DNA from: Oscillospiraceae bacterium
GTDB lineage: Bacteria > Bacillota > Clostridia > Oscillospirales > Ruminococcaceae
Direction: 5' to 3'
NCBI GenBank assembly: GCA_009777835.1
Contig: WRKZ01000006.1
Coordinates: 1-53,768, forward strand
Length of the DNA: 53,768 nt
Shown here: piece after piece, positions 1-53,768 of the stretch
Layout: each line of letters starts with the position of its first letter
Numbering within the stretch: position 1 is the stretch's first letter
Translations under genes and position numbers: made by a program
The notes under the pieces: model-generated
Database searches by the model: none
What the model saw: the letters and a program-made list of their open reading frames with translations, nothing else
Told to the model about the DNA's origin: nothing

Positions 1-312
<312 letters not shown>

Positions 313-317
313 AACGG

Positions 318-496
318 CAGTTGACAGTTGATAATTGATAATTGACAGTTATTAGACTGTATACTGCACGTAGAATTAAGTCAAGTTATTTAATCAGAAC
401 CTTTGTTACTAACCGCTATTCAATTTTGAGAGAACCTCTCTCCAATATCGATGAACTTCAGACTTTTGCCAACTGTTAACTATCAATTGTCAACTG
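318..496. repeat. 23S-5S spacer bounded by AT-rich heptamer-type inverted repeat
   Basis: The spacer begins (318-350) with a run of overlapping TTGACAGTTGATAATTG-like words. It ends (471-496) with their approximate reverse complement. The two arms could pair over roughly 25 bp and loop out the 120 bases between them. They may act as a processing stem between 23S and 5S, or be a dispersed short-repeat insertion. No tRNA is present in the spacer. Confidence 0.6.
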
Positions 497-503
497 TTCG
501 TCA

Positions 504-619
504 GTCAGCGTTTATAGCGACGAGGTCCCACCTGTTCCCTTCCCGAACACAGAAGTTAAGCTCGTCTGCGGCAACGATACTTGGATGGTGACGTCCCGGG
601 AAAATAGCACAATGTTGAC
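504..619 (+). rRNA. 5S ribosomal RNA
   Basis: A 116-nt 5S rRNA. The termini 504-512 and 611-619 are fully complementary over 9 bp, allowing G-U pairs, and set both ends. The internal block around 525-560 holds the conserved loop sequence CCCGAACACAGAAGTTAAGC. The length matches typical Firmicute 5S RNA. It is co-transcribed with the preceding 23S gene and followed directly by the operon terminator. Confidence 0.95.
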
Positions 620-621
620 AT

Positions 622-658
622 AACCCCCGCTTCCACGAGAAGCGGGGGTTGATTTTTG
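622..658 (+). terminator. rrn operon intrinsic terminator
   Basis: A perfect 11-bp stem (622-632 with 640-650) containing five consecutive C-G pairs closes a 7-base loop and is followed by GATTTTTGG. It starts two bases after the 5S 3' end. Confidence 0.9.
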
Positions 659-743
659 GAGATGTTGGGGATAGTGTGATTGTGTGATTGAGAGATTGTC
701 AAGCCTTTTTTAGAAAATTCATCAAAAAAATTAAATTTACCTA

Positions 744-772
744 TTGACAAAGAAAAAAATTCAGTGTATAAT
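744..772 (+). promoter_or_regulatory. Vegetative promoter for rpsU
   Basis: TTGACA at 744-749 and TATAAT at 767-772 are separated by exactly 17 bases, a consensus housekeeping-sigma promoter. The predicted start near 779 leaves a ~30-nt leader before rpsU. Confidence 0.9.
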
Positions 773-808
773 AATGGGAAGAGTTAATTTGGCGAGGGGG
801 GAAATAGG

Positions 809-985
809 TTGGCAGAAATTCGTATAGGGAAGAATGAGTCTCTGGAAACAGCACTCAAACGTTTTAAGCGTTCCTGCGCGAGAGACGGCGTTCTTGCTGA
901 AGTTCGCAAACGTGAACATTACGAAAAGCCTTCGGTCAAACGTAAGAAAAAGTCCGAAGCGGCTCGTAAACGCAAATTCAAATAG
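809..985 (+). CDS. rpsU: 30S ribosomal protein bS21
   Basis: A 58-residue, highly basic protein of the small ribosomal subunit, which helps mRNA engagement in initiation. It begins [20 protein letters not shown], the bS21 signature, and ends in a Lys/Arg-rich tail ([15 protein letters not shown]). The start is TTG at 809, chosen because the G-rich ribosome-binding site (794-803) lies just upstream and the protein aligns from there. It stands alone behind a consensus promoter. The next gene starts 75 bases downstream, and a GGGCGA...TCGCCC pairing in that gap may be a weak terminator or attenuator. Confidence 0.95.
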
Positions 986-1060
986 TTTATGAAAAGGGCG
1001 ATTCCTGCTAACACCGGGGTCGCCCCTAAATTTAACCGGAAATAGATTTTGGAGGCTGAA

Positions 1061-1564
1061 ATGCTCTTTAAACCCACTATATGGCTCAAGAACGTTTTGC
1101 AAATTGATAAGCAACTGCTTTACAAGCTCCGGGTTCGCGGGCTGTTGCTCGACCTTGATAACACGCTTTCCATGCACGACAACCCCGCCGCCGAACTCGG
1201 TGTGACGGATTGGCTGGACGATATGCGAAGGCTCGGCGTGAAGATGATGATTGTGTCTAACAACACCGAGAAACGGGTCGCACCGTTAGCCCGGGAACTG
1301 GGGTTGGATTTTATCGCTTTTGGGTGTAAACCACTCCCGATGGGGCTTCACAGGGCGACAAAGGCACTTGAGAAGATGAACATCCCGAAATCGCAGATTG
1401 CGTTGGTGGGTGACCAGATTTTCACCGATATACTCGGCGGAAATGTTTACGGAATCAAGACGATTTTAGTCGAACCGTTTTACTTAGAGGATAAATGGAC
1501 TTTCAAGCTGAAACGCAAAATCGAGGGTGCTGTTTTCAGAAGAGACTTCGCTGAGAAGCAATAA
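1061..1564 (+). CDS. YqeG family HAD-superfamily IIIA phosphatase
   Basis: A 167-residue protein of the HAD phosphatase superfamily. Motif I is LLLDLDNTL (about residues 28-36, nucleophile and acid/base Asp). Motif II is MMIVSNNTE. The distal acidic motif is ALVGDQIFTDI. It matches YqeG-type proteins, which in Firmicutes usually sit near translation or ribosome-biogenesis genes; the substrate is not settled. The start is ATG 1061 because GGAGG at 1051-1055 is its ribosome-binding site; an in-frame TTG at 1049 would overlap that site. The gene is 17 bases upstream of the endonuclease IV-like gene and probably co-transcribed with it. Confidence 0.88.
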   Translation: MLFKPTIWLKNVLQIDKQLLYKLRVRGLLLDLDNTLSMHDNPAAELGVTDWLDDMRRLGVKMMIVSNNTEKRVAPLARELGLDFIAFGCKPLPMGLHRATKALEKMNIPKSQIALVGDQIFTDILGGNVYGIKTILVEPFYLEDKWTFKLKRKIEGAVFRRDFAEKQ

Positions 1565-1581
1565 TCGGGGGGTAGAAACTT

Positions 1582-2439
1582 ATGATAATTTTCGCAACAG
1601 CAGGAAGACCGAACAGCTATCAAAAGCGGGGTTATCCGCATGAATTAGCAGAATATCTGGGCGAATTCGGGCTGAACGGGTTCGAGGTTCAGTGCGGTAA
1701 AGGGGTAAACATTTCGGGGATTGCCCGTTCAATATTCCCGAAACTCGTTAAAAAAGATATCAACCTGTCGCTTCACGCGCCGTATTATATATCCCTTTCG
1801 AGTATCGATGAAACCACCCGCGATAAGAGTATCGGGTGGATTGTCGAGTCGGCGTTGGCAGCGGAAGCAATCGGGGCTAAGCGAGTAGTCATACACGCAG
1901 GTTCATGTGCGAAGATTCCGCGCGAAAAAGCCTTCGACCTAGCTTTGGAGAGCCTTAAAAAAGCACGTTTTGCCCTCGATGAAATGGATTTGGAGGACAT
2001 TATACTCTGCCCGGAAACGATGGGAAAATGCAATCAGCTAGGCACGTTGGAAGAGGTTGTTGCACTATGCGAATTTGATAAACGTATGCTTCCTTGTGTT
2101 GATTTCGGGCATTTGAACGCACGGACTTTCGGCGAGCTTAAGTCGCGGGCGGATTATGCGGCGATTTTCGATACAATCGAGGACAAGCTCGGCATTGACC
2201 GACTTAGAAAACTGCACGTGCATTTCAGTAAAATCGAATACACGCAAAGCAAAAGCGGCGGCGGCGAAAAAAAGCACTTGACCTTCGATGAGGGTACCGA
2301 ACGCGGGTTCGGTCCGGAATATGAGCCGTTTCTCGATGAAGTGCACGCCCGGGGATTACAGCCGTTTATCGTGTGTGAATCCGATGGAACACAAGCCGAA
2401 GATTGCGCAAAGATGGCAGAGTATTATTATAGTCGTTGA
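1582..2439 (+). CDS. Endonuclease IV-like TIM-barrel protein (AP endonuclease family 2)
   Basis: 285 residues, the usual size for bacterial endonuclease IV. The series of likely metal ligands is visible in order: LSLHAPYYISL (His), VVIHAGS (His), CPETMGK (Glu), VDFGHLNA (Asp, His), LHVHFSK (His) and a late VCESDG (Glu). This pattern fits trinuclear-zinc AP endonucleases that incise abasic sites, but the same fold occurs in sugar isomerases, so the activity is inferred. It overlaps nothing and is followed by two short palindromes. Confidence 0.8.
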   Translation: MIIFATAGRPNSYQKRGYPHELAEYLGEFGLNGFEVQCGKGVNISGIARSIFPKLVKKDINLSLHAPYYISLSSIDETTRDKSIGWIVESALAAEAIGAKRVVIHAGSCAKIPREKAFDLALESLKKARFALDEMDLEDIILCPETMGKCNQLGTLEEVVALCEFDKRMLPCVDFGHLNARTFGELKSRADYAAIFDTIEDKLGIDRLRKLHVHFSKIEYTQSKSGGGEKKHLTFDEGTERGFGPEYEPFLDEVHARGLQPFIVCESDGTQAEDCAKMAEYYYSR

Positions 2440-2470
2440 AAACGACTATGGACGTGACAAAGTCACGTCC
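2431..2470. repeat. Two adjacent short palindromes at the end of the endonuclease IV-like gene
   Basis: The first palindrome (AGTCGTT/AACGACT, 2431-2447, loop GAA) contains the stop codon. The second (GGACGTGAC/GTCACGTCC, 2450-2470, loop AAA) follows immediately. No U-run follows, so these look like REP-type hairpins rather than a classical terminator. Confidence 0.6.
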
Positions 2471-2522
2471 CGCCGCGTAGTGAGCGAAAAATTAAATAAT
2501 TATATAGCAAGGAGACTTCCAA

Positions 2523-3641
2523 ATGATAGATACGGAATTCATCAGCGGTTGGCTGCTTGATTCAAGTCATGCGGCATTGCTTACTTCCCAGGTGAATCGG
2601 CGGTATATAACCGGATTTAAATCGTCATACGGTGTGGTGGTCATAACCAAAGACAGGGATTATTTCTTGACGGATTCTCGCTATTACGAGAGGGCGGCTG
2701 AAATCATTTCGGAGTTGTCTGACAGCCACGGAAGACTTCACCCTATTAAAGTGGTTTTGGTTGACGAGATTGCCGAACACGGACTCAAACAGCAATTGGA
2801 ATACATTTTCGTAAAGCACAGGATTGAGACGGTTTCGCTTGAGAATCAGGCTATGACGATTGCCGGGCTTGAACGGTACAAGAAAATGTTCCCGCAGGTT
2901 GAGTTCGATACGTCTGAACGCCTTTCCGAGCTTCTTGTGAAAAAGCGTACGGTAAAAACTCTCGACGAAATCAAGAAAATCGAGGCGGCACAGCGGATTG
3001 CGGAACGTGCGTTCGGGAAACTCCACAGCAAATTGAAAACGGGAATGAGCGAAAAGCAAATCGCCGCGATTCTGAATTATTATATGCTTGAGTTGGGGGC
3101 GGACGGGATTGCCTTCGATACCATAGTTGCTTCGGGGAAGAATTCGGCAGTCCCTCATGCGACCCCTACCGATAAACCCCTCGAACAAGGTGATTTCGTT
3201 ATAATCGATTTTGGTGCGGTTGTTGACGGTTATCATTCCGACATGACCAGGACGTTGGTAATCGGCAAACCGTCCGAAACGATGAAACGGGTATACGATG
3301 CCGTCTGGTCGGCGAATACCGACGCTTTGAAGGCGGTTCGTGCCGACATTACCGGTAAACTCCTCGATAACGTGGCGCGTTCAACGCTGGAAGCGTGGGG
3401 ATATGATTCTTTTTTCAAACACAGTCTCGGTCATGGGGTGGGACTGGAGGTGCATGAAAAGCCCACGCTGTCGATAAAAGCAAAGAAGGATTCGACCCTG
3501 CGGGAGGGCATGGTAGTGACCATCGAGCCCGGGGTGTATATTCCGGGGAAGTTCGGTGTACGAATAGAGGATATGGTGGTGGTTACGAAAAACGGGTGCG
3601 TGAATCTTACGAAAACACCCAAGACATTGCTTCATATTTGA
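2523..3641 (+). CDS. M24 family metallopeptidase (Xaa-Pro aminopeptidase/dipeptidase type)
   Basis: 372 residues. An N-terminal creatinase-like domain (about 1-135) is followed by the pita-bread catalytic domain. The metal-binding set is complete: two Asp in DFGAVVDGYHSDMTRT (about 225-245), His in HSLGHGVGLEVHE, Glu in TIEPGVYIPG and Glu in GVRIEDM. Such enzymes cleave Xaa-Pro bonds in cytoplasmic peptide turnover. The start ATG 2523 follows AAGGAG with good spacing. In many Firmicutes this gene precedes efp; here the two are separated by a broken gene and a duplicated promoter. Confidence 0.9.
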   Translation: MIDTEFISGWLLDSSHAALLTSQVNRRYITGFKSSYGVVVITKDRDYFLTDSRYYERAAEIISELSDSHGRLHPIKVVLVDEIAEHGLKQQLEYIFVKHRIETVSLENQAMTIAGLERYKKMFPQVEFDTSERLSELLVKKRTVKTLDEIKKIEAAQRIAERAFGKLHSKLKTGMSEKQIAAILNYYMLELGADGIAFDTIVASGKNSAVPHATPTDKPLEQGDFVIIDFGAVVDGYHSDMTRTLVIGKPSETMKRVYDAVWSANTDALKAVRADITGKLLDNVARSTLEAWGYDSFFKHSLGHGVGLEVHEKPTLSIKAKKDSTLREGMVVTIEPGVYIPGKFGVRIEDMVVVTKNGCVNLTKTPKTLLHI

Positions 3642-3702
3642 GAAATTTTACTCAAAACGCTTGCATTTTTCGGGAAAATAGTATAGAATAAAAGGGTTAA
3701 AA
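3639..3702 (+). repeat. Direct repeat copy A: duplicated efp promoter region
   Basis: These ~64 bases begin at the TGA stop of the M24 peptidase. They match 4296-4360 almost perfectly, with only a two-base difference near 3651. The copy includes a promoter, TTGCAT (3661-3666) and TAGAAT (3684-3689), 17 bases apart. The second copy lies just upstream of efp, so the intervening ~590 bases look like an insertion. Confidence 0.9.
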
Positions 3703-3734
3703 ACAAGAGAACCGCCCGAAAGCAGTTCTCTTGT
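3703..3734 (+). terminator. Hairpin directly downstream of promoter copy A
   Basis: A 10-bp perfect stem (ACAAGAGAAC at 3703-3712 with its complement at 3725-3734) closes a 12-base loop. It begins within ~15 bases of the predicted start of the duplicated promoter, so it would attenuate transcription from copy A. The following T-run is short, so terminator function is only likely. A second palindrome (GTAGGGT...ACCCTAC) lies near 3783-3812. Confidence 0.5.
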
Positions 3735-3888
3735 TTGGCAAATTGCCAAGGTTAAAAATCTAGTTACAAGCTTTAAATTATAGTAGGGTTCGCCGCTTGT
3801 GTAGCACCCTACATATGTATTATACTCATTCTTTGATTGAATGTCAATGCTTTTTTTAAAAAAATTTATAAATTTGGAGGAAAATCTT

Positions 3889-4298
3889 ATGAAACTTTCA
3901 GATTTCGCTTATCTCCCTGATTATTATACAAAAAACCTCGAAGATTTGAAGAATACAGCACGTCCCATATATTGGATGACCAAAGAAACAGAGAGAGGAT
4001 TCCCGAAGTGTACAGGGATTCACCTATTTTACCGATGCTGTTCCAGGGGGCGGCATTAGAATATGCAAAGGTAAGAATTATGGAGAATTATAAGGCGGCT
4101 GTACCTCAGTTATTTAACGGTAAAATCCAGTTTTTGATTCCGATAAGTCTGGGCGACCCGAAAAAGGTTGACTTATCTCTTGCGGTCAGTAAAGTCGAGG
4201 GTGTTTATACAGGCAAGACTTGTTTGACTTTGGATATGGCTTATAATAATGCAAGGCTTATTGCTAAACCCGAAAGTGATTGGCTTGTCGGGAATTGA
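3889..4298 (+). pseudogene. DUF3825-domain protein, internally deleted and frameshifted
   Basis: GGAGG at 3876-3880 precedes ATG 3889. The first ~26 codons (MKLSDFAYLPDYYTKNLEDL) match the start of DUF3825 proteins. The reading frame then changes near 3972-4000 and continues as the family's C-terminal ~100 residues, including ANYKAAVPQ-like and LTLDMAYNNARLIAKP blocks, to the TGA at 4296. The middle of the usual ~250-300 residue protein is missing. It is AT-richer than its neighbours and flanked by the 64-bp direct repeats, so it looks acquired and decayed. The family's function is not known to me. Confidence 0.75.
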
Positions 4299-4360
4299 GA
4301 AATTTTATGCAAAACGCTTGCATTTTTCGGGAAAATAGTATAGAATAAAAGGGTTAAAAA
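4296..4360 (+). promoter_or_regulatory. Direct repeat copy B with the efp promoter
   Basis: The second copy of the 3639-3702 repeat. TTGCAT at 4318-4323 and TAGAAT at 4341-4346 are 17 bases apart. It drives efp and the genes behind it. The copy starts at the TGA of the DUF3825 remnant, just as copy A starts at the TGA of the peptidase gene. Confidence 0.8.
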
Positions 4361-4460
4361 TTAATACAGGGGTTGAAGCCCGGGAAGAAGAGCGGCGGTA
4401 GGTATAGGTCGCTTAACAAATTTTGGGGAGTCCACAGTGGCTTAGAAAGGAAAAAGAGAA
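4353..4460 (+). promoter_or_regulatory. efp 5' leader, ~108 nt, possibly structured
   Basis: The efp transcript would begin near 4353. The leader holds short complementary segments (GGG/CCC near 4370-4382, AGCG/CGCT near 4391-4413) and an AGTCCAC/GTGGCT pair (about 4430-4443) close to the ribosome-binding site. I recognise no known riboswitch class. Confidence 0.3.
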
Positions 4461-5024
4461 ATGATTTCAGCAGGAGATTTCAGGAACGGCGTTACATTTG
4501 AAGAAGACGGAAACGTTATGCAGGTGGTGGAGTTTCAGCACGTTAAACCCGGAAAAGGCGCGGCATTCGTGCGGACGAAAGTCCGTAACGTACTCAACGG
4601 CGGGGTAGTCGAGAAGTCATACAACCCTTCGGCTAAGTTTCCGACCGCTTTTATCGAACGGCGCAACATGGATTACAGCTATGTTGACGGAGATTTGTAT
4701 TACTTCATGGATAACGAAACGTATGAACAAGTCCCCGTGAACAAGAGCGATTTGACCGACAGTTTCCGCTTCGTGAAAGAAAATATGACTTGTATGGTGC
4801 TTTCTTATAAAGGGAAGGTTTTCGGGGTTGAACCCCCTAACTTCGTTGAGTTGGAAATCACCGAAACCGACCCGGGATTCAAAGGGGATACAGCGACGAA
4901 CGCATTCAAGCCTGCAACGGTCGAGACAGGGGCGGAAGTTAGGGTGCCGCTGTTCATCGAACCGGGAGAGATTATCAGAATCGATACCAGGACAGGCGAA
5001 TATATGGAACGCGCGAACAAGTAA
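4461..5024 (+). CDS. efp: Translation elongation factor P
   Basis: 187 residues, the normal EF-P length, with KOW-like, OB and C-terminal domains. EF-P rescues ribosomes stalled at polyproline stretches. The modification loop is [10 protein letters not shown] (about 28-37), with Lys at the position modified in other bacteria. The C-terminus GEYMERANK is typical. The start ATG 4461 follows AAAGGA. It is followed by the CD1247-type gene at 22 bases, an arrangement seen in other Clostridia. Confidence 0.97.
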
Positions 5025-5046
5025 ATCGGTGAAAGGAGAATAGAAA

Positions 5047-5493
5047 ATGACTATTTCGGAAAAAGTGGCATATATCAAAGGACTTGCAGAGGGAATGAAA
5101 ATCGACGAAAGTACCAACGAGGGGAAAATCACCCTCGCGATTCTCGGTGTTTTGGGTGATATCGCGGAAGAGTTGGAAGAAATCGACGAAGAGCTCGATG
5201 AGTTGGCGGAAGTCTTGAGTGATTTGGAAGAACAAGTCGAAGAGTTGGAAGAGGAAATCTACGGGGAAGACTTCGACGATTATGAAACCGACGGCGATGA
5301 CCTGTACGAAATCACCTGTCGCAACTGTGAGAACACCGTCGCGGTGGATATGAGTATGCTGGAAGGCGGTACGGTTAACTGTCCGAACTGCGGCGAAAAA
5401 ATCGAGTTCGATATTGATTTCGTAATCGGCGATGATATCGATGATATTGACGAAATCGAAGAAGAAAAAGAAGATAATAAAAATGAAGAATAA
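5047..5493 (+). CDS. CD1247 N-terminal-domain protein with acidic coiled coil and zinc ribbon
   Basis: 148 residues. Residues 5-40 (EKVAYIKGLAEGM...) match the short conserved N-terminal domain of clostridial CD1247-like proteins. Residues 41-72 are an almost continuous Glu-rich coiled coil. Residues 91-115 form a zinc ribbon with two CxxC pairs (CRNC, CPNC). The C-terminus is again strongly acidic. Its role is unknown; linkage to efp suggests a translation- or nucleic-acid-related job. Its last 11 bases overlap the start of the SecA-like gene. Confidence 0.8.
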   Translation: MTISEKVAYIKGLAEGMKIDESTNEGKITLAILGVLGDIAEELEEIDEELDELAEVLSDLEEQVEELEEEIYGEDFDDYETDGDDLYEITCRNCENTVAVDMSMLEGGTVNCPNCGEKIEFDIDFVIGDDIDDIDEIEEEKEDNKNEE

Positions 5494-7753
5494 CAGCTTC
5501 AACGTGGATTTTGCTAAAATCCGTGAGTTTGGTGAGCGTGATTTGTCGGAGTTGAAGAAGGAAGCCGCCGAATTCGCTGCGAGTGACTATTCCCGATGGG
5601 AGACGATTTGTCTTGCGGCGTGCTGCAACGCTTCCGAAAAGGCGTTGGGGCTGATTCCGTTTGACGAACAGTTAGTGGCGGCGGTGTCGCTTTATTCCGA
5701 GAGGGTGGTAGAGATGAAAACAGGCGAAGGTAAGACGCTTTCGGCTGTTTTTGCGGCGTTTTTGTATAAGATGCAGGGGCGAAAAGTCCACCTGTTTACG
5801 TTTAACGATTACCTCGCCAAGCGGGACTATAACTGGATGAAACCGGTGTACGACCTACTCGATGTGAAGGTCTCCCTTATAACCGAGACCACGCCTTTTG
5901 AAGAGCGGAAATCGGCTTACAACGACTCCGACGTGATTTACAGTACTGTTAAAGAGTGCGGGTTCGATTTCTTGCGTGATTTCATGGTCTTCGACGATGA
6001 ACAAAAGGCGCATAAGCCCGAAATTCCCTTTGATGTGGCGATTTTCGATGAAGCCGACAGTATTCTCATTGATGAAGCGCGGATTCCCCTCGTTATTGCA
6101 GGGGACGTTGATGCGTCGGTGGATGACGATTTCACCCGCGTGTTCGATTTTGTGAAGACTTTCGAGGAAAGTGATTACGGAATAGATTTCGAAACGATGA
6201 GCGTGTATTTGAAAGACGCAGGCGTTCACAAAGCCGAAGAACATTTCGGTATGGAGAATCTCTACGACGAGGAAAACATCGACCTGCGTTGTAATATCGA
6301 GACTTGTATGAAAGCCCTGTTTTATCTTCGTGAGAATAAAGATTATGTTGTTAAAGATGACCGGATTCAGTTGATTGATGCACTGACCGGGCGAATCGCA
6401 CAGCACAGACTTTTGCCGGGCGCATTGCAATCGGCGGTGGAGGCGAAACACGGGTTGAAAGTCACCGAGCGCGGGGTGGTTACAGGGGTGGTTCCGATTC
6501 AGTTTTTCGCGCGGCAGTACAGCGAAATCGCAGGAATGACCGGGACAGCCGTCCCATCGTCGGAAGAGTTTGAATTGTTGTACGGTCTTACGGTTGAGGT
6601 TATTTCGCCGCACAATAAATCCAAGAGGATTGACCGGGATACCGTGGTTTATTACGACCTGCAGAACAAGTGGAAAGCTGTTACCAAAGCAATCGTGAAA
6701 GCCCACAACAAGAAGCAGCCTGTTTTAGTCGGGACTTCTTCCATTGAGGAGAGCGAAAGTCTCGCCGAACGTCTCGCACAGGCGGGAATAGAGGGAGTAA
6801 CCGTTCTCAATGCGAAAAACGATGAGATGGAAGCTGAAATCATCAAGAATGCGGGACAAGCGGGGGCGGTCACGGTTTCGACTAATATGTCCGGTCGGGG
6901 GATTGATATCAAGCTCGGCGGTGTGGATGAGTCTACCAGAGATGAAGTTGTCAAGGCGGGCGGATTGCTCATAATCGGGACGGCACTTTATGAAAGTGCG
7001 CGCATGAACGACCAGCTCAACGGTCGTGCGGGCAGACAGGGCGATGTCGGGGAGACCATGCTGTTCGTCTCGCTTGAAGATGAAATCATGCAGAAGTACA
7101 ACCTCAAGAGGCTAATCGGGAAATGGCGTTATCCCAAACCCACCGATGATGTAATCACCAATAAGGTCGCTTTGAGGGAAATCGCACGGATTCAACGAAT
7201 CGCACAGGGCGATTTGCTTGAAGAACGCAAACGGCTCCTTCGGTTTACCATGATTGGGGAAAAGCATCGTGATATTATATTCAAGAAGCGTCTCGCTTAT
7301 CTTGACGGTGAACCGCCCGGAATTTGGGAGGGTTATTCGGAGGATGAGTACGGGGTTGCGGTCAAGAAGTTCGGACGGAAGAAACTGAACGCAGCGGAAC
7401 GAAAAATCGCGCTTTCGGCGATTAACGAGATTTGGTGCGACTACCTCGAATATACGTCTGAATTGCGGACAGGGATTCATCTTCGGGCGGTAGGCGGTAA
7501 AAATCCCGCAGAAGAATACAATATTGATTGTGAGACTTATTTCGAGGGGGCGCAGGGCAGACTGATTGATAAAGTCAACGATGTTTTGGAGGAAATGCTG
7601 AAAAAAGTCACGATTGATGAGATTGAGACTTTCGCCGAGTCGAAGCTGTTCAAGCCTAAAAATGCCCGCACTTTTCTTATGGAAGAAAGCGGTGACGAAT
7701 TAGTGAGAAAACCTATTCTGCTCAACGTTTTCATCGAAGATGAAGACGAGTGA
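5483..7753 (+). CDS. SecA-like preprotein translocase ATPase (probable second SecA)
   Basis: 756 residues, shorter than housekeeping SecA (~830-900). Visible motifs: MKTGEGKT Walker A at ~78-85, FNDYLAKRD, FDEADSILIDEAR (DEAD box and adjacent motif), GMTGTA, VLVGTSS, VSTNMSGRGIDIKLGG and the QLNGRAGRQGD arginine-finger motif. The C-terminal zinc-binding CxCx8C tail of canonical SecA is absent and the protein ends acidic. It would power export through SecYEG or a dedicated channel. ATG 5483 is preferred over an upstream ATG at 5432 because homology starts there and the 11-bp overlap implies translational coupling. A canonical secA is not in this window, so its status as an accessory SecA is inferred. 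Confidence 0.85.
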   Translation: MKNNSFNVDFAKIREFGERDLSELKKEAAEFAASDYSRWETICLAACCNASEKALGLIPFDEQLVAAVSLYSERVVEMKTGEGKTLSAVFAAFLYKMQGRKVHLFTFNDYLAKRDYNWMKPVYDLLDVKVSLITETTPFEERKSAYNDSDVIYSTVKECGFDFLRDFMVFDDEQKAHKPEIPFDVAIFDEADSILIDEARIPLVIAGDVDASVDDDFTRVFDFVKTFEESDYGIDFETMSVYLKDAGVHKAEEHFGMENLYDEENIDLRCNIETCMKALFYLRENKDYVVKDDRIQLIDALTGRIAQHRLLPGALQSAVEAKHGLKVTERGVVTGVVPIQFFARQYSEIAGMTGTAVPSSEEFELLYGLTVEVISPHNKSKRIDRDTVVYYDLQNKWKAVTKAIVKAHNKKQPVLVGTSSIEESESLAERLAQAGIEGVTVLNAKNDEMEAEIIKNAGQAGAVTVSTNMSGRGIDIKLGGVDESTRDEVVKAGGLLIIGTALYESARMNDQLNGRAGRQGDVGETMLFVSLEDEIMQKYNLKRLIGKWRYPKPTDDVITNKVALREIARIQRIAQGDLLEERKRLLRFTMIGEKHRDIIFKKRLAYLDGEPPGIWEGYSEDEYGVAVKKFGRKKLNAAERKIALSAINEIWCDYLEYTSELRTGIHLRAVGGKNPAEEYNIDCETYFEGAQGRLIDKVNDVLEEMLKKVTIDEIETFAESKLFKPKNARTFLMEESGDELVRKPILLNVFIEDEDE

Positions 7754-7798
7754 GGTCAGGTTTGACGATTTGGTCGAAGCCTCATTTCTTTAGGGAGC

Positions 7799-7837
7799 GT
7801 AGCAGGGTTTCCCTGCGAAGCGACAGGGGGTTTGGGG
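7799..7837 (+). repeat. 39-bp direct repeat, copy 1
   Basis: Identical to 8196-8234. It contains the hairpin AGGGTTTCCCT and a GCGAAGCGACAGGGGG segment. The two copies flank the STAS gene. Confidence 0.85.
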
Positions 7838-7878
7838 GCGTAGACCCCATTCTTAACAAATATAGAAAGAAATACAAC

Positions 7879-8175
7879 ATGAAAATAACAGAAAGCAGAA
7901 GCCCCCGAGGAGTAACTTTATTTGTTTCGGGGCAAATAAATGACGGGTCGAGTTCGCAGTTAATGAATGAGATTTTTCGGGCATCAAGGCTTAATCCCAA
8001 TGTTACGCTTGACTTCGGTGACGTTGTGTCAATCAATCAAGCGGGAATAGGTTCACTACAGGCGGGTCAGCGTGCGTGCGGTTCGAAACGCGGAAGCCTT
8101 AAGGTGCAAAACGCCAATCCGGCGGTGAAGTACGAACTCCATAATGAGGGACTGGGCAGATTGTTAATGTTTTAA
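7879..8175 (+). CDS. STAS-domain protein, anti-sigma-factor-antagonist-like
   Basis: 98 residues with the STAS fold pattern: GVTLFVSGQINDGSSSQL, then LDFGDVVSINQAGIGSL around residues 45-65, where SpoIIAA-type proteins carry the phosphorylated Ser (here SINQAG). The start ATG 7879 is preferred because upstream in-frame sequence runs through the 39-bp repeat. No partner kinase or phosphatase is adjacent. The gene is bracketed by direct repeats, so it may have been inserted as a unit. A switch role is inferred from the fold only. Confidence 0.7.
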   Translation: MKITESRSPRGVTLFVSGQINDGSSSQLMNEIFRASRLNPNVTLDFGDVVSINQAGIGSLQAGQRACGSKRGSLKVQNANPAVKYELHNEGLGRLLMF

Positions 8176-8180
8176 AGCTA

Positions 8181-8234
8181 AACAAGAGTTCGCAGGTAGC
8201 AGGGTTTCCCTGCGAAGCGACAGGGGGTTTGGGG
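8181..8234 (+). repeat. 39-bp direct repeat copy 2 with flanking half-element
   Basis: 8196-8234 duplicates 7799-7837. It is preceded by AACAAGAGTTCGCAGGTAGC (8181-8200), which recurs with one change at 8240-8259, giving a ~59-bp local duplication. Confidence 0.8.
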
Positions 8235-8235
8235 A

Positions 8236-8288
8236 GCAAAACAAGAGCTCGCAGGTAGCGGCTCTGCCGCTGGCAGGCGAGCTTGACG
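8236..8288 (+). repeat. Dispersed ~53-bp palindromic element, copy 1
   Basis: It starts GCAAAACAAGAGC, has a nested palindrome (CGGCTCTGCCG) and ends GCGAGCTTGACG. Related copies lie at 29470-29523 and 30249-30300 in reverse orientation. The outer arms CTCGC and GCGAG are also complementary. Confidence 0.65.
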
Positions 8289-8326
8289 TTTTAGGAGAAT
8301 CCCCCATTTATAAAAGGAGATTAATT

Positions 8327-9709
8327 TTGCATACAATAGCGGCGATAGCAACCCCGAACTCGGCGGGGAGTGTAGCTGTGATTAGGATTTCCGGCGAGGA
8401 TGCGTTTGAAATCGCCGAGCGGGTCTTTGTACCCGTAAATTCGAAAGAGAGACCCGTCAATCAAATGGCGGGTTATACTGCTTCATACGGAAAAATCACC
8501 GACGGCGATTTAGAGTTGGATGACGGCGTGCTGCTTGTTTTCCGCGCACCGAAGAGCTATACCGGTGAAAACGTCGCCGAAATTACCTGTCATGGCGGCG
8601 TTTTCGTGGCAAGACGGGTGCTTTCGGCTTGTATTAATGCAGGTGCATCCTTGGCGGAAGCAGGGGAATTCACCAAACGTGCGGTGCTTAACGGAAAAAT
8701 GTCGCTTACTCAGGCAGAGTCGGTGGTTGACGTGATTAATTCGGTAAGTGAACAGTATCTGATATGCTCCAACGCGCAGAAGTCGGGTTCATTACATCGT
8801 AAAATCAACGAGATTTCCGAACGGATTCTGGCGGTTTCGGCGCATATTGCTGCCTGGCTCGACTATCAGGAAGAAGGCCTCGACGATTTTGAGGCGGATT
8901 CTCACATAGGGGAGCTTTCGGATTGTCGGTTACAGCTTTCGATGTTGCTGAAGAGTTATGAAGTCGCGGCTACCCTGCGGGAGGGGATTGTTACGGCAAT
9001 CGTCGGTAAGCCGAACGCAGGCAAGTCAACGTTGATGAATCTCCTTACAGGGAGGGAGCGGAGTATAGTCACCGATATTCCCGGCACGACCAGGGACGTG
9101 ATTGAAGAAACGGTAAAGCTGCCCGGAAACGACGGGGTGATTCTGCGGTTGTGTGACTGTGCAGGGATTCGTGATACCGACGACGTTGTAGAACGAATCG
9201 GGATTGAGTATATGTATCGGCAAATCGAGGAGGCATCGCTGATTCTTGCCGTGTTTGACAATTCGCGTCCGCTTGAGCAGGACGATTTCGCTTTGCTTGA
9301 GCGAATCAAGGGCAGGAACGCTGTTTGTATCGTCAACAAAATCGACCTGCCTGATTCGTCATTAGATTTGGCGGTGCTGTCGGGGCATTTCAAGAACGTG
9401 GTGAGGATAAGCGCGAAAAACGCCGACTCACTCGAAGGTTTGTCGGCGGTAATCGGGGAGATTTTTGATACGGCTTCGCTTGATTTGTCGGCGGGGTTCA
9501 TTGCCAATGAACGGCAACGGTTTTGTGTCACAGAAGCTGAACGCACCTTGAATGAAGCAGTCTCCGGGTTGGAGTCGGGTGAGGTTTCGTTAGATGTCAC
9601 GGGATTCCTTCTTGAGAACACGTTGGAATCCCTGTATCGGCTTTCCGGGAAGAGTGCCGGTGAGCAAATCATTGATGAAGTGTTCAGGAGTTTCTGCGTC
9701 GGCAAGTGA
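8327..9709 (+). CDS. mnmE: tRNA uridine-5-carboxymethylaminomethyl(34) synthesis GTPase MnmE
   Basis: 460 residues, full length. The N-terminal folate-binding domain begins HTIAAIATPNSAGSVAVIRISG. The inserted G domain carries G1 GKPNAGKST (~226-234), G2/G3 with DCAGI and G4 NKID. The C-terminus FCVGK has the Cys required for catalysis (C-x-G-K). With MnmG it modifies the wobble uridine of several tRNAs. The start is TTG at 8327 behind AAAGGAG. MnmG is not in the window. Confidence 0.96.
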   Translation: MHTIAAIATPNSAGSVAVIRISGEDAFEIAERVFVPVNSKERPVNQMAGYTASYGKITDGDLELDDGVLLVFRAPKSYTGENVAEITCHGGVFVARRVLSACINAGASLAEAGEFTKRAVLNGKMSLTQAESVVDVINSVSEQYLICSNAQKSGSLHRKINEISERILAVSAHIAAWLDYQEEGLDDFEADSHIGELSDCRLQLSMLLKSYEVAATLREGIVTAIVGKPNAGKSTLMNLLTGRERSIVTDIPGTTRDVIEETVKLPGNDGVILRLCDCAGIRDTDDVVERIGIEYMYRQIEEASLILAVFDNSRPLEQDDFALLERIKGRNAVCIVNKIDLPDSSLDLAVLSGHFKNVVRISAKNADSLEGLSAVIGEIFDTASLDLSAGFIANERQRFCVTEAERTLNEAVSGLESGEVSLDVTGFLLENTLESLYRLSGKSAGEQIIDEVFRSFCVGK

Positions 9710-9723
9710 TTTGACCCCGGAAA

Positions 9724-10320
9724 CTAATTGTCAAACGCCGGATTAAAAGCGTAAAAGTTTTTTGAGTCGAGCTTGTCGGTAACGATTCCCAGAGATTCGC
9801 CGAACCTTTGATAATGCACGACTTCGCGTTGCCGCAAGAACTTTATGGGTTCTCTTACGTCGGGGTCGTCTATGAGGCGCAGAATATTGTCATAAGTAGT
9901 GCGGGCTTTTTGTTCCGCCGCCATGTCTTCGTGCAGGTCGGTAATCGGGTCGCCTTTGGAGGCGAACGCAGTCGCGTCGAACGGGATTCCGCCTGCGCTG
10001 ACCGGGTAAATCCCTGCTGTATGGTCTACGAAGTAGGCATCGAACCCCGCTTTCTTGATTTCTTCCATAGTCATCGAGCGGGTGAGTTGATGTACGATTG
10101 TCGCCACCATTTCTGCATGGGCGAGTTCTTCTGTCCCTATGTCGGTGAGAACCCCCTTGACCTTGTTGTCGGGCATTACATATCTTTGACTTAAGTAGCG
10201 ATTAGCCGCGCCGAGCTCACCATCAGGGCCGCCTAACTGCGTAATCACGATTTTCGCGAATGTCGGGTTGGGTTTCCGTATGTTTACCGGGAACTGTAAT
10301 TTTTTCTCATATATCCACAT
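9724..10320 (-). CDS. cotJC: Spore coat protein CotJC (manganese-catalase family)
   Basis: 198 residues. It begins MWIYEKKLQFPV, the CotJC start, and carries a ferritin-like four-helix core with candidate dimanganese ligands in ELGAANRYLSQRY, GTEELAHAEM, EDMAAEQKARTTYD and REVVHYQRFGE. It is the last gene of cotJABC and is deposited in the inner spore coat of Bacillus and Clostridia, where it may remove peroxide. It lies 3 bases behind cotJB. Confidence 0.93.
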   Translation of the reverse strand: MWIYEKKLQFPVNIRKPNPTFAKIVITQLGGPDGELGAANRYLSQRYVMPDNKVKGVLTDIGTEELAHAEMVATIVHQLTRSMTMEEIKKAGFDAYFVDHTAGIYPVSAGGIPFDATAFASKGDPITDLHEDMAAEQKARTTYDNILRLIDDPDVREPIKFLRQREVVHYQRFGESLGIVTDKLDSKNFYAFNPAFDN

Positions 10321-10323
10321 ATC

Positions 10324-10596
10324 CTATCTCCTTTCCTCATGATTGTATTCCCACGGCCATGGGGAATCGGTCCAATTCCACCGCTCCATATCTCCGTCGC
10401 TGTTATGGGTGTGATGGGTGAGTGTTCCGTGCCTGCCCTCGAACTCACTGCGTGCTTTCGCCGCCTGCTTTTGGTAGTGATTGTAGTACTTCATCGCCTT
10501 TGCATCGTCGGGGTGGGTGTCGAGGTATAACGCTGCATCAAACAGGGCGAAATCCAGGCACTGCACCTGCCGAAGCATTTTACTGCGTTCGCTCAT
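10324..10596 (-). CDS. cotJB: Spore coat protein CotJB
   Basis: 90 residues. The CotJB pattern is clear: LRQVQCLDFALFDAALYLDTHPDD near the N-terminus and DSPWPWEY near the C-terminus. It overlaps cotJA by 4 bases (ATGA), so translation is coupled. Confidence 0.92.
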   Translation of the reverse strand: MSERSKMLRQVQCLDFALFDAALYLDTHPDDAKAMKYYNHYQKQAAKARSEFEGRHGTLTHHTHNSDGDMERWNWTDSPWPWEYNHEERR

Positions 10597-10802
10597 TTTC
10601 GATTGCCTCCTTTCATTTCGCGTCGGGTGTTATAGCCGAGCCACGGCTTGTCTAATTCGGCGAAAATAGTCCCCCGATTAAACCCGTAGTCGTGCTTGTA
10701 TACTTCCCGCCATTGTTGCCGATTGACCGTTGCCATCGCTAACACATCCTGCTTGAATGAGCCTTTTCCCATGCCTAATTCGTTTGATTCTTCGTAAACC
10801 AT
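10593..10802 (-). CDS. cotJA: Spore coat associated protein CotJA
   Basis: 69 residues. It carries the CotJA core QQWREVYKHDYGFNRGTIFAELDKPWLGY. AAGGAG lies seven bases before the ATG. It is the first gene of the operon. A CATATATT -10-like motif ~45 bases upstream on this strand would fit a mother-cell sigma-E promoter, but the -35 is not convincing. Confidence 0.88.
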   Translation of the reverse strand: MVYEESNELGMGKGSFKQDVLAMATVNRQQWREVYKHDYGFNRGTIFAELDKPWLGYNTRREMKGGNRK

Positions 10803-10968
10803 GATTTGTTCTCCTTTCTGTGGGCTTCAGTTGTAGTATAGCTACAATATATGCCGGTGTTTTCAAAAGGGTGAAACGCACCCTCGATTCATGTGAATTG
10901 AAACCGTATCAGGTGTGGGGACAATTAAAGTTTCAACTTAACGTTTTCAAAATAATTTTTAAAAAGGC

Positions 10969-10997
10969 TTGAAATTTGAGGGAAATTATATTATAAT
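10969..10997 (+). promoter_or_regulatory. Vegetative promoter upstream of the zinc-ribbon/propeller gene
   Basis: TTGAAA (10969-10974) and TATAAT (10992-10997) are 17 bases apart. Transcription would start ~45 bases before the AGGAGGG ribosome-binding site. Confidence 0.85.
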
Positions 10998-11047
10998 AAA
11001 GGATAATGCAAAAAAGATTTTTTTATTTTTAGGAGGGTTATCCAATT

Positions 11048-13030
11048 ATGTTAAAATGCACCTCTTGCGGTCACGATAACGAACCCGGCACAAAGTTCTG
11101 TGCGGGTTGCGGAACACCTGTCACCGCCGCCGTACCTACCGCCGCACCGATTGCACCGCCGCCTATGGCGACACCGGTTGCGCCGCCTGCCGTACCGATT
11201 GCTAATCCGGTCGCACCTTCGGCATTCCCCGACCCGACCGCCGCACCTATGGCAACTCCGATGGCTGCGCCGATTGCGCCTCCACCCATGGCGACTCCGA
11301 TGGCAACCCCTATGGCTGCACCCGTTGCGCCTCCGCCCATGGCAACTCCGATGGCTGCACCGATTGCACCTCCACCCATGGCGAATCCTGCCGCACCCAT
11401 TGCGCCCCCACCCATGGCGGCACCGATGGTGAATCCCGGTGCGCCGATGGTGAGTGCGGAAGCCCCGAAGAAGACTTCACTCAATTTCAAAAAGCTACTT
11501 AAAGTCGTGATTCCGTTGGGATTACTGGCAGCTGCCGCAGCCGTTGCAATTACAATTATCGGGAGCATTTCGCCTTATGCGAAAATGAAAGACCTGGCAA
11601 TCGCCCCCGGTGATGACAGCACCATTATTATTTACAACAACGGAAAGACAGCCGAAGTCAAACTTCCGTATCAAGCAGACCAAACAAGTATGGACGGTAC
11701 TAAAGGGGCTTTTCTGGCAGATTATGACTATTCAGAAGGCATCGGGACGCTTTTTTATGTGAGCGGTTCCGGGAATCCTGTTAGAGTTCACGATGAAGTA
11801 CACGATTTCATTCTGGCGGATTCCGGCAAGGGATTGATTTACTGGACCGACTATGATTCTTCTCTTGGAGTGGCTAACTTGAATCTGTTCGACGGAACGA
11901 ACTCATCGGTAATCACGTCGGATGCTTACTTTAACGATTACGCTTCCAATAGTTATACCACGATTTCTCCCGATGGGAAAACGGTGTTCTATCTTGAAGA
12001 TGTCGATGGTTATTACAATCGTTACGGCGGCGGTGATTTCGAGAGCCGTGCTTTCATAAGCACCGGCGGTAAAAGGGGAGAGTCGTTCAAGTCGAACGTT
12101 ATACCGGTAGCGATTTCTAACGGGGGGAGCTACATTTACTACATTGAAGTGCGCGATACCGAAAATCGCCTTGTAGTTCAAAAAGGTACAGGGGCGAGCG
12201 ATGCCCAAAGACTCTGCACGAGCGGCGGGGAAGGCGGGTACTTCCTTAACAGCGATTACAGCCAAATCGTGTATAACACCACGAATTCGAGCGGTTCATC
12301 CATAGCGAGAATCAGCGTTAAAGGCGGCGAACCTTCCCAGGTGGCGAATTCGGCGATTAACACGTTCATCGTTCCCGACGGCGCACAGGAAGCTAGTTCT
12401 TACTCCGCTATATCCGGAACGATTTACGGATTTAAAGATTTCAAGAATAAGGTGTTCCTTACGGGGGGCTGGGGCAGCGGCGAACTCTATTTGCTTGACA
12501 GCAAACTCGAACGGAAACGATTCTCACAGAGTGCGAGTGAAATCAAGATGAGCAGTGACGGCAAGCAACTTTTCTATGTGAATGACCGTAACGCACTTTG
12601 CGTTGCGAACGCTTCAAACCCCGAAGCCGATGTGGTTACACTTGCAAGAAACGTGAAGAATTATGCAATCGGCAAGGGCGGGCACATCTATTACGTTAAT
12701 GCTTATGACGAACTTTTCCGCAAAAAGACCACCGATTCGGAAGGTGAAGGAACGCGGGTGGCTGAAGATGTACATTCAAGGAGCTTAAGTGCTTCCGGAA
12801 AAGGAACGGTATTCTTCATGACCGACTATTCATCGTCGAGCGGTGACGGAACGCTGAACTTCGCTACCGGTGCAACCCGGAACAGAGTAGCCGATGGAGT
12901 CTCCATGGTTTATGCAACTAATTCCAATGCGTACTACTTTGTCGAAACAGAAGACGGGTTTATGGATATTTACCGTAGCCCCGGCAACGGGAAATTCACG
13001 CGAATCGCTGAAGTCGGTGGGTTTCGTTAA
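11048..13030 (+). CDS. Zinc-ribbon protein with Ala/Pro/Met-rich repeats, one TM helix and extracytoplasmic beta-propeller-like domain
   Basis: 660 residues. Residues 4-21 form a zinc ribbon (CTSC...CAGC). Residues ~27-140 are a low-complexity region of repeated APIAPPPMATPM-type units. A TM helix (~152-173) follows, with KKLLK on its cytoplasmic side. The remaining ~485 residues lie outside and show recurring short motifs typical of propeller blades (SPDGKTVFYLED, SSDGKQLFYVND, NAYYFVETEDG). I do not recognise a specific function; sensing or surface scaffolding is possible. It is probably co-transcribed with the next gene 30 bases away. The proline-rich tract may make its translation EF-P dependent. 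Confidence 0.75.
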   Translation: MLKCTSCGHDNEPGTKFCAGCGTPVTAAVPTAAPIAPPPMATPVAPPAVPIANPVAPSAFPDPTAAPMATPMAAPIAPPPMATPMATPMAAPVAPPPMATPMAAPIAPPPMANPAAPIAPPPMAAPMVNPGAPMVSAEAPKKTSLNFKKLLKVVIPLGLLAAAAAVAITIIGSISPYAKMKDLAIAPGDDSTIIIYNNGKTAEVKLPYQADQTSMDGTKGAFLADYDYSEGIGTLFYVSGSGNPVRVHDEVHDFILADSGKGLIYWTDYDSSLGVANLNLFDGTNSSVITSDAYFNDYASNSYTTISPDGKTVFYLEDVDGYYNRYGGGDFESRAFISTGGKRGESFKSNVIPVAISNGGSYIYYIEVRDTENRLVVQKGTGASDAQRLCTSGGEGGYFLNSDYSQIVYNTTNSSGSSIARISVKGGEPSQVANSAINTFIVPDGAQEASSYSAISGTIYGFKDFKNKVFLTGGWGSGELYLLDSKLERKRFSQSASEIKMSSDGKQLFYVNDRNALCVANASNPEADVVTLARNVKNYAIGKGGHIYYVNAYDELFRKKTTDSEGEGTRVAEDVHSRSLSASGKGTVFFMTDYSSSSGDGTLNFATGATRNRVADGVSMVYATNSNAYYFVETEDGFMDIYRSPGNGKFTRIAEVGGFR

Positions 13031-13060
13031 AAAATAACTATAGTCAGAGGAGGGAACTCT

Positions 13061-13750
13061 ATGGAAATCAATAAAGCGAAGACGTTTCTTTCATTATTCG
13101 TAGCACTCGTATTCATGGTTGCGGGCGTTGCCCTTTTAGTAGGGAGTGATTCCGGTTCCGCGCCGGAAGCGGCAAGCACCACTCCTCCGCAGAATCAAAC
13201 CGATGCCCCGCAGACTTCCGCACCGGTTAATACAACTGTAGCGGCTACGACAACTTCCGCACCCGAGGTGACTTCCGCGCCGGAATCTTCCGACGTTTCC
13301 GATAATTCCGGAACAGATGAAAACGGCGGGGAGAATCAACCGAAGAGTCTTACTAAAACGGTCGAATTAGGGCAGTTCACGGTCGCTAATACAGGTACCG
13401 GTTTCCACACCCAGAAGGGTTGGACGACCGAAGGTTCTTCTACCCTTACTGCCGATGACTTTAGGAATGCAAAGTACTTGGTTCTTGAGTTTGAAAAGCT
13501 ACCGGAGCCTGACTTCTATGACTTTCAGTTTATCTGGTTGAGTGTGGATGAAGGGTATTACTGGGCGCAAGACTCCAAAAAGGCCGTTAAACAGGAGGAG
13601 CCGAGTACCACACTGGTTATCGAAATCGAAAAGGCGGCGCAGTGGTATGAAGAGTTCGTCACGCTTGAAAACATGACGGTTTATATCGGGTATTACTATA
13701 CATCGTGGGACGATTTACCTTTGAAAGACGCATATCTTGCAATCGACTAG
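13061..13750 (+). CDS. Membrane-anchored extracytoplasmic protein, unknown function
   Basis: 229 residues. An N-terminal signal anchor (~8-28, LSLFVALVFMVAGVALLVG) is followed by a Ser/Thr/Pro/Ala-rich linker (~30-95). A C-terminal domain of ~130 residues follows, rich in aromatic residues (DFQFIWLSVDEGYYWAQD, VYIGYYYTSWDD). No lipobox Cys is present. The compact aromatic domain resembles carbohydrate-binding-type beta-sandwiches, but this is only an impression. It follows the zinc-ribbon gene closely and ends at a strong terminator. Confidence 0.6.
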   Translation: MEINKAKTFLSLFVALVFMVAGVALLVGSDSGSAPEAASTTPPQNQTDAPQTSAPVNTTVAATTTSAPEVTSAPESSDVSDNSGTDENGGENQPKSLTKTVELGQFTVANTGTGFHTQKGWTTEGSSTLTADDFRNAKYLVLEFEKLPEPDFYDFQFIWLSVDEGYYWAQDSKKAVKQEEPSTTLVIEIEKAAQWYEEFVTLENMTVYIGYYYTSWDDLPLKDAYLAID

Positions 13751-13760
13751 TGAAAAAAAC

Positions 13761-13798
13761 GAATCGGGATGCTGTAAAAGCATCCCGATTCATTTTGT
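13761..13798. terminator. Bidirectional intrinsic terminator
   Basis: A perfect 13-bp stem (13761-13773 with 13779-13791) with a 5-base loop is followed by ATTTTGTTT on the plus strand and by GTTTTTTTC on the minus strand. It would serve both the upstream plus-strand operon and the converging DUF1540 gene. Confidence 0.9.
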
Positions 13799-13972
13799 TT
13801 AGCAGTTTTTCGGCTTACACTCGAACGAGCGGCAGTCGCTCGTATCTGATTTATTTCCGTGGGTTCCCACCGAAATTCTTTTCAGTGCGCAGTAATCGCC
13901 GTTAGTGCAGTGATGCACACAGTTCGTCACCGAACATTCGATGTTTTTATTCGCAAATTCTTGATTATTCAT
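13799..13972 (-). CDS. DUF1540 domain-containing small Cys-rich protein
   Basis: 57 residues. The DUF1540 pattern is evident: NIECSVTNCVHHCTNGDYCAL followed by VGTH and a late C...SFEC. Seven Cys and several His suggest a small metal-binding knuckle. DUF1540 proteins are widespread in spore-forming Clostridia and their role is not established. The start codon sits directly after a hairpin (13973-14010) whose loop and 3' arm hold the only purine-rich ribosome-binding sequence. The gene ends at the bidirectional terminator. Confidence 0.85.
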   Translation of the reverse strand: MNNQEFANKNIECSVTNCVHHCTNGDYCALKRISVGTHGNKSDTSDCRSFECKPKNC

Positions 13973-14010
13973 AATAACATCAATCCTTTCTTTCCCGGAT
14001 TGATGTTATT
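13973..14010 (-). promoter_or_regulatory. Perfect 14-bp hairpin directly upstream of the DUF1540 start codon
   Basis: The arms 13973-13986 and 13997-14010 are perfect complements with a 10-base loop. In the minus-strand RNA the loop and the start of the 3' arm read GGGAAAGAAAGG, the likely ribosome-binding site, and the AUG follows the stem immediately. Folding would bury the initiation region. A DNA operator is the alternative. Confidence 0.6.
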
Positions 14011-14016
14011 ATTCGC

Positions 14017-14047
14017 TAAACGCTTGAATTTATTCGTCAAGCGTTTA
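14017..14047 (-). terminator. Inverted repeat between the deaminase and DUF1540 genes
   Basis: An 11-bp perfect inverted repeat (TAAACGCTTGA/TCAAGCGTTTA) with a 9-base spacer lies 30 bases after the deaminase stop on the minus strand. It lacks a clear U-run, so it is a weak terminator candidate or an operator. Confidence 0.45.
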
Positions 14048-14077
14048 GAGTTGTTCGGACTCTCGCTCACGGCGGCT

Positions 14078-14545
14078 TTAATACATTCTTTTATGCGGAT
14101 TTTTTTTCCATTCTGCGAATAACTCACCGCAGGGTTCAGCGTCGAGAACGTTTGACTTTAAGCGGGTTTCGTCGGCTAATCCGCCGCGAATGTATTCGTA
14201 AATATAATCATCATCGAACCCGGCATCCGCGGCATCTTCAGCGGAAGAACCGTAGTACAGTTTCGGGATTTTTGCCCAGATAATCGCGCTCAAACACATA
14301 GGGCAGGGCATACAGGTGGAATAGATTTCACAATCACGAAGGGAATACCGTCCCAGTTTATCCGTTGCCTTGCGAATCGCCGCGACTTCGGCGTGCATGG
14401 TCGGGTCATTCGTGAGAAGTACCTGATTATGGGCGCAGGCTATGATTTCGCCGTTTTGAACGATTACCGCACCAAACGGCCCGCCATGACCGAATTTCAT
14501 ACCTTCCGACGCTTCATCAAAAGCGACTTTCATAAATTTATTCAA
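14078..14545 (-). CDS. Guanine deaminase / nucleoside deaminase family
   Basis: 155 residues with the cytidine-deaminase fold. The zinc site is HAE (in DPTMHAEVAAIRKA) and PCPMC. GFDDDYIYEYI and a C-terminal Tyr closely resemble Bacillus GuaD, which deaminates guanine to xanthine. The start is TTG 14545, one base after the upstream gene's TGA, because AAGGGG (14550-14556) is well spaced for it. An internal ATG at 14533 would be too far away. It is translationally coupled to the DUF4349 gene. Confidence 0.85.
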   Translation of the reverse strand: MNKFMKVAFDEASEGMKFGHGGPFGAVIVQNGEIIACAHNQVLLTNDPTMHAEVAAIRKATDKLGRYSLRDCEIYSTCMPCPMCLSAIIWAKIPKLYYGSSAEDAADAGFDDDYIYEYIRGGLADETRLKSNVLDAEPCGELFAEWKKNPHKRMY

Positions 14546-14546
14546 A

Positions 14547-15542
14547 TCAATTCCCCTTTTCTTCGGGTGTTTCCGGATTTTCGACTATGACTGCGATAGG
14601 TTTTTCTTGCGTTTTTCGGGCTTTACGATACTTCCTCACTTTGATTATAATCACGATTGTAATGGGCAGCAATACCGGCGATGATACAATCAGCGCGATT
14701 GCAAGCCATTGGAAGAATGAGGCTATCGTGTTCACGACTGTGATGAACCCCGTTTTGATGAAGTATCCCATGTCGTCCGCACTGAGTGCGTTCCAGTCGA
14801 TTTCGCGGCGTTCGGCGACCGGTTCTTCTCTTTCCGGTTTAATGAACAGATTCACCGTTGCCATGTCAACCAACGAGTTTAAGACTTTCAGGCGGCTTTC
14901 GACCGATTCAATATCCTCGATTATGCTGTCAATCGTCCGTTGAAGCGATACGATTTCACTTGTGCTGTCGGCTTTTTCGAGGAGGGTGTAGTAACTGTCG
15001 AGCGAACGCCGTTTAGTTTCGAGACGGGTGTTTAGGTCGTAATACTCACTCGTCACATCGTCCGAATCCACCCGCTTATGTGTGATGTTTGAGTTTTGGT
15101 CGATGTAGTCAAGCAATGGGTTTAGTGAGCTCGGCGGAATTTTCAAGACTGCATTAACGGTAGAGAATTTTTCAAATTGATTCATCTCTTTGGAGAACTC
15201 GTACCCACCGAGCGTTTCACAATACGTTATGATTTGCTTGTACAAGTCTGACACGTCAATGTCTTTCGGTGATTCCACCGTGAGGGTGGCGTTGCGGATT
15301 ACCTTGCGTTCATGCGGCATGGAACTGATTTGCTGTCCGTGGACTTCATCCCCTTCGTAATAGATGTCGCCCATTTCATAGTCGTAATGTCCATCAACAG
15401 CGTGGTTGGCGGGAGGGTTGACACCGCCAACTTGACCCATAGTCCCCTCGGTAACGTCTTTGTTGTAACTGACGCACCCGGCTAACCCAATGACGCAAAT
15501 CATGATTACCGCGGTTATTTTAAGAAACTTTTTCACTGTCAT
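14547..15542 (-). CDS. DUF4349 domain lipoprotein
   Basis: 331 residues. A lipoprotein signal (MTVKKFLKITAVIMICVIGLAGC) predicts membrane anchoring. The extracytoplasmic DUF4349 region includes RKVIRNATLTVESPKDI and a long helical coiled coil (~150-235, NTRLETKRRSLDSYYTLL). It ends with a C-terminal TM helix (~272-300) and a charged tail. The function of DUF4349 is unknown. Start ATG 15542 is preceded by AAAGGA; the reading frame further upstream crosses non-coding sequence. Its last codons supply the ribosome-binding site of the deaminase gene. Confidence 0.85.
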   Translation of the reverse strand: MTVKKFLKITAVIMICVIGLAGCVSYNKDVTEGTMGQVGGVNPPANHAVDGHYDYEMGDIYYEGDEVHGQQISSMPHERKVIRNATLTVESPKDIDVSDLYKQIITYCETLGGYEFSKEMNQFEKFSTVNAVLKIPPSSLNPLLDYIDQNSNITHKRVDSDDVTSEYYDLNTRLETKRRSLDSYYTLLEKADSTSEIVSLQRTIDSIIEDIESVESRLKVLNSLVDMATVNLFIKPEREEPVAERREIDWNALSADDMGYFIKTGFITVVNTIASFFQWLAIALIVSSPVLLPITIVIIIKVRKYRKARKTQEKPIAVIVENPETPEEKGN

Positions 15543-15689
15543 GACAATTTCCTTTCTGCACACAAAAGTGCAATGAAAATGCAAAGCATTTTCAAACTGA
15601 CTGATTATATCGCTCCGCAACGAGAGTCTTATATAATACAAACAATTCAAAGTCGGAAAAGGTTGCACGTTTTGAAAAAATCCAATCTT

Positions 15690-15735
15690 AATTTTGCGAA
15701 AACGGCGAAGCGTTGTAATAACGCCCGCCGTTTCG
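15690..15735 (-). terminator. Probable terminator of the Cys-rich lipoprotein gene
   Basis: A two-part stem: CGAAACGGCG (15726-15735) pairs with 15697-15707, and GCGTT/AACGC (15710-15724) forms the top. On the minus strand it is followed by CAAAATT, a poor U-run. Confidence 0.5.
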
Positions 15736-15751
15736 GAGCAATAATTAATCG

Positions 15752-17482
15752 TTAATATTCGAAGCACTCATAATCTACACAATCGATACTATCGCAGAAG
15801 AAGCATGGGCCACAGTCGTAGTAGCAATCTTCTTGACCGCAGTCCGGACAATCGTAATCGTATTCGTAGCAGTCATAATAGCAGATATCGGAATCTTCAC
15901 CGCAGAGTGGGCAGGAATTGTAGTATCCGCCGTTCATGAATTCCAGATAGGTGCTGATTGTTTGGAACACGCTCAACCCCAGAATATCGTATCCGTCATT
16001 CTCGAAACTTTCGGTGATTTTGATGAGATTCGCCAGTAGGTCTTCGCTTAAATCGCTTGAGTCATCGTTTAACAAATCGATGCTGTTGCCGGAGTTGATT
16101 GTAGGTTTCGCTTTTCCGCTGAAGTTGTCTTTCCAGATGAGTTCCGCAGTACCGACTTTCACGCCGCCGAGGGTGAGTGAACCGGTGAAGCTGTCTGTTC
16201 TGTAAGACAATTCAATGCCTACACTTTCGGGAAGGTCGGAACCTTTAAACGAAATGCTGATATCGCCCGAGGTAGCGGTTACGTTTTTATAGTCGGCAGT
16301 GAAAGTGAAGTGTTCACGCCATTTCTCGTTTTCATCCATATCATTGAAGTCGATAATCAGAACACCGGTGGAAGAATCTCCGTCTTTTTCGCCGGAATTG
16401 CTGAAACGCATATACCCGTTTTTACCATCGTTATCTTCAATCAAGAATTCGCTGAAGTATTCGTCCTTGGTTTCATAGCCGGAAACGATGATTTTCACTT
16501 CGCCGTACACGTTTGAAAATTCACGTCTGATAATGTGAGAACCGCTGATGTAAACCACCATGGTCGCGATGGTTTCGGGTTCACGGTCTAAATTGGCGAG
16601 GAATTCTTCACCATCTTCAATTGCTTCGTCAAGGATTTCGTTGAGAAGCTCAACGTCAAATTCCGAAAACGGCATAGAGGTGTTGTAAACTTCAATAATG
16701 AAGTCCTTGATTTCTTTGTTTGAGCGGACTGCTTTTAAGAAAACCAATGCAAGTTCCGACAGGTTTTTCTCGTTTAGGTTGATTGTTGTTCTGTCGGTGG
16801 TGAATTTCGCCCCGTTCATTTCGATTTCGACATCTTCACGTACCCTTGCTTTGCTTACAAGCTCGAAATACTTGTCGAAAACGGCATCCGACAGGGATTG
16901 CAACGCTTCATCCGACGGGAAGTCAATCGTTTGCGCGGGCGAAGCCAAAGCAAAGTCCATCATTGACATCATGCCCATATCGCCGTAAATATCATCTGCT
17001 TTGATGGTCAGATACTTATCGAGTAACGCAGGAAGAGACATAATCAAGTCGTTTCCGTCGAGCCAGTAGTCGAGGGACAGCACTTCTTTCGAACCATTCA
17101 GATATGCCAGATTCAAGTAGCTTTTGCTGTCGGATTCAATTACCGCACCCAATTTCAGCGTAGTCGGATTGAGGGAATCTACGGGTGACATTCCCGAGCT
17201 TGCGAGGAGGTCGTTAATGTACTGTTCCGGGGTGAAAGTGAACGTGAGTTCACCGCTGCCGCCCGCAGAGCTGTCTAACATTCCCGAAAAAGTCGAATAA
17301 CCCGACAATCCGTTCTTGAGCAAAGCGCGTTCGGCTTTTTCATAGGAAACGTTTTCGCCGCTGTTCAGGTTGTCTTCCACGTCGGTGGATTTGTTTTTGC
17401 AGGCTGCCATTCCCGCAATCATGGCGAGGGTGGTCATAATTGCGATGAGTGTACGCATTACGGTTTTGTGATTTGTTTTCAT
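15752..17482 (-). CDS. Lipoprotein with cysteine-rich acidic C-terminal tail, unknown function
   Basis: 576 residues. A signal peptide with lipobox GMAAC (Cys at ~28) predicts surface anchoring. The central ~450 residues are rich in Ser/Asp/Leu with beta-sheet character and resemble uncharacterised clostridial lipoproteins. The last ~50 residues contain 12 Cys spaced by Asp, Glu and Tyr (CPLCGEDSDICYYDC and similar), unlike the rest of the protein. The start is ATG 17482 because AAGGAGA lies just upstream; the earlier ATG at 17497 precedes that site. It is expressed from a consensus promoter sitting inside a dyad. Confidence 0.75.
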   Translation of the reverse strand: MKTNHKTVMRTLIAIMTTLAMIAGMAACKNKSTDVEDNLNSGENVSYEKAERALLKNGLSGYSTFSGMLDSSAGGSGELTFTFTPEQYINDLLASSGMSPVDSLNPTTLKLGAVIESDSKSYLNLAYLNGSKEVLSLDYWLDGNDLIMSLPALLDKYLTIKADDIYGDMGMMSMMDFALASPAQTIDFPSDEALQSLSDAVFDKYFELVSKARVREDVEIEMNGAKFTTDRTTINLNEKNLSELALVFLKAVRSNKEIKDFIIEVYNTSMPFSEFDVELLNEILDEAIEDGEEFLANLDREPETIATMVVYISGSHIIRREFSNVYGEVKIIVSGYETKDEYFSEFLIEDNDGKNGYMRFSNSGEKDGDSSTGVLIIDFNDMDENEKWREHFTFTADYKNVTATSGDISISFKGSDLPESVGIELSYRTDSFTGSLTLGGVKVGTAELIWKDNFSGKAKPTINSGNSIDLLNDDSSDLSEDLLANLIKITESFENDGYDILGLSVFQTISTYLEFMNGGYYNSCPLCGEDSDICYYDCYEYDYDCPDCGQEDCYYDCGPCFFCDSIDCVDYECFEY

Positions 17483-17547
17483 AATCTTCTCCTTCATAAT
17501 AAAAAAATTCTGTGTTGTTCGGGTGATTCGGGTGAAAGTAAACCAGA

Positions 17548-17597
17548 TTTACCCGCCTTTATGCTACTATCATAACATAATATGCGGGTAAAGTCAA
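17548..17597 (-). promoter_or_regulatory. Promoter of the Cys-rich lipoprotein gene with flanking dyad
   Basis: On the minus strand TTGACT (17592-17597) and TATGAT (17569-17574) are 17 bases apart. A perfect 9-bp inverted repeat (17548-17556 and 17584-17592) is centred on the -10 element, with a nested TTATG/CATAA pair inside. This fits a repressor operator. Confidence 0.75.
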
Positions 17598-17652
17598 GAG
17601 AGATTTAATTACAATTTTATTACAAAATTACGTGTTTCTTGATTTTTTCGGA

Positions 17653-18105
17653 CTATAAATCCTCACTTCGGAGTTCGGATATAAACCCGACAAAACTCTC
17701 GATATCGGCAAACTCACGATACACGCTCGCGAATCTCACGTACGCAACATGGTCGATTTCTTTGAGTTTCATCATAACAAGCTCCCCGATTTTGTCGGAT
17801 GTGACTTCACGTTGCAAGTTGTTCTTGAAATGCGTTTGAATCCCATCAACTATGTTTTCGATGGTCTTTAATTTTACCGGGCGTTTGGTTGTCGCCCGAC
17901 AGATTCTCTCGATTAGCTTTCTGTTATCGAACGGTTCAATCGTGCCGTCTTTCTTTGCTACCATAACCGGAATATCTTCGATGATTTCAAACGTCGTGAA
18001 TCTCTCGCTACAACGGAGACATTCTCTTCTGCGGCGAATCTTGCTGTCAGCAGGACGTGAGTCTACGACTTTGCTGTCATTATGACTGCATTTCGGACAT
18101 AACAT
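17653..18105 (-). CDS. nrdR: Transcriptional repressor NrdR
   Basis: 150 residues. The N-terminal zinc ribbon is CPKC...CLRC (Cys 3, 6, 31, 34). An ATP-cone domain follows (~49-139) with VAKKDGTIEPFDNRKL. NrdR represses ribonucleotide reductase genes according to dATP/ATP. Start ATG 18105 gives the family's MLCPKC-type N-terminus and has a G-rich ribosome-binding site; upstream codons are excluded. Its promoter contains tandem NrdR-box-like palindromes, indicating autoregulation. No nrd structural genes lie in the window. Confidence 0.95.
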   Translation of the reverse strand: MLCPKCSHNDSKVVDSRPADSKIRRRRECLRCSERFTTFEIIEDIPVMVAKKDGTIEPFDNRKLIERICRATTKRPVKLKTIENIVDGIQTHFKNNLQREVTSDKIGELVMMKLKEIDHVAYVRFASVYREFADIESFVGFISELRSEDL

Positions 18106-18135
18106 ACATAATCCCCCTTTTATTTCTCGCTCAAA

Positions 18136-18189
18136 ACACACATATAGCCCCTATTCGATAAGTATATCACAATATATAGAGAATTTCAA
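18136..18189 (-). promoter_or_regulatory. nrdR promoter with two NrdR-box-like sites
   Basis: On the minus strand TTGAAA (18184-18189) and TATACT (18161-18166) are 17 bases apart. The spacer contains CACAATATATAG (18168-18179 as read on plus), a close match to the core of the NrdR box. A weaker match lies at 18136-18147. The centres are ~32 bp apart, about three helical turns, the spacing known for NrdR box pairs. The -35 overlaps the stop codon of the upstream gene. Confidence 0.75.
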
Positions 18190-18977
18190 GGCTTTTCCAA
18201 CAATTTCTTCAAAAAATTTACAGAATCCGACAATTCCGAATACTCGCCGTAATTATCACGGTATAATTCCACCACTGCACTGCCTTTAAACTCGACTTGT
18301 TTCAGCTCATCGAAGAATAACGCAAAATCGAAGTTGCCTTTGCCGAGCGGGAGACAGTCGTGTTCTTCATCTGCATCGCTTAAATGAAGGTGTGTGATTT
18401 TGTCTTTGAGTCTTCGTACGATTTCTGACGGTTCAAGTCCTGAACGCCGCGCCTGTTTTATATCAAGGGTGAATTTGACTGAGTCTCCCAGGGTGCATGC
18501 CAGTTTCTCGAGGAAGTCTACGCTTCCGCTTTTGCAGTAGCAGACGTTTTCTTGAATGACCGTGATGTTCTGTTGCCGTCCGGCTTGAATCAAATTGCCG
18601 AGACGTTCTATGTAGCACTCGTCGGAGCATTTCGCGCTTTTGATTGCGCCGTGAATCACGAACAGTGCGTTTTCGCCGCCTAATCGGTTAATCAGGTCGA
18701 AATAATGCCGATACAAGTCCATGATTTCATTCACACGACGGTCGTAGGACGAAAACAGGAACAGCGTTTCCATCGGTGTCGAAAACGGGTGTGCCGCAAC
18801 GAGTTTCATGTCGTATTCTCTGATTGTGTTTTGCATATGCGCAAAAACCTCCCCCTCCAGTTCGTTGACGCTGTTGAGGAAGATTTCTACGTTTTTCACG
18901 CCGAGTTTCGCGACTTCTAACAGTGCGTCTTCGGTGTGTAAAGGATATAATGAAGCGGTAGAAATGCCGATTTTCAT
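18186..18977 (-). CDS. Sugar phosphate isomerase/epimerase-like TIM barrel
   Basis: 263 residues of the xylose-isomerase-like/AP-endonuclease-2 fold. It begins MKIGISTASLYP. Metal-site candidates are VIQENV (Glu), FTLDIKQARRSG (Asp), HLHLSD (His) and VVELYRDN (Glu). These fit an isomerase/epimerase of unknown substrate. It follows two very small genes in the secDF-led minus-strand run. Confidence 0.8.
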   Translation of the reverse strand: MKIGISTASLYPLHTEDALLEVAKLGVKNVEIFLNSVNELEGEVFAHMQNTIREYDMKLVAAHPFSTPMETLFLFSSYDRRVNEIMDLYRHYFDLINRLGGENALFVIHGAIKSAKCSDECYIERLGNLIQAGRQQNITVIQENVCYCKSGSVDFLEKLACTLGDSVKFTLDIKQARRSGLEPSEIVRRLKDKITHLHLSDADEEHDCLPLGKGNFDFALFFDELKQVEFKGSAVVELYRDNYGEYSELSDSVNFLKKLLEKP

Positions 18978-19049
18978 AAAGGTTACTCTGACCTCTCCAC
19001 TTTTTTGGGGTTCAAGGAGTTGGATTTACAGTGAGATGAAGCGCAACTC

Positions 19050-19232
19050 CTACTTACCGATTGAGCGTTTATACGCTTCGATTTCCGCTGTTACGGCATC
19101 TACGTCTTCTTTATTCATGGATGCTTTGGCACTGGCGATTGCCGCCTTAATATCACCGCCAAGTGCTTCGATTGCCATAAGATTCGACAGGTTCTTCTTG
19201 TCATTGTTGATTATTTCCGATGAATCAGCCAT
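19050..19232 (-). CDS. Small helical protein, paralogue of its upstream neighbour
   Basis: 60 residues, predicted all-helical. It shares the pattern GGD...AIASAKASMNKEDVDAV...YKRS with the 62-residue product of 19235-19423. The ATG is two bases after that gene's stop with AGAGG upstream, so translation is coupled. I do not recognise the family. Confidence 0.65.
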   Translation of the reverse strand: MADSSEIINNDKKNLSNLMAIEALGGDIKAAIASAKASMNKEDVDAVTAEIEAYKRSIGK

Positions 19233-19234
19233 GA

Positions 19235-19423
19235 TTAAGACCTCTTTATTTTATTGCTTTTTTCCCATTCTTTGAACCTGTTTTTTACTGCTTCGATATC
19301 CTCTTTATCCATTTTTGCTTCCGCTTTTGCAATGAGGACATCTACTCCCCCCGTGACCCTTGCCAGATAAAGGTCGAACAAGTCTTCTTTTACTTCAATA
19401 CGTGTTTCCATTTGATTAGCCAT
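19235..19423 (-). CDS. Small helical protein, first of a tandem paralogous pair
   Basis: 62 residues. The central block GGVDVLIAKAEAKMDKEDIEAVKNRF matches its downstream neighbour at about 40% of positions by eye. It is preceded by AAAGGGGG and lies 25 bases after the secDF stop. The tandem pair appears to come from an old gene duplication. The function is unknown; position suggests a link to the Sec export operon. Confidence 0.65.
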   Translation of the reverse strand: MANQMETRIEVKEDLFDLYLARVTGGVDVLIAKAEAKMDKEDIEAVKNRFKEWEKSNKIKRS

Positions 19424-19448
19424 GACTCTACCCCCTTTATACGGTTTC

Positions 19449-21827
19449 TTACTTCTTTGATTTCGTACGGTTCTGCCATACCGCCCAGAATGGGCCTACC
19501 GTGTACAGCGAGGTTATGAACCCGGCAATGAGTCCGATTAACAACGGCAGTGCGAAGGTCAACATGGAACCCACCCCTGCTACTACAGCAATTACACTGA
19601 TTACGAGCATCGCCGTGCAGGTAGTAATCGAAGTGTTGAGCGAACGTGCAAAGGATTGCCCTACGCTTTTATTCACGAGTTCGTTGTAGCCCAGTTTCTT
19701 CCCGTAGAGTTGCTTATTCTCGCGGATTCGGTCGAAGACAACGATTGTATCGTTAATCGAGTAGCACAGAATCGTCAGTACCACAGCCATGAAGTTGGCG
19801 TTAATCGGGAATCGGAAAAACACGAACGTAGAGAAGACAATCAGTACGTTAATCATGAGTGTCAACAGTGAGAATGCACCCGCCGACCATCCGCTAATCG
19901 CCTTGAATCGTAATGCGATATACACCATCAGTACCACGAATGAGAATATTACCGCAACCAGGCACTTCATAAAGAATGAGTGACCCATGCGCGGATTCAC
20001 GTCTTGCGAACCCAGCAGATTCAGGTTGTTATCAGGGAATGCCTCTTCAAGTGACTGAGTGAGTTCGCGCTGAACCTCAACAGTCAGCCCTTGAGCCGAT
20101 GAGAATTCAACCGTAATCGTCTTATCTGTTCCGCCGATTGCAGTCCCGGTGTTGACGTTTACCAACCCGCGATTGAGTTCTTCGACCTTTCCCTTAACCG
20201 CCGATGTGTTAATTTCGCCTTCATAGGTGTAGTTGAGGATTGTTCCCCCTCTAAACTCTATAGCGACCGGCAACTTTATAATCAGCGACATTGAAACAGC
20301 GAGGGTAATCAGTATAATCGGCGCAACGAGGAATTTCTTCCGTGCGGCAACGGCATCAAACACAGACTTTGACTTGTCTTTCTGTTTTTGTTCATCGTTC
20401 TTGTAAGCACCATATAAAGTCGGTTTGCGGAGTGTTTTATACTTCACCGCCGAGTAGGTCATAAGTCTTGAAGCGAATACACCGAAGACGAAGTTCAGAA
20501 CCGAACCGATAATCAGCGTGAAACCGAACGCATAAATCGAACCTTCCGCGCTTGGGCCGAATGCGAAGAAAATCGGCGAAAGAATGGTCGTGGCGAAACT
20601 GCCCGGGCTACCGAAAGCCCCCATCAGCACAAACGCAACGATGATAACCGTGACGTTTCCGTCGAAGATAGCCGAGAACGCACGTTTATATCCCGATTGT
20701 ACAGCACCGTCAAGCGTTTTCCCGGAGCGGAGTTCTTCTTTTATACGTTCCGATGTGATTATATTAGCATCGACCCCCATTCCGAGTGAGAGGATAATCC
20801 CCGCAATTCCCGGAATAGTCAGTGTGAAACTGTCCGAACCGCCCAGGAATGCTTCCCCGAAGAATCCCGAAATAATTGCCAACATAGCGAAGAGTTGCCC
20901 CGTAAGTCCCACCACGGCAATCGCGCCGAGGATTTTGTAGCGGATAATCATCATTATCGCTATAATAGCGAAGGTGATTATTCCCGCATAGACCATAGCA
21001 TCCCGCGCACCTTCCCCCATAGAGGGGTTAATCACGCTGAAACTGTCGGTTTTGAGTGCGAAAGGCAAAGCACCGCCGTTGATTTTGTTCGCCAGGTCGC
21101 GGGCTTCTTCCAGTTCGAAGCCGCCACTACCGCCGCCGGTAATAGTCGCCACACCGCCTGTAATCTGGCTTCTCACCTGTGGGGCAGAGAACGAAACATC
21201 GTCCATCCAAATTGAAATAACCCCTTGTTGCGGCGCGAGTCTTCCCGTTGCTTCGGCAAACTTTGCTTCACCCGAGCTTTCGAGTTCGAGTACCACTACG
21301 TATTCATCTTGATAGTCCACGAAAGCCCGCTTTACATCTCTGCCTTCGAGAACCTGCGGCAGAAACAGATATTCAACCGGATTGACGGGATTTCCCAAGA
21401 AATCACGTTCAACGTCGCCTTCTCTGAAAGATAATGCCGCCATTTCGCCCAGCTCATCAACTGCTTTTTCCGGGTCGAAACTCGTATCCGATGCTTGCCA
21501 CGGGAACCGCACGTTTATACGGCGGGTGGCATAGTCGGTATAGACTTCATGTTCGGTGATGTTCCGCGAAAGCAGACGTACTTTTATGATTGATTCTGCG
21601 GCAATCATGTCTTCTTCGGTGATTTCACCTTCATAATCTTCCGGCGGGGTGAAGGTCACGTCAACCCCTCCCCTTATGTCTATTCCCCAGCGAATGTCTT
21701 CTACACTTTTCACCCAGACTGATGTGTTGTCACCGTAATAGGTCGAGACCCCGAACAGATTCAAGGCAGCGAACGCCAGAATCGACAATGCGATTATAAA
21801 AACCACCGGTTTCTTTATATTTTTCAA
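19449..21827 (-). CDS. secDF: Fused protein translocase subunit SecDF
   Basis: 792 residues. The SecD half has the P1 motif DIRGGVDVTF at ~48-58, the extracytoplasmic head and the MGVDANIITSERIKEEL motif near residue 360. The SecF half (from ~490) has IEFRGGTILNYTY and CYSINDTIVVFDRIREN. Each half has six predicted TM helices. It uses the proton gradient to pull exported proteins outward. The start is TTG 21827 with GGAGTG upstream. The fused form is common in Firmicutes. It is separated from yajC by the cyclophilin and GH5 genes. Confidence 0.95.
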   Translation of the reverse strand: MKNIKKPVVFIIALSILAFAALNLFGVSTYYGDNTSVWVKSVEDIRWGIDIRGGVDVTFTPPEDYEGEITEEDMIAAESIIKVRLLSRNITEHEVYTDYATRRINVRFPWQASDTSFDPEKAVDELGEMAALSFREGDVERDFLGNPVNPVEYLFLPQVLEGRDVKRAFVDYQDEYVVVLELESSGEAKFAEATGRLAPQQGVISIWMDDVSFSAPQVRSQITGGVATITGGGSGGFELEEARDLANKINGGALPFALKTDSFSVINPSMGEGARDAMVYAGIITFAIIAIMMIIRYKILGAIAVVGLTGQLFAMLAIISGFFGEAFLGGSDSFTLTIPGIAGIILSLGMGVDANIITSERIKEELRSGKTLDGAVQSGYKRAFSAIFDGNVTVIIVAFVLMGAFGSPGSFATTILSPIFFAFGPSAEGSIYAFGFTLIIGSVLNFVFGVFASRLMTYSAVKYKTLRKPTLYGAYKNDEQKQKDKSKSVFDAVAARKKFLVAPIILITLAVSMSLIIKLPVAIEFRGGTILNYTYEGEINTSAVKGKVEELNRGLVNVNTGTAIGGTDKTITVEFSSAQGLTVEVQRELTQSLEEAFPDNNLNLLGSQDVNPRMGHSFFMKCLVAVIFSFVVLMVYIALRFKAISGWSAGAFSLLTLMINVLIVFSTFVFFRFPINANFMAVVLTILCYSINDTIVVFDRIRENKQLYGKKLGYNELVNKSVGQSFARSLNTSITTCTAMLVISVIAVVAGVGSMLTFALPLLIGLIAGFITSLYTVGPFWAVWQNRTKSKK

Positions 21828-21870
21828 TTTGCTTTTACACTCCGTTTCTTGATGATTCTTGTATTACTCT

Positions 21871-21903
21871 GCAGGACGAGCAAAGCTCGCTCTTTGGTAC
21901 TGC
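21871..21903. repeat. Short nested palindrome between the GH5 and secDF genes
   Basis: CGAGC-AAA-GCTCG (21877-21889) is framed by GCAG (21871-21874) and CTGC (21900-21903). It resembles REP-like elements with an AAA loop (compare 2450-2470 and 48492-48511). The rest of 21828-21955 holds no gene. Confidence 0.5.
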
Positions 21904-21955
21904 AATTTTCACAAAACATTATACGTCAAAAAATCCGATAAGTCAACCCTTAATT

Positions 21956-23326
21956 TTAATCTCGTGTTTGATTTTCCATAATTGCGTCGATTATTTCCGG
22001 AAAGATAAACACGTTATAATGCCGATTCAAAAGTCCGAAATGTTCCCTGTCGGGGCGTTCGTCCGAATAAAACAGACCGTTATCCCACCAGTAGCACGGG
22101 ATTTCCGATTCTGCTGCTTTCCCGAAGTAGTATCCCGCCCAATCAACCCGCGCTTGAAGATTTCCGCGGCGGTCAACCGCCCCGGTCTCGCCGAGGATTA
22201 CCGGAATCCCTTTATCGATGAATCTGCTTTGCAGCCGTTCGAAAACCCAGTCGATTTCATCGGTGTCATGGGTTTCGGAAGGATTCCACTGCGCGCTCCC
22301 CTTGTCTCTCAAAGCGAAGCTGTGCGGGGTGTACGCATGAATCGATGCGATTACCTTGTTGTCATTGCCTGCAATCGTCGAGAAACCGCGAGAAAGTGCT
22401 TCGACTGCCGCCGACTCCGCGCTCGCCGCATAGGTTGGGACTAACAGATGCCGATTAGCGTTCCGTCCGCCGGAAGCACGTACGGTTTCAACAAAAACCT
22501 TGTTCAGACGATTAACCGCACGATGTTCGCCGGATGTTCCGCCCTGCCATTCCGCGTCCGAACCGATGGTTCGCGGTTCATTCATTCCCTCGAAAAGCAG
22601 TTTCTCGTTATAATCGGCGAATCTCTCGCTGATTTGCTTCCAGACTGCCGTGAGTTGTGCTTCCGTCTGTTCGATGTTCTTTTCGTCGAGTAACAGCCAC
22701 GTTTCATGATGTGTGTTGAGGATACAATACATATCGAGTGACATGACATAACCGACGACTTCTTCCACCCGGTCGAGCATCTCAGGTTCGATTATATAAT
22801 CCGGCGCACCCCCGGTGCGAAATCCCCACGAAACGGGAATCCTGATTGAATCAAACCCGGTTTCTTTCACTGCATGGAGCATTTCGTAGGTTGTTTGCGG
22901 ATTCCCCCATGCTGTTTCGGAATTCGGCGCATCAAACGTGTTTCCGAGATTCCAGCCGGTCTTGATTTCTTTCAACAGTTCCCACGATGAAATGTTGCGC
23001 ATTCCATGTTCTGACGGAACATACGGAGTATATTCCAACATTTCCGGTGCAGGGAGTTCTTCGCCGATAATTTCGCCCAGTCTGTCGTTAGGGCTGTAAC
23101 GTTCGGTTGAAACGGTTGAAACGGCTGAAACTGCCGAAGTTTCGGCAGTTGTGATTTCTCCGGTCGTGATTTCCCCGGTGGTTTCGGTATAATCACCGTC
23201 TTGATTCTGCGGGACACAACCGGACACGCTCAACATAAAGAGTCCGCACAATATCCACAATATCAAGGAGGTGAAAGCGAGTGGTTTACGTTTACTCGTT
23301 TTATTTGTTTTATTTGTTTTATTCAT
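21956..23326 (-). CDS. Glycoside hydrolase family 5 endoglucanase, lipoprotein
   Basis: 456 residues. The lipoprotein signal ends LSVSGC, so the enzyme is predicted to be tethered to the outer face of the membrane. The GH5 catalytic domain (~115-456) starts GWNLGNTFDAP. It carries the acid/base Glu in GMNEPRT (~248), NTHHETW, and the nucleophile Glu in ILGETGA (~379). The motifs are closest to GH5_4-type cellulases or xyloglucanases. Start ATG 23326 overlaps the cyclophilin stop; an upstream ATG at 23377 is possible and neither has a strong ribosome-binding site. The first codons are three 9-bp repeats encoding Asn-Lys-Thr. Confidence 0.88.
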   Translation of the reverse strand: MNKTNKTNKTSKRKPLAFTSLILWILCGLFMLSVSGCVPQNQDGDYTETTGEITTGEITTAETSAVSAVSTVSTERYSPNDRLGEIIGEELPAPEMLEYTPYVPSEHGMRNISSWELLKEIKTGWNLGNTFDAPNSETAWGNPQTTYEMLHAVKETGFDSIRIPVSWGFRTGGAPDYIIEPEMLDRVEEVVGYVMSLDMYCILNTHHETWLLLDEKNIEQTEAQLTAVWKQISERFADYNEKLLFEGMNEPRTIGSDAEWQGGTSGEHRAVNRLNKVFVETVRASGGRNANRHLLVPTYAASAESAAVEALSRGFSTIAGNDNKVIASIHAYTPHSFALRDKGSAQWNPSETHDTDEIDWVFERLQSRFIDKGIPVILGETGAVDRRGNLQARVDWAGYYFGKAAESEIPCYWWDNGLFYSDERPDREHFGLLNRHYNVFIFPEIIDAIMENQTRD

Positions 23327-24032
23327 GGGTGTGAATCGTAACGCTCTCAATTGAGATTTCTTTTGTCGGGCGGTCATTAGCCCCGGTTTTCACCGATGAA
23401 ATCGCATCGACCACATCGAAACCTTCAAGCGTCTGCCCGAAAACGGTGTAACCGCCGTCGAGACCGGTGTATCCGTTCTTGTTGTTCACGATATAGAACT
23501 GCTGTGAATTATACTGCGGCCCCGCATTCGCCATAGCGAGTGCACCGTAGATATGCGAAGCGTGTTCGGAGGGTTCAATCGAGAAATAGTCCTTGTAATT
23601 GGGGTCGCCCATTCCGTCCCCGAAAGGTGAGCCGCCTTGAAGCATAAAGTTCGGGATAATCCTGTGAATGAGTTTGCCTTCATAATATCCGCTTTCCGCC
23701 AGATTAATGAAGTTGGCTACTGCAATCGGCGCAACCTCGGGAAACAGTTTGATTTTGATTTCGCCGAAATCCTTAACCGTAATCACCGTGTATTTATCTC
23801 CGGGTTCGAGTTTTACCACACCGCCGACGTTGCCGATGATTCTGTCGGGATTAATTTCTTTTGATTCGCCTTCCGATTTGCTTGCACCCGACGTTCCTCT
23901 TGTGTTACCTTGCGCCTCGGGGCTGACCGAAGGGTCTTCTTCGCATGCCGCCAAAGCGAACAGCATTGTTCCCGCAACTAATGCGGATAAAAACTTCTTG
24001 ATTCGTTTTGTTTTGGCTTTATACATCGTCAT
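23319..24032 (-). CDS. Peptidyl-prolyl cis-trans isomerase, cyclophilin type, lipoprotein
   Basis: 237 residues. A lipobox (FALAAC) predicts anchoring on the extracytoplasmic side, where it would assist folding of secreted proteins. The cyclophilin domain (~70-237) carries KLIHRIIPNFMLQGG, GALAMANAG, NSQQFYI and YTVFGQTLEG. Start ATG 24032 is chosen by the GGACGG-like site. The gene overlaps yajC by 14 bases at its start and GH5 by 8 bases at its end. Confidence 0.92.
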   Translation of the reverse strand: MTMYKAKTKRIKKFLSALVAGTMLFALAACEEDPSVSPEAQGNTRGTSGASKSEGESKEINPDRIIGNVGGVVKLEPGDKYTVITVKDFGEIKIKLFPEVAPIAVANFINLAESGYYEGKLIHRIIPNFMLQGGSPFGDGMGDPNYKDYFSIEPSEHASHIYGALAMANAGPQYNSQQFYIVNNKNGYTGLDGGYTVFGQTLEGFDVVDAISSVKTGANDRPTKEISIESVTIHTHE

Positions 24033-24354
24033 GTACCGTCCTATTTTCAATAATATGAGATTTCAAAACGCGAATCCGCGTTTTATCTCCGCCTGTTTCG
24101 ATTACAATCGCTTCAGAGTCGGGCTTGGAATCGATTACCCGTCCGATAATCCCGCCTGAAGTCACCACTTCGTCTGCGATTTGAATACTCGAGAGCATTT
24201 CTGTCATTCTTTCTTTGCGCTTTTTCTCCGGGCGGAGTAAAATGAAGTAGAACAACACAATCATCAACCCGAAAGGCAACGCTAACTGCAACAGCGCAGC
24301 AGTAGGACTCGGCTGAAGTTCAGCAGCGTCCGCCAGTAAAACTTGAAAATCCAT
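24019..24354 (-). CDS. yajC: Sec translocon accessory subunit YajC
   Basis: 111 residues. A single N-terminal TM helix (~22-42, LQLALPFGLMIVLFYFILL) is followed by RPEKKRKERMTEMLSSIQIADEVVTSGGIIGRV, the YajC signature. It associates with SecDF at the translocon. It is the first full gene of a minus-strand run that includes the cyclophilin, GH5 and secDF. Confidence 0.93.
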   Translation of the reverse strand: MDFQVLLADAAELQPSPTAALLQLALPFGLMIVLFYFILLRPEKKRKERMTEMLSSIQIADEVVTSGGIIGRVIDSKPDSEAIVIETGGDKTRIRVLKSHIIENRTVHDDV

Positions 24355-24357
24355 TTA

Positions 24358-24429
24358 TTATAACCTTCTCTTTCCGGGCCGCATAGACCCTCCAAATTGA
24401 GCCGTCACCTCGGCAACTTTTGCTTTCAT
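24358..24429 (-). CDS. Candidate 23-codon leader ORF before yajC
   Basis: ATG 24429 opens MKAKVAEVTAQFGGSMRPGK and ends three bases before the yajC start. AAGGAG lies upstream, but with a long 13-base spacing. It would be translated from the yajC promoter transcript. It may be a leader peptide or chance. Confidence 0.25.
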   Translation of the reverse strand: MKAKVAEVTAQFGGSMRPGKRRL

Positions 24430-24485
24430 TCTGATTTTAACTTCTCCTTATTATAATTTCCTCTACAGTTTAATAATACCAAAAC

Positions 24486-24514
24486 AGTATACACTATTTC
24501 GTTTGAAAAATCAA
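24486..24514 (-). promoter_or_regulatory. yajC operon promoter
   Basis: On the minus strand TTGATT (24509-24514) and TATACT (24486-24491) are 17 bases apart. This gives a ~125-nt leader before yajC. Confidence 0.8.
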
Positions 24515-24571
24515 CCATTATTGTTATTTAAATTTAGACCGGAATGAATTCAATCACAGGTAGCCTGCGAC

Positions 24572-25756
24572 TTAATAATTTTTAACCGCGAAATTTTCGT
24601 AACCGTTTTTGCCGAACGCCTCGACAATCCTCTCACGGTCGTTGTCGGAAATGCCTGCTCCGTCCAGTACGGGAAGGATTTCCAGACCGCCGGAATATCC
24701 TCGCACAGTCTCGAATGCGGTTCGTACAACACTTTCGACATCGTCTTCGGTAGCCGAAAATCTATCGAAATACTCTCGTTCGAAAATGAGCGTGATTCCT
24801 TTCACATGGAGGGAATCGCCGCCGTTTCGCAGGATTGTCGCACTTCCGCTCAAATCATCTCCTCTGAAGTCACTCATTTTGACCTCAATCAAGGTGTTCG
24901 CTTGGGGAACACCGCCCGAAACCCCGTTTAAGAAATTCATCAAACCTATGAAATTCGTTGAGGGATTCGTTACCGGTTCGGGTAATAAAGGAATGTCATA
25001 GCTTCCGAAAACCGGGTAGAGAGTGTTGGCGAAAATCACATTTTCGAACCCAGACGCATATAATTCGGCAGTGATTTCCGCGTTATATGAGACGGTTCTT
25101 TCAGAATACGGATTCGCCCAGGGTTTTCCTCCGTTCTCGCGTCGATTGTCCAGCCAACCCGAATATACAACCCCGGAAGGTGCGGTATGGTCTTTCAGCG
25201 TGCTGATACGTGCGACCGGAACAACCCCTTCTTCGGCGCAGATATCGGCAATTTGTTTAGCGGTAAGAATCGGTGTAAAAGCCTCAACGTATTCGCTGAC
25301 GAACGCTGCCCCTTCAACCTCACTCACGTATAAGACACGACCGGTATCGTCCTTCATTTCGATTACAACCGAGCTAAACCCGTTCGCCCTTGCCGACTGC
25401 AATTGAGCGCGCAATGCCCCGGAATCTCCGGTAATCAACGCATCACGATTAATATATACGCTTGATGCCAATTCACCGTTGTTGAGATGCGGCTGCTCTT
25501 CCGATGCGGAATCACTGTCCGGCTGTTCGGTCGTTTCATCGTCCGGAGGTTTGCTTATGTCTGTGACAGGATTATCTACCGGGTCTTCTTTCGGCGGCGT
25601 GTAGTTGAACAATGCCTGCGCAATCACGATTCCGACAAAAACAAGCCCGCCCAGCAAAGCGCAGAACATCATCGTCTCGACTGCTTTGCGGAAGCCGCTT
25701 TTTCTTTTTTTGTACAGACTTTTTGAACGCCTGACTTTCAACCCCCGTTTTGGCAT
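24572..25756 (-). CDS. DUF4015-type putative glycoside-hydrolase-like protein, membrane anchored
   Basis: 394 residues. A basic cytoplasmic N-terminus (KRGLKVRRSKSLYKKRKSG) and one TM helix (~28-50) precede an acidic/Pro linker (~52-95). The extracytoplasmic TIM-barrel-like domain has GFSSVVIEMKDDTGRVLY, ICAEEGVVPVARISTLKDH and WANPYSERTVSYNAEI, as in DUF4015 putative glycoside hydrolases. The substrate is unknown. ATG 25756 has GGCGGTGA upstream. It is the last gene of the Rnf-like operon, 41 bases after the RnfA-like gene. Confidence 0.75.
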   Translation of the reverse strand: MPKRGLKVRRSKSLYKKRKSGFRKAVETMMFCALLGGLVFVGIVIAQALFNYTPPKEDPVDNPVTDISKPPDDETTEQPDSDSASEEQPHLNNGELASSVYINRDALITGDSGALRAQLQSARANGFSSVVIEMKDDTGRVLYVSEVEGAAFVSEYVEAFTPILTAKQIADICAEEGVVPVARISTLKDHTAPSGVVYSGWLDNRRENGGKPWANPYSERTVSYNAEITAELYASGFENVIFANTLYPVFGSYDIPLLPEPVTNPSTNFIGLMNFLNGVSGGVPQANTLIEVKMSDFRGDDLSGSATILRNGGDSLHVKGITLIFEREYFDRFSATEDDVESVVRTAFETVRGYSGGLEILPVLDGAGISDNDRERIVEAFGKNGYENFAVKNY

Positions 25757-25797
25757 ATTACAATCACCGCCTTTAAGTTTCAATGTAAGAGTTTCAA

Positions 25798-26385
25798 TTA
25801 TACGACATACCCGGTGAATCCGTGCAGAACCATCGAAAGAACACCGATATAGACCACCATAATCGGCATTCCGCGGAATACCGACGGTACTAATTCCGAA
25901 TTAAGCCGCTCATGTGCGACGTAAAGCAACGACCCCGCTATGAAGAATCCCAGTGCAGTCCCCAATCCGTATCCGATATAGCTGATTATATCTTCGCCGG
26001 CTTGTGTGTTCAGAAACAACGCCCCGATTACGGCGCAGTTAAACACCGTCAAATGCACGAACTTCTTGATTTGCCTGAACAGCTTCGGGAAATACCGCCA
26101 CACGGCAATCAGGCTCACTGTGTATATTATACCAATGACCGACACATATAATACCGGAGCGAACATGGGATAATATGATGAGTCCCCGAAATAGTTGTCG
26201 AGACACCACGACAACGCCGAAGAAGTCATCATTATATAGCACAGACCCAGTGTAAAACCGATTACGTTAGACCTCCTGCGGGAAGCGTACAGCAGTATAT
26301 TCAGCCCCAACGCCCGCTCGAAAACGCAGTTCTGCAGGAAAATTCCCAACAAAGCCGCGGTTATAAATTTTCCGATATATTCCAT
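25798..26385 (-). CDS. RnfA/RsxA-like membrane protein lacking one cluster Cys
   Basis: 195 residues with six predicted TM helices. The C-terminal block (ERLNSELVPSVFRGMPI...GFTGYVV) aligns well with RnfA. The second half-site NCAVIG (Cys117) is intact. The first site, normally GLCP, reads ALGLNILL (Asn29 in place of Cys), although a Cys sits nearby at 20. In true RnfA these two Cys help bind a [2Fe-2S] cluster shared with RnfE. It follows the RnfE-like gene by one base. Confidence 0.8.
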   Translation of the reverse strand: MEYIGKFITAALLGIFLQNCVFERALGLNILLYASRRRSNVIGFTLGLCYIMMTSSALSWCLDNYFGDSSYYPMFAPVLYVSVIGIIYTVSLIAVWRYFPKLFRQIKKFVHLTVFNCAVIGALFLNTQAGEDIISYIGYGLGTALGFFIAGSLLYVAHERLNSELVPSVFRGMPIMVVYIGVLSMVLHGFTGYVV

Positions 26386-26386
26386 T

Positions 26387-27043
26387 TCAAGTTAGCTCCT
26401 CCATGAGTTTCTGCCGCCGAAGTTCTTTTTCCGCTTTCTTGATTTTGCTTTCTTTCGACTTATTATAAAGGTGACGGAACAGCCCCGCCGAAACCCCGAT
26501 AAAAACCAATCCGCCGAAAACGGTAGACAACGCGGGAACCCTAAATGCAATATTCACTTCCAATGTGCCGATTCGCCCGTTTACCGCCAAATCCCGTATA
26601 ATACCTACTCCGACGCAAACAAAGTTGAAGCCCGTGATGTAGCCCGCTAATTCGTACAGCATTAAATGAAACGGTCGCAGACTGAACCTCGTCTCGGTTT
26701 TCGTGAGAATCAGCGGATTCACTATCAAAATCGGCAAATAAACGCCGAGCGTTTCGAGCATCCCCTTGCCGTAAAGATGTTCCACCACCATGTAAGCGGG
26801 AATAAACGCCAATGCCCCAATCAGTGCGTAGATTATGACCCGGAGGGTGTAGACAAGCTTTTTCGGGACGAATCTGCAAAGCAGAACGCTGATAAAGGCA
26901 ATTACCGTAAACCCCACCGAAAGCGCGACCGCGTTATGATAATTCGTGGCAACCGCCGCCACCGGGCCGATTGCAGTCGCACTCATTAAGATTATGTTCT
27001 GACGGACTAATCCGTCGGAAAGCCTATATTTGCTTTTTTCCAT
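26387..27043 (-). CDS. RnfE/RsxE-like membrane protein lacking both cluster Cys
   Basis: 218 residues, about six TM helices and a basic C-terminal tail. The RnfE framework is visible: QNIILMSATAIGPVAAVA corresponds to the region with GLCP, and LGVYLPILIVNPLILTKTE to the region with TNC. In both the ligand Cys is replaced (Gly26, Pro110). The start is uncertain. ATG 27043 gives the family's N-terminus, but a GTG at 27094 is also open. No strong ribosome-binding site is visible. Confidence 0.75.
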   Translation of the reverse strand: MEKSKYRLSDGLVRQNIILMSATAIGPVAAVATNYHNAVALSVGFTVIAFISVLLCRFVPKKLVYTLRVIIYALIGALAFIPAYMVVEHLYGKGMLETLGVYLPILIVNPLILTKTETRFSLRPFHLMLYELAGYITGFNFVCVGVGIIRDLAVNGRIGTLEVNIAFRVPALSTVFGGLVFIGVSAGLFRHLYNKSKESKIKKAEKELRRQKLMEELT

Positions 27044-27132
27044 CGCACATATTATATGTGTGGTTTGCCGCGCACCGCCGAATGGTGAAAACACAGCCTT
27101 TCACACGCGTCCTTTCTTGATTTTTCGACTAT

Positions 27133-28641
27133 TTACTTCTTAGCTTTCTTTTTCTTCTTTTTCTTGCCGGATTCTTTTTCGCTGTCGTCATCTTCGATTT
27201 CGACTATGTCGTTTTCGTCGATTTTCAGCATAAGCTCCAGCGGGGTGAGTTGGGTGTCGGTTTCTTGAACATCGTCGGTTTCGGTGAACATTTCCTCAAA
27301 AACCTCTTTCTTTTTGAAAACTTCGCCAAGCTCTTTCATTCCCTCGCGAAGGTTCTCGATAAAGTTCAATTCGGAGATTTCCGGCTCGTCCTTTTGCGCT
27401 AATTTTCGTTTTTCCGATAAACTTCCCAGTTTTTCTTTGAGACGTGTTATTAATCCCTGTTTTTTTCGATTAATTTTAATGATTTTATTATCCAACGGCG
27501 GCATATTATAATTTTGACGCTCGATAAAAATCTCCTGCGTATCCGAAAGGTTGGGTCGTATGGTCGATTCGTCAACCGTTGCGGCTTTCTCGCGAATCCG
27601 CTCATATGAGTTCAGCCGTGCCTGTGCGAAGACGAGCGAACGCTTCACCCCCGATTTGGTGCGTTGTGCCATGGTGTCCACACGTTCCGAAAGGGTATTC
27701 ACCAGAAGCAACGCGAATGCAGGTTCGCCTTCGACTTTTCCGTAAACCCGGAAAACCACTATCATCGCACCGAAAAGCACCCCATAATAGATTTTGCCGA
27801 GAAATGTCTTCGGGAGGGTTTGCGGGTCATTCGCGAGGAAAATCAACATGAACAAGAAATATCCCGACACCATGACCGTCAGAAAAGCACGAACAATTCC
27901 CGTCCCGTCTTCGAATCCGCCGCTGATTCCCGTGAACAGCATATTTGCCGCAAACGCCGACAGCGTAACCGTTATCGAGACCGAACGGCGAAACAGCAAG
28001 CAAATCCCCGCAACGAGGATTACCAGGATATGTACGGTTCCCATCGCACCGGTGAAGTTCCCCATGAATATATTAAAGGTACTCACAAACTCGGTTGAGG
28101 TAGAATTCGACAGCGAAGTCGTCACGATTTCACCCCATATGGGAAGATGTTCAAGCGGTTTTGGGAATAACAGCATTTTCCCGGGGTAGCATAAAAGCAT
28201 GAACACAAATGCCGCCGCCGTCGGATTGAATATGTAGTTGTTCCTTCCGCCGAAGATGTGTTTTATCCCGATAGTCAATGCCGAACCGAACAAAACCAGG
28301 CTGTAATCAATCCCTGCGGGCATGAGCAATGCAATGCAGAGTCCCGCAGTCAGGGTTGATAGGTCGCGCGGGTCGTAGACTTTTCGTGACAGTGCGCACC
28401 CGATAATATCCATCAGAACCGCACCGACAAGCGAGAACAATGCCATCACAGCTACTCGCGGCCCGGAGTTCCAGAAAGAAATCCCGCCGAGGAGTAAAAG
28501 ACACAGGAGCTGTTCAAAATAAATTCGCGACGGGTTGAAATCCCTTCTAAACAGGCTTTCTTTGGCAGAAACGCCCTGATTCTCTGTTTTGAGCGGTATT
28601 TCGTTACCGTAATCGAATTTATCCAATATTTTTTTATCCAT
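27133..28641 (-). CDS. RnfD/NqrB-like membrane protein with long basic cytoplasmic tail
   Basis: 502 residues. Residues ~40-300 form the RnfD/NqrB fold: YDPRDLSTLTAGLCIALLMP, GGRNNYIFNPTAAAFVFM and FLANDPQTLPKTFLGKIYYG. The flavinylation motif (S-G-A-T type) expected in a periplasmic loop is not seen; the loop reads TTSLSNSTS. Residues ~305-502 are a charged cytoplasmic extension absent from RnfD proper, ending in a run of Lys. It is the first gene of the operon. RnfB, RnfC and RnfG are not adjacent. Confidence 0.8.
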   Translation of the reverse strand: MDKKILDKFDYGNEIPLKTENQGVSAKESLFRRDFNPSRIYFEQLLCLLLLGGISFWNSGPRVAVMALFSLVGAVLMDIIGCALSRKVYDPRDLSTLTAGLCIALLMPAGIDYSLVLFGSALTIGIKHIFGGRNNYIFNPTAAAFVFMLLCYPGKMLLFPKPLEHLPIWGEIVTTSLSNSTSTEFVSTFNIFMGNFTGAMGTVHILVILVAGICLLFRRSVSITVTLSAFAANMLFTGISGGFEDGTGIVRAFLTVMVSGYFLFMLIFLANDPQTLPKTFLGKIYYGVLFGAMIVVFRVYGKVEGEPAFALLLVNTLSERVDTMAQRTKSGVKRSLVFAQARLNSYERIREKAATVDESTIRPNLSDTQEIFIERQNYNMPPLDNKIIKINRKKQGLITRLKEKLGSLSEKRKLAQKDEPEISELNFIENLREGMKELGEVFKKKEVFEEMFTETDDVQETDTQLTPLELMLKIDENDIVEIEDDDSEKESGKKKKKKKAKK

Positions 28642-28720
28642 ACTTCGGACTTTCCTAACATAAGTATTATATAGATATAGCAGTGAAAGAAATCATCAAG
28701 AAAACAGGAGTGTAATTCCA

Positions 28721-29455
28721 ATGCAGATTGACGTTTTGTCTCAAAACACCTTGAAGCTGACATTAAGCCGTCTCGATATGTTCGACCTTGACATCAAGTA
28801 CGAAAGCCTTTCCGGCAAAAACCCCGACACTAAGCGATTGCTCTCACAGGTCTTGCGGACAGTGAAACTCGATAAAAGCTCCGGCGTAGATTTTTCCGGC
28901 GAACGATTGTTTGTCGAGGCTTTTCCGCGCCCGGACGGCGGGTGTATGTTGTATATTTCCAGCCTCACCGAAGACAGCAAGAATAAATCGTTGAGCCATA
29001 ATTCAATCCACAACTTTTCCGGCGGCGTTCAAATCGGGGCTTACAGCGACCATGAAAACAAGCGAACTATTCGCTTGTCTGCACGCAATGCGAGTATTTC
29101 TCATGTAAAGCCGCCGCCCGATAAGTCGGTTTCAAAGACAAATGGTTCGAAGTCAAAGAAATCGTTCAGCCACGACTTGCTCTGTCGTTTCTCCACGGTC
29201 AACGAACTCAAGGGGGCGTGTAAAAGTCTGTCCTGGTTAGAATCCGGCGGAAAAATCACTTTTGATTCAGCACTCTATTCTAATCAAAAAGAATACCGAC
29301 TGCATATTTCTTCCGACAACGGGAAACTCGTCAATGCGATTGTCTCGGAATATGGCGAACTGCTTAATCCCGAACACGAACTCGCCACCACCTGCGAATA
29401 TTATAACCTGCTTGTCTGTGAGAATGCTGTCGAAAAAATGAACAGCGTGTTATGA
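28721..29455 (+). CDS. MecA-family adaptor protein
   Basis: 244 residues. The N-terminal ~75 residues (MQIDVLSQNTLKLTLSRLDM...DKSSGVDFSGERLFVEAFPRPDGGC) match the MecA N-domain. A Ser/Lys-rich linker (~105-150) and the C-terminal ClpC-binding domain (FSTVNELKGACKSL...SALYSNQKEYRLHI) follow. MecA delivers substrates to ClpCP. AGGAG precedes the ATG. It is divergent from the Rnf-like operon and convergent with rpe. Its last eight codons lie in a 27-bp sequence repeated 92 bases downstream. Confidence 0.85.
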   Translation: MQIDVLSQNTLKLTLSRLDMFDLDIKYESLSGKNPDTKRLLSQVLRTVKLDKSSGVDFSGERLFVEAFPRPDGGCMLYISSLTEDSKNKSLSHNSIHNFSGGVQIGAYSDHENKRTIRLSARNASISHVKPPPDKSVSKTNGSKSKKSFSHDLLCRFSTVNELKGACKSLSWLESGGKITFDSALYSNQKEYRLHISSDNGKLVNAIVSEYGELLNPEHELATTCEYYNLLVCENAVEKMNSVL

Positions 29456-29457
29456 GT
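29431..29457 (+). repeat. 27-bp direct repeat copy 1 (mecA 3' end)
   Basis: It begins CGAAAAAATGAACAGCGTGT and is identical to 29523-29549. It encodes the mecA C-terminus and stop. Confidence 0.9.
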
Positions 29458-29469
29458 CTTTGCTGTCTT

Positions 29470-29523
29470 CGTCAAGCAGCCTGCCCGACGGCGAAGCCGC
29501 CGGCACTGCTGCTCTTGTTTTGC
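29470..29523 (-). repeat. Dispersed ~53-bp palindromic element, copy 2
   Basis: On the minus strand it reads GCAAAACAAGAGC at the start, GGCGGCTTCGCCG in the centre and GCTTGACG at the end, matching the element at 8236-8288. It sits between the two 27-bp repeats. Confidence 0.65.
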
Positions 29524-29549
29524 GAAAAAATGAACAGCGTGTTATGAGT
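29523..29549 (-). repeat. 27-bp direct repeat copy 2 (rpe 3' end)
   Basis: Identical to 29431-29457. Read on the minus strand its last bases supply the final codons and stop of rpe. Confidence 0.9.
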
Positions 29550-30201
29550 TTTTGAGGGATTCAACCGCTTTGCTCATATCCGACGAATTGAACAGATACG
29601 TCCCTGCCACAAGAATATCCGCGCCCGCTTTGACTGCGTCGGGTGCGGTATTTTCGTTTATACCGCCGTCTACTTCTATGAGGGCGGGAACGCCGCGCTT
29701 TGCCGCCTCATTGCGTAAAGCGGCGATTTTTTCCGTGCTTTCGGGAATGAACGCCTGACCGCCGTATCCGGGGTTCACCGACATTATGATGAACATATCC
29801 GCCAATCCCAGATAAGTGTATACCGATTCAATCGGGGTGGACGGATTGATTGCAAGTCCCGCTTTGAGTCCCGGTCTGCGGATTCGTGCAAGCGTTCCCG
29901 CAACATCACAATCGCTTTCGACGTGGATTGAAATCATATCGCTGCCGGCTTGTGCGAACCGTTCAATAAGATTTTCGGGATTTTTTACCATAAGATGAAC
30001 GTCAAAAATCAGGCTGCTTTTTTTTCGCAATGATTTTGTCACAACATCTCCGAACGTCATCGGCGGAACAAAAACCCCGTCCATCACGTCTATGTGAAGC
30101 AGTGACGCACCTGCCCGCTCGACTTTGCCGACTTCTTCCCCCAGTGCTGATAAATCGGCATTCAAAACCGAGGCTGAAACTTTAACATTTTTAACAGACA
30201 T
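29542..30201 (-). CDS. rpe: Ribulose-phosphate 3-epimerase
   Basis: 219 residues, typical length. Motifs: VSASVLNADLSALG, HIDVMDGVFVPPMTFG (catalytic Asp), FDVHLMVKNP (metal His), MSVNPGYGGQAF and IEVDGGI (second catalytic Asp). It interconverts ribulose-5-phosphate and xylulose-5-phosphate in the pentose phosphate pathway. ATG 30201 matches the family N-terminus. Upstream in-frame ATGs at 30237 and 30213 are possible; AGAAGGG is 13 bases before the chosen start. Confidence 0.93.
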   Translation of the reverse strand: MSVKNVKVSASVLNADLSALGEEVGKVERAGASLLHIDVMDGVFVPPMTFGDVVTKSLRKKSSLIFDVHLMVKNPENLIERFAQAGSDMISIHVESDCDVAGTLARIRRPGLKAGLAINPSTPIESVYTYLGLADMFIIMSVNPGYGGQAFIPESTEKIAALRNEAAKRGVPALIEVDGGINENTAPDAVKAGADILVAGTYLFNSSDMSKAVESLKNS

Positions 30202-30248
30202 TGTTATGACCATGCCCTTCTGCCACAAATGTGGCAAGAGTTAAGCCT

Positions 30249-30300
30249 GTCAAGCCCACCTGCTCGACGGCGAATCCGCCGATTCGTGAACTCTCTGCTC
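30249..30300 (-). repeat. Dispersed ~53-bp palindromic element, copy 3
   Basis: On the minus strand: GAGCAGAGAGTTC, the central palindrome CGGCGGATTCGCCG, then GCTTGACA. It is diverged from copies 1 and 2 but has the same order of parts and lies upstream of rpe. Confidence 0.55.
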
Positions 30301-30358
30301 AAACTTTTATACTCCTATGCTATCTATTCTAACACAGAAATCTGAAAATGTCAAACGC

Positions 30359-30386
30359 TTGATTTTAGCAAAAATTCGTGTATAAT
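30359..30386 (+). promoter_or_regulatory. pth promoter
   Basis: TTGATT (30359-30364) and TATAAT (30381-30386) are 16 bases apart. The leader contains a GTAAGG/CCTTAC hairpin (about 30408-30433) just before the GGAGGT ribosome-binding site. Confidence 0.8.
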
Positions 30387-30448
30387 AAGGTCAGGTTTTT
30401 ATTGAAAGTAAGGGTGTAGGGTGTTGCCTTACATACGGAGGTAAAAGA

Positions 30449-31063
30449 ATGTTTTTCAGAAAAAGCCCCCCACAGGCGGGGGTCAAGTTTATAATCTGCG
30501 GACTCGGCAATCCCGGAATCCGCTACGAAAACACGCGGCACAATTGCGGATTCATGGTAATCGATGACCTAGCGAAAAAATATTTCGCCCCGGTCAAGAA
30601 ACTGCGGTTTAAATCGCTCACCGGGGAAGCGGTCATAAACGGGCAGAAGTGCCTTCTCATGAAGCCGTCTACTTTCATGAACAAAAGCGGTGAAGCCGTC
30701 GCCGAGGCTATGCGTTTTTACAAGTTGAACCCCGCGCAGGTCTTGATTATTTGCGATGACGTTAATTTCGAGGTCGGGGTCATACGGATTCGCGCAAGGG
30801 GTTCGGATGGTGGGCAAAACGGACTCAAGAATATAATCATGCTGGGTAATTCGGATGAGTTTCCGCGGGTGCGTGTAGGGGTCGGCGGAAAACCGCATCC
30901 CGATTATGACATGGCGAATTGGGTGCTTTCGGCATTTTTGAAGGCTGAAGCATCTGCGTTGGAGTTCGCGTTGGCTAACGCGGTCGGTGCGGCGGAAATG
31001 TTCACCGACGGCGATTTGAACGGCGCAATGAATCGGTTCAACGGGGTAAAACCATCAACTTGA
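30449..31063 (+). CDS. pth: Peptidyl-tRNA hydrolase
   Basis: 204 residues. GLGNPGIRYENTRHNCGF carries the catalytic His. KPSTFMNKSG, ICDDVNFEVGVIRIRARGSDGGQNGLKNI (catalytic Asp) and FPRVRVGVGGKP are all present. It recycles peptidyl-tRNA released from stalled ribosomes. GGAGGT precedes ATG 30449. Its stop codon overlaps the -35 box of the next small gene. Confidence 0.96.
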   Translation: MFFRKSPPQAGVKFIICGLGNPGIRYENTRHNCGFMVIDDLAKKYFAPVKKLRFKSLTGEAVINGQKCLLMKPSTFMNKSGEAVAEAMRFYKLNPAQVLIICDDVNFEVGVIRIRARGSDGGQNGLKNIIMLGNSDEFPRVRVGVGGKPHPDYDMANWVLSAFLKAEASALEFALANAVGAAEMFTDGDLNGAMNRFNGVKPST

Positions 31064-31088
31064 CAAGTATTGTCGAAAAATGTATAAT
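31060..31088 (+). promoter_or_regulatory. Consensus promoter of the small hydrophobic peptide gene
   Basis: Perfect TTGACA (31060-31065) and TATAAT (31083-31088) are 17 bases apart. The -35 overlaps the pth stop codon. GACAA-GTA-TTGTC at the -35 forms a short dyad. Confidence 0.9.
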
Positions 31089-31122
31089 TGTTGTATCGTC
31101 GGCTCTTCCGTCGGGAAGGGAG

Positions 31123-31132
31123 GTGAGGATAT
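31123..31132 (+). repeat. DRa copy 1 over ribosome-binding site and start codon
   Basis: GTGAGGATAT spans the ribosome-binding region and AT of the ATG. It recurs with one change (GTGAGGTTAT) at 31276-31285, inside the region transcribed as antisense RNA. Confidence 0.75.
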
Positions 31133-31226
31133 GCCATACATTGTCACATTCATACTTTCTGTTATGGCGAGCGTAGCTGGTTACTACGTAAGCAAGTGGT
31201 TAGACAGAAACGCATCCGATGATTAG
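31131..31226 (+). CDS. 31-residue hydrophobic peptide, candidate Fst-like type I toxin
   Basis: MPYIVTFILSVMASVAGYYV forms one predicted TM helix, followed by KWLDRNASDD. A single helix with a short charged tail containing [K/R]-x-L-D resembles the layout of Fst toxins, though their PxxxG motif is absent. GGGAGGTGAGG gives a very strong ribosome-binding site, and a small CUUCC/GGAAG hairpin sits just upstream. The gene has its own consensus promoter. A convergent promoter and terminator on the other strand make a short RNA able to pair with its initiation region. Toxicity is inferred, not shown. Confidence 0.75.
   Translation: MPYIVTFILSVMASVAGYYVSKWLDRNASDD
31144..31152 (+). repeat. DRb copy 1 in the early codons of the peptide gene
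   Basis: TCACATTCA, repeated exactly at 31294-31302 near the 5' end of the predicted antisense RNA. Confidence 0.75.
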
Positions 31227-31235
31227 CCCGAAAAA

Positions 31236-31269
31236 GAACCCCCGGAGAACTGGCATTCTCCGGGGGTTC
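31236..31269. terminator. Strong hairpin shared by peptide mRNA and antisense RNA
   Basis: A perfect 14-bp stem (31236-31249 with 31256-31269) has a 6-base loop. On the minus strand it is followed by TTTTTCG, a good terminator. On the plus strand CGCTTGTGTG follows, so it is weaker for the peptide mRNA. Confidence 0.85.
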
Positions 31270-31275
31270 GCTTGT

Positions 31276-31302
31276 GTGAGGTTATACACATCATCACATT
31301 CA
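31276..31302 (-). repeat. DRa copy 2 and DRb copy 2
   Basis: GTGAGGTTAT (31276-31285) and TCACATTCA (31294-31302) occur in the same order and orientation as DRa and DRb at 31123-31152. Confidence 0.75.
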
Positions 31303-31313
31303 ACTGTTCGTAC

Positions 31314-31342
31314 ATTATATCATTCAATCAGTAATTTGTCAA
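31314..31342 (-). promoter_or_regulatory. Consensus promoter of the antisense RNA
   Basis: On the minus strand TTGACA (31337-31342) and TATAAT (31314-31319) are 17 bases apart, matching consensus at all twelve positions. Confidence 0.9.
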
Positions 31343-31420
31343 GGGCTTTTTTCAAGATTATTTTGCGATTTAGTAAAATTGCACAAAAAACCGCCCGAAA
31401 CTTTGTGCAAAATGACACCC

Positions 31421-31449
31421 TTGTTTAATTTCGAATTACGTGTTATTAT
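31421..31449 (+). promoter_or_regulatory. Promoter of the GH94 gene
   Basis: TTGTTT (31421-31426) and TATTAT (31444-31449) are 17 bases apart. A GCACAAA/TTTGTGC inverted repeat (31381-31408) lies just upstream and could be an operator. Confidence 0.65.
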
Positions 31450-31489
31450 TATAGTGGTAAAATCAAGAAAATATATGGAGGAAATCAAA

Positions 31490-33883
31490 ATGAGCTCAAA
31501 TTACGGCTATTTCGACGAGAAGAACAAGGAATACGTCATCACCAGGCCCGATACCCCGTCGGCGTGGGCGAACTACCTCGGCAGCCCCGAATACGGCGCG
31601 ATTATTTCTAACAACGCAGGCGGATACAGTTTCGTCAAATCCGGTGCGAACGGGCGGGTAAGCCGCTACCGTTTCAACTCGGTGACTACCGACCAGCCGG
31701 GTCGCTACGTCTATCTGAAAGATGCGGAGTCAGGCGATTACTGGTCTAACGCATGGATGCCGGTGGGGAAATCGTTAGACGATTACAAAACCGAATGTCG
31801 TCACGGAACCGCCTACACGAACATCACGTCGGAGTATGCGGGAATCAAGAGTGAATCACTGTATTACGTTCCGCAGGACGCTACTTACGAAGTCTGGCGT
31901 GTTAAAGTCACTAACAATGATTCTAAAGCGAGAAAACTGTCGGTTACGGGCTACGTGGAGTTCACCAACGACCCTAACTACGAACAAGACCAAGTTAATC
32001 TGCAGTACAGCCTGTTTATTTCACGGACTTATTTCAAAGATTCTTTTATAAAACAGGTTTATAATGAAAACTTCAATGACCCGCGTAAGGAACGCTTTTT
32101 CGGGCTTGCAGGGACGAAAGTGGATAAATTCTGCGGTGACAGAGACAAATTCGTGGGTTCATACAAGGGCTATCAGAACCCGGTAGGAATCGAAAAAGGA
32201 TTAAACGGTGACTTAAACTACTGCGGGAACTCTTGTGGTGCGTTACAGTCGGACGTAGTACTGCAACCCGGCGAAAGCAAGTATTTCGTGTATTTGCTCG
32301 GCGAAAAACCGGAAGCCGAAGCGGCTAAAATCATCGCTTCTTATGCGGATGCTTCTGTCTGCGAAAAAGAACTTGAGACCCTCAAGGCTTACTGGCACGG
32401 AAAACTCAGCAACTTACAAGTCGAAACCCCCGACGAGAACTTCAACGCAATGCTCAACACCTGGAACGCATATCAGTGCTTCATTACGTTTATTTGGTCG
32501 CGGGCGGCTTCATTCCAGTATTGCGGACTCCGTAACGGATTCGGCTATCGTGATACGGTGCAGGATATTCAAGGGATTATTCACCTTGACCCGGAAATGG
32601 CACTCAACCAGATTCGCTTTATGCTGACTGCGCAGGTGACTAACGGGGCGGGGCTTCCTCTTGTGAAATACACGCACAATCCTCCTAACGAAGATAAACC
32701 CGGCGACCCGTCTTACGATACCGAAACCAAGCACGACTCTTACCGTGCGGACGATGCGCTGTGGCTTTTCCCGACGATTTACAAGTACATCACCGAAACC
32801 GGAAACATCGCGTTCCTGGACGAAGTGGTGGATTTCGCTAACGACGGCGAATCGGGAACGGTCTATGAACATCTCAAACGCGCGATTGATTTCTCGATGA
32901 ACAATCTCGGCGTTCACGGAATGCCGGCAGGACTTCATGCCGACTGGAACGATTGTCTGCGCCTCGGCAAAAAAGGCGAATCAACCTTCGTGGCATTCCA
33001 GCTTTATTATGCCGTGAAGAATATCCGTCTCTATGCAGTTGAAAAGGGCGATGACGAATACGTCAAGTACCTGGACGATTTGTTCGGCAAATTATCCGGC
33101 ATTTTCAACAAGGAATGTTGGAACGGCGACCGTTGGATTCGCGGATTTACCGAAGACGGCAAAGTCATCGGTCAAAAAGGCGACCCCGAAGCATCCATGT
33201 GGCTTAATCCGCAGACGTGGGGGGTTATTTCCGGGCTTTCTACACCGGAACAGGCGGCAGCTTCTATGGATTCGGTCTATCGTGAGCTTAATACACCTTA
33301 CGGTGTCATGGTAATGTATCCCGCATATGCGAAACACGGAATCCACGGGACTACGCTGATGCACTGCTTCAATAACGGTGTGAAAGAAAATGCGGGAATC
33401 TTCTCGCAGCCGCAGGGGTGGGTGATTTTAGCGGAATCCCTGCTCGGAAGAGGGGACAGGGCTTACGAATACTGGAAAGAAGCTGCACCTTCCTCCTATA
33501 ATGACAATGCCGACCTGCGCGTGGTTGAACCGTATATTCACGGTCAGTTTATCGAAGGAAAAGAGTCTCCGAAGGCAGGGCGCGCACACGTTCACTGGTT
33601 GACCGGAACGGCTTCTACCGTTATGGTGGGAAGTGTTGAGGGAATCCTGGGACTTCGCCCCGAAATGAAAGGACTGGTAATCAATCCGTCTATCCCCGGT
33701 GAGTGGAAAGGTTTCAAAATGACAAAAACCTTCCGCGGCAAAAAACTGAATGTCGAAGTTAAAAACCCCGGCGGTTCGCAAAGCGGTGTTAAATCGGTGA
33801 CGGTCAACGGTGCGAAAATCGACGGATTATTAATCGGTGAAGAACTCCTCAAAGATACGAACGATATCGTAATCGAAATGTAA
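31490..33883 (+). CDS. GH94 family disaccharide phosphorylase (cellobiose/chitobiose phosphorylase type)
   Basis: 797 residues, full length for GH94. The start YGYFDEKNKEYVITRPDTPSAW, the beta-sandwich domain, and the (alpha/alpha)6 catalytic core with YRDTVQDIQG and HADWNDC (general acid Asp at ~485) fit the cellobiose and N,N'-diacetylchitobiose phosphorylase group. Both produce a sugar-1-phosphate by phosphorolysis. The exact substrate cannot be read from the sequence; the nearby cellulase favours a beta-glucan product. ATG 31490 follows GGAGG. It is monocistronic, between its promoter and a terminator. Confidence 0.88.
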   Translation: MSSNYGYFDEKNKEYVITRPDTPSAWANYLGSPEYGAIISNNAGGYSFVKSGANGRVSRYRFNSVTTDQPGRYVYLKDAESGDYWSNAWMPVGKSLDDYKTECRHGTAYTNITSEYAGIKSESLYYVPQDATYEVWRVKVTNNDSKARKLSVTGYVEFTNDPNYEQDQVNLQYSLFISRTYFKDSFIKQVYNENFNDPRKERFFGLAGTKVDKFCGDRDKFVGSYKGYQNPVGIEKGLNGDLNYCGNSCGALQSDVVLQPGESKYFVYLLGEKPEAEAAKIIASYADASVCEKELETLKAYWHGKLSNLQVETPDENFNAMLNTWNAYQCFITFIWSRAASFQYCGLRNGFGYRDTVQDIQGIIHLDPEMALNQIRFMLTAQVTNGAGLPLVKYTHNPPNEDKPGDPSYDTETKHDSYRADDALWLFPTIYKYITETGNIAFLDEVVDFANDGESGTVYEHLKRAIDFSMNNLGVHGMPAGLHADWNDCLRLGKKGESTFVAFQLYYAVKNIRLYAVEKGDDEYVKYLDDLFGKLSGIFNKECWNGDRWIRGFTEDGKVIGQKGDPEASMWLNPQTWGVISGLSTPEQAAASMDSVYRELNTPYGVMVMYPAYAKHGIHGTTLMHCFNNGVKENAGIFSQPQGWVILAESLLGRGDRAYEYWKEAAPSSYNDNADLRVVEPYIHGQFIEGKESPKAGRAHVHWLTGTASTVMVGSVEGILGLRPEMKGLVINPSIPGEWKGFKMTKTFRGKKLNVEVKNPGGSQSGVKSVTVNGAKIDGLLIGEELLKDTNDIVIEM

Positions 33884-33893
33884 AAATTACGGA

Positions 33894-33928
33894 AGAACCC
33901 CTTCTCCCCTGTAGAGGGGGTTCTTTGT
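33894..33928 (+). terminator. Terminator of the GH94 gene
   Basis: AGAACCCC (33894-33901) pairs with GGGGTTCT (33917-33924), with further TCT/AGA pairing inside, followed by TTGTG. Confidence 0.75.
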
Positions 33929-33993
33929 GCAATTTTACCAAAAAAACTGCCAAATTTTTATGAGTTTTGTATATAGAAAAATTCCAATGTTTA

Positions 33994-34002
33994 TGTTATA
34001 CT
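33994..34002 (+). promoter_or_regulatory. Extended -10 promoter of the chemoreceptor gene
   Basis: TGT directly precedes TATACT (33997-34002). There is no good -35 box. Confidence 0.55.
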
Positions 34003-34040
34003 GTATGTACGAGTTTAACAGAAAATAGGAGGGGATTGAT

Positions 34041-35753
34041 ATGTTCAAAAACATGAAAACAGCCAAAAAGCTAATGCTCAGCTTTTCGATTGTCACGATG
34101 CTTTCGCTGGTTTTAGCAGGGGTGGGGATTTATTCAATCGGGGTAATCAACGGGAATTACTCCTACCTTTTGGAGACTCCTGTTGAACAGGAGGGGCTTC
34201 TCCATGAGATGAAGTTGCAATTTACGTTTATTCGGTTCCGCGGGGCGAATTTCTGTATGGAAGTTGAAAATCCGGAAATTATAACAGGTACACTGACACC
34301 CCAATTTGAAGGGGCATATTCGACTTTTAATGAGCTGATGAAGGAATATGTCGCCTTGAACGAGAACGATTCTCGCCACAGTCGTGAAGAAATCCGGTTG
34401 AAAAACGATGAAGCGGCGAAATTGCAGTCTCTTGTTGACGGATTCAAGAGGGAAGTCGATAAGGTGAGAGAAATCGCGCTGGCAGGGGATGCGGCAGAAG
34501 CTACCGCGACGTTGCGGAGTACTATTTCTGTTGCGAATGAAATCAACGCAACCCTTGACAGCATGATTGAAATTGCAAGTGAAGAAGTCCACGAAGATTC
34601 GGAAGAGATGAGCAATGCGGCGGGTATGTCCATAATCATACTTATCGCGGTCTCTCTCGCCTGTGCGGGGATTTCTGCGGCATTTGCCATGTACATCTCG
34701 AACATTATTTCGCGGCCGCTCAAAACCCTGGAAGAATGGTACGCAATGACCGCTAACGGAGATATAGTCTTCAAGCCGGATGAGATTAAAGTGCTTGAAA
34801 TTCACGGCGCACGCAACGACGAAATAGGGGGGCTTTATCGGGCTTATAAATCGTTGATTGACAGCTTGAATGAAATCTGCAGCGATTTGAGTTCGGTTGC
34901 GGAAGGAAATCTGAATTTTACCATTATTCCCCGGTCGGAACATGACTTGTTCATGCACACCCTCGTCAAAATGATGGAAAAACTTAACGAAATGTTCGGG
35001 CGGATTTCTTTATCTACGACTCAGGTATCGTCGGGTTCGCGGCAGATTGCCGGCGGCGCGCAATCGTTGGCGCAGGGTTCGACACAGCAAGCGGCATCGG
35101 TGGAAGAACTGTCAAGCTCGATTTTTGAAATCGCCGACAAGACCAAAACCAACGCAGAAATGGCGAATAAAGCCGCCGACCTCGCCGGGAAAATCAAGGA
35201 AAGTGCGGAGGAAGGCAATCGGCATATGAACGCTATGACTGATGCGGTCAGGGAAATCAACGAGGCGAGCCAGCAAATCGGAAAAGTAATCAAAACCATT
35301 GACGATATTGCGTTCCAGACCAATATTCTCGCGCTGAATGCCGCAGTCGAGGCGGCACGGGCAGGTGCGGCGGGGAAAGGGTTTGCGGTTGTGGCGGAAG
35401 AAGTCCGTAACCTGGCAAGCAAGAGCGCGGAAGCGGCGAAGGATACTGCCGATTTAATCGCGAATTCGATGGAGAAAGCCGAGTTGGGCAGCAGAATCGC
35501 GGCTGAAACCGCCGAAAGTCTCGCAGAAATTGTGCAGGGGATTAATGTAAGCAGTCAGCTTATAGGCGAAATCGCAAGTTTGTCGCAGGAACAGTCTGCC
35601 GGAATAGCGCATATTAATATCGGGATTGAGCAGGTTTCACAGGTGGTTCAGCAGAACTCGGCAACGGCAGAGGAAAGTGCCGCCGCCGCAGAAGAAATGA
35701 GCGGTCAATCCTCCTTACTGGAAGACTTGTTGCGGCAGTTTAAACTAAAATAG
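34041..35753 (+). CDS. Methyl-accepting chemotaxis protein
   Basis: 570 residues. TM1 (~10-32), an extracytoplasmic four-helix-bundle sensor (~33-193) and TM2 (~194-216) are followed by HAMP (~217-290). The signalling domain has the hairpin tip [22 protein letters not shown] at ~420-442. It would pass ligand signals to CheA/CheW; none of those genes are in the window. AGGAGGGG precedes ATG 34041. Confidence 0.93.
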
Positions 35754-35767
35754 CCCCCACGGTCGGA

Positions 35768-35796
35768 TTGAATAAATGGGAATAAATCTGTATACT
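35768..35796 (+). promoter_or_regulatory. Promoter upstream of the CobU-like gene
   Basis: TTGAAT (35768-35773) and TATACT (35791-35796) are 17 bases apart. The ~85-nt leader includes AGACG/CGTCT arms (about 35827-35858). I see no cobalamin riboswitch. Confidence 0.75.
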
Positions 35797-35887
35797 GTAA
35801 TGGGGGGAGAGAACCCAATCGATTTAAGACGGGTCCGGTTTTGATTTAGGGCACGTCTGCTAAATAAATGTAAAGAGGTTAGAAGGA

Positions 35888-36439
35888 ATGGCGAAAATCA
35901 TTTTTATCACAGGCGGCGCGAAGAGTGGAAAAGCGCGGTGGGCGGTAAACTATTTCGGGCGTTTGGACGACGTTATGTATATGTGCGTCTATGATAGTCT
36001 GGAGAGGGACATCGCTGACAGAATCAAGTATAATTGCGACAAAAACGGAATAAGTTGGGTTATTCGCGAGGGTTCGCGGAATCTGAGCGAATTGGTGAAG
36101 GGTCATAAGTTTGCCATTTTGGATAACTTAGCCGAATACACCAACCGAATTGTCCTGGAGAGATGCGGTTCGTATGAGGCGGCGAGTCAAATGAAGCCGG
36201 AAATCCGAAAGGAAATCGAAAAGCAGATTACCGAGGATATAATCGAGTTGATTTGGGAGGTCAAGGAAATCAACGGCACACTCTTGATTATATCGGTGGA
36301 ATTGAGTTTCTGTCCCGTGCCGGATTCACCCTACGAGAAGGTCTATCGAAAAATACTAAGCAACGTGAACCAGCGAATAGCGAACCAGTCACTGGAAGCA
36401 TATTTAATGGTTTGCGGAATCCCAAGCAAAATCAAATAA
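35888..36439 (+). CDS. CobU-like protein with altered catalytic residues
   Basis: 183 residues, the size of adenosylcobinamide kinase/guanylyltransferase. The fold is recognisable from IIFITGGAKSGKA, DSLERDIADRIKYN, FAILDNLAEYTNRI and VNQRIANQSLEAYLMVCGIPSKIK. The P-loop ends in Ala instead of Ser/Thr (GGAKSGKA), and the His that CobU uses as guanylylated residue appears to be replaced in the RIKYNCDKN segment. Cobinamide salvage activity is therefore doubtful. No other cobalamin genes are nearby. The pilT gene begins 73 bases downstream. Confidence 0.65.
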   Translation: MAKIIFITGGAKSGKARWAVNYFGRLDDVMYMCVYDSLERDIADRIKYNCDKNGISWVIREGSRNLSELVKGHKFAILDNLAEYTNRIVLERCGSYEAASQMKPEIRKEIEKQITEDIIELIWEVKEINGTLLIISVELSFCPVPDSPYEKVYRKILSNVNQRIANQSLEAYLMVCGIPSKIK

Positions 36440-36512
36440 ACGTGACGTTTTAATCCGCACCCGACAAATCGGGGGTTATAACAATGTCGCAGAAAGAAAG
36501 GGTTTATAAAAT

Positions 36513-37571
36513 ATGGCAGCAGTAGTAGATGTCAGAGATTTAATCATGCTTGCAAGGGAGGTCGAAGCGTCCGACCTGCACTTGACCGTTGGTAAGCCGC
36601 CGGTTTTCCGGGTGAACGGGACTTTGGTTCTGGTGGATGATTACAAGGATATTCCGATTCCCAACCGCACGATTTTGTCTATGCTGAACGCAAGACAGGA
36701 AGAACAGCTTAATGAGGGGGAAGATTTAGATTTCGTAATCGAATTAGAGAACGAATGTCGGCAGAGAATCAACATTTATCGGCAGATGGGCAAACTCGCC
36801 TGTTCGATTCGTCTGCTTAACAGCTCGATTCAAACCCTGGAATCGTTGAAACTCCCCCCGATTTTAGGTGAACTTGCCTTGAAAAAGAACGGGATTGTTC
36901 TGGTAACAGGTGCGACGGGTTCCGGTAAGACCACCACGCTTTCGTCCATGGTGGAACACATTAATCTGAATCGTTCATGTCACATAATCACGGTTGAAGA
37001 CCCGGTTGAGTATCGCTATAAACAAAACAAAGCGTTGATTCACCAAAGAGAAATCGGCAGAGACGTGAAGAGTTTCAATTACGCACTCCGCAGTGCGTTA
37101 AGGGAAGACCCGGACGTTATCTTCATCGGCGAAATGCGTGATTATGAGACGATTCAACTTGCTGTTACCGCTGCAGAAACAGGACACCTTGTTTTGGCAA
37201 CCCTGCATACGAAAGGTGCGGTTCATACCGTCAACCGAATCGTAGATGCCTGCCCGGTTGATGTTCAGCCGCAGATGTTGGTGCAACTCTCCCAGATTCT
37301 TGAAGGGGTGGTCAGTCAGACGCTTTTGCCGCTCGAAGACGGCAGCGGACGGGTTGCAGCACTGGAAATCCTCGTAGGAAATGATGCGGTTCGTAACCTA
37401 ATCCGCAGTAACAAGTGCTATCAACTGGATTCGCAAATGCAGAGCGGTTCTAAAGCGGGAATGGTTACGATGGATGACTGTATCATCGGTTACTTCCGCA
37501 GGGGACTGATTTCGAGGTCAACCGCACTCGAATTCGCAAGCGATGCCGCTATAATGGCTACTAAAATGTAA
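36513..37571 (+). CDS. pilT: PilT-like type IV pilus retraction ATPase
   Basis: 352 residues. An N-terminal PAS-like domain (ASDLHLTVGKPPVFRVNG) is followed by the RecA-like ATPase with Walker A TGATGSGKTTT (~131-141), an Asp box, Walker B VIFIGEMRD (~202) and a His box (LATLHTKGA). The AIRNL-type motif appears as AVRNLIRSNK. It drives pilus retraction or a related secretion system. No other pilus genes are in this window. It ends at a terminator embedded in the 3' end of the converging mtaB. Confidence 0.9.
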   Translation: MAAVVDVRDLIMLAREVEASDLHLTVGKPPVFRVNGTLVLVDDYKDIPIPNRTILSMLNARQEEQLNEGEDLDFVIELENECRQRINIYRQMGKLACSIRLLNSSIQTLESLKLPPILGELALKKNGIVLVTGATGSGKTTTLSSMVEHINLNRSCHIITVEDPVEYRYKQNKALIHQREIGRDVKSFNYALRSALREDPDVIFIGEMRDYETIQLAVTAAETGHLVLATLHTKGAVHTVNRIVDACPVDVQPQMLVQLSQILEGVVSQTLLPLEDGSGRVAALEILVGNDAVRNLIRSNKCYQLDSQMQSGSKAGMVTMDDCIIGYFRRGLISRSTALEFASDAAIMATKM

Positions 37572-37584
37572 ATCAACAAGCACG

Positions 37585-37614
37585 AATCCCCCGCCAATTC
37601 AATGGCGGGGGATT
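37585..37614. terminator. pilT terminator overlapping the mtaB 3' end
   Basis: A perfect 12-bp GC-rich stem (37585-37596 with 37603-37614) with a 6-base loop. The stem's right arm encodes the last residues (AIPRH) of MtaB on the minus strand. The U-run on the plus strand is poor. Confidence 0.7.
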
Positions 37615-38939
37615 GCTTCACCTATGCACTCGTTTTGGTTCGCTCCGGTGATTCTCACTTCGATTATATCGTTTTGCGAATAAAGTCTCGCTATTTTCAC
37701 CGGAGAATAGCACGACGTATGACCGTATGAGAATCCGTCGGAGTACTTTTCGACTAACACCCGTGAAACACTGCCGATTAACCCCGAAAAGAAGTTACTG
37801 CGCATTTTCTCGGCAAGTGAGCAGAGTCGTGCTACACGCTCTTTCTTGAGCAATTTGGGGAGCTGTTCAGGCATATTAGCCGCTACCGTTCCCTCCCTCG
37901 GCGAGAACGCAAAAGCGTGAATTTTCGCAAAGGCGATTTCTTCGGCGAAAGCGAGGGTTTGCAGGAATTCCTCTTCGGTTTCTCCGGGGAATCCTACGAT
38001 TATATCGGTAGTCAGTGCCGCCTGCGGAAAAGATTTACGTATAATGTCAACGATTTCACGAAATTCATTCGTTGTATAACGCCGATTCATGCGTTTCAGC
38101 ACCGTATCGCTTCCGCTTTGCAGTGACAGATGAAAATGCCCGCACAGATTCGGCAATGCGGCGAGACGTTTTATGTCCGACACGCTCAACAAATCCGGTT
38201 CGAGTGAAGAGAGTCGTACACGCTCTGCCCCGGGAATTTTGCAAACTGCTTCCGTTACCCCGATAAACTCCGGATGTAAGCACATGTTAATCCCGATAAT
38301 CACGATTTCTTTGTGTCCCGCCGCGACTAACCTTTGGGCTTCGGTAACAATTTCGGCGATTTCACGGCTTTTCGGCGCGCCCCGCGCCCTCGGAATTATA
38401 CAATAAGAACAATCCCGATTACACCCTTCCTGAATTTTTAAGAATGCCCTCGTTCGGTTTTCTTGAGGTGAGAACAGGTTTTCCCTTTCAGTGTTTTGCG
38501 AATTTTCAATGTCGGAGAACGCCCTCGTTCGGTTTTCTTGAGGTGAGAACAGGTTTTCCCTTTCAGTGTTTTGCGAATCCTCAATGTCAGAGAATGCCCT
38601 CGTTCGGTTTTCTTGAAGTGAGAACAACTGCAAAGACTCAAGTCCGTTGAATTTCCCCGGAATGATTATATCCGCACCGGTTGCCTTCGCCTTTTCGGGA
38701 AACGCCTTCGGAAAACAGCCACACAAAACCACCGTAACGCCCGGTTCTTCCTTTTTCAGTCGTGAAATCAACGACTTAACTTTACGGTCGGCATTTTCGG
38801 TGACGGTACAGGAATTGATTACGTGTAGATTCCCGCTGTTTTCGAAACCGTTGATTTCACCGCGCTTGAACGTCTCTTCAATTAAAGAACTTTCGTACTG
38901 GTTGACTTTACAGCCAAACGTACTTATTGCGAATCGCAT
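37599..38939 (-). CDS. mtaB: tRNA (N6-threonylcarbamoyladenosine(37)) methylthiotransferase MtaB
   Basis: 446 residues. The N-terminal UPF0004 domain (STFGCKVNQYES, SCTVT, LCGCFP cluster Cys) precedes the radical SAM domain (CNRDCSYC at ~170) and a C-terminal TRAM-like region. It adds a methylthio group to t6A37 in tRNAs. ATG 38939 has AAAGGAGG upstream. The linker before the radical SAM motif holds an in-frame 25-residue tandem repeat (two full units plus a partial third), which lengthens the protein by ~50 residues relative to the family. Confidence 0.93.
   Translation of the reverse strand: MRFAISTFGCKVNQYESSLIEETFKRGEINGFENSGNLHVINSCTVTENADRKVKSLISRLKKEEPGVTVVLCGCFPKAFPEKAKATGADIIIPGKFNGLESLQLFSLQENRTRAFSDIEDSQNTERENLFSPQENRTRAFSDIENSQNTERENLFSPQENRTRAFLKIQEGCNRDCSYCIIPRARGAPKSREIAEIVTEAQRLVAAGHKEIVIIGINMCLHPEFIGVTEAVCKIPGAERVRLSSLEPDLLSVSDIKRLAALPNLCGHFHLSLQSGSDTVLKRMNRRYTTNEFREIVDIIRKSFPQAALTTDIIVGFPGETEEEFLQTLAFAEEIAFAKIHAFAFSPREGTVAANMPEQLPKLLKKERVARLCSLAEKMRSNFFSGLIGSVSRVLVEKYSDGFSYGHTSCYSPVKIARLYSQNDIIEVRITGANQNECIGEAIPRH
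38442..38625 (-). repeat. 75-bp in-frame tandem repeat inside mtaB
   Basis: Units at 38442-38516 and 38517-38591 and a partial unit at 38592-38625 are nearly identical, with 5 or fewer differences. They encode QENRTRAFSDIENSQNTERE-type 25-residue units. Every unit keeps ENRTRAF, the sequence that precedes the radical SAM motif in normal MtaB. Confidence 0.92.
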
Positions 38940-39000
38940 AAAAAAAGCCTCCTTTACGGCAGTTTTTTTGTGAATGTTTAACAAATTCTGTCGGTTGCTA

Positions 39001-39029
39001 TTGACTTTCGCTGTTTATGCTGATATAAT
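39001..39029 (+). promoter_or_regulatory. Promoter of the HPr-like gene
   Basis: TTGACT (39001-39006) and TATAAT (39024-39029) are 17 bases apart. Confidence 0.85.
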
Positions 39030-39069
39030 TCTAGGCTGATACTTATTTATGAAAGGGGTGTATTACATC

Positions 39070-39309
39070 ATGACGGTGAAAAAAATCCAGTTTACAGGTG
39101 CTGATGTCATTGAAGATATCAAAAAGTTTGTGGGCATCGTGTCTTTGTCCAGCCATGAAATCGATGTGGTATCGGGCAGATATGTAGTCGATGCGAAATC
39201 AATCATGGGATTGTTCAGTTTAGATTTGTCGGTACCTTTGACACTTGTGGTTCATTCGGAAGAGTGTGACGATGTTATCGAAAAACTCAAGAAATTTATA
39301 GCCGAATAA
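39070..39309 (+). CDS. HPr-like protein lacking the phosphorylated His
   Basis: 79 residues with the HPr fold pattern, including DAKSIMGLFSLDLS around the regulatory Ser. The N-terminal GLHARP-type motif is missing; the equivalent stretch reads FTGADVIEDIKKF. It therefore cannot act as an ordinary PTS phosphocarrier and is closer to Crh-like regulators. The start is ATG 39070; GAAAGGGG lies between it and an earlier ATG at 39049. It converges with the decarboxylase-like gene. Confidence 0.75.
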   Translation: MTVKKIQFTGADVIEDIKKFVGIVSLSSHEIDVVSGRYVVDAKSIMGLFSLDLSVPLTLVVHSEECDDVIEKLKKFIAE

Positions 39310-39327
39310 CGCACACATCAAATTGCC

Positions 39328-40575
39328 TTATGAAGTCACGACTTCGATTTTGCGCATACCCGTGTCGTTCAAAACGTTGATTACTTCCGACGAAATCACT
39401 TCACCGGGAATAATCAACGGAACGCAAGGCGGGTTCGTCACACAGATTCCCGCGCAGATTTTTTCGGCGGCTTCGCTTAACGGGATTGTTTTCTTCGGTG
39501 AAAAAAACGCCTCCCGCAGGGACATAACCGATTTCGGTCTCACGGTTTTGAAAATAGCGAGACTCTCGGTAATCGCAGGAATTACAGACGGTCTTTTCTT
39601 AATACAGCGAAACGCTTCGAACACCCTTTGGGTGTTTTCTTTTTTTGTGACGGTAGAAAACATCAAAATCACGTGTTGCGGGGAAAACATTTCGCAGACA
39701 ATGCCGAACTTCTGCAATGCCGAAGCAAAGTCATCGCCGTAATAGCCGTAGTCGTTGACTTCCACGGTGATTCGTAAGCGGTCGGTTTGTCTTAACGAAT
39801 ATCCCGCTTCACTCAAACGATTTTTCAATTCCTTTACCGCTTCGAACGCTTCGACTGCACTCGATTTTTGCTCGGAAATATGCAGATTACATAAGTCCAG
39901 GCTGTCGAGTATGAGGTATGACGGGCTGGTACTCCCGAAAAGGGCGATTCCCGACTCGGCTTGTGCGGCATATGACAAATCCGCTATATGGAGATATGCC
40001 GCCCCGGTTAATGCGGGGAGGGTCTTGTGTGCGGAATCCGCCGACATTGCCGCACCGAGTTGTATAGGGTGTGTATCGTTGAAGATTAAATACGCACCGT
40101 GGGCGTTGTCTGTCAGCAGAGGAATTTTGTGACGGCGGCAGACTTCGGCGATTGCGGGAATGTCTGCCATGTTCCCGTAATAGTCTATATTTGTTGCGAA
40201 GATTGCGGCGGTTTCGCAGTTAATGCGTGATTCCGGTGTTTCACCCGTATGAATCCAATCTATACCGATATCCAGGAGTATAGCGGCATCGCACAGACTA
40301 CGGTGTGCGTTTCGGTATGCGGTGATTCGCCGTCCTGCAAAAGGGCTAATCATAGCGAATACCGCCAGAGTTGCCCCCGACACAGAAAAAAGCGTCCGCT
40401 TAGCCTTAAACAGTCGGGCGGCGTTGCGTTCGCTTTCTCGAATTACATCGATTGCTTCGGCAGAGACTTCGGTGATGTCGAGCGGGTTGGACAGTCCGCC
40501 GTGACCGGGCATATGACAGCGTTCAACCCCCGAAGCCGCATAACTTTGCAAAAAATCATGAATCGGAGTTCCCAC
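39328..40575 (-). CDS. Orn/Lys/Arg decarboxylase family PLP enzyme (short form)
   Basis: 415 residues, without the N-terminal wing domain of the large decarboxylases. HMPGHGG begins the conserved part. TDNAHGAY (~155-162) and SADSAHKTLPALTGAA give the PLP-binding Lys at 184. Family members in Firmicutes include arginine decarboxylases (SpeA type); substrate specificity is not determinable here. It lies five bases downstream of fapA and is probably co-transcribed with it. Confidence 0.85.
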   Translation of the reverse strand: MGTPIHDFLQSYAASGVERCHMPGHGGLSNPLDITEVSAEAIDVIRESERNAARLFKAKRTLFSVSGATLAVFAMISPFAGRRITAYRNAHRSLCDAAILLDIGIDWIHTGETPESRINCETAAIFATNIDYYGNMADIPAIAEVCRRHKIPLLTDNAHGAYLIFNDTHPIQLGAAMSADSAHKTLPALTGAAYLHIADLSYAAQAESGIALFGSTSPSYLILDSLDLCNLHISEQKSSAVEAFEAVKELKNRLSEAGYSLRQTDRLRITVEVNDYGYYGDDFASALQKFGIVCEMFSPQHVILMFSTVTKKENTQRVFEAFRCIKKRPSVIPAITESLAIFKTVRPKSVMSLREAFFSPKKTIPLSEAAEKICAGICVTNPPCVPLIIPGEVISSEVINVLNDTGMRKIEVVTS

Positions 40576-40580
40576 TTGTT

Positions 40581-42002
40581 TTAAATGCTCCCCGTAATCG
40601 CTTTGACGGTGATTTCGCCCGAATTATCGATTGAAATTCTGCAACGGTCACTTTTGTTTTCGATTTTTTTCTGCAACGCACCGATTCTCACGCTTACACC
40701 GGGCCAGATTGTCTTCCGAACTTCAATCATAAGATTCGCATTATCGAGGAAGCTTGCCTCAATCTCGGCGATTCTCTTGTTGATTCGTTTGATTTCGTTG
40801 GAATACTGAAACCTTGAACGTATGGCGGTGGCAAGCATATCTTCTTTATCCCGAGGGATTCCGCCCTTATTTTTCTTGATATCGTTGAGGGTATCGATGA
40901 TTTGAATCAGCTTTTGCGTTTGTTCGGAAAGTTTTGCTTCTTCCTTTTCAAGCACGAACTTCTCTTCCGACAGAATCGCACCGTTTCCGAGGGTGAGTCG
41001 GGTTTTGGTGTAGCTTTCCGAGCCGACGGTGTTGAAAACCATTCCTTTAAGGCAGGTAATTTTTCCGCCTATAATAACACCTTTTCCGTTTATTGCGAAC
41101 GCTGTCCCCTTGCAGAAGATTTCGCTTGAGACAAAACTTGCCGAGGTCAGGTCGCCGCCGCAATCGATTACAGAACTTTCGCAGAATCCGACTTTTATTC
41201 CGCCTTTAGCTGTGAGTTGTGAATTAACGCTTCCCATTTTAATTTCGATGTTTCCGTCAGCTTTGATTTTCGCATTAGTCGCCGTTCCGTTGATTGTGAT
41301 GTTCTTCTTGGATTTAACCGTGAAACCCTCCATGACGTTTCCTTTGATTTGAACGTCCCCGATAAAATCGATGTTTCCGGTTGCCGCCCCGACATCTTCG
41401 GCAAGGATAAGGACTTCGTCAACGGTAAAGTGGTCTCTGTACCAGCGAAGGTTTCCGTCGATTTCTGCGACTATCGCGTCTCCCTCAGGTGTAAGTGCCG
41501 TGCCTTTCCCGACAAGGAACTTAGCTTCCCTCCCGGGAATCGCCTTGTGCTGTGCGCCGCAGACATCTGCCCCGTCTTCTCCTTCGGTCGGGGGGGTGAT
41601 TTCTGCAATTAACGTCCCGGTCAATATGTTGGTTACGAGACCTAAGTCTTTATAATCGGTCTCGTCTCTCTCATTGGTTTTAGCCGACAGAGCCCCCGAA
41701 CACTCATACTTATAGGAAATTACACCGTCAACTCCGTTGACCGGCGTTTTACCTTTAGCGATTGCCACACGAACCGCGTACATTTTATCCCGAATTGTGG
41801 TTGCGATTGCAGCGGTATCGATTTCTGCCGCAATTGAACACGCCGACGCTTCTTTCAGCACATCGTCGAGCGTGGCTTCCTGCCCGCCGTCCAGCGGTGC
41901 GGTAAGAATTAAGTAAGCAGTCATCCTGTCGTCGGATATTTGAACTGCTATAGCAGAATCGACATTCTCCGTATTCTCCGATTTAAAAGTTGAATTGTTC
42001 AT
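40581..42002 (-). CDS. FapA/DUF342 family protein
   Basis: 473 residues. The DUF342 (FapA) domain spans ~115-340, with repeated beta-helix rungs such as GDVQIKGNVMEGFTVKSKKNITINGTATNAKI. A coiled coil (~355-430) and a small C-terminal beta region follow. FapA proteins are annotated as flagellar-assembly related, but many are in genomes without a clear flagellar link. AGAGG precedes the ATG. Confidence 0.85.
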   Translation of the reverse strand: MNNSTFKSENTENVDSAIAVQISDDRMTAYLILTAPLDGGQEATLDDVLKEASACSIAAEIDTAAIATTIRDKMYAVRVAIAKGKTPVNGVDGVISYKYECSGALSAKTNERDETDYKDLGLVTNILTGTLIAEITPPTEGEDGADVCGAQHKAIPGREAKFLVGKGTALTPEGDAIVAEIDGNLRWYRDHFTVDEVLILAEDVGAATGNIDFIGDVQIKGNVMEGFTVKSKKNITINGTATNAKIKADGNIEIKMGSVNSQLTAKGGIKVGFCESSVIDCGGDLTSASFVSSEIFCKGTAFAINGKGVIIGGKITCLKGMVFNTVGSESYTKTRLTLGNGAILSEEKFVLEKEEAKLSEQTQKLIQIIDTLNDIKKNKGGIPRDKEDMLATAIRSRFQYSNEIKRINKRIAEIEASFLDNANLMIEVRKTIWPGVSVRIGALQKKIENKSDRCRISIDNSGEITVKAITGSI

Positions 42003-42139
42003 AGCTATGACCTCTCTGGTTATAATAATTATTTCTCATTCGATTAAAGAAACAGTCTTTCGGAATCTCGCCCAAAACATCCGAACAAGTATACCACGAT
42101 TCCCCCTCTGAAAAAAGCAACCATGGAGGGTGTATTTCA

Positions 42140-42168
42140 ATTATACCACAGGAAGCGCAAATATTCAA
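42140..42168 (-). promoter_or_regulatory. fapA promoter
   Basis: On the minus strand TTGAAT (42163-42168) and TATAAT (42140-42145) are 17 bases apart. The leader is ~130 nt without a convincing ORF. Confidence 0.8.
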
Positions 42169-42201
42169 GCATTTTCTGTTTAACATTTTTTGCGGGAATC
42201 C

Positions 42202-42230
42202 TTGACAATTAAGGGAGAGTATTGTATAAT
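42202..42230 (+). promoter_or_regulatory. degV promoter
   Basis: TTGACA (42202-42207) and TATAAT (42225-42230) are 17 bases apart. It is divergent from the fapA promoter, with ~34 bases between the two -35 boxes. Confidence 0.9.
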
Positions 42231-42263
42231 TATTAAGTTAATTTTGATTTCAGGTGGAGGGCT

Positions 42264-43151
42264 ATGAAGAGAAAGGTCAGGTTTATTACAGATTCGGGTT
42301 GTGATTTACCGGAGGGAATGGAGATTCAATACGGAATCGACGTGCTTAATTTCGAAGTTATGCTGGATGATGTTGTTTATCACGAGAGGGAAGACGTTAC
42401 AACGAAGGAATTCTATGCTCTGATGAATAATTCGTCATCTATTCCGGTGACGAACCAGATTACCGTACCGCGGTTCGAGGAGAAGTTTCGGCAGTGTATA
42501 GCCGAAGGAGAAAAAGAAGTCATTACGATTTTGATTAATTCCAAAGGTTCGAATACCTACTTCAACGCATTGAAAGCCAAGGAAAATCTCGAACAGTCGG
42601 GTGAATTAGGCGGGCTTAAATTGCACATAGTAGATTCAAGAACGTACTCATTGGGATATGGGTATCCGTTGATTGAAAGCGTGAAGAAAATCGATGCAGG
42701 GCAGAGTGTGGAGCAGGTTTTGGCTTATCTTGATGATTGGTTTTCCTGTGCGGAGGTCTATTTACTCCCGCTCAGTCTTCGTCACATGAAGAAGTCCGGT
42801 CGGATTACGGCGGCGGCGGCATTCCTCGGCGAATTGATGGGGTTGCGCCCGATTATTTCGCTGATTGACGGGGTCAGCGTTGTTTTGAAGAAAGTCCGCG
42901 GCGAAAAGGCGTTCCTGGAAGAGGCTGCGAAAATAGTCGAAGCGGCGGCAACCCCGGAGACTCCGTGGTTAAGCCTGTGCGCAGACGAACGCGATTTCTA
43001 TTACAGATTTGCCATGAAAATCTCGAAACAACTCGGCAAGCCGCCGGTGATGGAATCTTATTTAGGTTGCGTGGTGGGGACGAATACAGGCCCTAAAGTC
43101 GTTGCGCTGATTGTCAAGGGAAAGAATCGCGGTGCTATGAAATATGAATAA
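42264..43151 (+). CDS. DegV family fatty-acid-binding protein
   Basis: 295 residues. Conserved DegV motifs: FITDSGCDLPEG, PVTNQITVPRFEE, SKGSNTYFNA, VDSRTYSLGYGYP and SLRHMKKSGRITAAAAFLGELMGLRPI. The family (FakB) presents fatty acids to the FakA kinase; specificity is unknown here. GGTGGAG precedes the ATG. Confidence 0.93.
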   Translation: MKRKVRFITDSGCDLPEGMEIQYGIDVLNFEVMLDDVVYHEREDVTTKEFYALMNNSSSIPVTNQITVPRFEEKFRQCIAEGEKEVITILINSKGSNTYFNALKAKENLEQSGELGGLKLHIVDSRTYSLGYGYPLIESVKKIDAGQSVEQVLAYLDDWFSCAEVYLLPLSLRHMKKSGRITAAAAFLGELMGLRPIISLIDGVSVVLKKVRGEKAFLEEAAKIVEAAATPETPWLSLCADERDFYYRFAMKISKQLGKPPVMESYLGCVVGTNTGPKVVALIVKGKNRGAMKYE

Positions 43152-43258
43152 AAAGCTTGTGATTCTTACAGAGTTCCTTGATACAATATTATGCCGCAAC
43201 TTTGTTGGCGAAGTAACAACAGTCAAAAAATAATATAATAATATAAGGAGAACAAAAA

Positions 43259-44473
43259 ATGGCATTGAACAAAAAAAACGTGGAAAATCTTCAGGTTAAA
43301 GGAAAGCAGGTACTGGTCAGATGTGACTTCAACGTACCGTTGAAAGACGGTGAAATCACCAACGATAACCGCATAGTTGCGGCGTTACCGACAATCAAGA
43401 AACTGTGCGAAAACGGCGGGAAAGTCATCCTCTGTTCGCATTTGGGTAAGGTCAAAACCGAAGAAGATAAAGCAAAACTCTCGCTTGCGCCTGTTGCGAA
43501 ACGTCTGGGCGAATTACTCGGCAAAGAAGTGACTTTCGCTAAAGATAATGAAGTCGCGGGTGAAAACGCACGTAAAGCAATCGCCGCAATGAACGACGGC
43601 GACGTAGTTCTGCTCGAAAACACCCGATTCCGTTCGGAAGAAAGCAAAAACGGTGAAGCGTTCAGCAAAGATTTAGCGTCAATTGCGGAAGTTTATGTGA
43701 ATGATGCGTTCGGTTCGGCTCACCGTGCCCACTGCTCTACTGCAGGGGTGACGAATTTCATGCAGGGTGAAACAGCAGTCGGTTATCTTATGAACAAAGA
43801 AATTGAGTTTCTCGGTAATGCGGTTGAGACTCCCGAACGTCCGTTCGTGGCGATTCTCGGCGGGGCGAAGGTTGCCGATAAGCTTAATGTTATATCCAAT
43901 CTGCTCGAGAAGTGTGATACCCTTATCATCGGCGGCGGAATGGCATACACTTTCCTCAAAGCGCAGGGTCATGAGGTAGGGAAATCGCTTGTAGATAACG
44001 AAAAACTTGACTATTGCAAAGAAATGCTCTCGAAAGCGGAGAAACTCGGCAAAACGCTGTTGCTTCCTGTTGATACGGCGATTGCTTCTGCTTTCCCGAA
44101 CCCGATTGATGCGGAAATTGCAGTGGAATACGTTGAATCGGCTCAAATACCTGCTGAATCCATGGGGCTTGACATCGGGCCGAAAACCTGTGAATTGTTC
44201 GCGAATGCAGCGAAGTCCGCTAAAACGGTGGTCTGGAACGGGCCTATGGGCGTGTTCGAGAATCCGGTCCTCGCCAAAGGAACGATTGCGGTTGCGCAGG
44301 CACTTTCCGAGACAGATGCAACCACGATAATCGGTGGCGGTGATTCTGCGGCGGCGGTGGTTCAGTTGGGATTTGCCGACAAAATGTCGCACATTTCGAC
44401 CGGTGGCGGCGCAAGTCTAGAATATCTCGAAGGTAAAGTCTTACCGGGGATTGATGTTATTCAAGACGCTTGA
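43259..44473 (+). CDS. pgk: Phosphoglycerate kinase
   Basis: 404 residues. [12 protein letters not shown], the HLG motif, [22 protein letters not shown] and GGGDSAAAV are all present. It transfers phosphate from 1,3-bisphosphoglycerate to ADP in glycolysis. AAGGAG lies upstream. It is the first gene of a glycolytic run with tpiA and gpmI. Confidence 0.97.
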
Positions 44474-44559
44474 ATATTGTTGCCGTGGAAGTGAGCGATG
44501 CCGAAAACGTTAAGAAAACATTCGAAGAGCGGTTAAAATCCGGAGAGGGGGCAGATTAA
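44470..44559 (+). CDS. Possible 29-codon ORF overlapping the pgk stop
   Basis: TTG 44470 overlaps the pgk TGA and opens [20 protein letters not shown], ending two bases before the zinc-ribbon gene's start. It reads like the C-terminal fragment of a longer protein and may be a remnant. Its end carries the purine-rich ribosome-binding site of the next gene. Confidence 0.35.
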
Positions 44560-44561
44560 TC

Positions 44562-44759
44562 TTGAAAAACTGTATTCAATGTGGCGGAAATCGGTGGGTA
44601 GACGGGAAATTGGATGGATATGGCGGTCCGATATTTCTCCCTGCCGGCAAGATATTATCAGGCATGGGAATGAGTGCGTCTGCTTGTGCCGATTGCGGTC
44701 ATCTTGAAATAAAAATCAGGGAAAAAGATATGAGCAAGCTTAAGAAACACGCGAAATAG
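44562..44759 (+). CDS. Small zinc-ribbon protein
   Basis: 65 residues with two Cys pairs (CIQCGG near the N-terminus and CADCG at ~46-50) around a Gly-rich loop, then a Lys-rich tail. The start is TTG, with GGAGAGGGGG ten bases upstream. It sits between pgk and tpiA in one transcription unit. The function is unknown. Confidence 0.65.
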   Translation: MKNCIQCGGNRWVDGKLDGYGGPIFLPAGKILSGMGMSASACADCGHLEIKIREKDMSKLKKHAK

Positions 44760-44778
44760 AAAGGAAATGGTTATAATA

Positions 44779-45546
44779 ATGAAAAAAGATTTAAGAAAAG
44801 TCGTAATAGCCGGCAATTGGAAAATGAATAAAACCAGAGTCCAAGCCGCTGAACTGATTAATCAGTTTAAGGGTGTTTCAGACGGCTCCGATGTGCAGGT
44901 GGTGGTGTGCGTGCCGTACACCAACCTCGAAACAGCAGTCGGGGCTGTTAAAGGAACTTCGGTCAAAATCGGGGCGCAGAACGTGCATTTCGAGGAGAGC
45001 GGTGCGTTCACCGGAGAAATCTCGGCGGCACAGTTGTGCGAAGTCGGTGCGGAATACGTAATAATCGGGCATAGCGAACGCCGCCAGTATTTCGGAGAGA
45101 CCGACGAAACGGTGAATCTTCGGACTAAAGCCGCACTCAAATCGGGACTGATTCCTATTATGTGTGTCGGGGAATCCCTTGATGAGCGTGAAGCGGGAAT
45201 CACCGAGGAAATCTTGTCTACGCAGATTAAGTTGGATTTTACCGGCTTTACTGCCGACGAAGTCAAAAAAACAGTCATAGCTTATGAGCCTATTTGGGCA
45301 ATCGGTACAGGGAAAACTGCTACTGCAGAACAAGCCGGTGAAGCCTGCGGATTTATTCGCGGTGTGATTGCTAAACTCTACGGGCAGGACGTTGCCGATT
45401 CGGTGACGATTCAGTACGGCGGTTCGATGAACGCGAAAAACGCCGCCGAACTCCTCGCACAGGAAGATGTGGACGGCGGATTAATCGGAGGGGCTTCATT
45501 GGTTGCGGCTGATTTCGAGGTGATTATAAAAGCGGCTATGGCGTGA
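44779..45546 (+). CDS. tpiA: Triose-phosphate isomerase
   Basis: 255 residues. IAGNWKMNKT (active-site Asn, Lys), IIGHSERRQYFGE (His) and AYEPIWAIGTGKTAT (Glu, loop 6) are all present, with IQYGGSMN near the end. It interconverts dihydroxyacetone phosphate and glyceraldehyde-3-phosphate. ATG 44779 fits the family N-terminus; an ATG at 44767 lies only two bases after the AAAGGA site. Confidence 0.97.
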   Translation: MKKDLRKVVIAGNWKMNKTRVQAAELINQFKGVSDGSDVQVVVCVPYTNLETAVGAVKGTSVKIGAQNVHFEESGAFTGEISAAQLCEVGAEYVIIGHSERRQYFGETDETVNLRTKAALKSGLIPIMCVGESLDEREAGITEEILSTQIKLDFTGFTADEVKKTVIAYEPIWAIGTGKTATAEQAGEACGFIRGVIAKLYGQDVADSVTIQYGGSMNAKNAAELLAQEDVDGGLIGGASLVAADFEVIIKAAMA

Positions 45547-45633
45547 GTGGCAAGACTTTCGTTGCAGAGCAGCATTAGAAGACCTGTAGCAGGAAATCAT
45601 AGAACTGCAGAAAGAATCAGAGGAGGATTTAGC

Positions 45634-47208
45634 TTGAAAAAAATCTTATTGGTTGTAATGGACGGAATCGGGTTTTCGTCAACGGGAATAGGGGATGCAG
45701 TCGCACTTGCGAAGACCCCGACCCTTGACAGATTCTTGAAAGAATACCCCAACGTCCGTCTGAAAGCACACGGAAGCGCGGTGGGATTGCCTTCCGATGA
45801 TGATATGGGGAATTCCGAAGTCGGGCATAACGCCCTCGGTTGCGGACAGATTTATTCCCAGGGGGCGCGGCTCGTGAATGAGTCTATTGAGTCGGGCAAA
45901 CTCTACGAATCCGATACCTGGAAGAAAATAATCAAGAATGTGGTGGAGGAAGGAACTCTCCACTTATTGGGATTGCTTTCCGATGGGAACGTACACTCGA
46001 ACATAACGCATTTGTTTGCATTGCTGAAACGTGCGAAGTCCGATGGTGTGAAGCGGGTGCGGGTGCATATTCTGCTTGACGGAAGGGATGTCCCGGCGAC
46101 TTCCGCATTGGATTATACCGAACAGCTTGAAGCCGTTATGGCGGATTTGAACGACTCCGGATTCGATGCTTGTATAGCTTCCGGCGGCGGTCGCATGAAA
46201 ATCACGATGGATAGGTATCAAGCCGACTGGGCAATGGTTGAGCGGGGATGGAACACCCATGTCAAAGGCGAAGGCCGTGCGTTTGATTCGGCGAAGACCG
46301 CAATCGAGACCTATCGAGAAGAGAACCCCGGTATAATCGACCAGGATTTACCGCCGTTCGTGATTTGCGACAACGGGGAACCGGTCGGGCGAATCGCAGA
46401 CGGTGACAGCGTGATTCTGTTCAATTTCAGGGGGGACAGGGCGATTGAAATCTCGCTTGCATTCGATAATGATGAGTTCAGCGGGTTCGACAGAGGGAAA
46501 CGTCCCGATGTGGTTTATGCGGGAATGTTGCAATACGACGGGGACTTAAAACTCCCGAATTTATATCTTGTTAATCCGCCGGAAATCAATAACACCCTTT
46601 CGGAGTTGCTGGTCAAGAATGGGGTGAGACAGTACGCTGTTTCCGAAACCCAGAAGTTTGGTCACGTGACTTATTTCTGGAACGGGAACAAATCCGGTAA
46701 GTTCAGTGAGGAACTTGAAACCTATAAAGAGATTGAATCTGATAAAATCAGCTTCGACCAAGCCCCGAAAATGAAGTCTGCAGAGATTACTCAAGATGTA
46801 ATAGCGGCTATTGAATCGGGTAGGTATGACTTTATCCGTTGTAATTTCCCGAATGGGGATATGGTGGGTCACACCGGAAATATCGATGCTACAATTATCG
46901 GGGTTGAGGCGGTGGACTCGGCATTGGCACAACTCGAAAAGGTCTGCAACGAGAACGGCATACTGCTGATGGTCACAGCCGACCACGGAAACGCCGACGA
47001 AATGCTCGAAAAGTCTAAAAAAGGTGAGCTTGAACCCAGAACCGCACATTCCCTTAACGCTGTTCCGTTGATTGTGTGTGACGGGTCGCTCAAGCTTAAA
47101 GCGGGTGATGAGTCAAAGTACGGACTTGCAAACGTCGCGCCTACCATTGTCGAGTTACTGGAACTCACACCGCCGGATTGTTGGGAAGAGGGTTTACTCT
47201 TGAGATGA
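45634..47208 (+). CDS. gpmI: 2,3-bisphosphoglycerate-independent phosphoglycerate mutase
   Basis: 524 residues. VVMDGIGF (metal Asp), DDDMGNSEVGHNALG (catalytic Ser), HILLDGRDVPATSA, NFRGDRAIE and TADHGNADEM match the alkaline-phosphatase-fold mutase. The start is TTG 45634 because GAGGAGG lies just upstream; codons before it are not conserved. It converts 3- to 2-phosphoglycerate and closes the pgk-tpiA-gpmI run. Confidence 0.96.
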   Translation: MKKILLVVMDGIGFSSTGIGDAVALAKTPTLDRFLKEYPNVRLKAHGSAVGLPSDDDMGNSEVGHNALGCGQIYSQGARLVNESIESGKLYESDTWKKIIKNVVEEGTLHLLGLLSDGNVHSNITHLFALLKRAKSDGVKRVRVHILLDGRDVPATSALDYTEQLEAVMADLNDSGFDACIASGGGRMKITMDRYQADWAMVERGWNTHVKGEGRAFDSAKTAIETYREENPGIIDQDLPPFVICDNGEPVGRIADGDSVILFNFRGDRAIEISLAFDNDEFSGFDRGKRPDVVYAGMLQYDGDLKLPNLYLVNPPEINNTLSELLVKNGVRQYAVSETQKFGHVTYFWNGNKSGKFSEELETYKEIESDKISFDQAPKMKSAEITQDVIAAIESGRYDFIRCNFPNGDMVGHTGNIDATIIGVEAVDSALAQLEKVCNENGILLMVTADHGNADEMLEKSKKGELEPRTAHSLNAVPLIVCDGSLKLKAGDESKYGLANVAPTIVELLELTPPDCWEEGLLLR

Positions 47209-47216
47209 GAAAACTA

Positions 47217-48449
47217 CTACGGAGTTTTCGGAGTTAAAGAGTGTAAAATCGCGTTAAACAGCCCTTCGCCGTTGGGTTCGACTATGCACACCTTGATTTT
47301 CAATGCCGCTTCGATTTGGGCGGGGGTGACATCGTCCAAGAAAAGCCCGTCGGGGTTGAGCGTGTTCGCGCCGATTAGAAGAACATCGCCTAACGGCTTC
47401 GTTTTAGCCGATTCAGAAAGTTGTGCGATTATATCGCCGCCGGTTAAAAGTCCCGAAACGGTTATGTCTTCGCCGAAGAAGTCGTTCTTCACAGCGAAAA
47501 CGTTGACGTTGGGGAATGGTTTCACAAGTCCGCTGATGAGCGGGAATGAAGCAGTCCCCGTGATTATTGTAATACGTGAAATTTGCGGATTTCGTTGGCT
47601 GCAGGGAATTTCGGAATACGCATCTAAAAAAGTCTGTTTCATGTAGGCTGACATTCCCACACCGTTTTCGTATTGGGGAAAAGTCCCGTAATGTTCATAT
47701 TCGGGAATATCTATGCCCGCTTTCAAGTAAAACTCATCCGCTGCATAAACGTTATTGAATCTGCCGACTGTCTTTATGACTTCGGCGGATTCTTCTTTTG
47801 TAAAAGTCCGTAGGGGAAACAATCCGTCACGAAACCGGGTTAATCCCACGGGAACGCAGGCGATACTTTCGATTGAGTCATGTGCGGTTAAGTCGTTCAA
47901 GGAGCGGACGAGTTCTTCGCCGTCATTCAGCCCGGGGCAAAGCACAAGTTGGCAATTCATGGAGATTCCCGCTTCGGCGAATCGGTAGAGGGTTTCGAGT
48001 GATTTCCCCGCAGTCTTGTTTCCCATGAGTTTTACCCGCAACTCCGGATTTGTGGTATGAACCGAGATGTTTACGGGGGTTTTCATCTGAATGATTCGAT
48101 TAACGTCCTGTTGGTTTAGATTCGTTAGGGTGATGTAATTGCCCTGCAGAAAACTCAAGCGGGAGTCGTCATCTTTAAAGTAGAGTGCATCGCGCATTTT
48201 GCGCACGTTCCGTGGAGGAAGTCCGTCAACAAAACAGAAAACACAGTTGTTTTTACAGCGGCGTTTCTCGTCCATGAGAAAAGTTTCGAAGGACAACCCT
48301 TCGAGGGTGGGTTCATCATCGGAGTAGAACATATAATCCAGCACGTCATTGATTTCGTATCCGTTGACAGAATCGAGGCAGGTTCCCGCTTTGTATCCCG
48401 CTTTCTCGGCAGGGGAACCCGGGGCAACTTCTTTTATTAGTACAGACAT
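47217..48449 (-). CDS. DUF512 domain radical SAM/PDZ protein
   Basis: 410 residues. An N-terminal PDZ-like segment (APGSPAEKAGYKAG) is followed by the radical SAM motif CKNNCVFC (Cys 65, 69, 72), then the TIM-barrel and DUF512 regions. The family's reaction is unknown. It is convergent with gpmI, and the 3' ends are eight bases apart. ATG 48449 has AAAGGA upstream. Confidence 0.88.
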   Translation of the reverse strand: MSVLIKEVAPGSPAEKAGYKAGTCLDSVNGYEINDVLDYMFYSDDEPTLEGLSFETFLMDEKRRCKNNCVFCFVDGLPPRNVRKMRDALYFKDDDSRLSFLQGNYITLTNLNQQDVNRIIQMKTPVNISVHTTNPELRVKLMGNKTAGKSLETLYRFAEAGISMNCQLVLCPGLNDGEELVRSLNDLTAHDSIESIACVPVGLTRFRDGLFPLRTFTKEESAEVIKTVGRFNNVYAADEFYLKAGIDIPEYEHYGTFPQYENGVGMSAYMKQTFLDAYSEIPCSQRNPQISRITIITGTASFPLISGLVKPFPNVNVFAVKNDFFGEDITVSGLLTGGDIIAQLSESAKTKPLGDVLLIGANTLNPDGLFLDDVTPAQIEAALKIKVCIVEPNGEGLFNAILHSLTPKTP

Positions 48450-48491
48450 ATTGACAAATCCATTCCTTTCTAATATAATATAAGGTAATAT

Positions 48492-48511
48492 CGCAGGGCA
48501 AAAGCCCTGCG
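48492..48511. repeat. Short palindrome upstream of glgP
   Basis: CGCAGGGC-AAAA-GCCCTGCG, a perfect 8-bp stem. It lies in the divergent gap between the DUF512 gene and glgP. No U-run follows. Confidence 0.6.
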
Positions 48512-48601
48512 GGTGAGAGAGCCTCCCCAAAGGTCGGGGTATTACACCCTTACTTTTAATAAAACGAATCTAAAACAAAATTTTATCATAGGAGAATCTA
48601 T

Positions 48602-50923
48602 ATGTCAAGCTACAAACAAAAATTAGAATCGGTTATTCATGCAAACGGAAAAAAGCCGAAAGAACTCTACAATGCGATTTCAGCCGCCGTGATGGAGGAA
48701 ATCGAACCGCGGTTAAAAGCTGTTTCTTCGGGTGGACGAAGGGCTTCTTACCTATCTATGGAATTTCTCATAGGGCGGGTGGTCTATGCGAATCTGTTTA
48801 ACTTAAAATTGCTGGACGAAACCAAGCGAATCCTCGCCGACAACGGACTTGACCCGAATATGTTCGAGCAGATTGAAGACTGCGCACTCGGTAACGGAGG
48901 GCTGGGCAGACTTGCCGCGTGTTTCCTTGATTCAGCGGCTACACATAATCTTCCGTTAGACGGTTACGGAATCCGTTACCGTTACGGATTGTTCAAGCAG
49001 TATTTCGATAAGGGATTCCAGAATGAAATCCCCGATAACTGGACGAATTTCGGTGACCCGTGGAGCGTTCGCCGTGAAGATGAGCGGGTGAGAATCGATT
49101 TTAAGGGGCAATCGGTCTGGGCGGTTCCTTACGATATGCCGGTCATCGGTTACGGGAACAACACCCTCAATCGGTTACGGCTGTGGAAAGCAGAACCGCT
49201 GACGGGACAAGAATTTAACTTTGATGAGTTCAATAAACAGAATTATGATGCGGCGTTCAGTGTGAAAAATCAAGCAGAGGCGATTTCTGCCGTACTCTAT
49301 CCGAACGATGATACCGATGAAGGCAAACGCTTGAGAATCAAGCAGCAGTATTTCTTTACGAGTGCTTCGTTGCAGAGTATGTTCCGCGATTTCAAGGCTA
49401 ACGGCGGGGATTTCGCCGACTTCCATAAGAGTTATGCCGTTCAGTTGAACGATACCCACCCGGCGGTTGCCGTTCCGGAACTGATTCGTCTGCTTATACA
49501 AGAGAATCTCTCTTTTAATGAAGCGTTTGAAGTCACGCAGAAAACCCTTGCTTACACCAATCACACCCTCATGGCGGAAGCGTTGGAAAAATGGGATGTG
49601 GAGCTGTTTTGTTCGGTTGTTCCGGAAGTTTATCCTTATATAGTTATGGTTCAGAATGAGTTGGGGTATTTCCTCCACAAAAAAGGAATCGACGGAGGTG
49701 CGCGGCAAATCTATAACATCATCGAGGAAAAGCGGATTCATATGGCGCGATTGGCTGTGTTCGGGACGCATACCACCAATGGGGTTGCACAACTCCACAC
49801 CGATTTACTCAAGAGCGATACGCTGAAGGAATGGCATGAACTCTACCCGAAAAAGTTCTTGAACAAAACCAACGGAATCACTCAACGGCGTTGGCTTGCC
49901 TTGTGTAATCCCGAATTATCGCAACTGATTACCGAACGAATCGGCGATAAATGGCTGACGGATTTGTCCGAGCTGAAAAGGTTTGAAGCGTTCAAGGACG
50001 ATTCCAATACGCTGAACAGATTGAACGAAATCAAGCGGCTCAAGAAAGAACAGCTCTCGTGGCACGTGAAGTTCCACGAATATGGCGCAACCCTCGACCT
50101 TGACAGTATATTCGACATTCAGGTGAAGCGGCTTCACGAGTATAAACGCCAGTTGCTGAACGCATTCTCGATTTTAGACTTGTATTTCAGCCTCAAAGAC
50201 GGTGAGTTGAAAGACCTTCACCCGATGACGTTCTTATTCGGGGCGAAGGCCGCGCCGGGATATTATCGTGCGAAAGGGATTATCAAATTCATTAACGAAA
50301 TAGCGAAGCTGGTTAATAACGACCCCGATGTGAACGATAAACTGAAGGTCTTGTTCGTGCAGAACTACAACGTTTCGTATGCCGAAAAGCTGATTCCCGC
50401 TTGTGATATTTCCGAGCAGATTTCAACTGCGGGAACCGAAGCATCCGGTACCGGGAACATGAAGTTCATGCTTAACGGTGGTCTGACCCTCGGTACGTAT
50501 GATGGTGCAAATATCGAAATCGTTCAAAATGCAGGGGAAGAAAACGCCTTCATTTTCGGGGCGCGGGTGGAAGATATCGTAAAAATCGCCCCGAAATATA
50601 ATCCGAAAGAAATCTACGAGACGAATCCGCGGATTCGTCGGGTTCTCGACACATTGATTGACGGCACACTTTCAGATGAGAGCGGATTTATGCTCAAGGA
50701 GTTGTATTCGGCGATTGTCGGGCCGGCTTACTACGGGCGAGACGACCATTATTACCTCCTGCTCGACTTTGAGGATTATGTCGATGCTAAACTCAAGGCG
50801 AACAATGCGTACAAAGACCGTCAAAATTGGGCGAAAATGTGTCTCGCCAATATAGCCAACGCAGGATTCTTCTCCAGCGACAGAACTATTCTCGAGTATG
50901 CGAAGGAAATCTGGAATCTGTAA
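48602..50923 (+). CDS. glgP: Glycogen/maltodextrin phosphorylase (GT35)
   Basis: 773 residues. ASYLSMEFLIGR, LGNGGLGRLAACFLDS, GYGIRYRYGLFKQ, QLNDTHPA, KTNGITQRRWL, KRLHEYKRQLLN and the PLP Lys in GTEASGTGNMKFMLNGGLTLGTYDGAN (~620) are all present. It releases glucose-1-phosphate from storage or dietary alpha-glucans and so feeds the glycolytic genes nearby. AGGAG precedes the ATG. The adjoining gap 50924-51053 contains nothing clear. Confidence 0.97.
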   Translation: MSSYKQKLESVIHANGKKPKELYNAISAAVMEEIEPRLKAVSSGGRRASYLSMEFLIGRVVYANLFNLKLLDETKRILADNGLDPNMFEQIEDCALGNGGLGRLAACFLDSAATHNLPLDGYGIRYRYGLFKQYFDKGFQNEIPDNWTNFGDPWSVRREDERVRIDFKGQSVWAVPYDMPVIGYGNNTLNRLRLWKAEPLTGQEFNFDEFNKQNYDAAFSVKNQAEAISAVLYPNDDTDEGKRLRIKQQYFFTSASLQSMFRDFKANGGDFADFHKSYAVQLNDTHPAVAVPELIRLLIQENLSFNEAFEVTQKTLAYTNHTLMAEALEKWDVELFCSVVPEVYPYIVMVQNELGYFLHKKGIDGGARQIYNIIEEKRIHMARLAVFGTHTTNGVAQLHTDLLKSDTLKEWHELYPKKFLNKTNGITQRRWLALCNPELSQLITERIGDKWLTDLSELKRFEAFKDDSNTLNRLNEIKRLKKEQLSWHVKFHEYGATLDLDSIFDIQVKRLHEYKRQLLNAFSILDLYFSLKDGELKDLHPMTFLFGAKAAPGYYRAKGIIKFINEIAKLVNNDPDVNDKLKVLFVQNYNVSYAEKLIPACDISEQISTAGTEASGTGNMKFMLNGGLTLGTYDGANIEIVQNAGEENAFIFGARVEDIVKIAPKYNPKEIYETNPRIRRVLDTLIDGTLSDESGFMLKELYSAIVGPAYYGRDDHYYLLLDFEDYVDAKLKANNAYKDRQNWAKMCLANIANAGFFSSDRTILEYAKEIWNL

Positions 50924-51053
50924 TTCTCGGAAGCCATAAAAAATTTTTTCAAATTATCCCAACATTTGACCGTCTTGAATTGTTTATTGATTAGGAGCGG
51001 ATTTTTAACCCCGCTTAAATTCTGAAAAAACTAAAAATAAGAGAGGGATTATT

Positions 51054-53546
51054 ATGGCTATCAAGAAAAAAATCACAGCACTCGTACTGATTGCGGCAAT
51101 GACGTTGAGTTCACTCAGCATCTTCGCAGCGGGTGCAAACGCAGACGATTATTCTTTACCGCAATCGACAGATGTAATCAAGGTGACAATCGCCGACGTG
51201 CTTGAAATCCTCAAGTACTTAGCGGGAATGGAGAGCGTGTACACCGATTCCGGTGTATCGCCGACTATTGGGGACGCACTTGAGCTCCTCAAAGATTTGG
51301 CAAACATGGACAGCAATTCTGAAGATGTTGTCGAAAACGTAGTCAAGAAAGCGAAAATCGCTAAAGAAGCAAAGAAAACCGAGAAGATTACCGACACTAC
51401 GAGTAAGCCCACGGAATCTCAATCGGCAACCACCACTTCACCTTATGAAGAAACGGCAGTCAAGTCCAACGCAACCTTTACCAACGCAACCTTTACCGAG
51501 CCAACCGGAACACGGTCGGCTAACGACACCTCAACGGACTTTCTTACCGAAATCGTGCCGACATATCAATCCGTTACAACAAGCAGATTAACAGCTACTT
51601 CCGAGACTTCGTCAGCTACGAGTTGGAGAACGCACACCGAAGATGATGTGACTTGCCTAAATTGCGGGTTGCGTTTCCATGCCGCCGGCGGTAACGGGCT
51701 TGATATTCCCGTCGGTTATAACGGCATTTGTCCTCAATGCGGTGTGAAATATCCGGGAATTGCTACTACGCCCGCGACTTCCGTAACAACGATTCAATCT
51801 ACCCCTGTGATTGTTACTTCGGCAATTACCCGCCCTCCGGTGAAGAATCCGTATGTTATCAATGAACCCGGCAACAATATAATCGAACCGTTAAGTCGGG
51901 AACGCGAAGAAAGGATTTCCAACGATTATGCGGCATATATTTACCAACAACTCCCGCAAATTTATGAGATGCCCATCGATTTCGTCTACGCACCGCCGCC
52001 GCAAACTTCTTTTCCGCCCGGCTCACTGAACCTCCGTTACTACTACGGTACATTCAACGGATACGACATTTTGAGGTTCGGAAATCCGTTCGGTGCGGCT
52101 ACTCAAGCTTTAGTACCTGTTGAAGTCGGCGGCTACACCCTCGATATCATGAATTCGGGTGCGGAATGGATTTTCGCCCACAAAGACGGTAACTTCTACC
52201 GCGTGGAAGATGCGTATCGTCAGGGACTTCTCCGTGACGAAGATGTCCGTGCGATTCACTTCGTGTATTTGCGCAAAGCGTTTGTGATGCAATACACCAC
52301 GTTTAATAGCTCCACCGCTTACCCTTACGAAATCAGTGAAAATCGAACCTTTGACATAAATGACGTAGTCGTTATGAATTACTACGGTCAATACGGCACG
52401 AACAAACTCCCGGTTGCGGTAATGTATATCAGAGATTGGGGAGCGACATGTGATATGCAGTATTTCAATGTTGCGGGATATACCTTCTCACTCGGTAGCG
52501 GAAGCTTTCGGTTGACCGCGCTTTACAGCGGTGCACACACGAGAATCGAGCAGGTGTACGAAATGGGTCTGCTTACCGGTACCGATATCGGCAATCTCTA
52601 TCATGATTATTTCGTGTATGACGGCACGCCAATCGGGACTGCGACCCCGGTCACGGGCATTACGGTTACTAATACGTCTTATTCGACGGTTGACACAACT
52701 TCTCCCGGCGAATACACCGTATCTGTAACCACATCGAGGACCGGTAGCACTACCGGCATGACTACCCCTGTTTACACCGGAACTTACACGACTCAGCAGA
52801 CGATTCACCCGGTTATAGACCCGAACCACCCCGGAAATGATATTTTACCGGTTATAGACGAGGAATTAAAGGCGAGAATCCTCAAGAATTGGGAGGCGCA
52901 GGTTAACGCTAATAAACCCACCGATGACCTTCGTTATATAATCGTGGATGACGATTGGTTCTACACCTATTACGGCAGTTTCAAAGGTTATGAAGTAGTC
53001 GGTCTCCGTACCGGCGAATTCGGTGGCGAAATGATGGTTCCCGTTGCGATTAACGGCAAGATTATCGAATACTTCCCGGCTACCAACTATGGGATTTTCT
53101 TCTACCACACCCAATACGGCAGATTCTTCACGTTGGATGTTGCCCTCGGTTTGGATTTGCTCGATGATGTCGATGTAGACACCCTTCACTTCCGTTATTT
53201 GCGGGAGGTCTATGCAGACCAAATGAACAGTATGCGTGTAGATACAGAGGCTCGGCGGACTACCGCCGATGACGTAGTAGTCATGAGATATTACGGCTTG
53301 ATTGGTGGTTCACCCGTGGCGACAATGTGGTGGAGAAATACCGCAATGACCGGAGTAGTGAGAGTCGTGACCACTGCCGGACTTACGTTCTATTTATCAA
53401 GTGGCGACTGCGATATTAGCGTGTATTATTATTACGGTAGTCTCGTCAGCCTGGAAGAAGCGTACGCTCTCGGGTATTTTAATGATAGTCACATCGCTCA
53501 ATTGTATCAACTGCACATTCGGTACATTACGGTACCCGTTGATTAG
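51054..53546 (+). CDS. Large secreted protein: degenerate dockerin-like N-terminus, Thr-rich linkers, four related aromatic modules
   Basis: 830 residues. A signal peptide ends near AGANA (~30). Residues ~42-85 hold two dockerin-like helices (TIADVLEILKYLAGM and TIGDALELLKDLAN), but the Ca-binding Asp/Asn positions are mostly lost. A Ser/Thr linker with a zinc-ribbon-like CLNCG...CPQCG (~200-228) follows. Four modules of ~80-90 residues come next (around 325-405, 425-520, 625-720 and 740-828), each with a YYG opening and an EAYxxGLLxxxDI end. The modules recall Firmicute repeat domains of unknown ligand. The ends are set by AGAGAGGG before ATG 51054 and the terminator at 53566. Confidence 0.75.
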   Translation: MAIKKKITALVLIAAMTLSSLSIFAAGANADDYSLPQSTDVIKVTIADVLEILKYLAGMESVYTDSGVSPTIGDALELLKDLANMDSNSEDVVENVVKKAKIAKEAKKTEKITDTTSKPTESQSATTTSPYEETAVKSNATFTNATFTEPTGTRSANDTSTDFLTEIVPTYQSVTTSRLTATSETSSATSWRTHTEDDVTCLNCGLRFHAAGGNGLDIPVGYNGICPQCGVKYPGIATTPATSVTTIQSTPVIVTSAITRPPVKNPYVINEPGNNIIEPLSREREERISNDYAAYIYQQLPQIYEMPIDFVYAPPPQTSFPPGSLNLRYYYGTFNGYDILRFGNPFGAATQALVPVEVGGYTLDIMNSGAEWIFAHKDGNFYRVEDAYRQGLLRDEDVRAIHFVYLRKAFVMQYTTFNSSTAYPYEISENRTFDINDVVVMNYYGQYGTNKLPVAVMYIRDWGATCDMQYFNVAGYTFSLGSGSFRLTALYSGAHTRIEQVYEMGLLTGTDIGNLYHDYFVYDGTPIGTATPVTGITVTNTSYSTVDTTSPGEYTVSVTTSRTGSTTGMTTPVYTGTYTTQQTIHPVIDPNHPGNDILPVIDEELKARILKNWEAQVNANKPTDDLRYIIVDDDWFYTYYGSFKGYEVVGLRTGEFGGEMMVPVAINGKIIEYFPATNYGIFFYHTQYGRFFTLDVALGLDLLDDVDVDTLHFRYLREVYADQMNSMRVDTEARRTTADDVVVMRYYGLIGGSPVATMWWRNTAMTGVVRVVTTAGLTFYLSSGDCDISVYYYYGSLVSLEEAYALGYFNDSHIAQLYQLHIRYITVPVD

Positions 53547-53565
53547 GATTCCTAATATTTCCCGA

Positions 53566-53608
53566 TAACCCCCTGCACGAGTCAAACTCATGCAGGGGGT
53601 TATGTTTC
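53566..53608 (+). terminator. Terminator of the secreted repeat protein gene
   Basis: A 12-bp perfect stem (53566-53577 with 53591-53602) with a 13-base loop, followed by TGTTTCTC. Confidence 0.85.
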
Positions 53609-53630
53609 TCGTGATTCCTAAAAATATCTG

Positions 53631-53659
53631 TTGCTAAATCGCCGATTGTGTGATATACT
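53631..53659 (+). promoter_or_regulatory. Promoter for a gene beyond the window
   Basis: TTGCTA (53631-53636) and TATACT (53654-53659) are 17 bases apart. No gene begins before the window ends at 53768. Confidence 0.6.
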
Positions 53660-53768
53660 GGTATTTGGGCAATGAAATCCCTCAATTTTGAAACCCGCCA
53701 ATAAAAGTCAACCCCTTTTTGAAAAATAATTAAAAATTTTTTTCAAACTAAAAACAGGCACAGGAAAG

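What the first reader, a model, noticed from the sequence alone, without database searches (positions are those of the whole stretch)
31060..31342. Compact convergent gene pair with type I toxin-antitoxin architecture
Seen: a 31-residue single-helix peptide gene with a perfect promoter and strong ribosome-binding site; a perfect promoter on the opposite strand 3' of it; a 14-bp hairpin with U-run ending the opposite transcript; and two direct repeats (DRa GTGAGG[A/T]TAT, DRb TCACATTCA) in the same order in the peptide's initiation region and in the antisense region. The predicted ~77-nt RNA can thus pair with the ribosome-binding site, start and codons 5-8 of the peptide mRNA, plus the mRNA tail. 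Known: this is how the Fst/RNA II (par) module of enterococcal pAD1 is built, with convergent genes, shared terminator and DRa/DRb. Inferred: a chromosomal type I module in Oscillospiraceae, with a peptide of the (K/R)-x-L-D tail type but lacking the Fst PxxxG motif. I know of no characterised example of this peptide family.
Basis: partly seen in the sequence, partly recalled or inferred. Interest (0 to 1): 0.87.

Follow-up and report, generated by a model that had tools for sequence, protein, structure and literature searches.

The report
Unannotated par-type toxin–antisense RNA gene pair
A tiny gene for a membrane peptide faces an antisense RNA gene that looks built to block its translation; it belongs to a widespread, largely unannotated branch of a known kind of bacterial toxin–antitoxin system.

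Summary
The window holds one copy of a widespread module. In 162 distinct usable relatives the ORF is followed by a hairpin and an opposing promoter (>=9/12 in 154 of 162; control windows 93 of 539). Each locus's antisense region repeats that locus's own initiation region: among 114 de-duplicated loci the cognate partner scores highest in 85 (chance about 1), although the repeats differ between loci. This co-variation is strong comparative evidence for antisense control of translation, the plan of par/Fst of pAD1. The peptide has the Fst/Ldr signature (Trp between helix and charged tail), the family profile finds LdrD (E=0.0084), and a bridging relative passes NCBI's Fst model. But the window peptide lacks P/D/S/TxxxG and hits neither the Pfam nor the NCBIfam Fst model. 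I call it a divergent KWLD-type clade of par-type type I toxin–antitoxin. It is an extra ~280–300 bp between pth and a GH94 gene. Toxicity and transcription are inferred. By-products: arrays with distinct repeats, and antitoxin copies without toxin.

The parts
31060..31088 (+). promoter of the peptide mRNA, TTGACA-17-TATAAT; its -35 overlaps the pth stop codon
   Evidence: 12/12 consensus; relatives >=9/12 in 132 of 162 against 51 of 537 control windows
31119..31124 (+). ribosome-binding site GGAGGT
   Evidence: sequence
31123..31132 (+). direct repeat DRa, copy in the initiation region
   Evidence: cognate coverage profile of the family
31131..31226 (+). toxin-like ORF, 31 aa, one hydrophobic stretch, KWLDR, charged tail
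   Evidence: hydropathy; relatives
31144..31152 (+). direct repeat DRb, copy in codons 5-8
31231..31307 (-). predicted antisense (antitoxin) RNA, about 77 nt
   Evidence: ends inferred from promoter and terminator; predicted length in relatives: median 79 nt over 82 loci
31236..31269 (-). terminator hairpin, 14-15 bp, U-run on the minus strand
   Evidence: relatives: median stem score 33.5 against 14.5 in control stretches
31276..31285 (+). direct repeat DRa', copy in the antisense gene
31294..31302 (+). direct repeat DRb', copy in the antisense gene
31314..31342 (-). promoter of the antisense RNA, TTGACA-17-TATAAT
   Evidence: 12/12; relatives >=9/12 in 154 of 162 against 93 of 539 control windows

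Best explanation
A par-type (Fst/RNA II-like) type I toxin-antitoxin module. The plus-strand mRNA encodes a 31-residue single-helix membrane peptide that would harm the cell when made freely (inferred). The minus-strand RNA of about 77 nt runs back over the terminator and over copies of the peptide's initiation region; it pairs with the mRNA at the terminator stem-loop and at DRa/DRb, covering the ribosome-binding site, start codon and codons 5-8, and so blocks translation (architecture and co-variation shown; pairing and repression inferred). If the locus is lost, the antisense RNA would vanish first and the peptide would be made, favouring retention of the locus (inferred from par of pAD1). 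The copy here is an insertion between pth and GH94 relative to three relatives.
For: All elements present. Family-wide co-occurrence of both promoters and hairpin. Locus-specific co-variation of the repeats over 114 de-duplicated loci: cognate mean 16.2 against non-cognate 7.9 (sd 1.7); cognate top-ranked in 85; two colinear exact blocks >=6 nt in 89 of 114 against 151 of 1133 non-cognate pairs. Shared 7-mers form a plateau from -8 to +7 and a peak at +8 to +19 around the start codon, non-cognate 0.10 or less. Within four arrays the cognate antisense region is the best partner in 13 of 14 rows. Same kind of cognate repeats in 14 loci found with NCBI's Fst model, some below its cut-off: 14.4 against 7.2. 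One contig carries both kinds, starts 478 bp apart. Copies on plasmids, some of 2.4-7 kb, and on phage or viral contigs. Peptide homology to Fst/Ldr: LdrD E=0.0084, hhalign P=0.0002, chain window-L036-L280 with L280 at 29.2 bits over NCBI's Fst cut-off of 26. Three relatives have pth-GH94 without the module.
Against: No toxicity or RNA data. PxxxG, reported essential in Fst of pAD1 (PMC7472228, passages read), is absent from all 111 distinct peptides of the set. Window peptide: no hit to Pfam or NCBIfam; L036 in the chain scores only 13.7 bits on the Fst model. hhalign probability is only 46.7%. Hiding of the RBS by the leader is seen on average (unpaired 0.16 against 0.25 with shuffled leader; 62 of 82) but not in the window copy (0.13 against 0.03, more exposed). 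The upstream helix of par is supported in some relatives (22 of 74 in the strongest 5%, about 4 expected) but not here (rank 0.52). 7 of 162 relatives score 9 or less for repeats: L040, L099, L119, L121, L158, L201, L215; in L215 my script misplaced the stop codon. 8 of 162 lack an opposing promoter of 9/12. In one array row a non-cognate partner scores higher.
Confidence: 0.85

Rival explanations
1. Same RNA control, but the peptide is a small membrane regulator (for example of a transporter) rather than a toxin; the antisense RNA tunes its dose.
For: Chromosomal copy beside a sugar-phosphorylase gene (GH94); the review notes a chromosomal par locus between sugar-transport operons and no deletion phenotype for any chromosomal system (PMC7472228, its section 5 read).
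Against: Copies on small plasmids, viral contigs and in arrays, and antitoxin remnants without toxin, fit an addictive element better; three GH94 orthologs live without the module. Neighbours of the other copies were not surveyed.
Confidence: 0.12
2. A par-like plan reached by convergence: the KWLD peptides are not homologous to Fst/Ldr.
For: Weak model scores; hhalign probability 46.7%; short membrane helices breed chance hits.
Against: Gap-free profile match to LdrD over 28 residues; bridging peptide L280 passes the Fst cut-off and is 46% identical to L036, which is 41% identical to the window peptide; both kinds side by side with the same RNA plan.
Confidence: 0.15
3. The short ORF and hairpin are a regulatory leader of the downstream GH94 gene, and the opposing promoter is incidental.
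For: Position just upstream of GH94.
Against: Three relatives have GH94 with a 130-150 nt intergenic stretch and no module; by eye that stretch resembles the window's stretch beyond the module. The opposing promoter and repeats go with the peptide elsewhere.
Confidence: 0.02
4. Chance co-occurrence of promoters, hairpin and repeats.
For: For this locus alone the repeat score is reached in 1.6% of shuffles.
Against: Family-wide tests.
Confidence: 0.01

Closest known systems
par of plasmid pAD1 (Fst / RNA I-RNA II), Enterococcus faecalis (PMC7472228, abstract, passages and two sections read)
   Same: convergent promoters, shared terminator region, DRa and DRb at the initiation site and in the antisense RNA, single-helix peptide of about the same length (33 and 31 aa)
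   Different: no PxxxG; KWLD instead; no hit to the Pfam Fst_toxin or NCBIfam Fst model; 5' structures not confirmed in this copy
Lpt module of Lactobacillus plasmids (PMC5608710, passages read)
   Same: 29-aa peptide, 74-nt antisense RNA, 24-nt complementarity over the start codon, repeats, convergent
   Different: Lpt has the PxxxG motif, whose proline is essential when expressed in E. coli (per PMC7472228)
Ldr toxins of enterobacteria (LdrD, PDB 5lbj)
   Same: W-L between helix and charged tail; gap-free profile match over 28 residues
   Different: ldr/rdl is said to be regulated more like hok/sok than like par (PMC7472228)
Clostridioides difficile type I toxins (NF047374; PMC7699646, passages read)
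   Same: small membrane peptides with convergent antisense RNA, on prophages
   Different: 13-25 bits against a cut-off of 60, limited to the helix; the paper describes a lysine-rich tail

Membership tests
par/Fst-type type I module (architecture) | convergent promoters | tested here: met
   both 12/12; opposing 154 and sense 132 of 162 relatives >=9/12
par/Fst-type type I module (architecture) | bidirectional intrinsic terminator | tested here: inconclusive
   hairpin with U-run for the antisense RNA; plus-strand tail poor in T here; in relatives >=4 T in 9 nt: antisense strand 128, sense strand 102 of 162
par/Fst-type type I module (architecture) | DRa/DRb repeats at initiation site and in antisense RNA, locus-specific | tested here: met
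par/Fst-type type I module (architecture) | 5' stem-loop hiding the RBS and 5' upstream helix | tested here: inconclusive
   average or partial support in relatives, not in the window copy
Fst/Ldr superfamily (peptide) | tryptophan between membrane helix and charged C-terminus (signature as given in PMC7472228) | tested here: met
   KWLDR; W in 106 of 111 distinct peptides; alignment with LdrD
Fst/Ldr superfamily (peptide) | [P/D/S/T]xxxG in the helix (said to hold for the majority, not all) | tested here: not met
   window has SVMAS; 25 of 111 relatives have the motif, none has PxxxG
NCBIfam NF033608 Fst subfamily / Pfam PF13955 | score over the curated cut-off | tested here: not met
   window peptide no hit at E<=10; of 34 relatives 3 match NF033608 at E<=1, best 0.0062, none PF13955; bridging L280 29.2 against cut-off 26
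type I toxin-antitoxin | free expression of the peptide stops growth; antisense RNA rescues | not testable with these tools
   needs experiment
type I toxin-antitoxin | antisense RNA is made | not testable with these tools
   no RNA data held
Clostridioides difficile type I toxins (NF047374) | score over the curated cut-off of 60 bits | tested here: not met
   13 of 34 match at E<=1; best single score seen 24.6 bits

The most novel reading that the evidence does not exclude
The KWLD modules form a large, so far unannotated branch of par-type addiction elements in which the repeats act as a fast-changing recognition code: genomes collect arrays of copies with mutually distinct codes, and keep toxin-less antitoxin copies that protect them against the matching module of a neighbour's plasmid or phage (anti-addiction). 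The clearest case is L091, which keeps the antitoxin part of a module whose intact form sits in a genome of the same genus (L092), with the toxin's start and promoter gone; most other orphans showed no clear foreign partner.
Probability: 0.3. Interest if true: 0.7.

Novelty: new variant of a known kind. Interest (0 to 1): 0.5.

Why it matters
It suggests that par-type antisense control is much commoner in gut Bacillota than annotation shows (no gene listed under the match in 20 of 20 plasmid hits shown, of 26; that gene table is incomplete), on peptides that lack the motif reported essential for Fst toxicity. It offers many natural pairs (162 examined here, 387 places confirmed) for working out what decides specificity between toxin mRNA and antisense RNA, and a natural series of intact, arrayed and disarmed modules for testing whether antitoxin remnants give immunity to addiction.

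Tried and rejected
Family libraries: Pfam, NCBIfam, PADLOC, PHROGs: for the KWLD peptides only sub-threshold or uncurated hits, PADLOC none; PHROG hits mostly of unknown function, a few holins. Rfam: only rRNA in the window. PF13955 in 149 genomes: none over the cut-off; seven of 14 control genomes rang below it, so noise. NF047374 in 148 genomes: none over the cut-off. NF033608 in 299 genomes of the phylum: 2 at E<=0.001, 1 over the cut-off. A duplex test of the 5' upstream helix with 28 nt was uninformative (cognate -11.5, non-cognate -9.7, mid-ORF control -10.7); with 15 nt it gave partial support. U-turn motif near the terminator loop: 26 of 107, not pursued. A second match in the own genome (C36, L219) is a 22-nt stretch over a promoter -10 region: not a module. 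No structure prediction was run: a 31-aa single helix would add little. Searches used a GH94 query shifted by one base: positions usable, identities void; redone. The intergenic lengths 130-150 nt were counted by hand from the sequences (the script's gaps run to a nearby codon, 124-153).

Rows dropped before counts: alignment A1 took 34 of the 38 peptides (L009, L011, L013, L036 left out); L098, L100, L101, L104 (weak) before one search's counts; two hits without a start codon (L003, L109) and six (L191, L194, L195, L199, L200, L202); duplicates (172 to 164); two with short flanks (164 to 162). Control windows lie 500-1100 nt away and in arrays can fall on a neighbouring module. Of 387 genome contigs relatives only the best 80 were returned. 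The orphan search looked only inside fetched loci around toxins, so it gives no rate; its 40 rows are not fully de-duplicated.

Full report
Observation. The sequence was read and scanned. Every listed element is there: two 12/12 promoters facing each other (31060-31088 plus; 31342-31314 minus), GGAGGT at 31119-31124, an ORF of 31 codons at 31131-31226, a 14-15 bp hairpin at 31236-31269 with TTTTTC on the minus strand, DRa (9 of 10 bases) and DRb (exact 9-mer). A longer in-frame start at 31080 lies at the -10 region, upstream of the predicted RNA start, and is unlikely to be used. For this one locus the repeats are suggestive (16 of 1000 shuffles reach the score); the family decides.

Relatives. 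The own genome has one copy, and its antitoxin region has no second full copy. 40 of 149 genomes, own included, match at E<=1 by single-sequence search; the weakest are probably chance. With a profile of 34 peptides 24 of 71 genomes of the genus (own included) match at E<=0.01, 18 of 291 of the class (own included; five of them weaker than 0.002) and 77 of 121 of one family outside the class but in the same phylum. In GTDB contigs 387 places were confirmed by tblastn and the best 80 returned, with names such as Roseburia, Blautia, Ruminococcus, Hungatella, Veillonella, Holdemanella and many Lachnospiraceae. Further: 27 viral contigs, 26 plasmid records (E<=10) and 8 phage records (E<=10, the weaker ones doubtful). 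Some plasmids are only 2.4 to 7 kb. None of the 20 plasmid rows shown had a gene listed under the match; that gene table is incomplete.

Architecture test. 162 distinct usable modules were measured by script. Opposing promoter >=9/12: 154 of 162 against 93 of 539 control windows from the same loci. Sense promoter >=9/12: 132 of 162 against 51 of 537. Hairpin score median 33.5 against 14.5. Local alignment of each initiation region to each antisense region: cognate mean 16.4, non-cognate 7.9 (sd 1.8); the cognate is top-ranked in 101 of 162. After removing near-duplicates (114 loci): cognate 16.2, non-cognate 7.9 (sd 1.7); the cognate is the single best partner in 85; score >=12 in 91% of cognate and 3.6% of non-cognate pairs; two colinear exact blocks of >=6 nt in 89 of 114 against 151 of 1133. 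Shared 7-mers form a plateau from -8 to +7 (0.33-0.43 of loci) and a peak from +8 to +19 (0.59-0.75) around the start codon; non-cognate pairs stay at 0.10 or less. As the repeats differ between loci but match within a locus, they are most simply kept equal by selection: the mark of an antisense RNA acting on its own mRNA. 7 of 162 score 9 or less (L040, L099, L119, L121, L158, L201, L215); in L215 my script misplaced the stop, the others were not examined further.

Arrays. Several genomes carry tandem copies about 300-450 bp apart. Within four arrays (14 measured modules) the cognate antisense region was the best partner in 13 rows.

Membership. A review (PMC7472228; abstract, passages and its sections 4 and 5 read) gives the superfamily signature as a tryptophan between helix and charged tail, with P/D/S/TxxxG in the majority, and lists the par hallmarks. 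The window peptide has the tryptophan (KWLDR) but SVMAS in place of SxxxG. Among 111 distinct relatives 106 have W, 25 have [PDST]xxxG, none PxxxG. A profile of the family finds LdrD (PDB 5lbj) gap-free over 28 residues, E=0.0084. hhalign with 12 peptides found with NCBI's Fst model (not all over its cut-off) gives P=0.0002 but probability 46.7%. A bridging peptide, L280, scores 29.2 bits on that model (cut-off 26) and is 46% identical to L036, which is 41% identical to the window peptide; L036 itself scores 13.7. On contig L314 a KWLD-type module and a canonical PxxxG Fst module start 478 bp apart. 14 loci found with NCBI's Fst model, some below its cut-off, have cognate repeats too (14.4 against 7.2). 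I therefore place the module with par in how it is built, and the peptide in the Fst/Ldr superfamily as a divergent clade; it is not a member of the Pfam or NCBIfam Fst models as drawn.

Weak points. The leader structures of par are only partly supported: in 82 relatives the RBS is on average more hidden than with a shuffled leader (62 of 82), but the window copy is not; the upstream helix is supported in 22 of 74 relatives at the 5% level (about 4 expected) and not in the window copy. Toxicity, membrane insertion, RNA production and pairing are inferred.

Place. Of 29 other pth loci fetched from the genus, three (L224, L226, L227) have a GH94 gene next to pth, 85-89% identical, after 130-150 nt and without a module; in the window the gap is 426 nt, and by eye the stretch beyond the module resembles the relatives' intergenic stretch (Pfam names). 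The module is thus an extra ~280-300 bp in a neighbourhood shared with those three.

Orphan antitoxins. Among 40 extra copies of antitoxin genes inside fetched loci (rows not fully de-duplicated) 12 have no toxin-like ORF upstream by script. Two were read: L076 (a 96% copy with a 12/12 promoter) and L091, where a module like L092 has lost the toxin's 5' part and promoter but kept the antitoxin part. L091's orphan fits the L092 initiation region (20) better than its own neighbour (12); for most others the best partner scored 10-14, little above background. In L314 an orphan shares its DRa with L278 of another genome.

Literature. Searches in the open library found the Fst/Ldr, Lpt and C. difficile work. 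The strings YYICKW and CKWLD occur in no biological paper held (one unrelated hit), and no paper held all four of type I toxin-antitoxin, Lachnospiraceae, antisense and plasmid. Kwong 2010, Weaver 2012 and Fozo 2010 were seen only as references; a genome survey cited in PMC6563280 (passages) lists Fst-like peptides in C. bolteae and C. asparagiforme, which may belong here and were not tested. So a part of this clade may be in print under the Fst name.

Verdict. Real, not chance, and very likely a working kind of element; a new variant of a known kind. The by-products, mutually distinct array members and antitoxin remnants, are the parts most worth a laboratory's time.

Noticed in passing
L076 1309-1426; L091 1850-1938; L314 from 1447; others: Antitoxin genes without a toxin: 12 of 40 extra copies found beside modules (rows not fully de-duplicated) have no toxin-like ORF upstream by script. 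In L091 a module like that of L092 has lost the toxin's 5' part and promoter but kept the antitoxin part; in L314 an orphan shares the initiation repeat of L278 in another genome.
   Followed up: partly
L314 and L321 559-2463: Tandem KWLD-type and canonical Fst modules are separated by repeated fragments of the 3' end of a flagellar hook gene (FlgE domains; repeats seen by eye), as if modules duplicate together with the end of flgE.
   Followed up: partly
31379-31411: Inverted repeat TTGCACAAA...TTTGTGCAA upstream of the GH94 gene, by eye also in L224 and L227 and degenerate in L226: a possible operator of the GH94 gene.
   Followed up: no
L003 1501-1581 and L054: In L003 the toxin ORF has lost its start while the antitoxin region is, by eye, nearly identical to that of the phage record MT835565 (L054).
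   Followed up: no
30326-30354: Near-consensus promoter (TTGACA-17-TAGAAT, 11/12, minus strand) upstream of an ORF that I take by eye for ribulose-phosphate epimerase, with roughly 80-120 nt of leader.
   Followed up: no
1-620: The window is a whole contig (C6) and opens with the 3' end of a 23S rRNA gene and a 5S rRNA gene.
   Followed up: no
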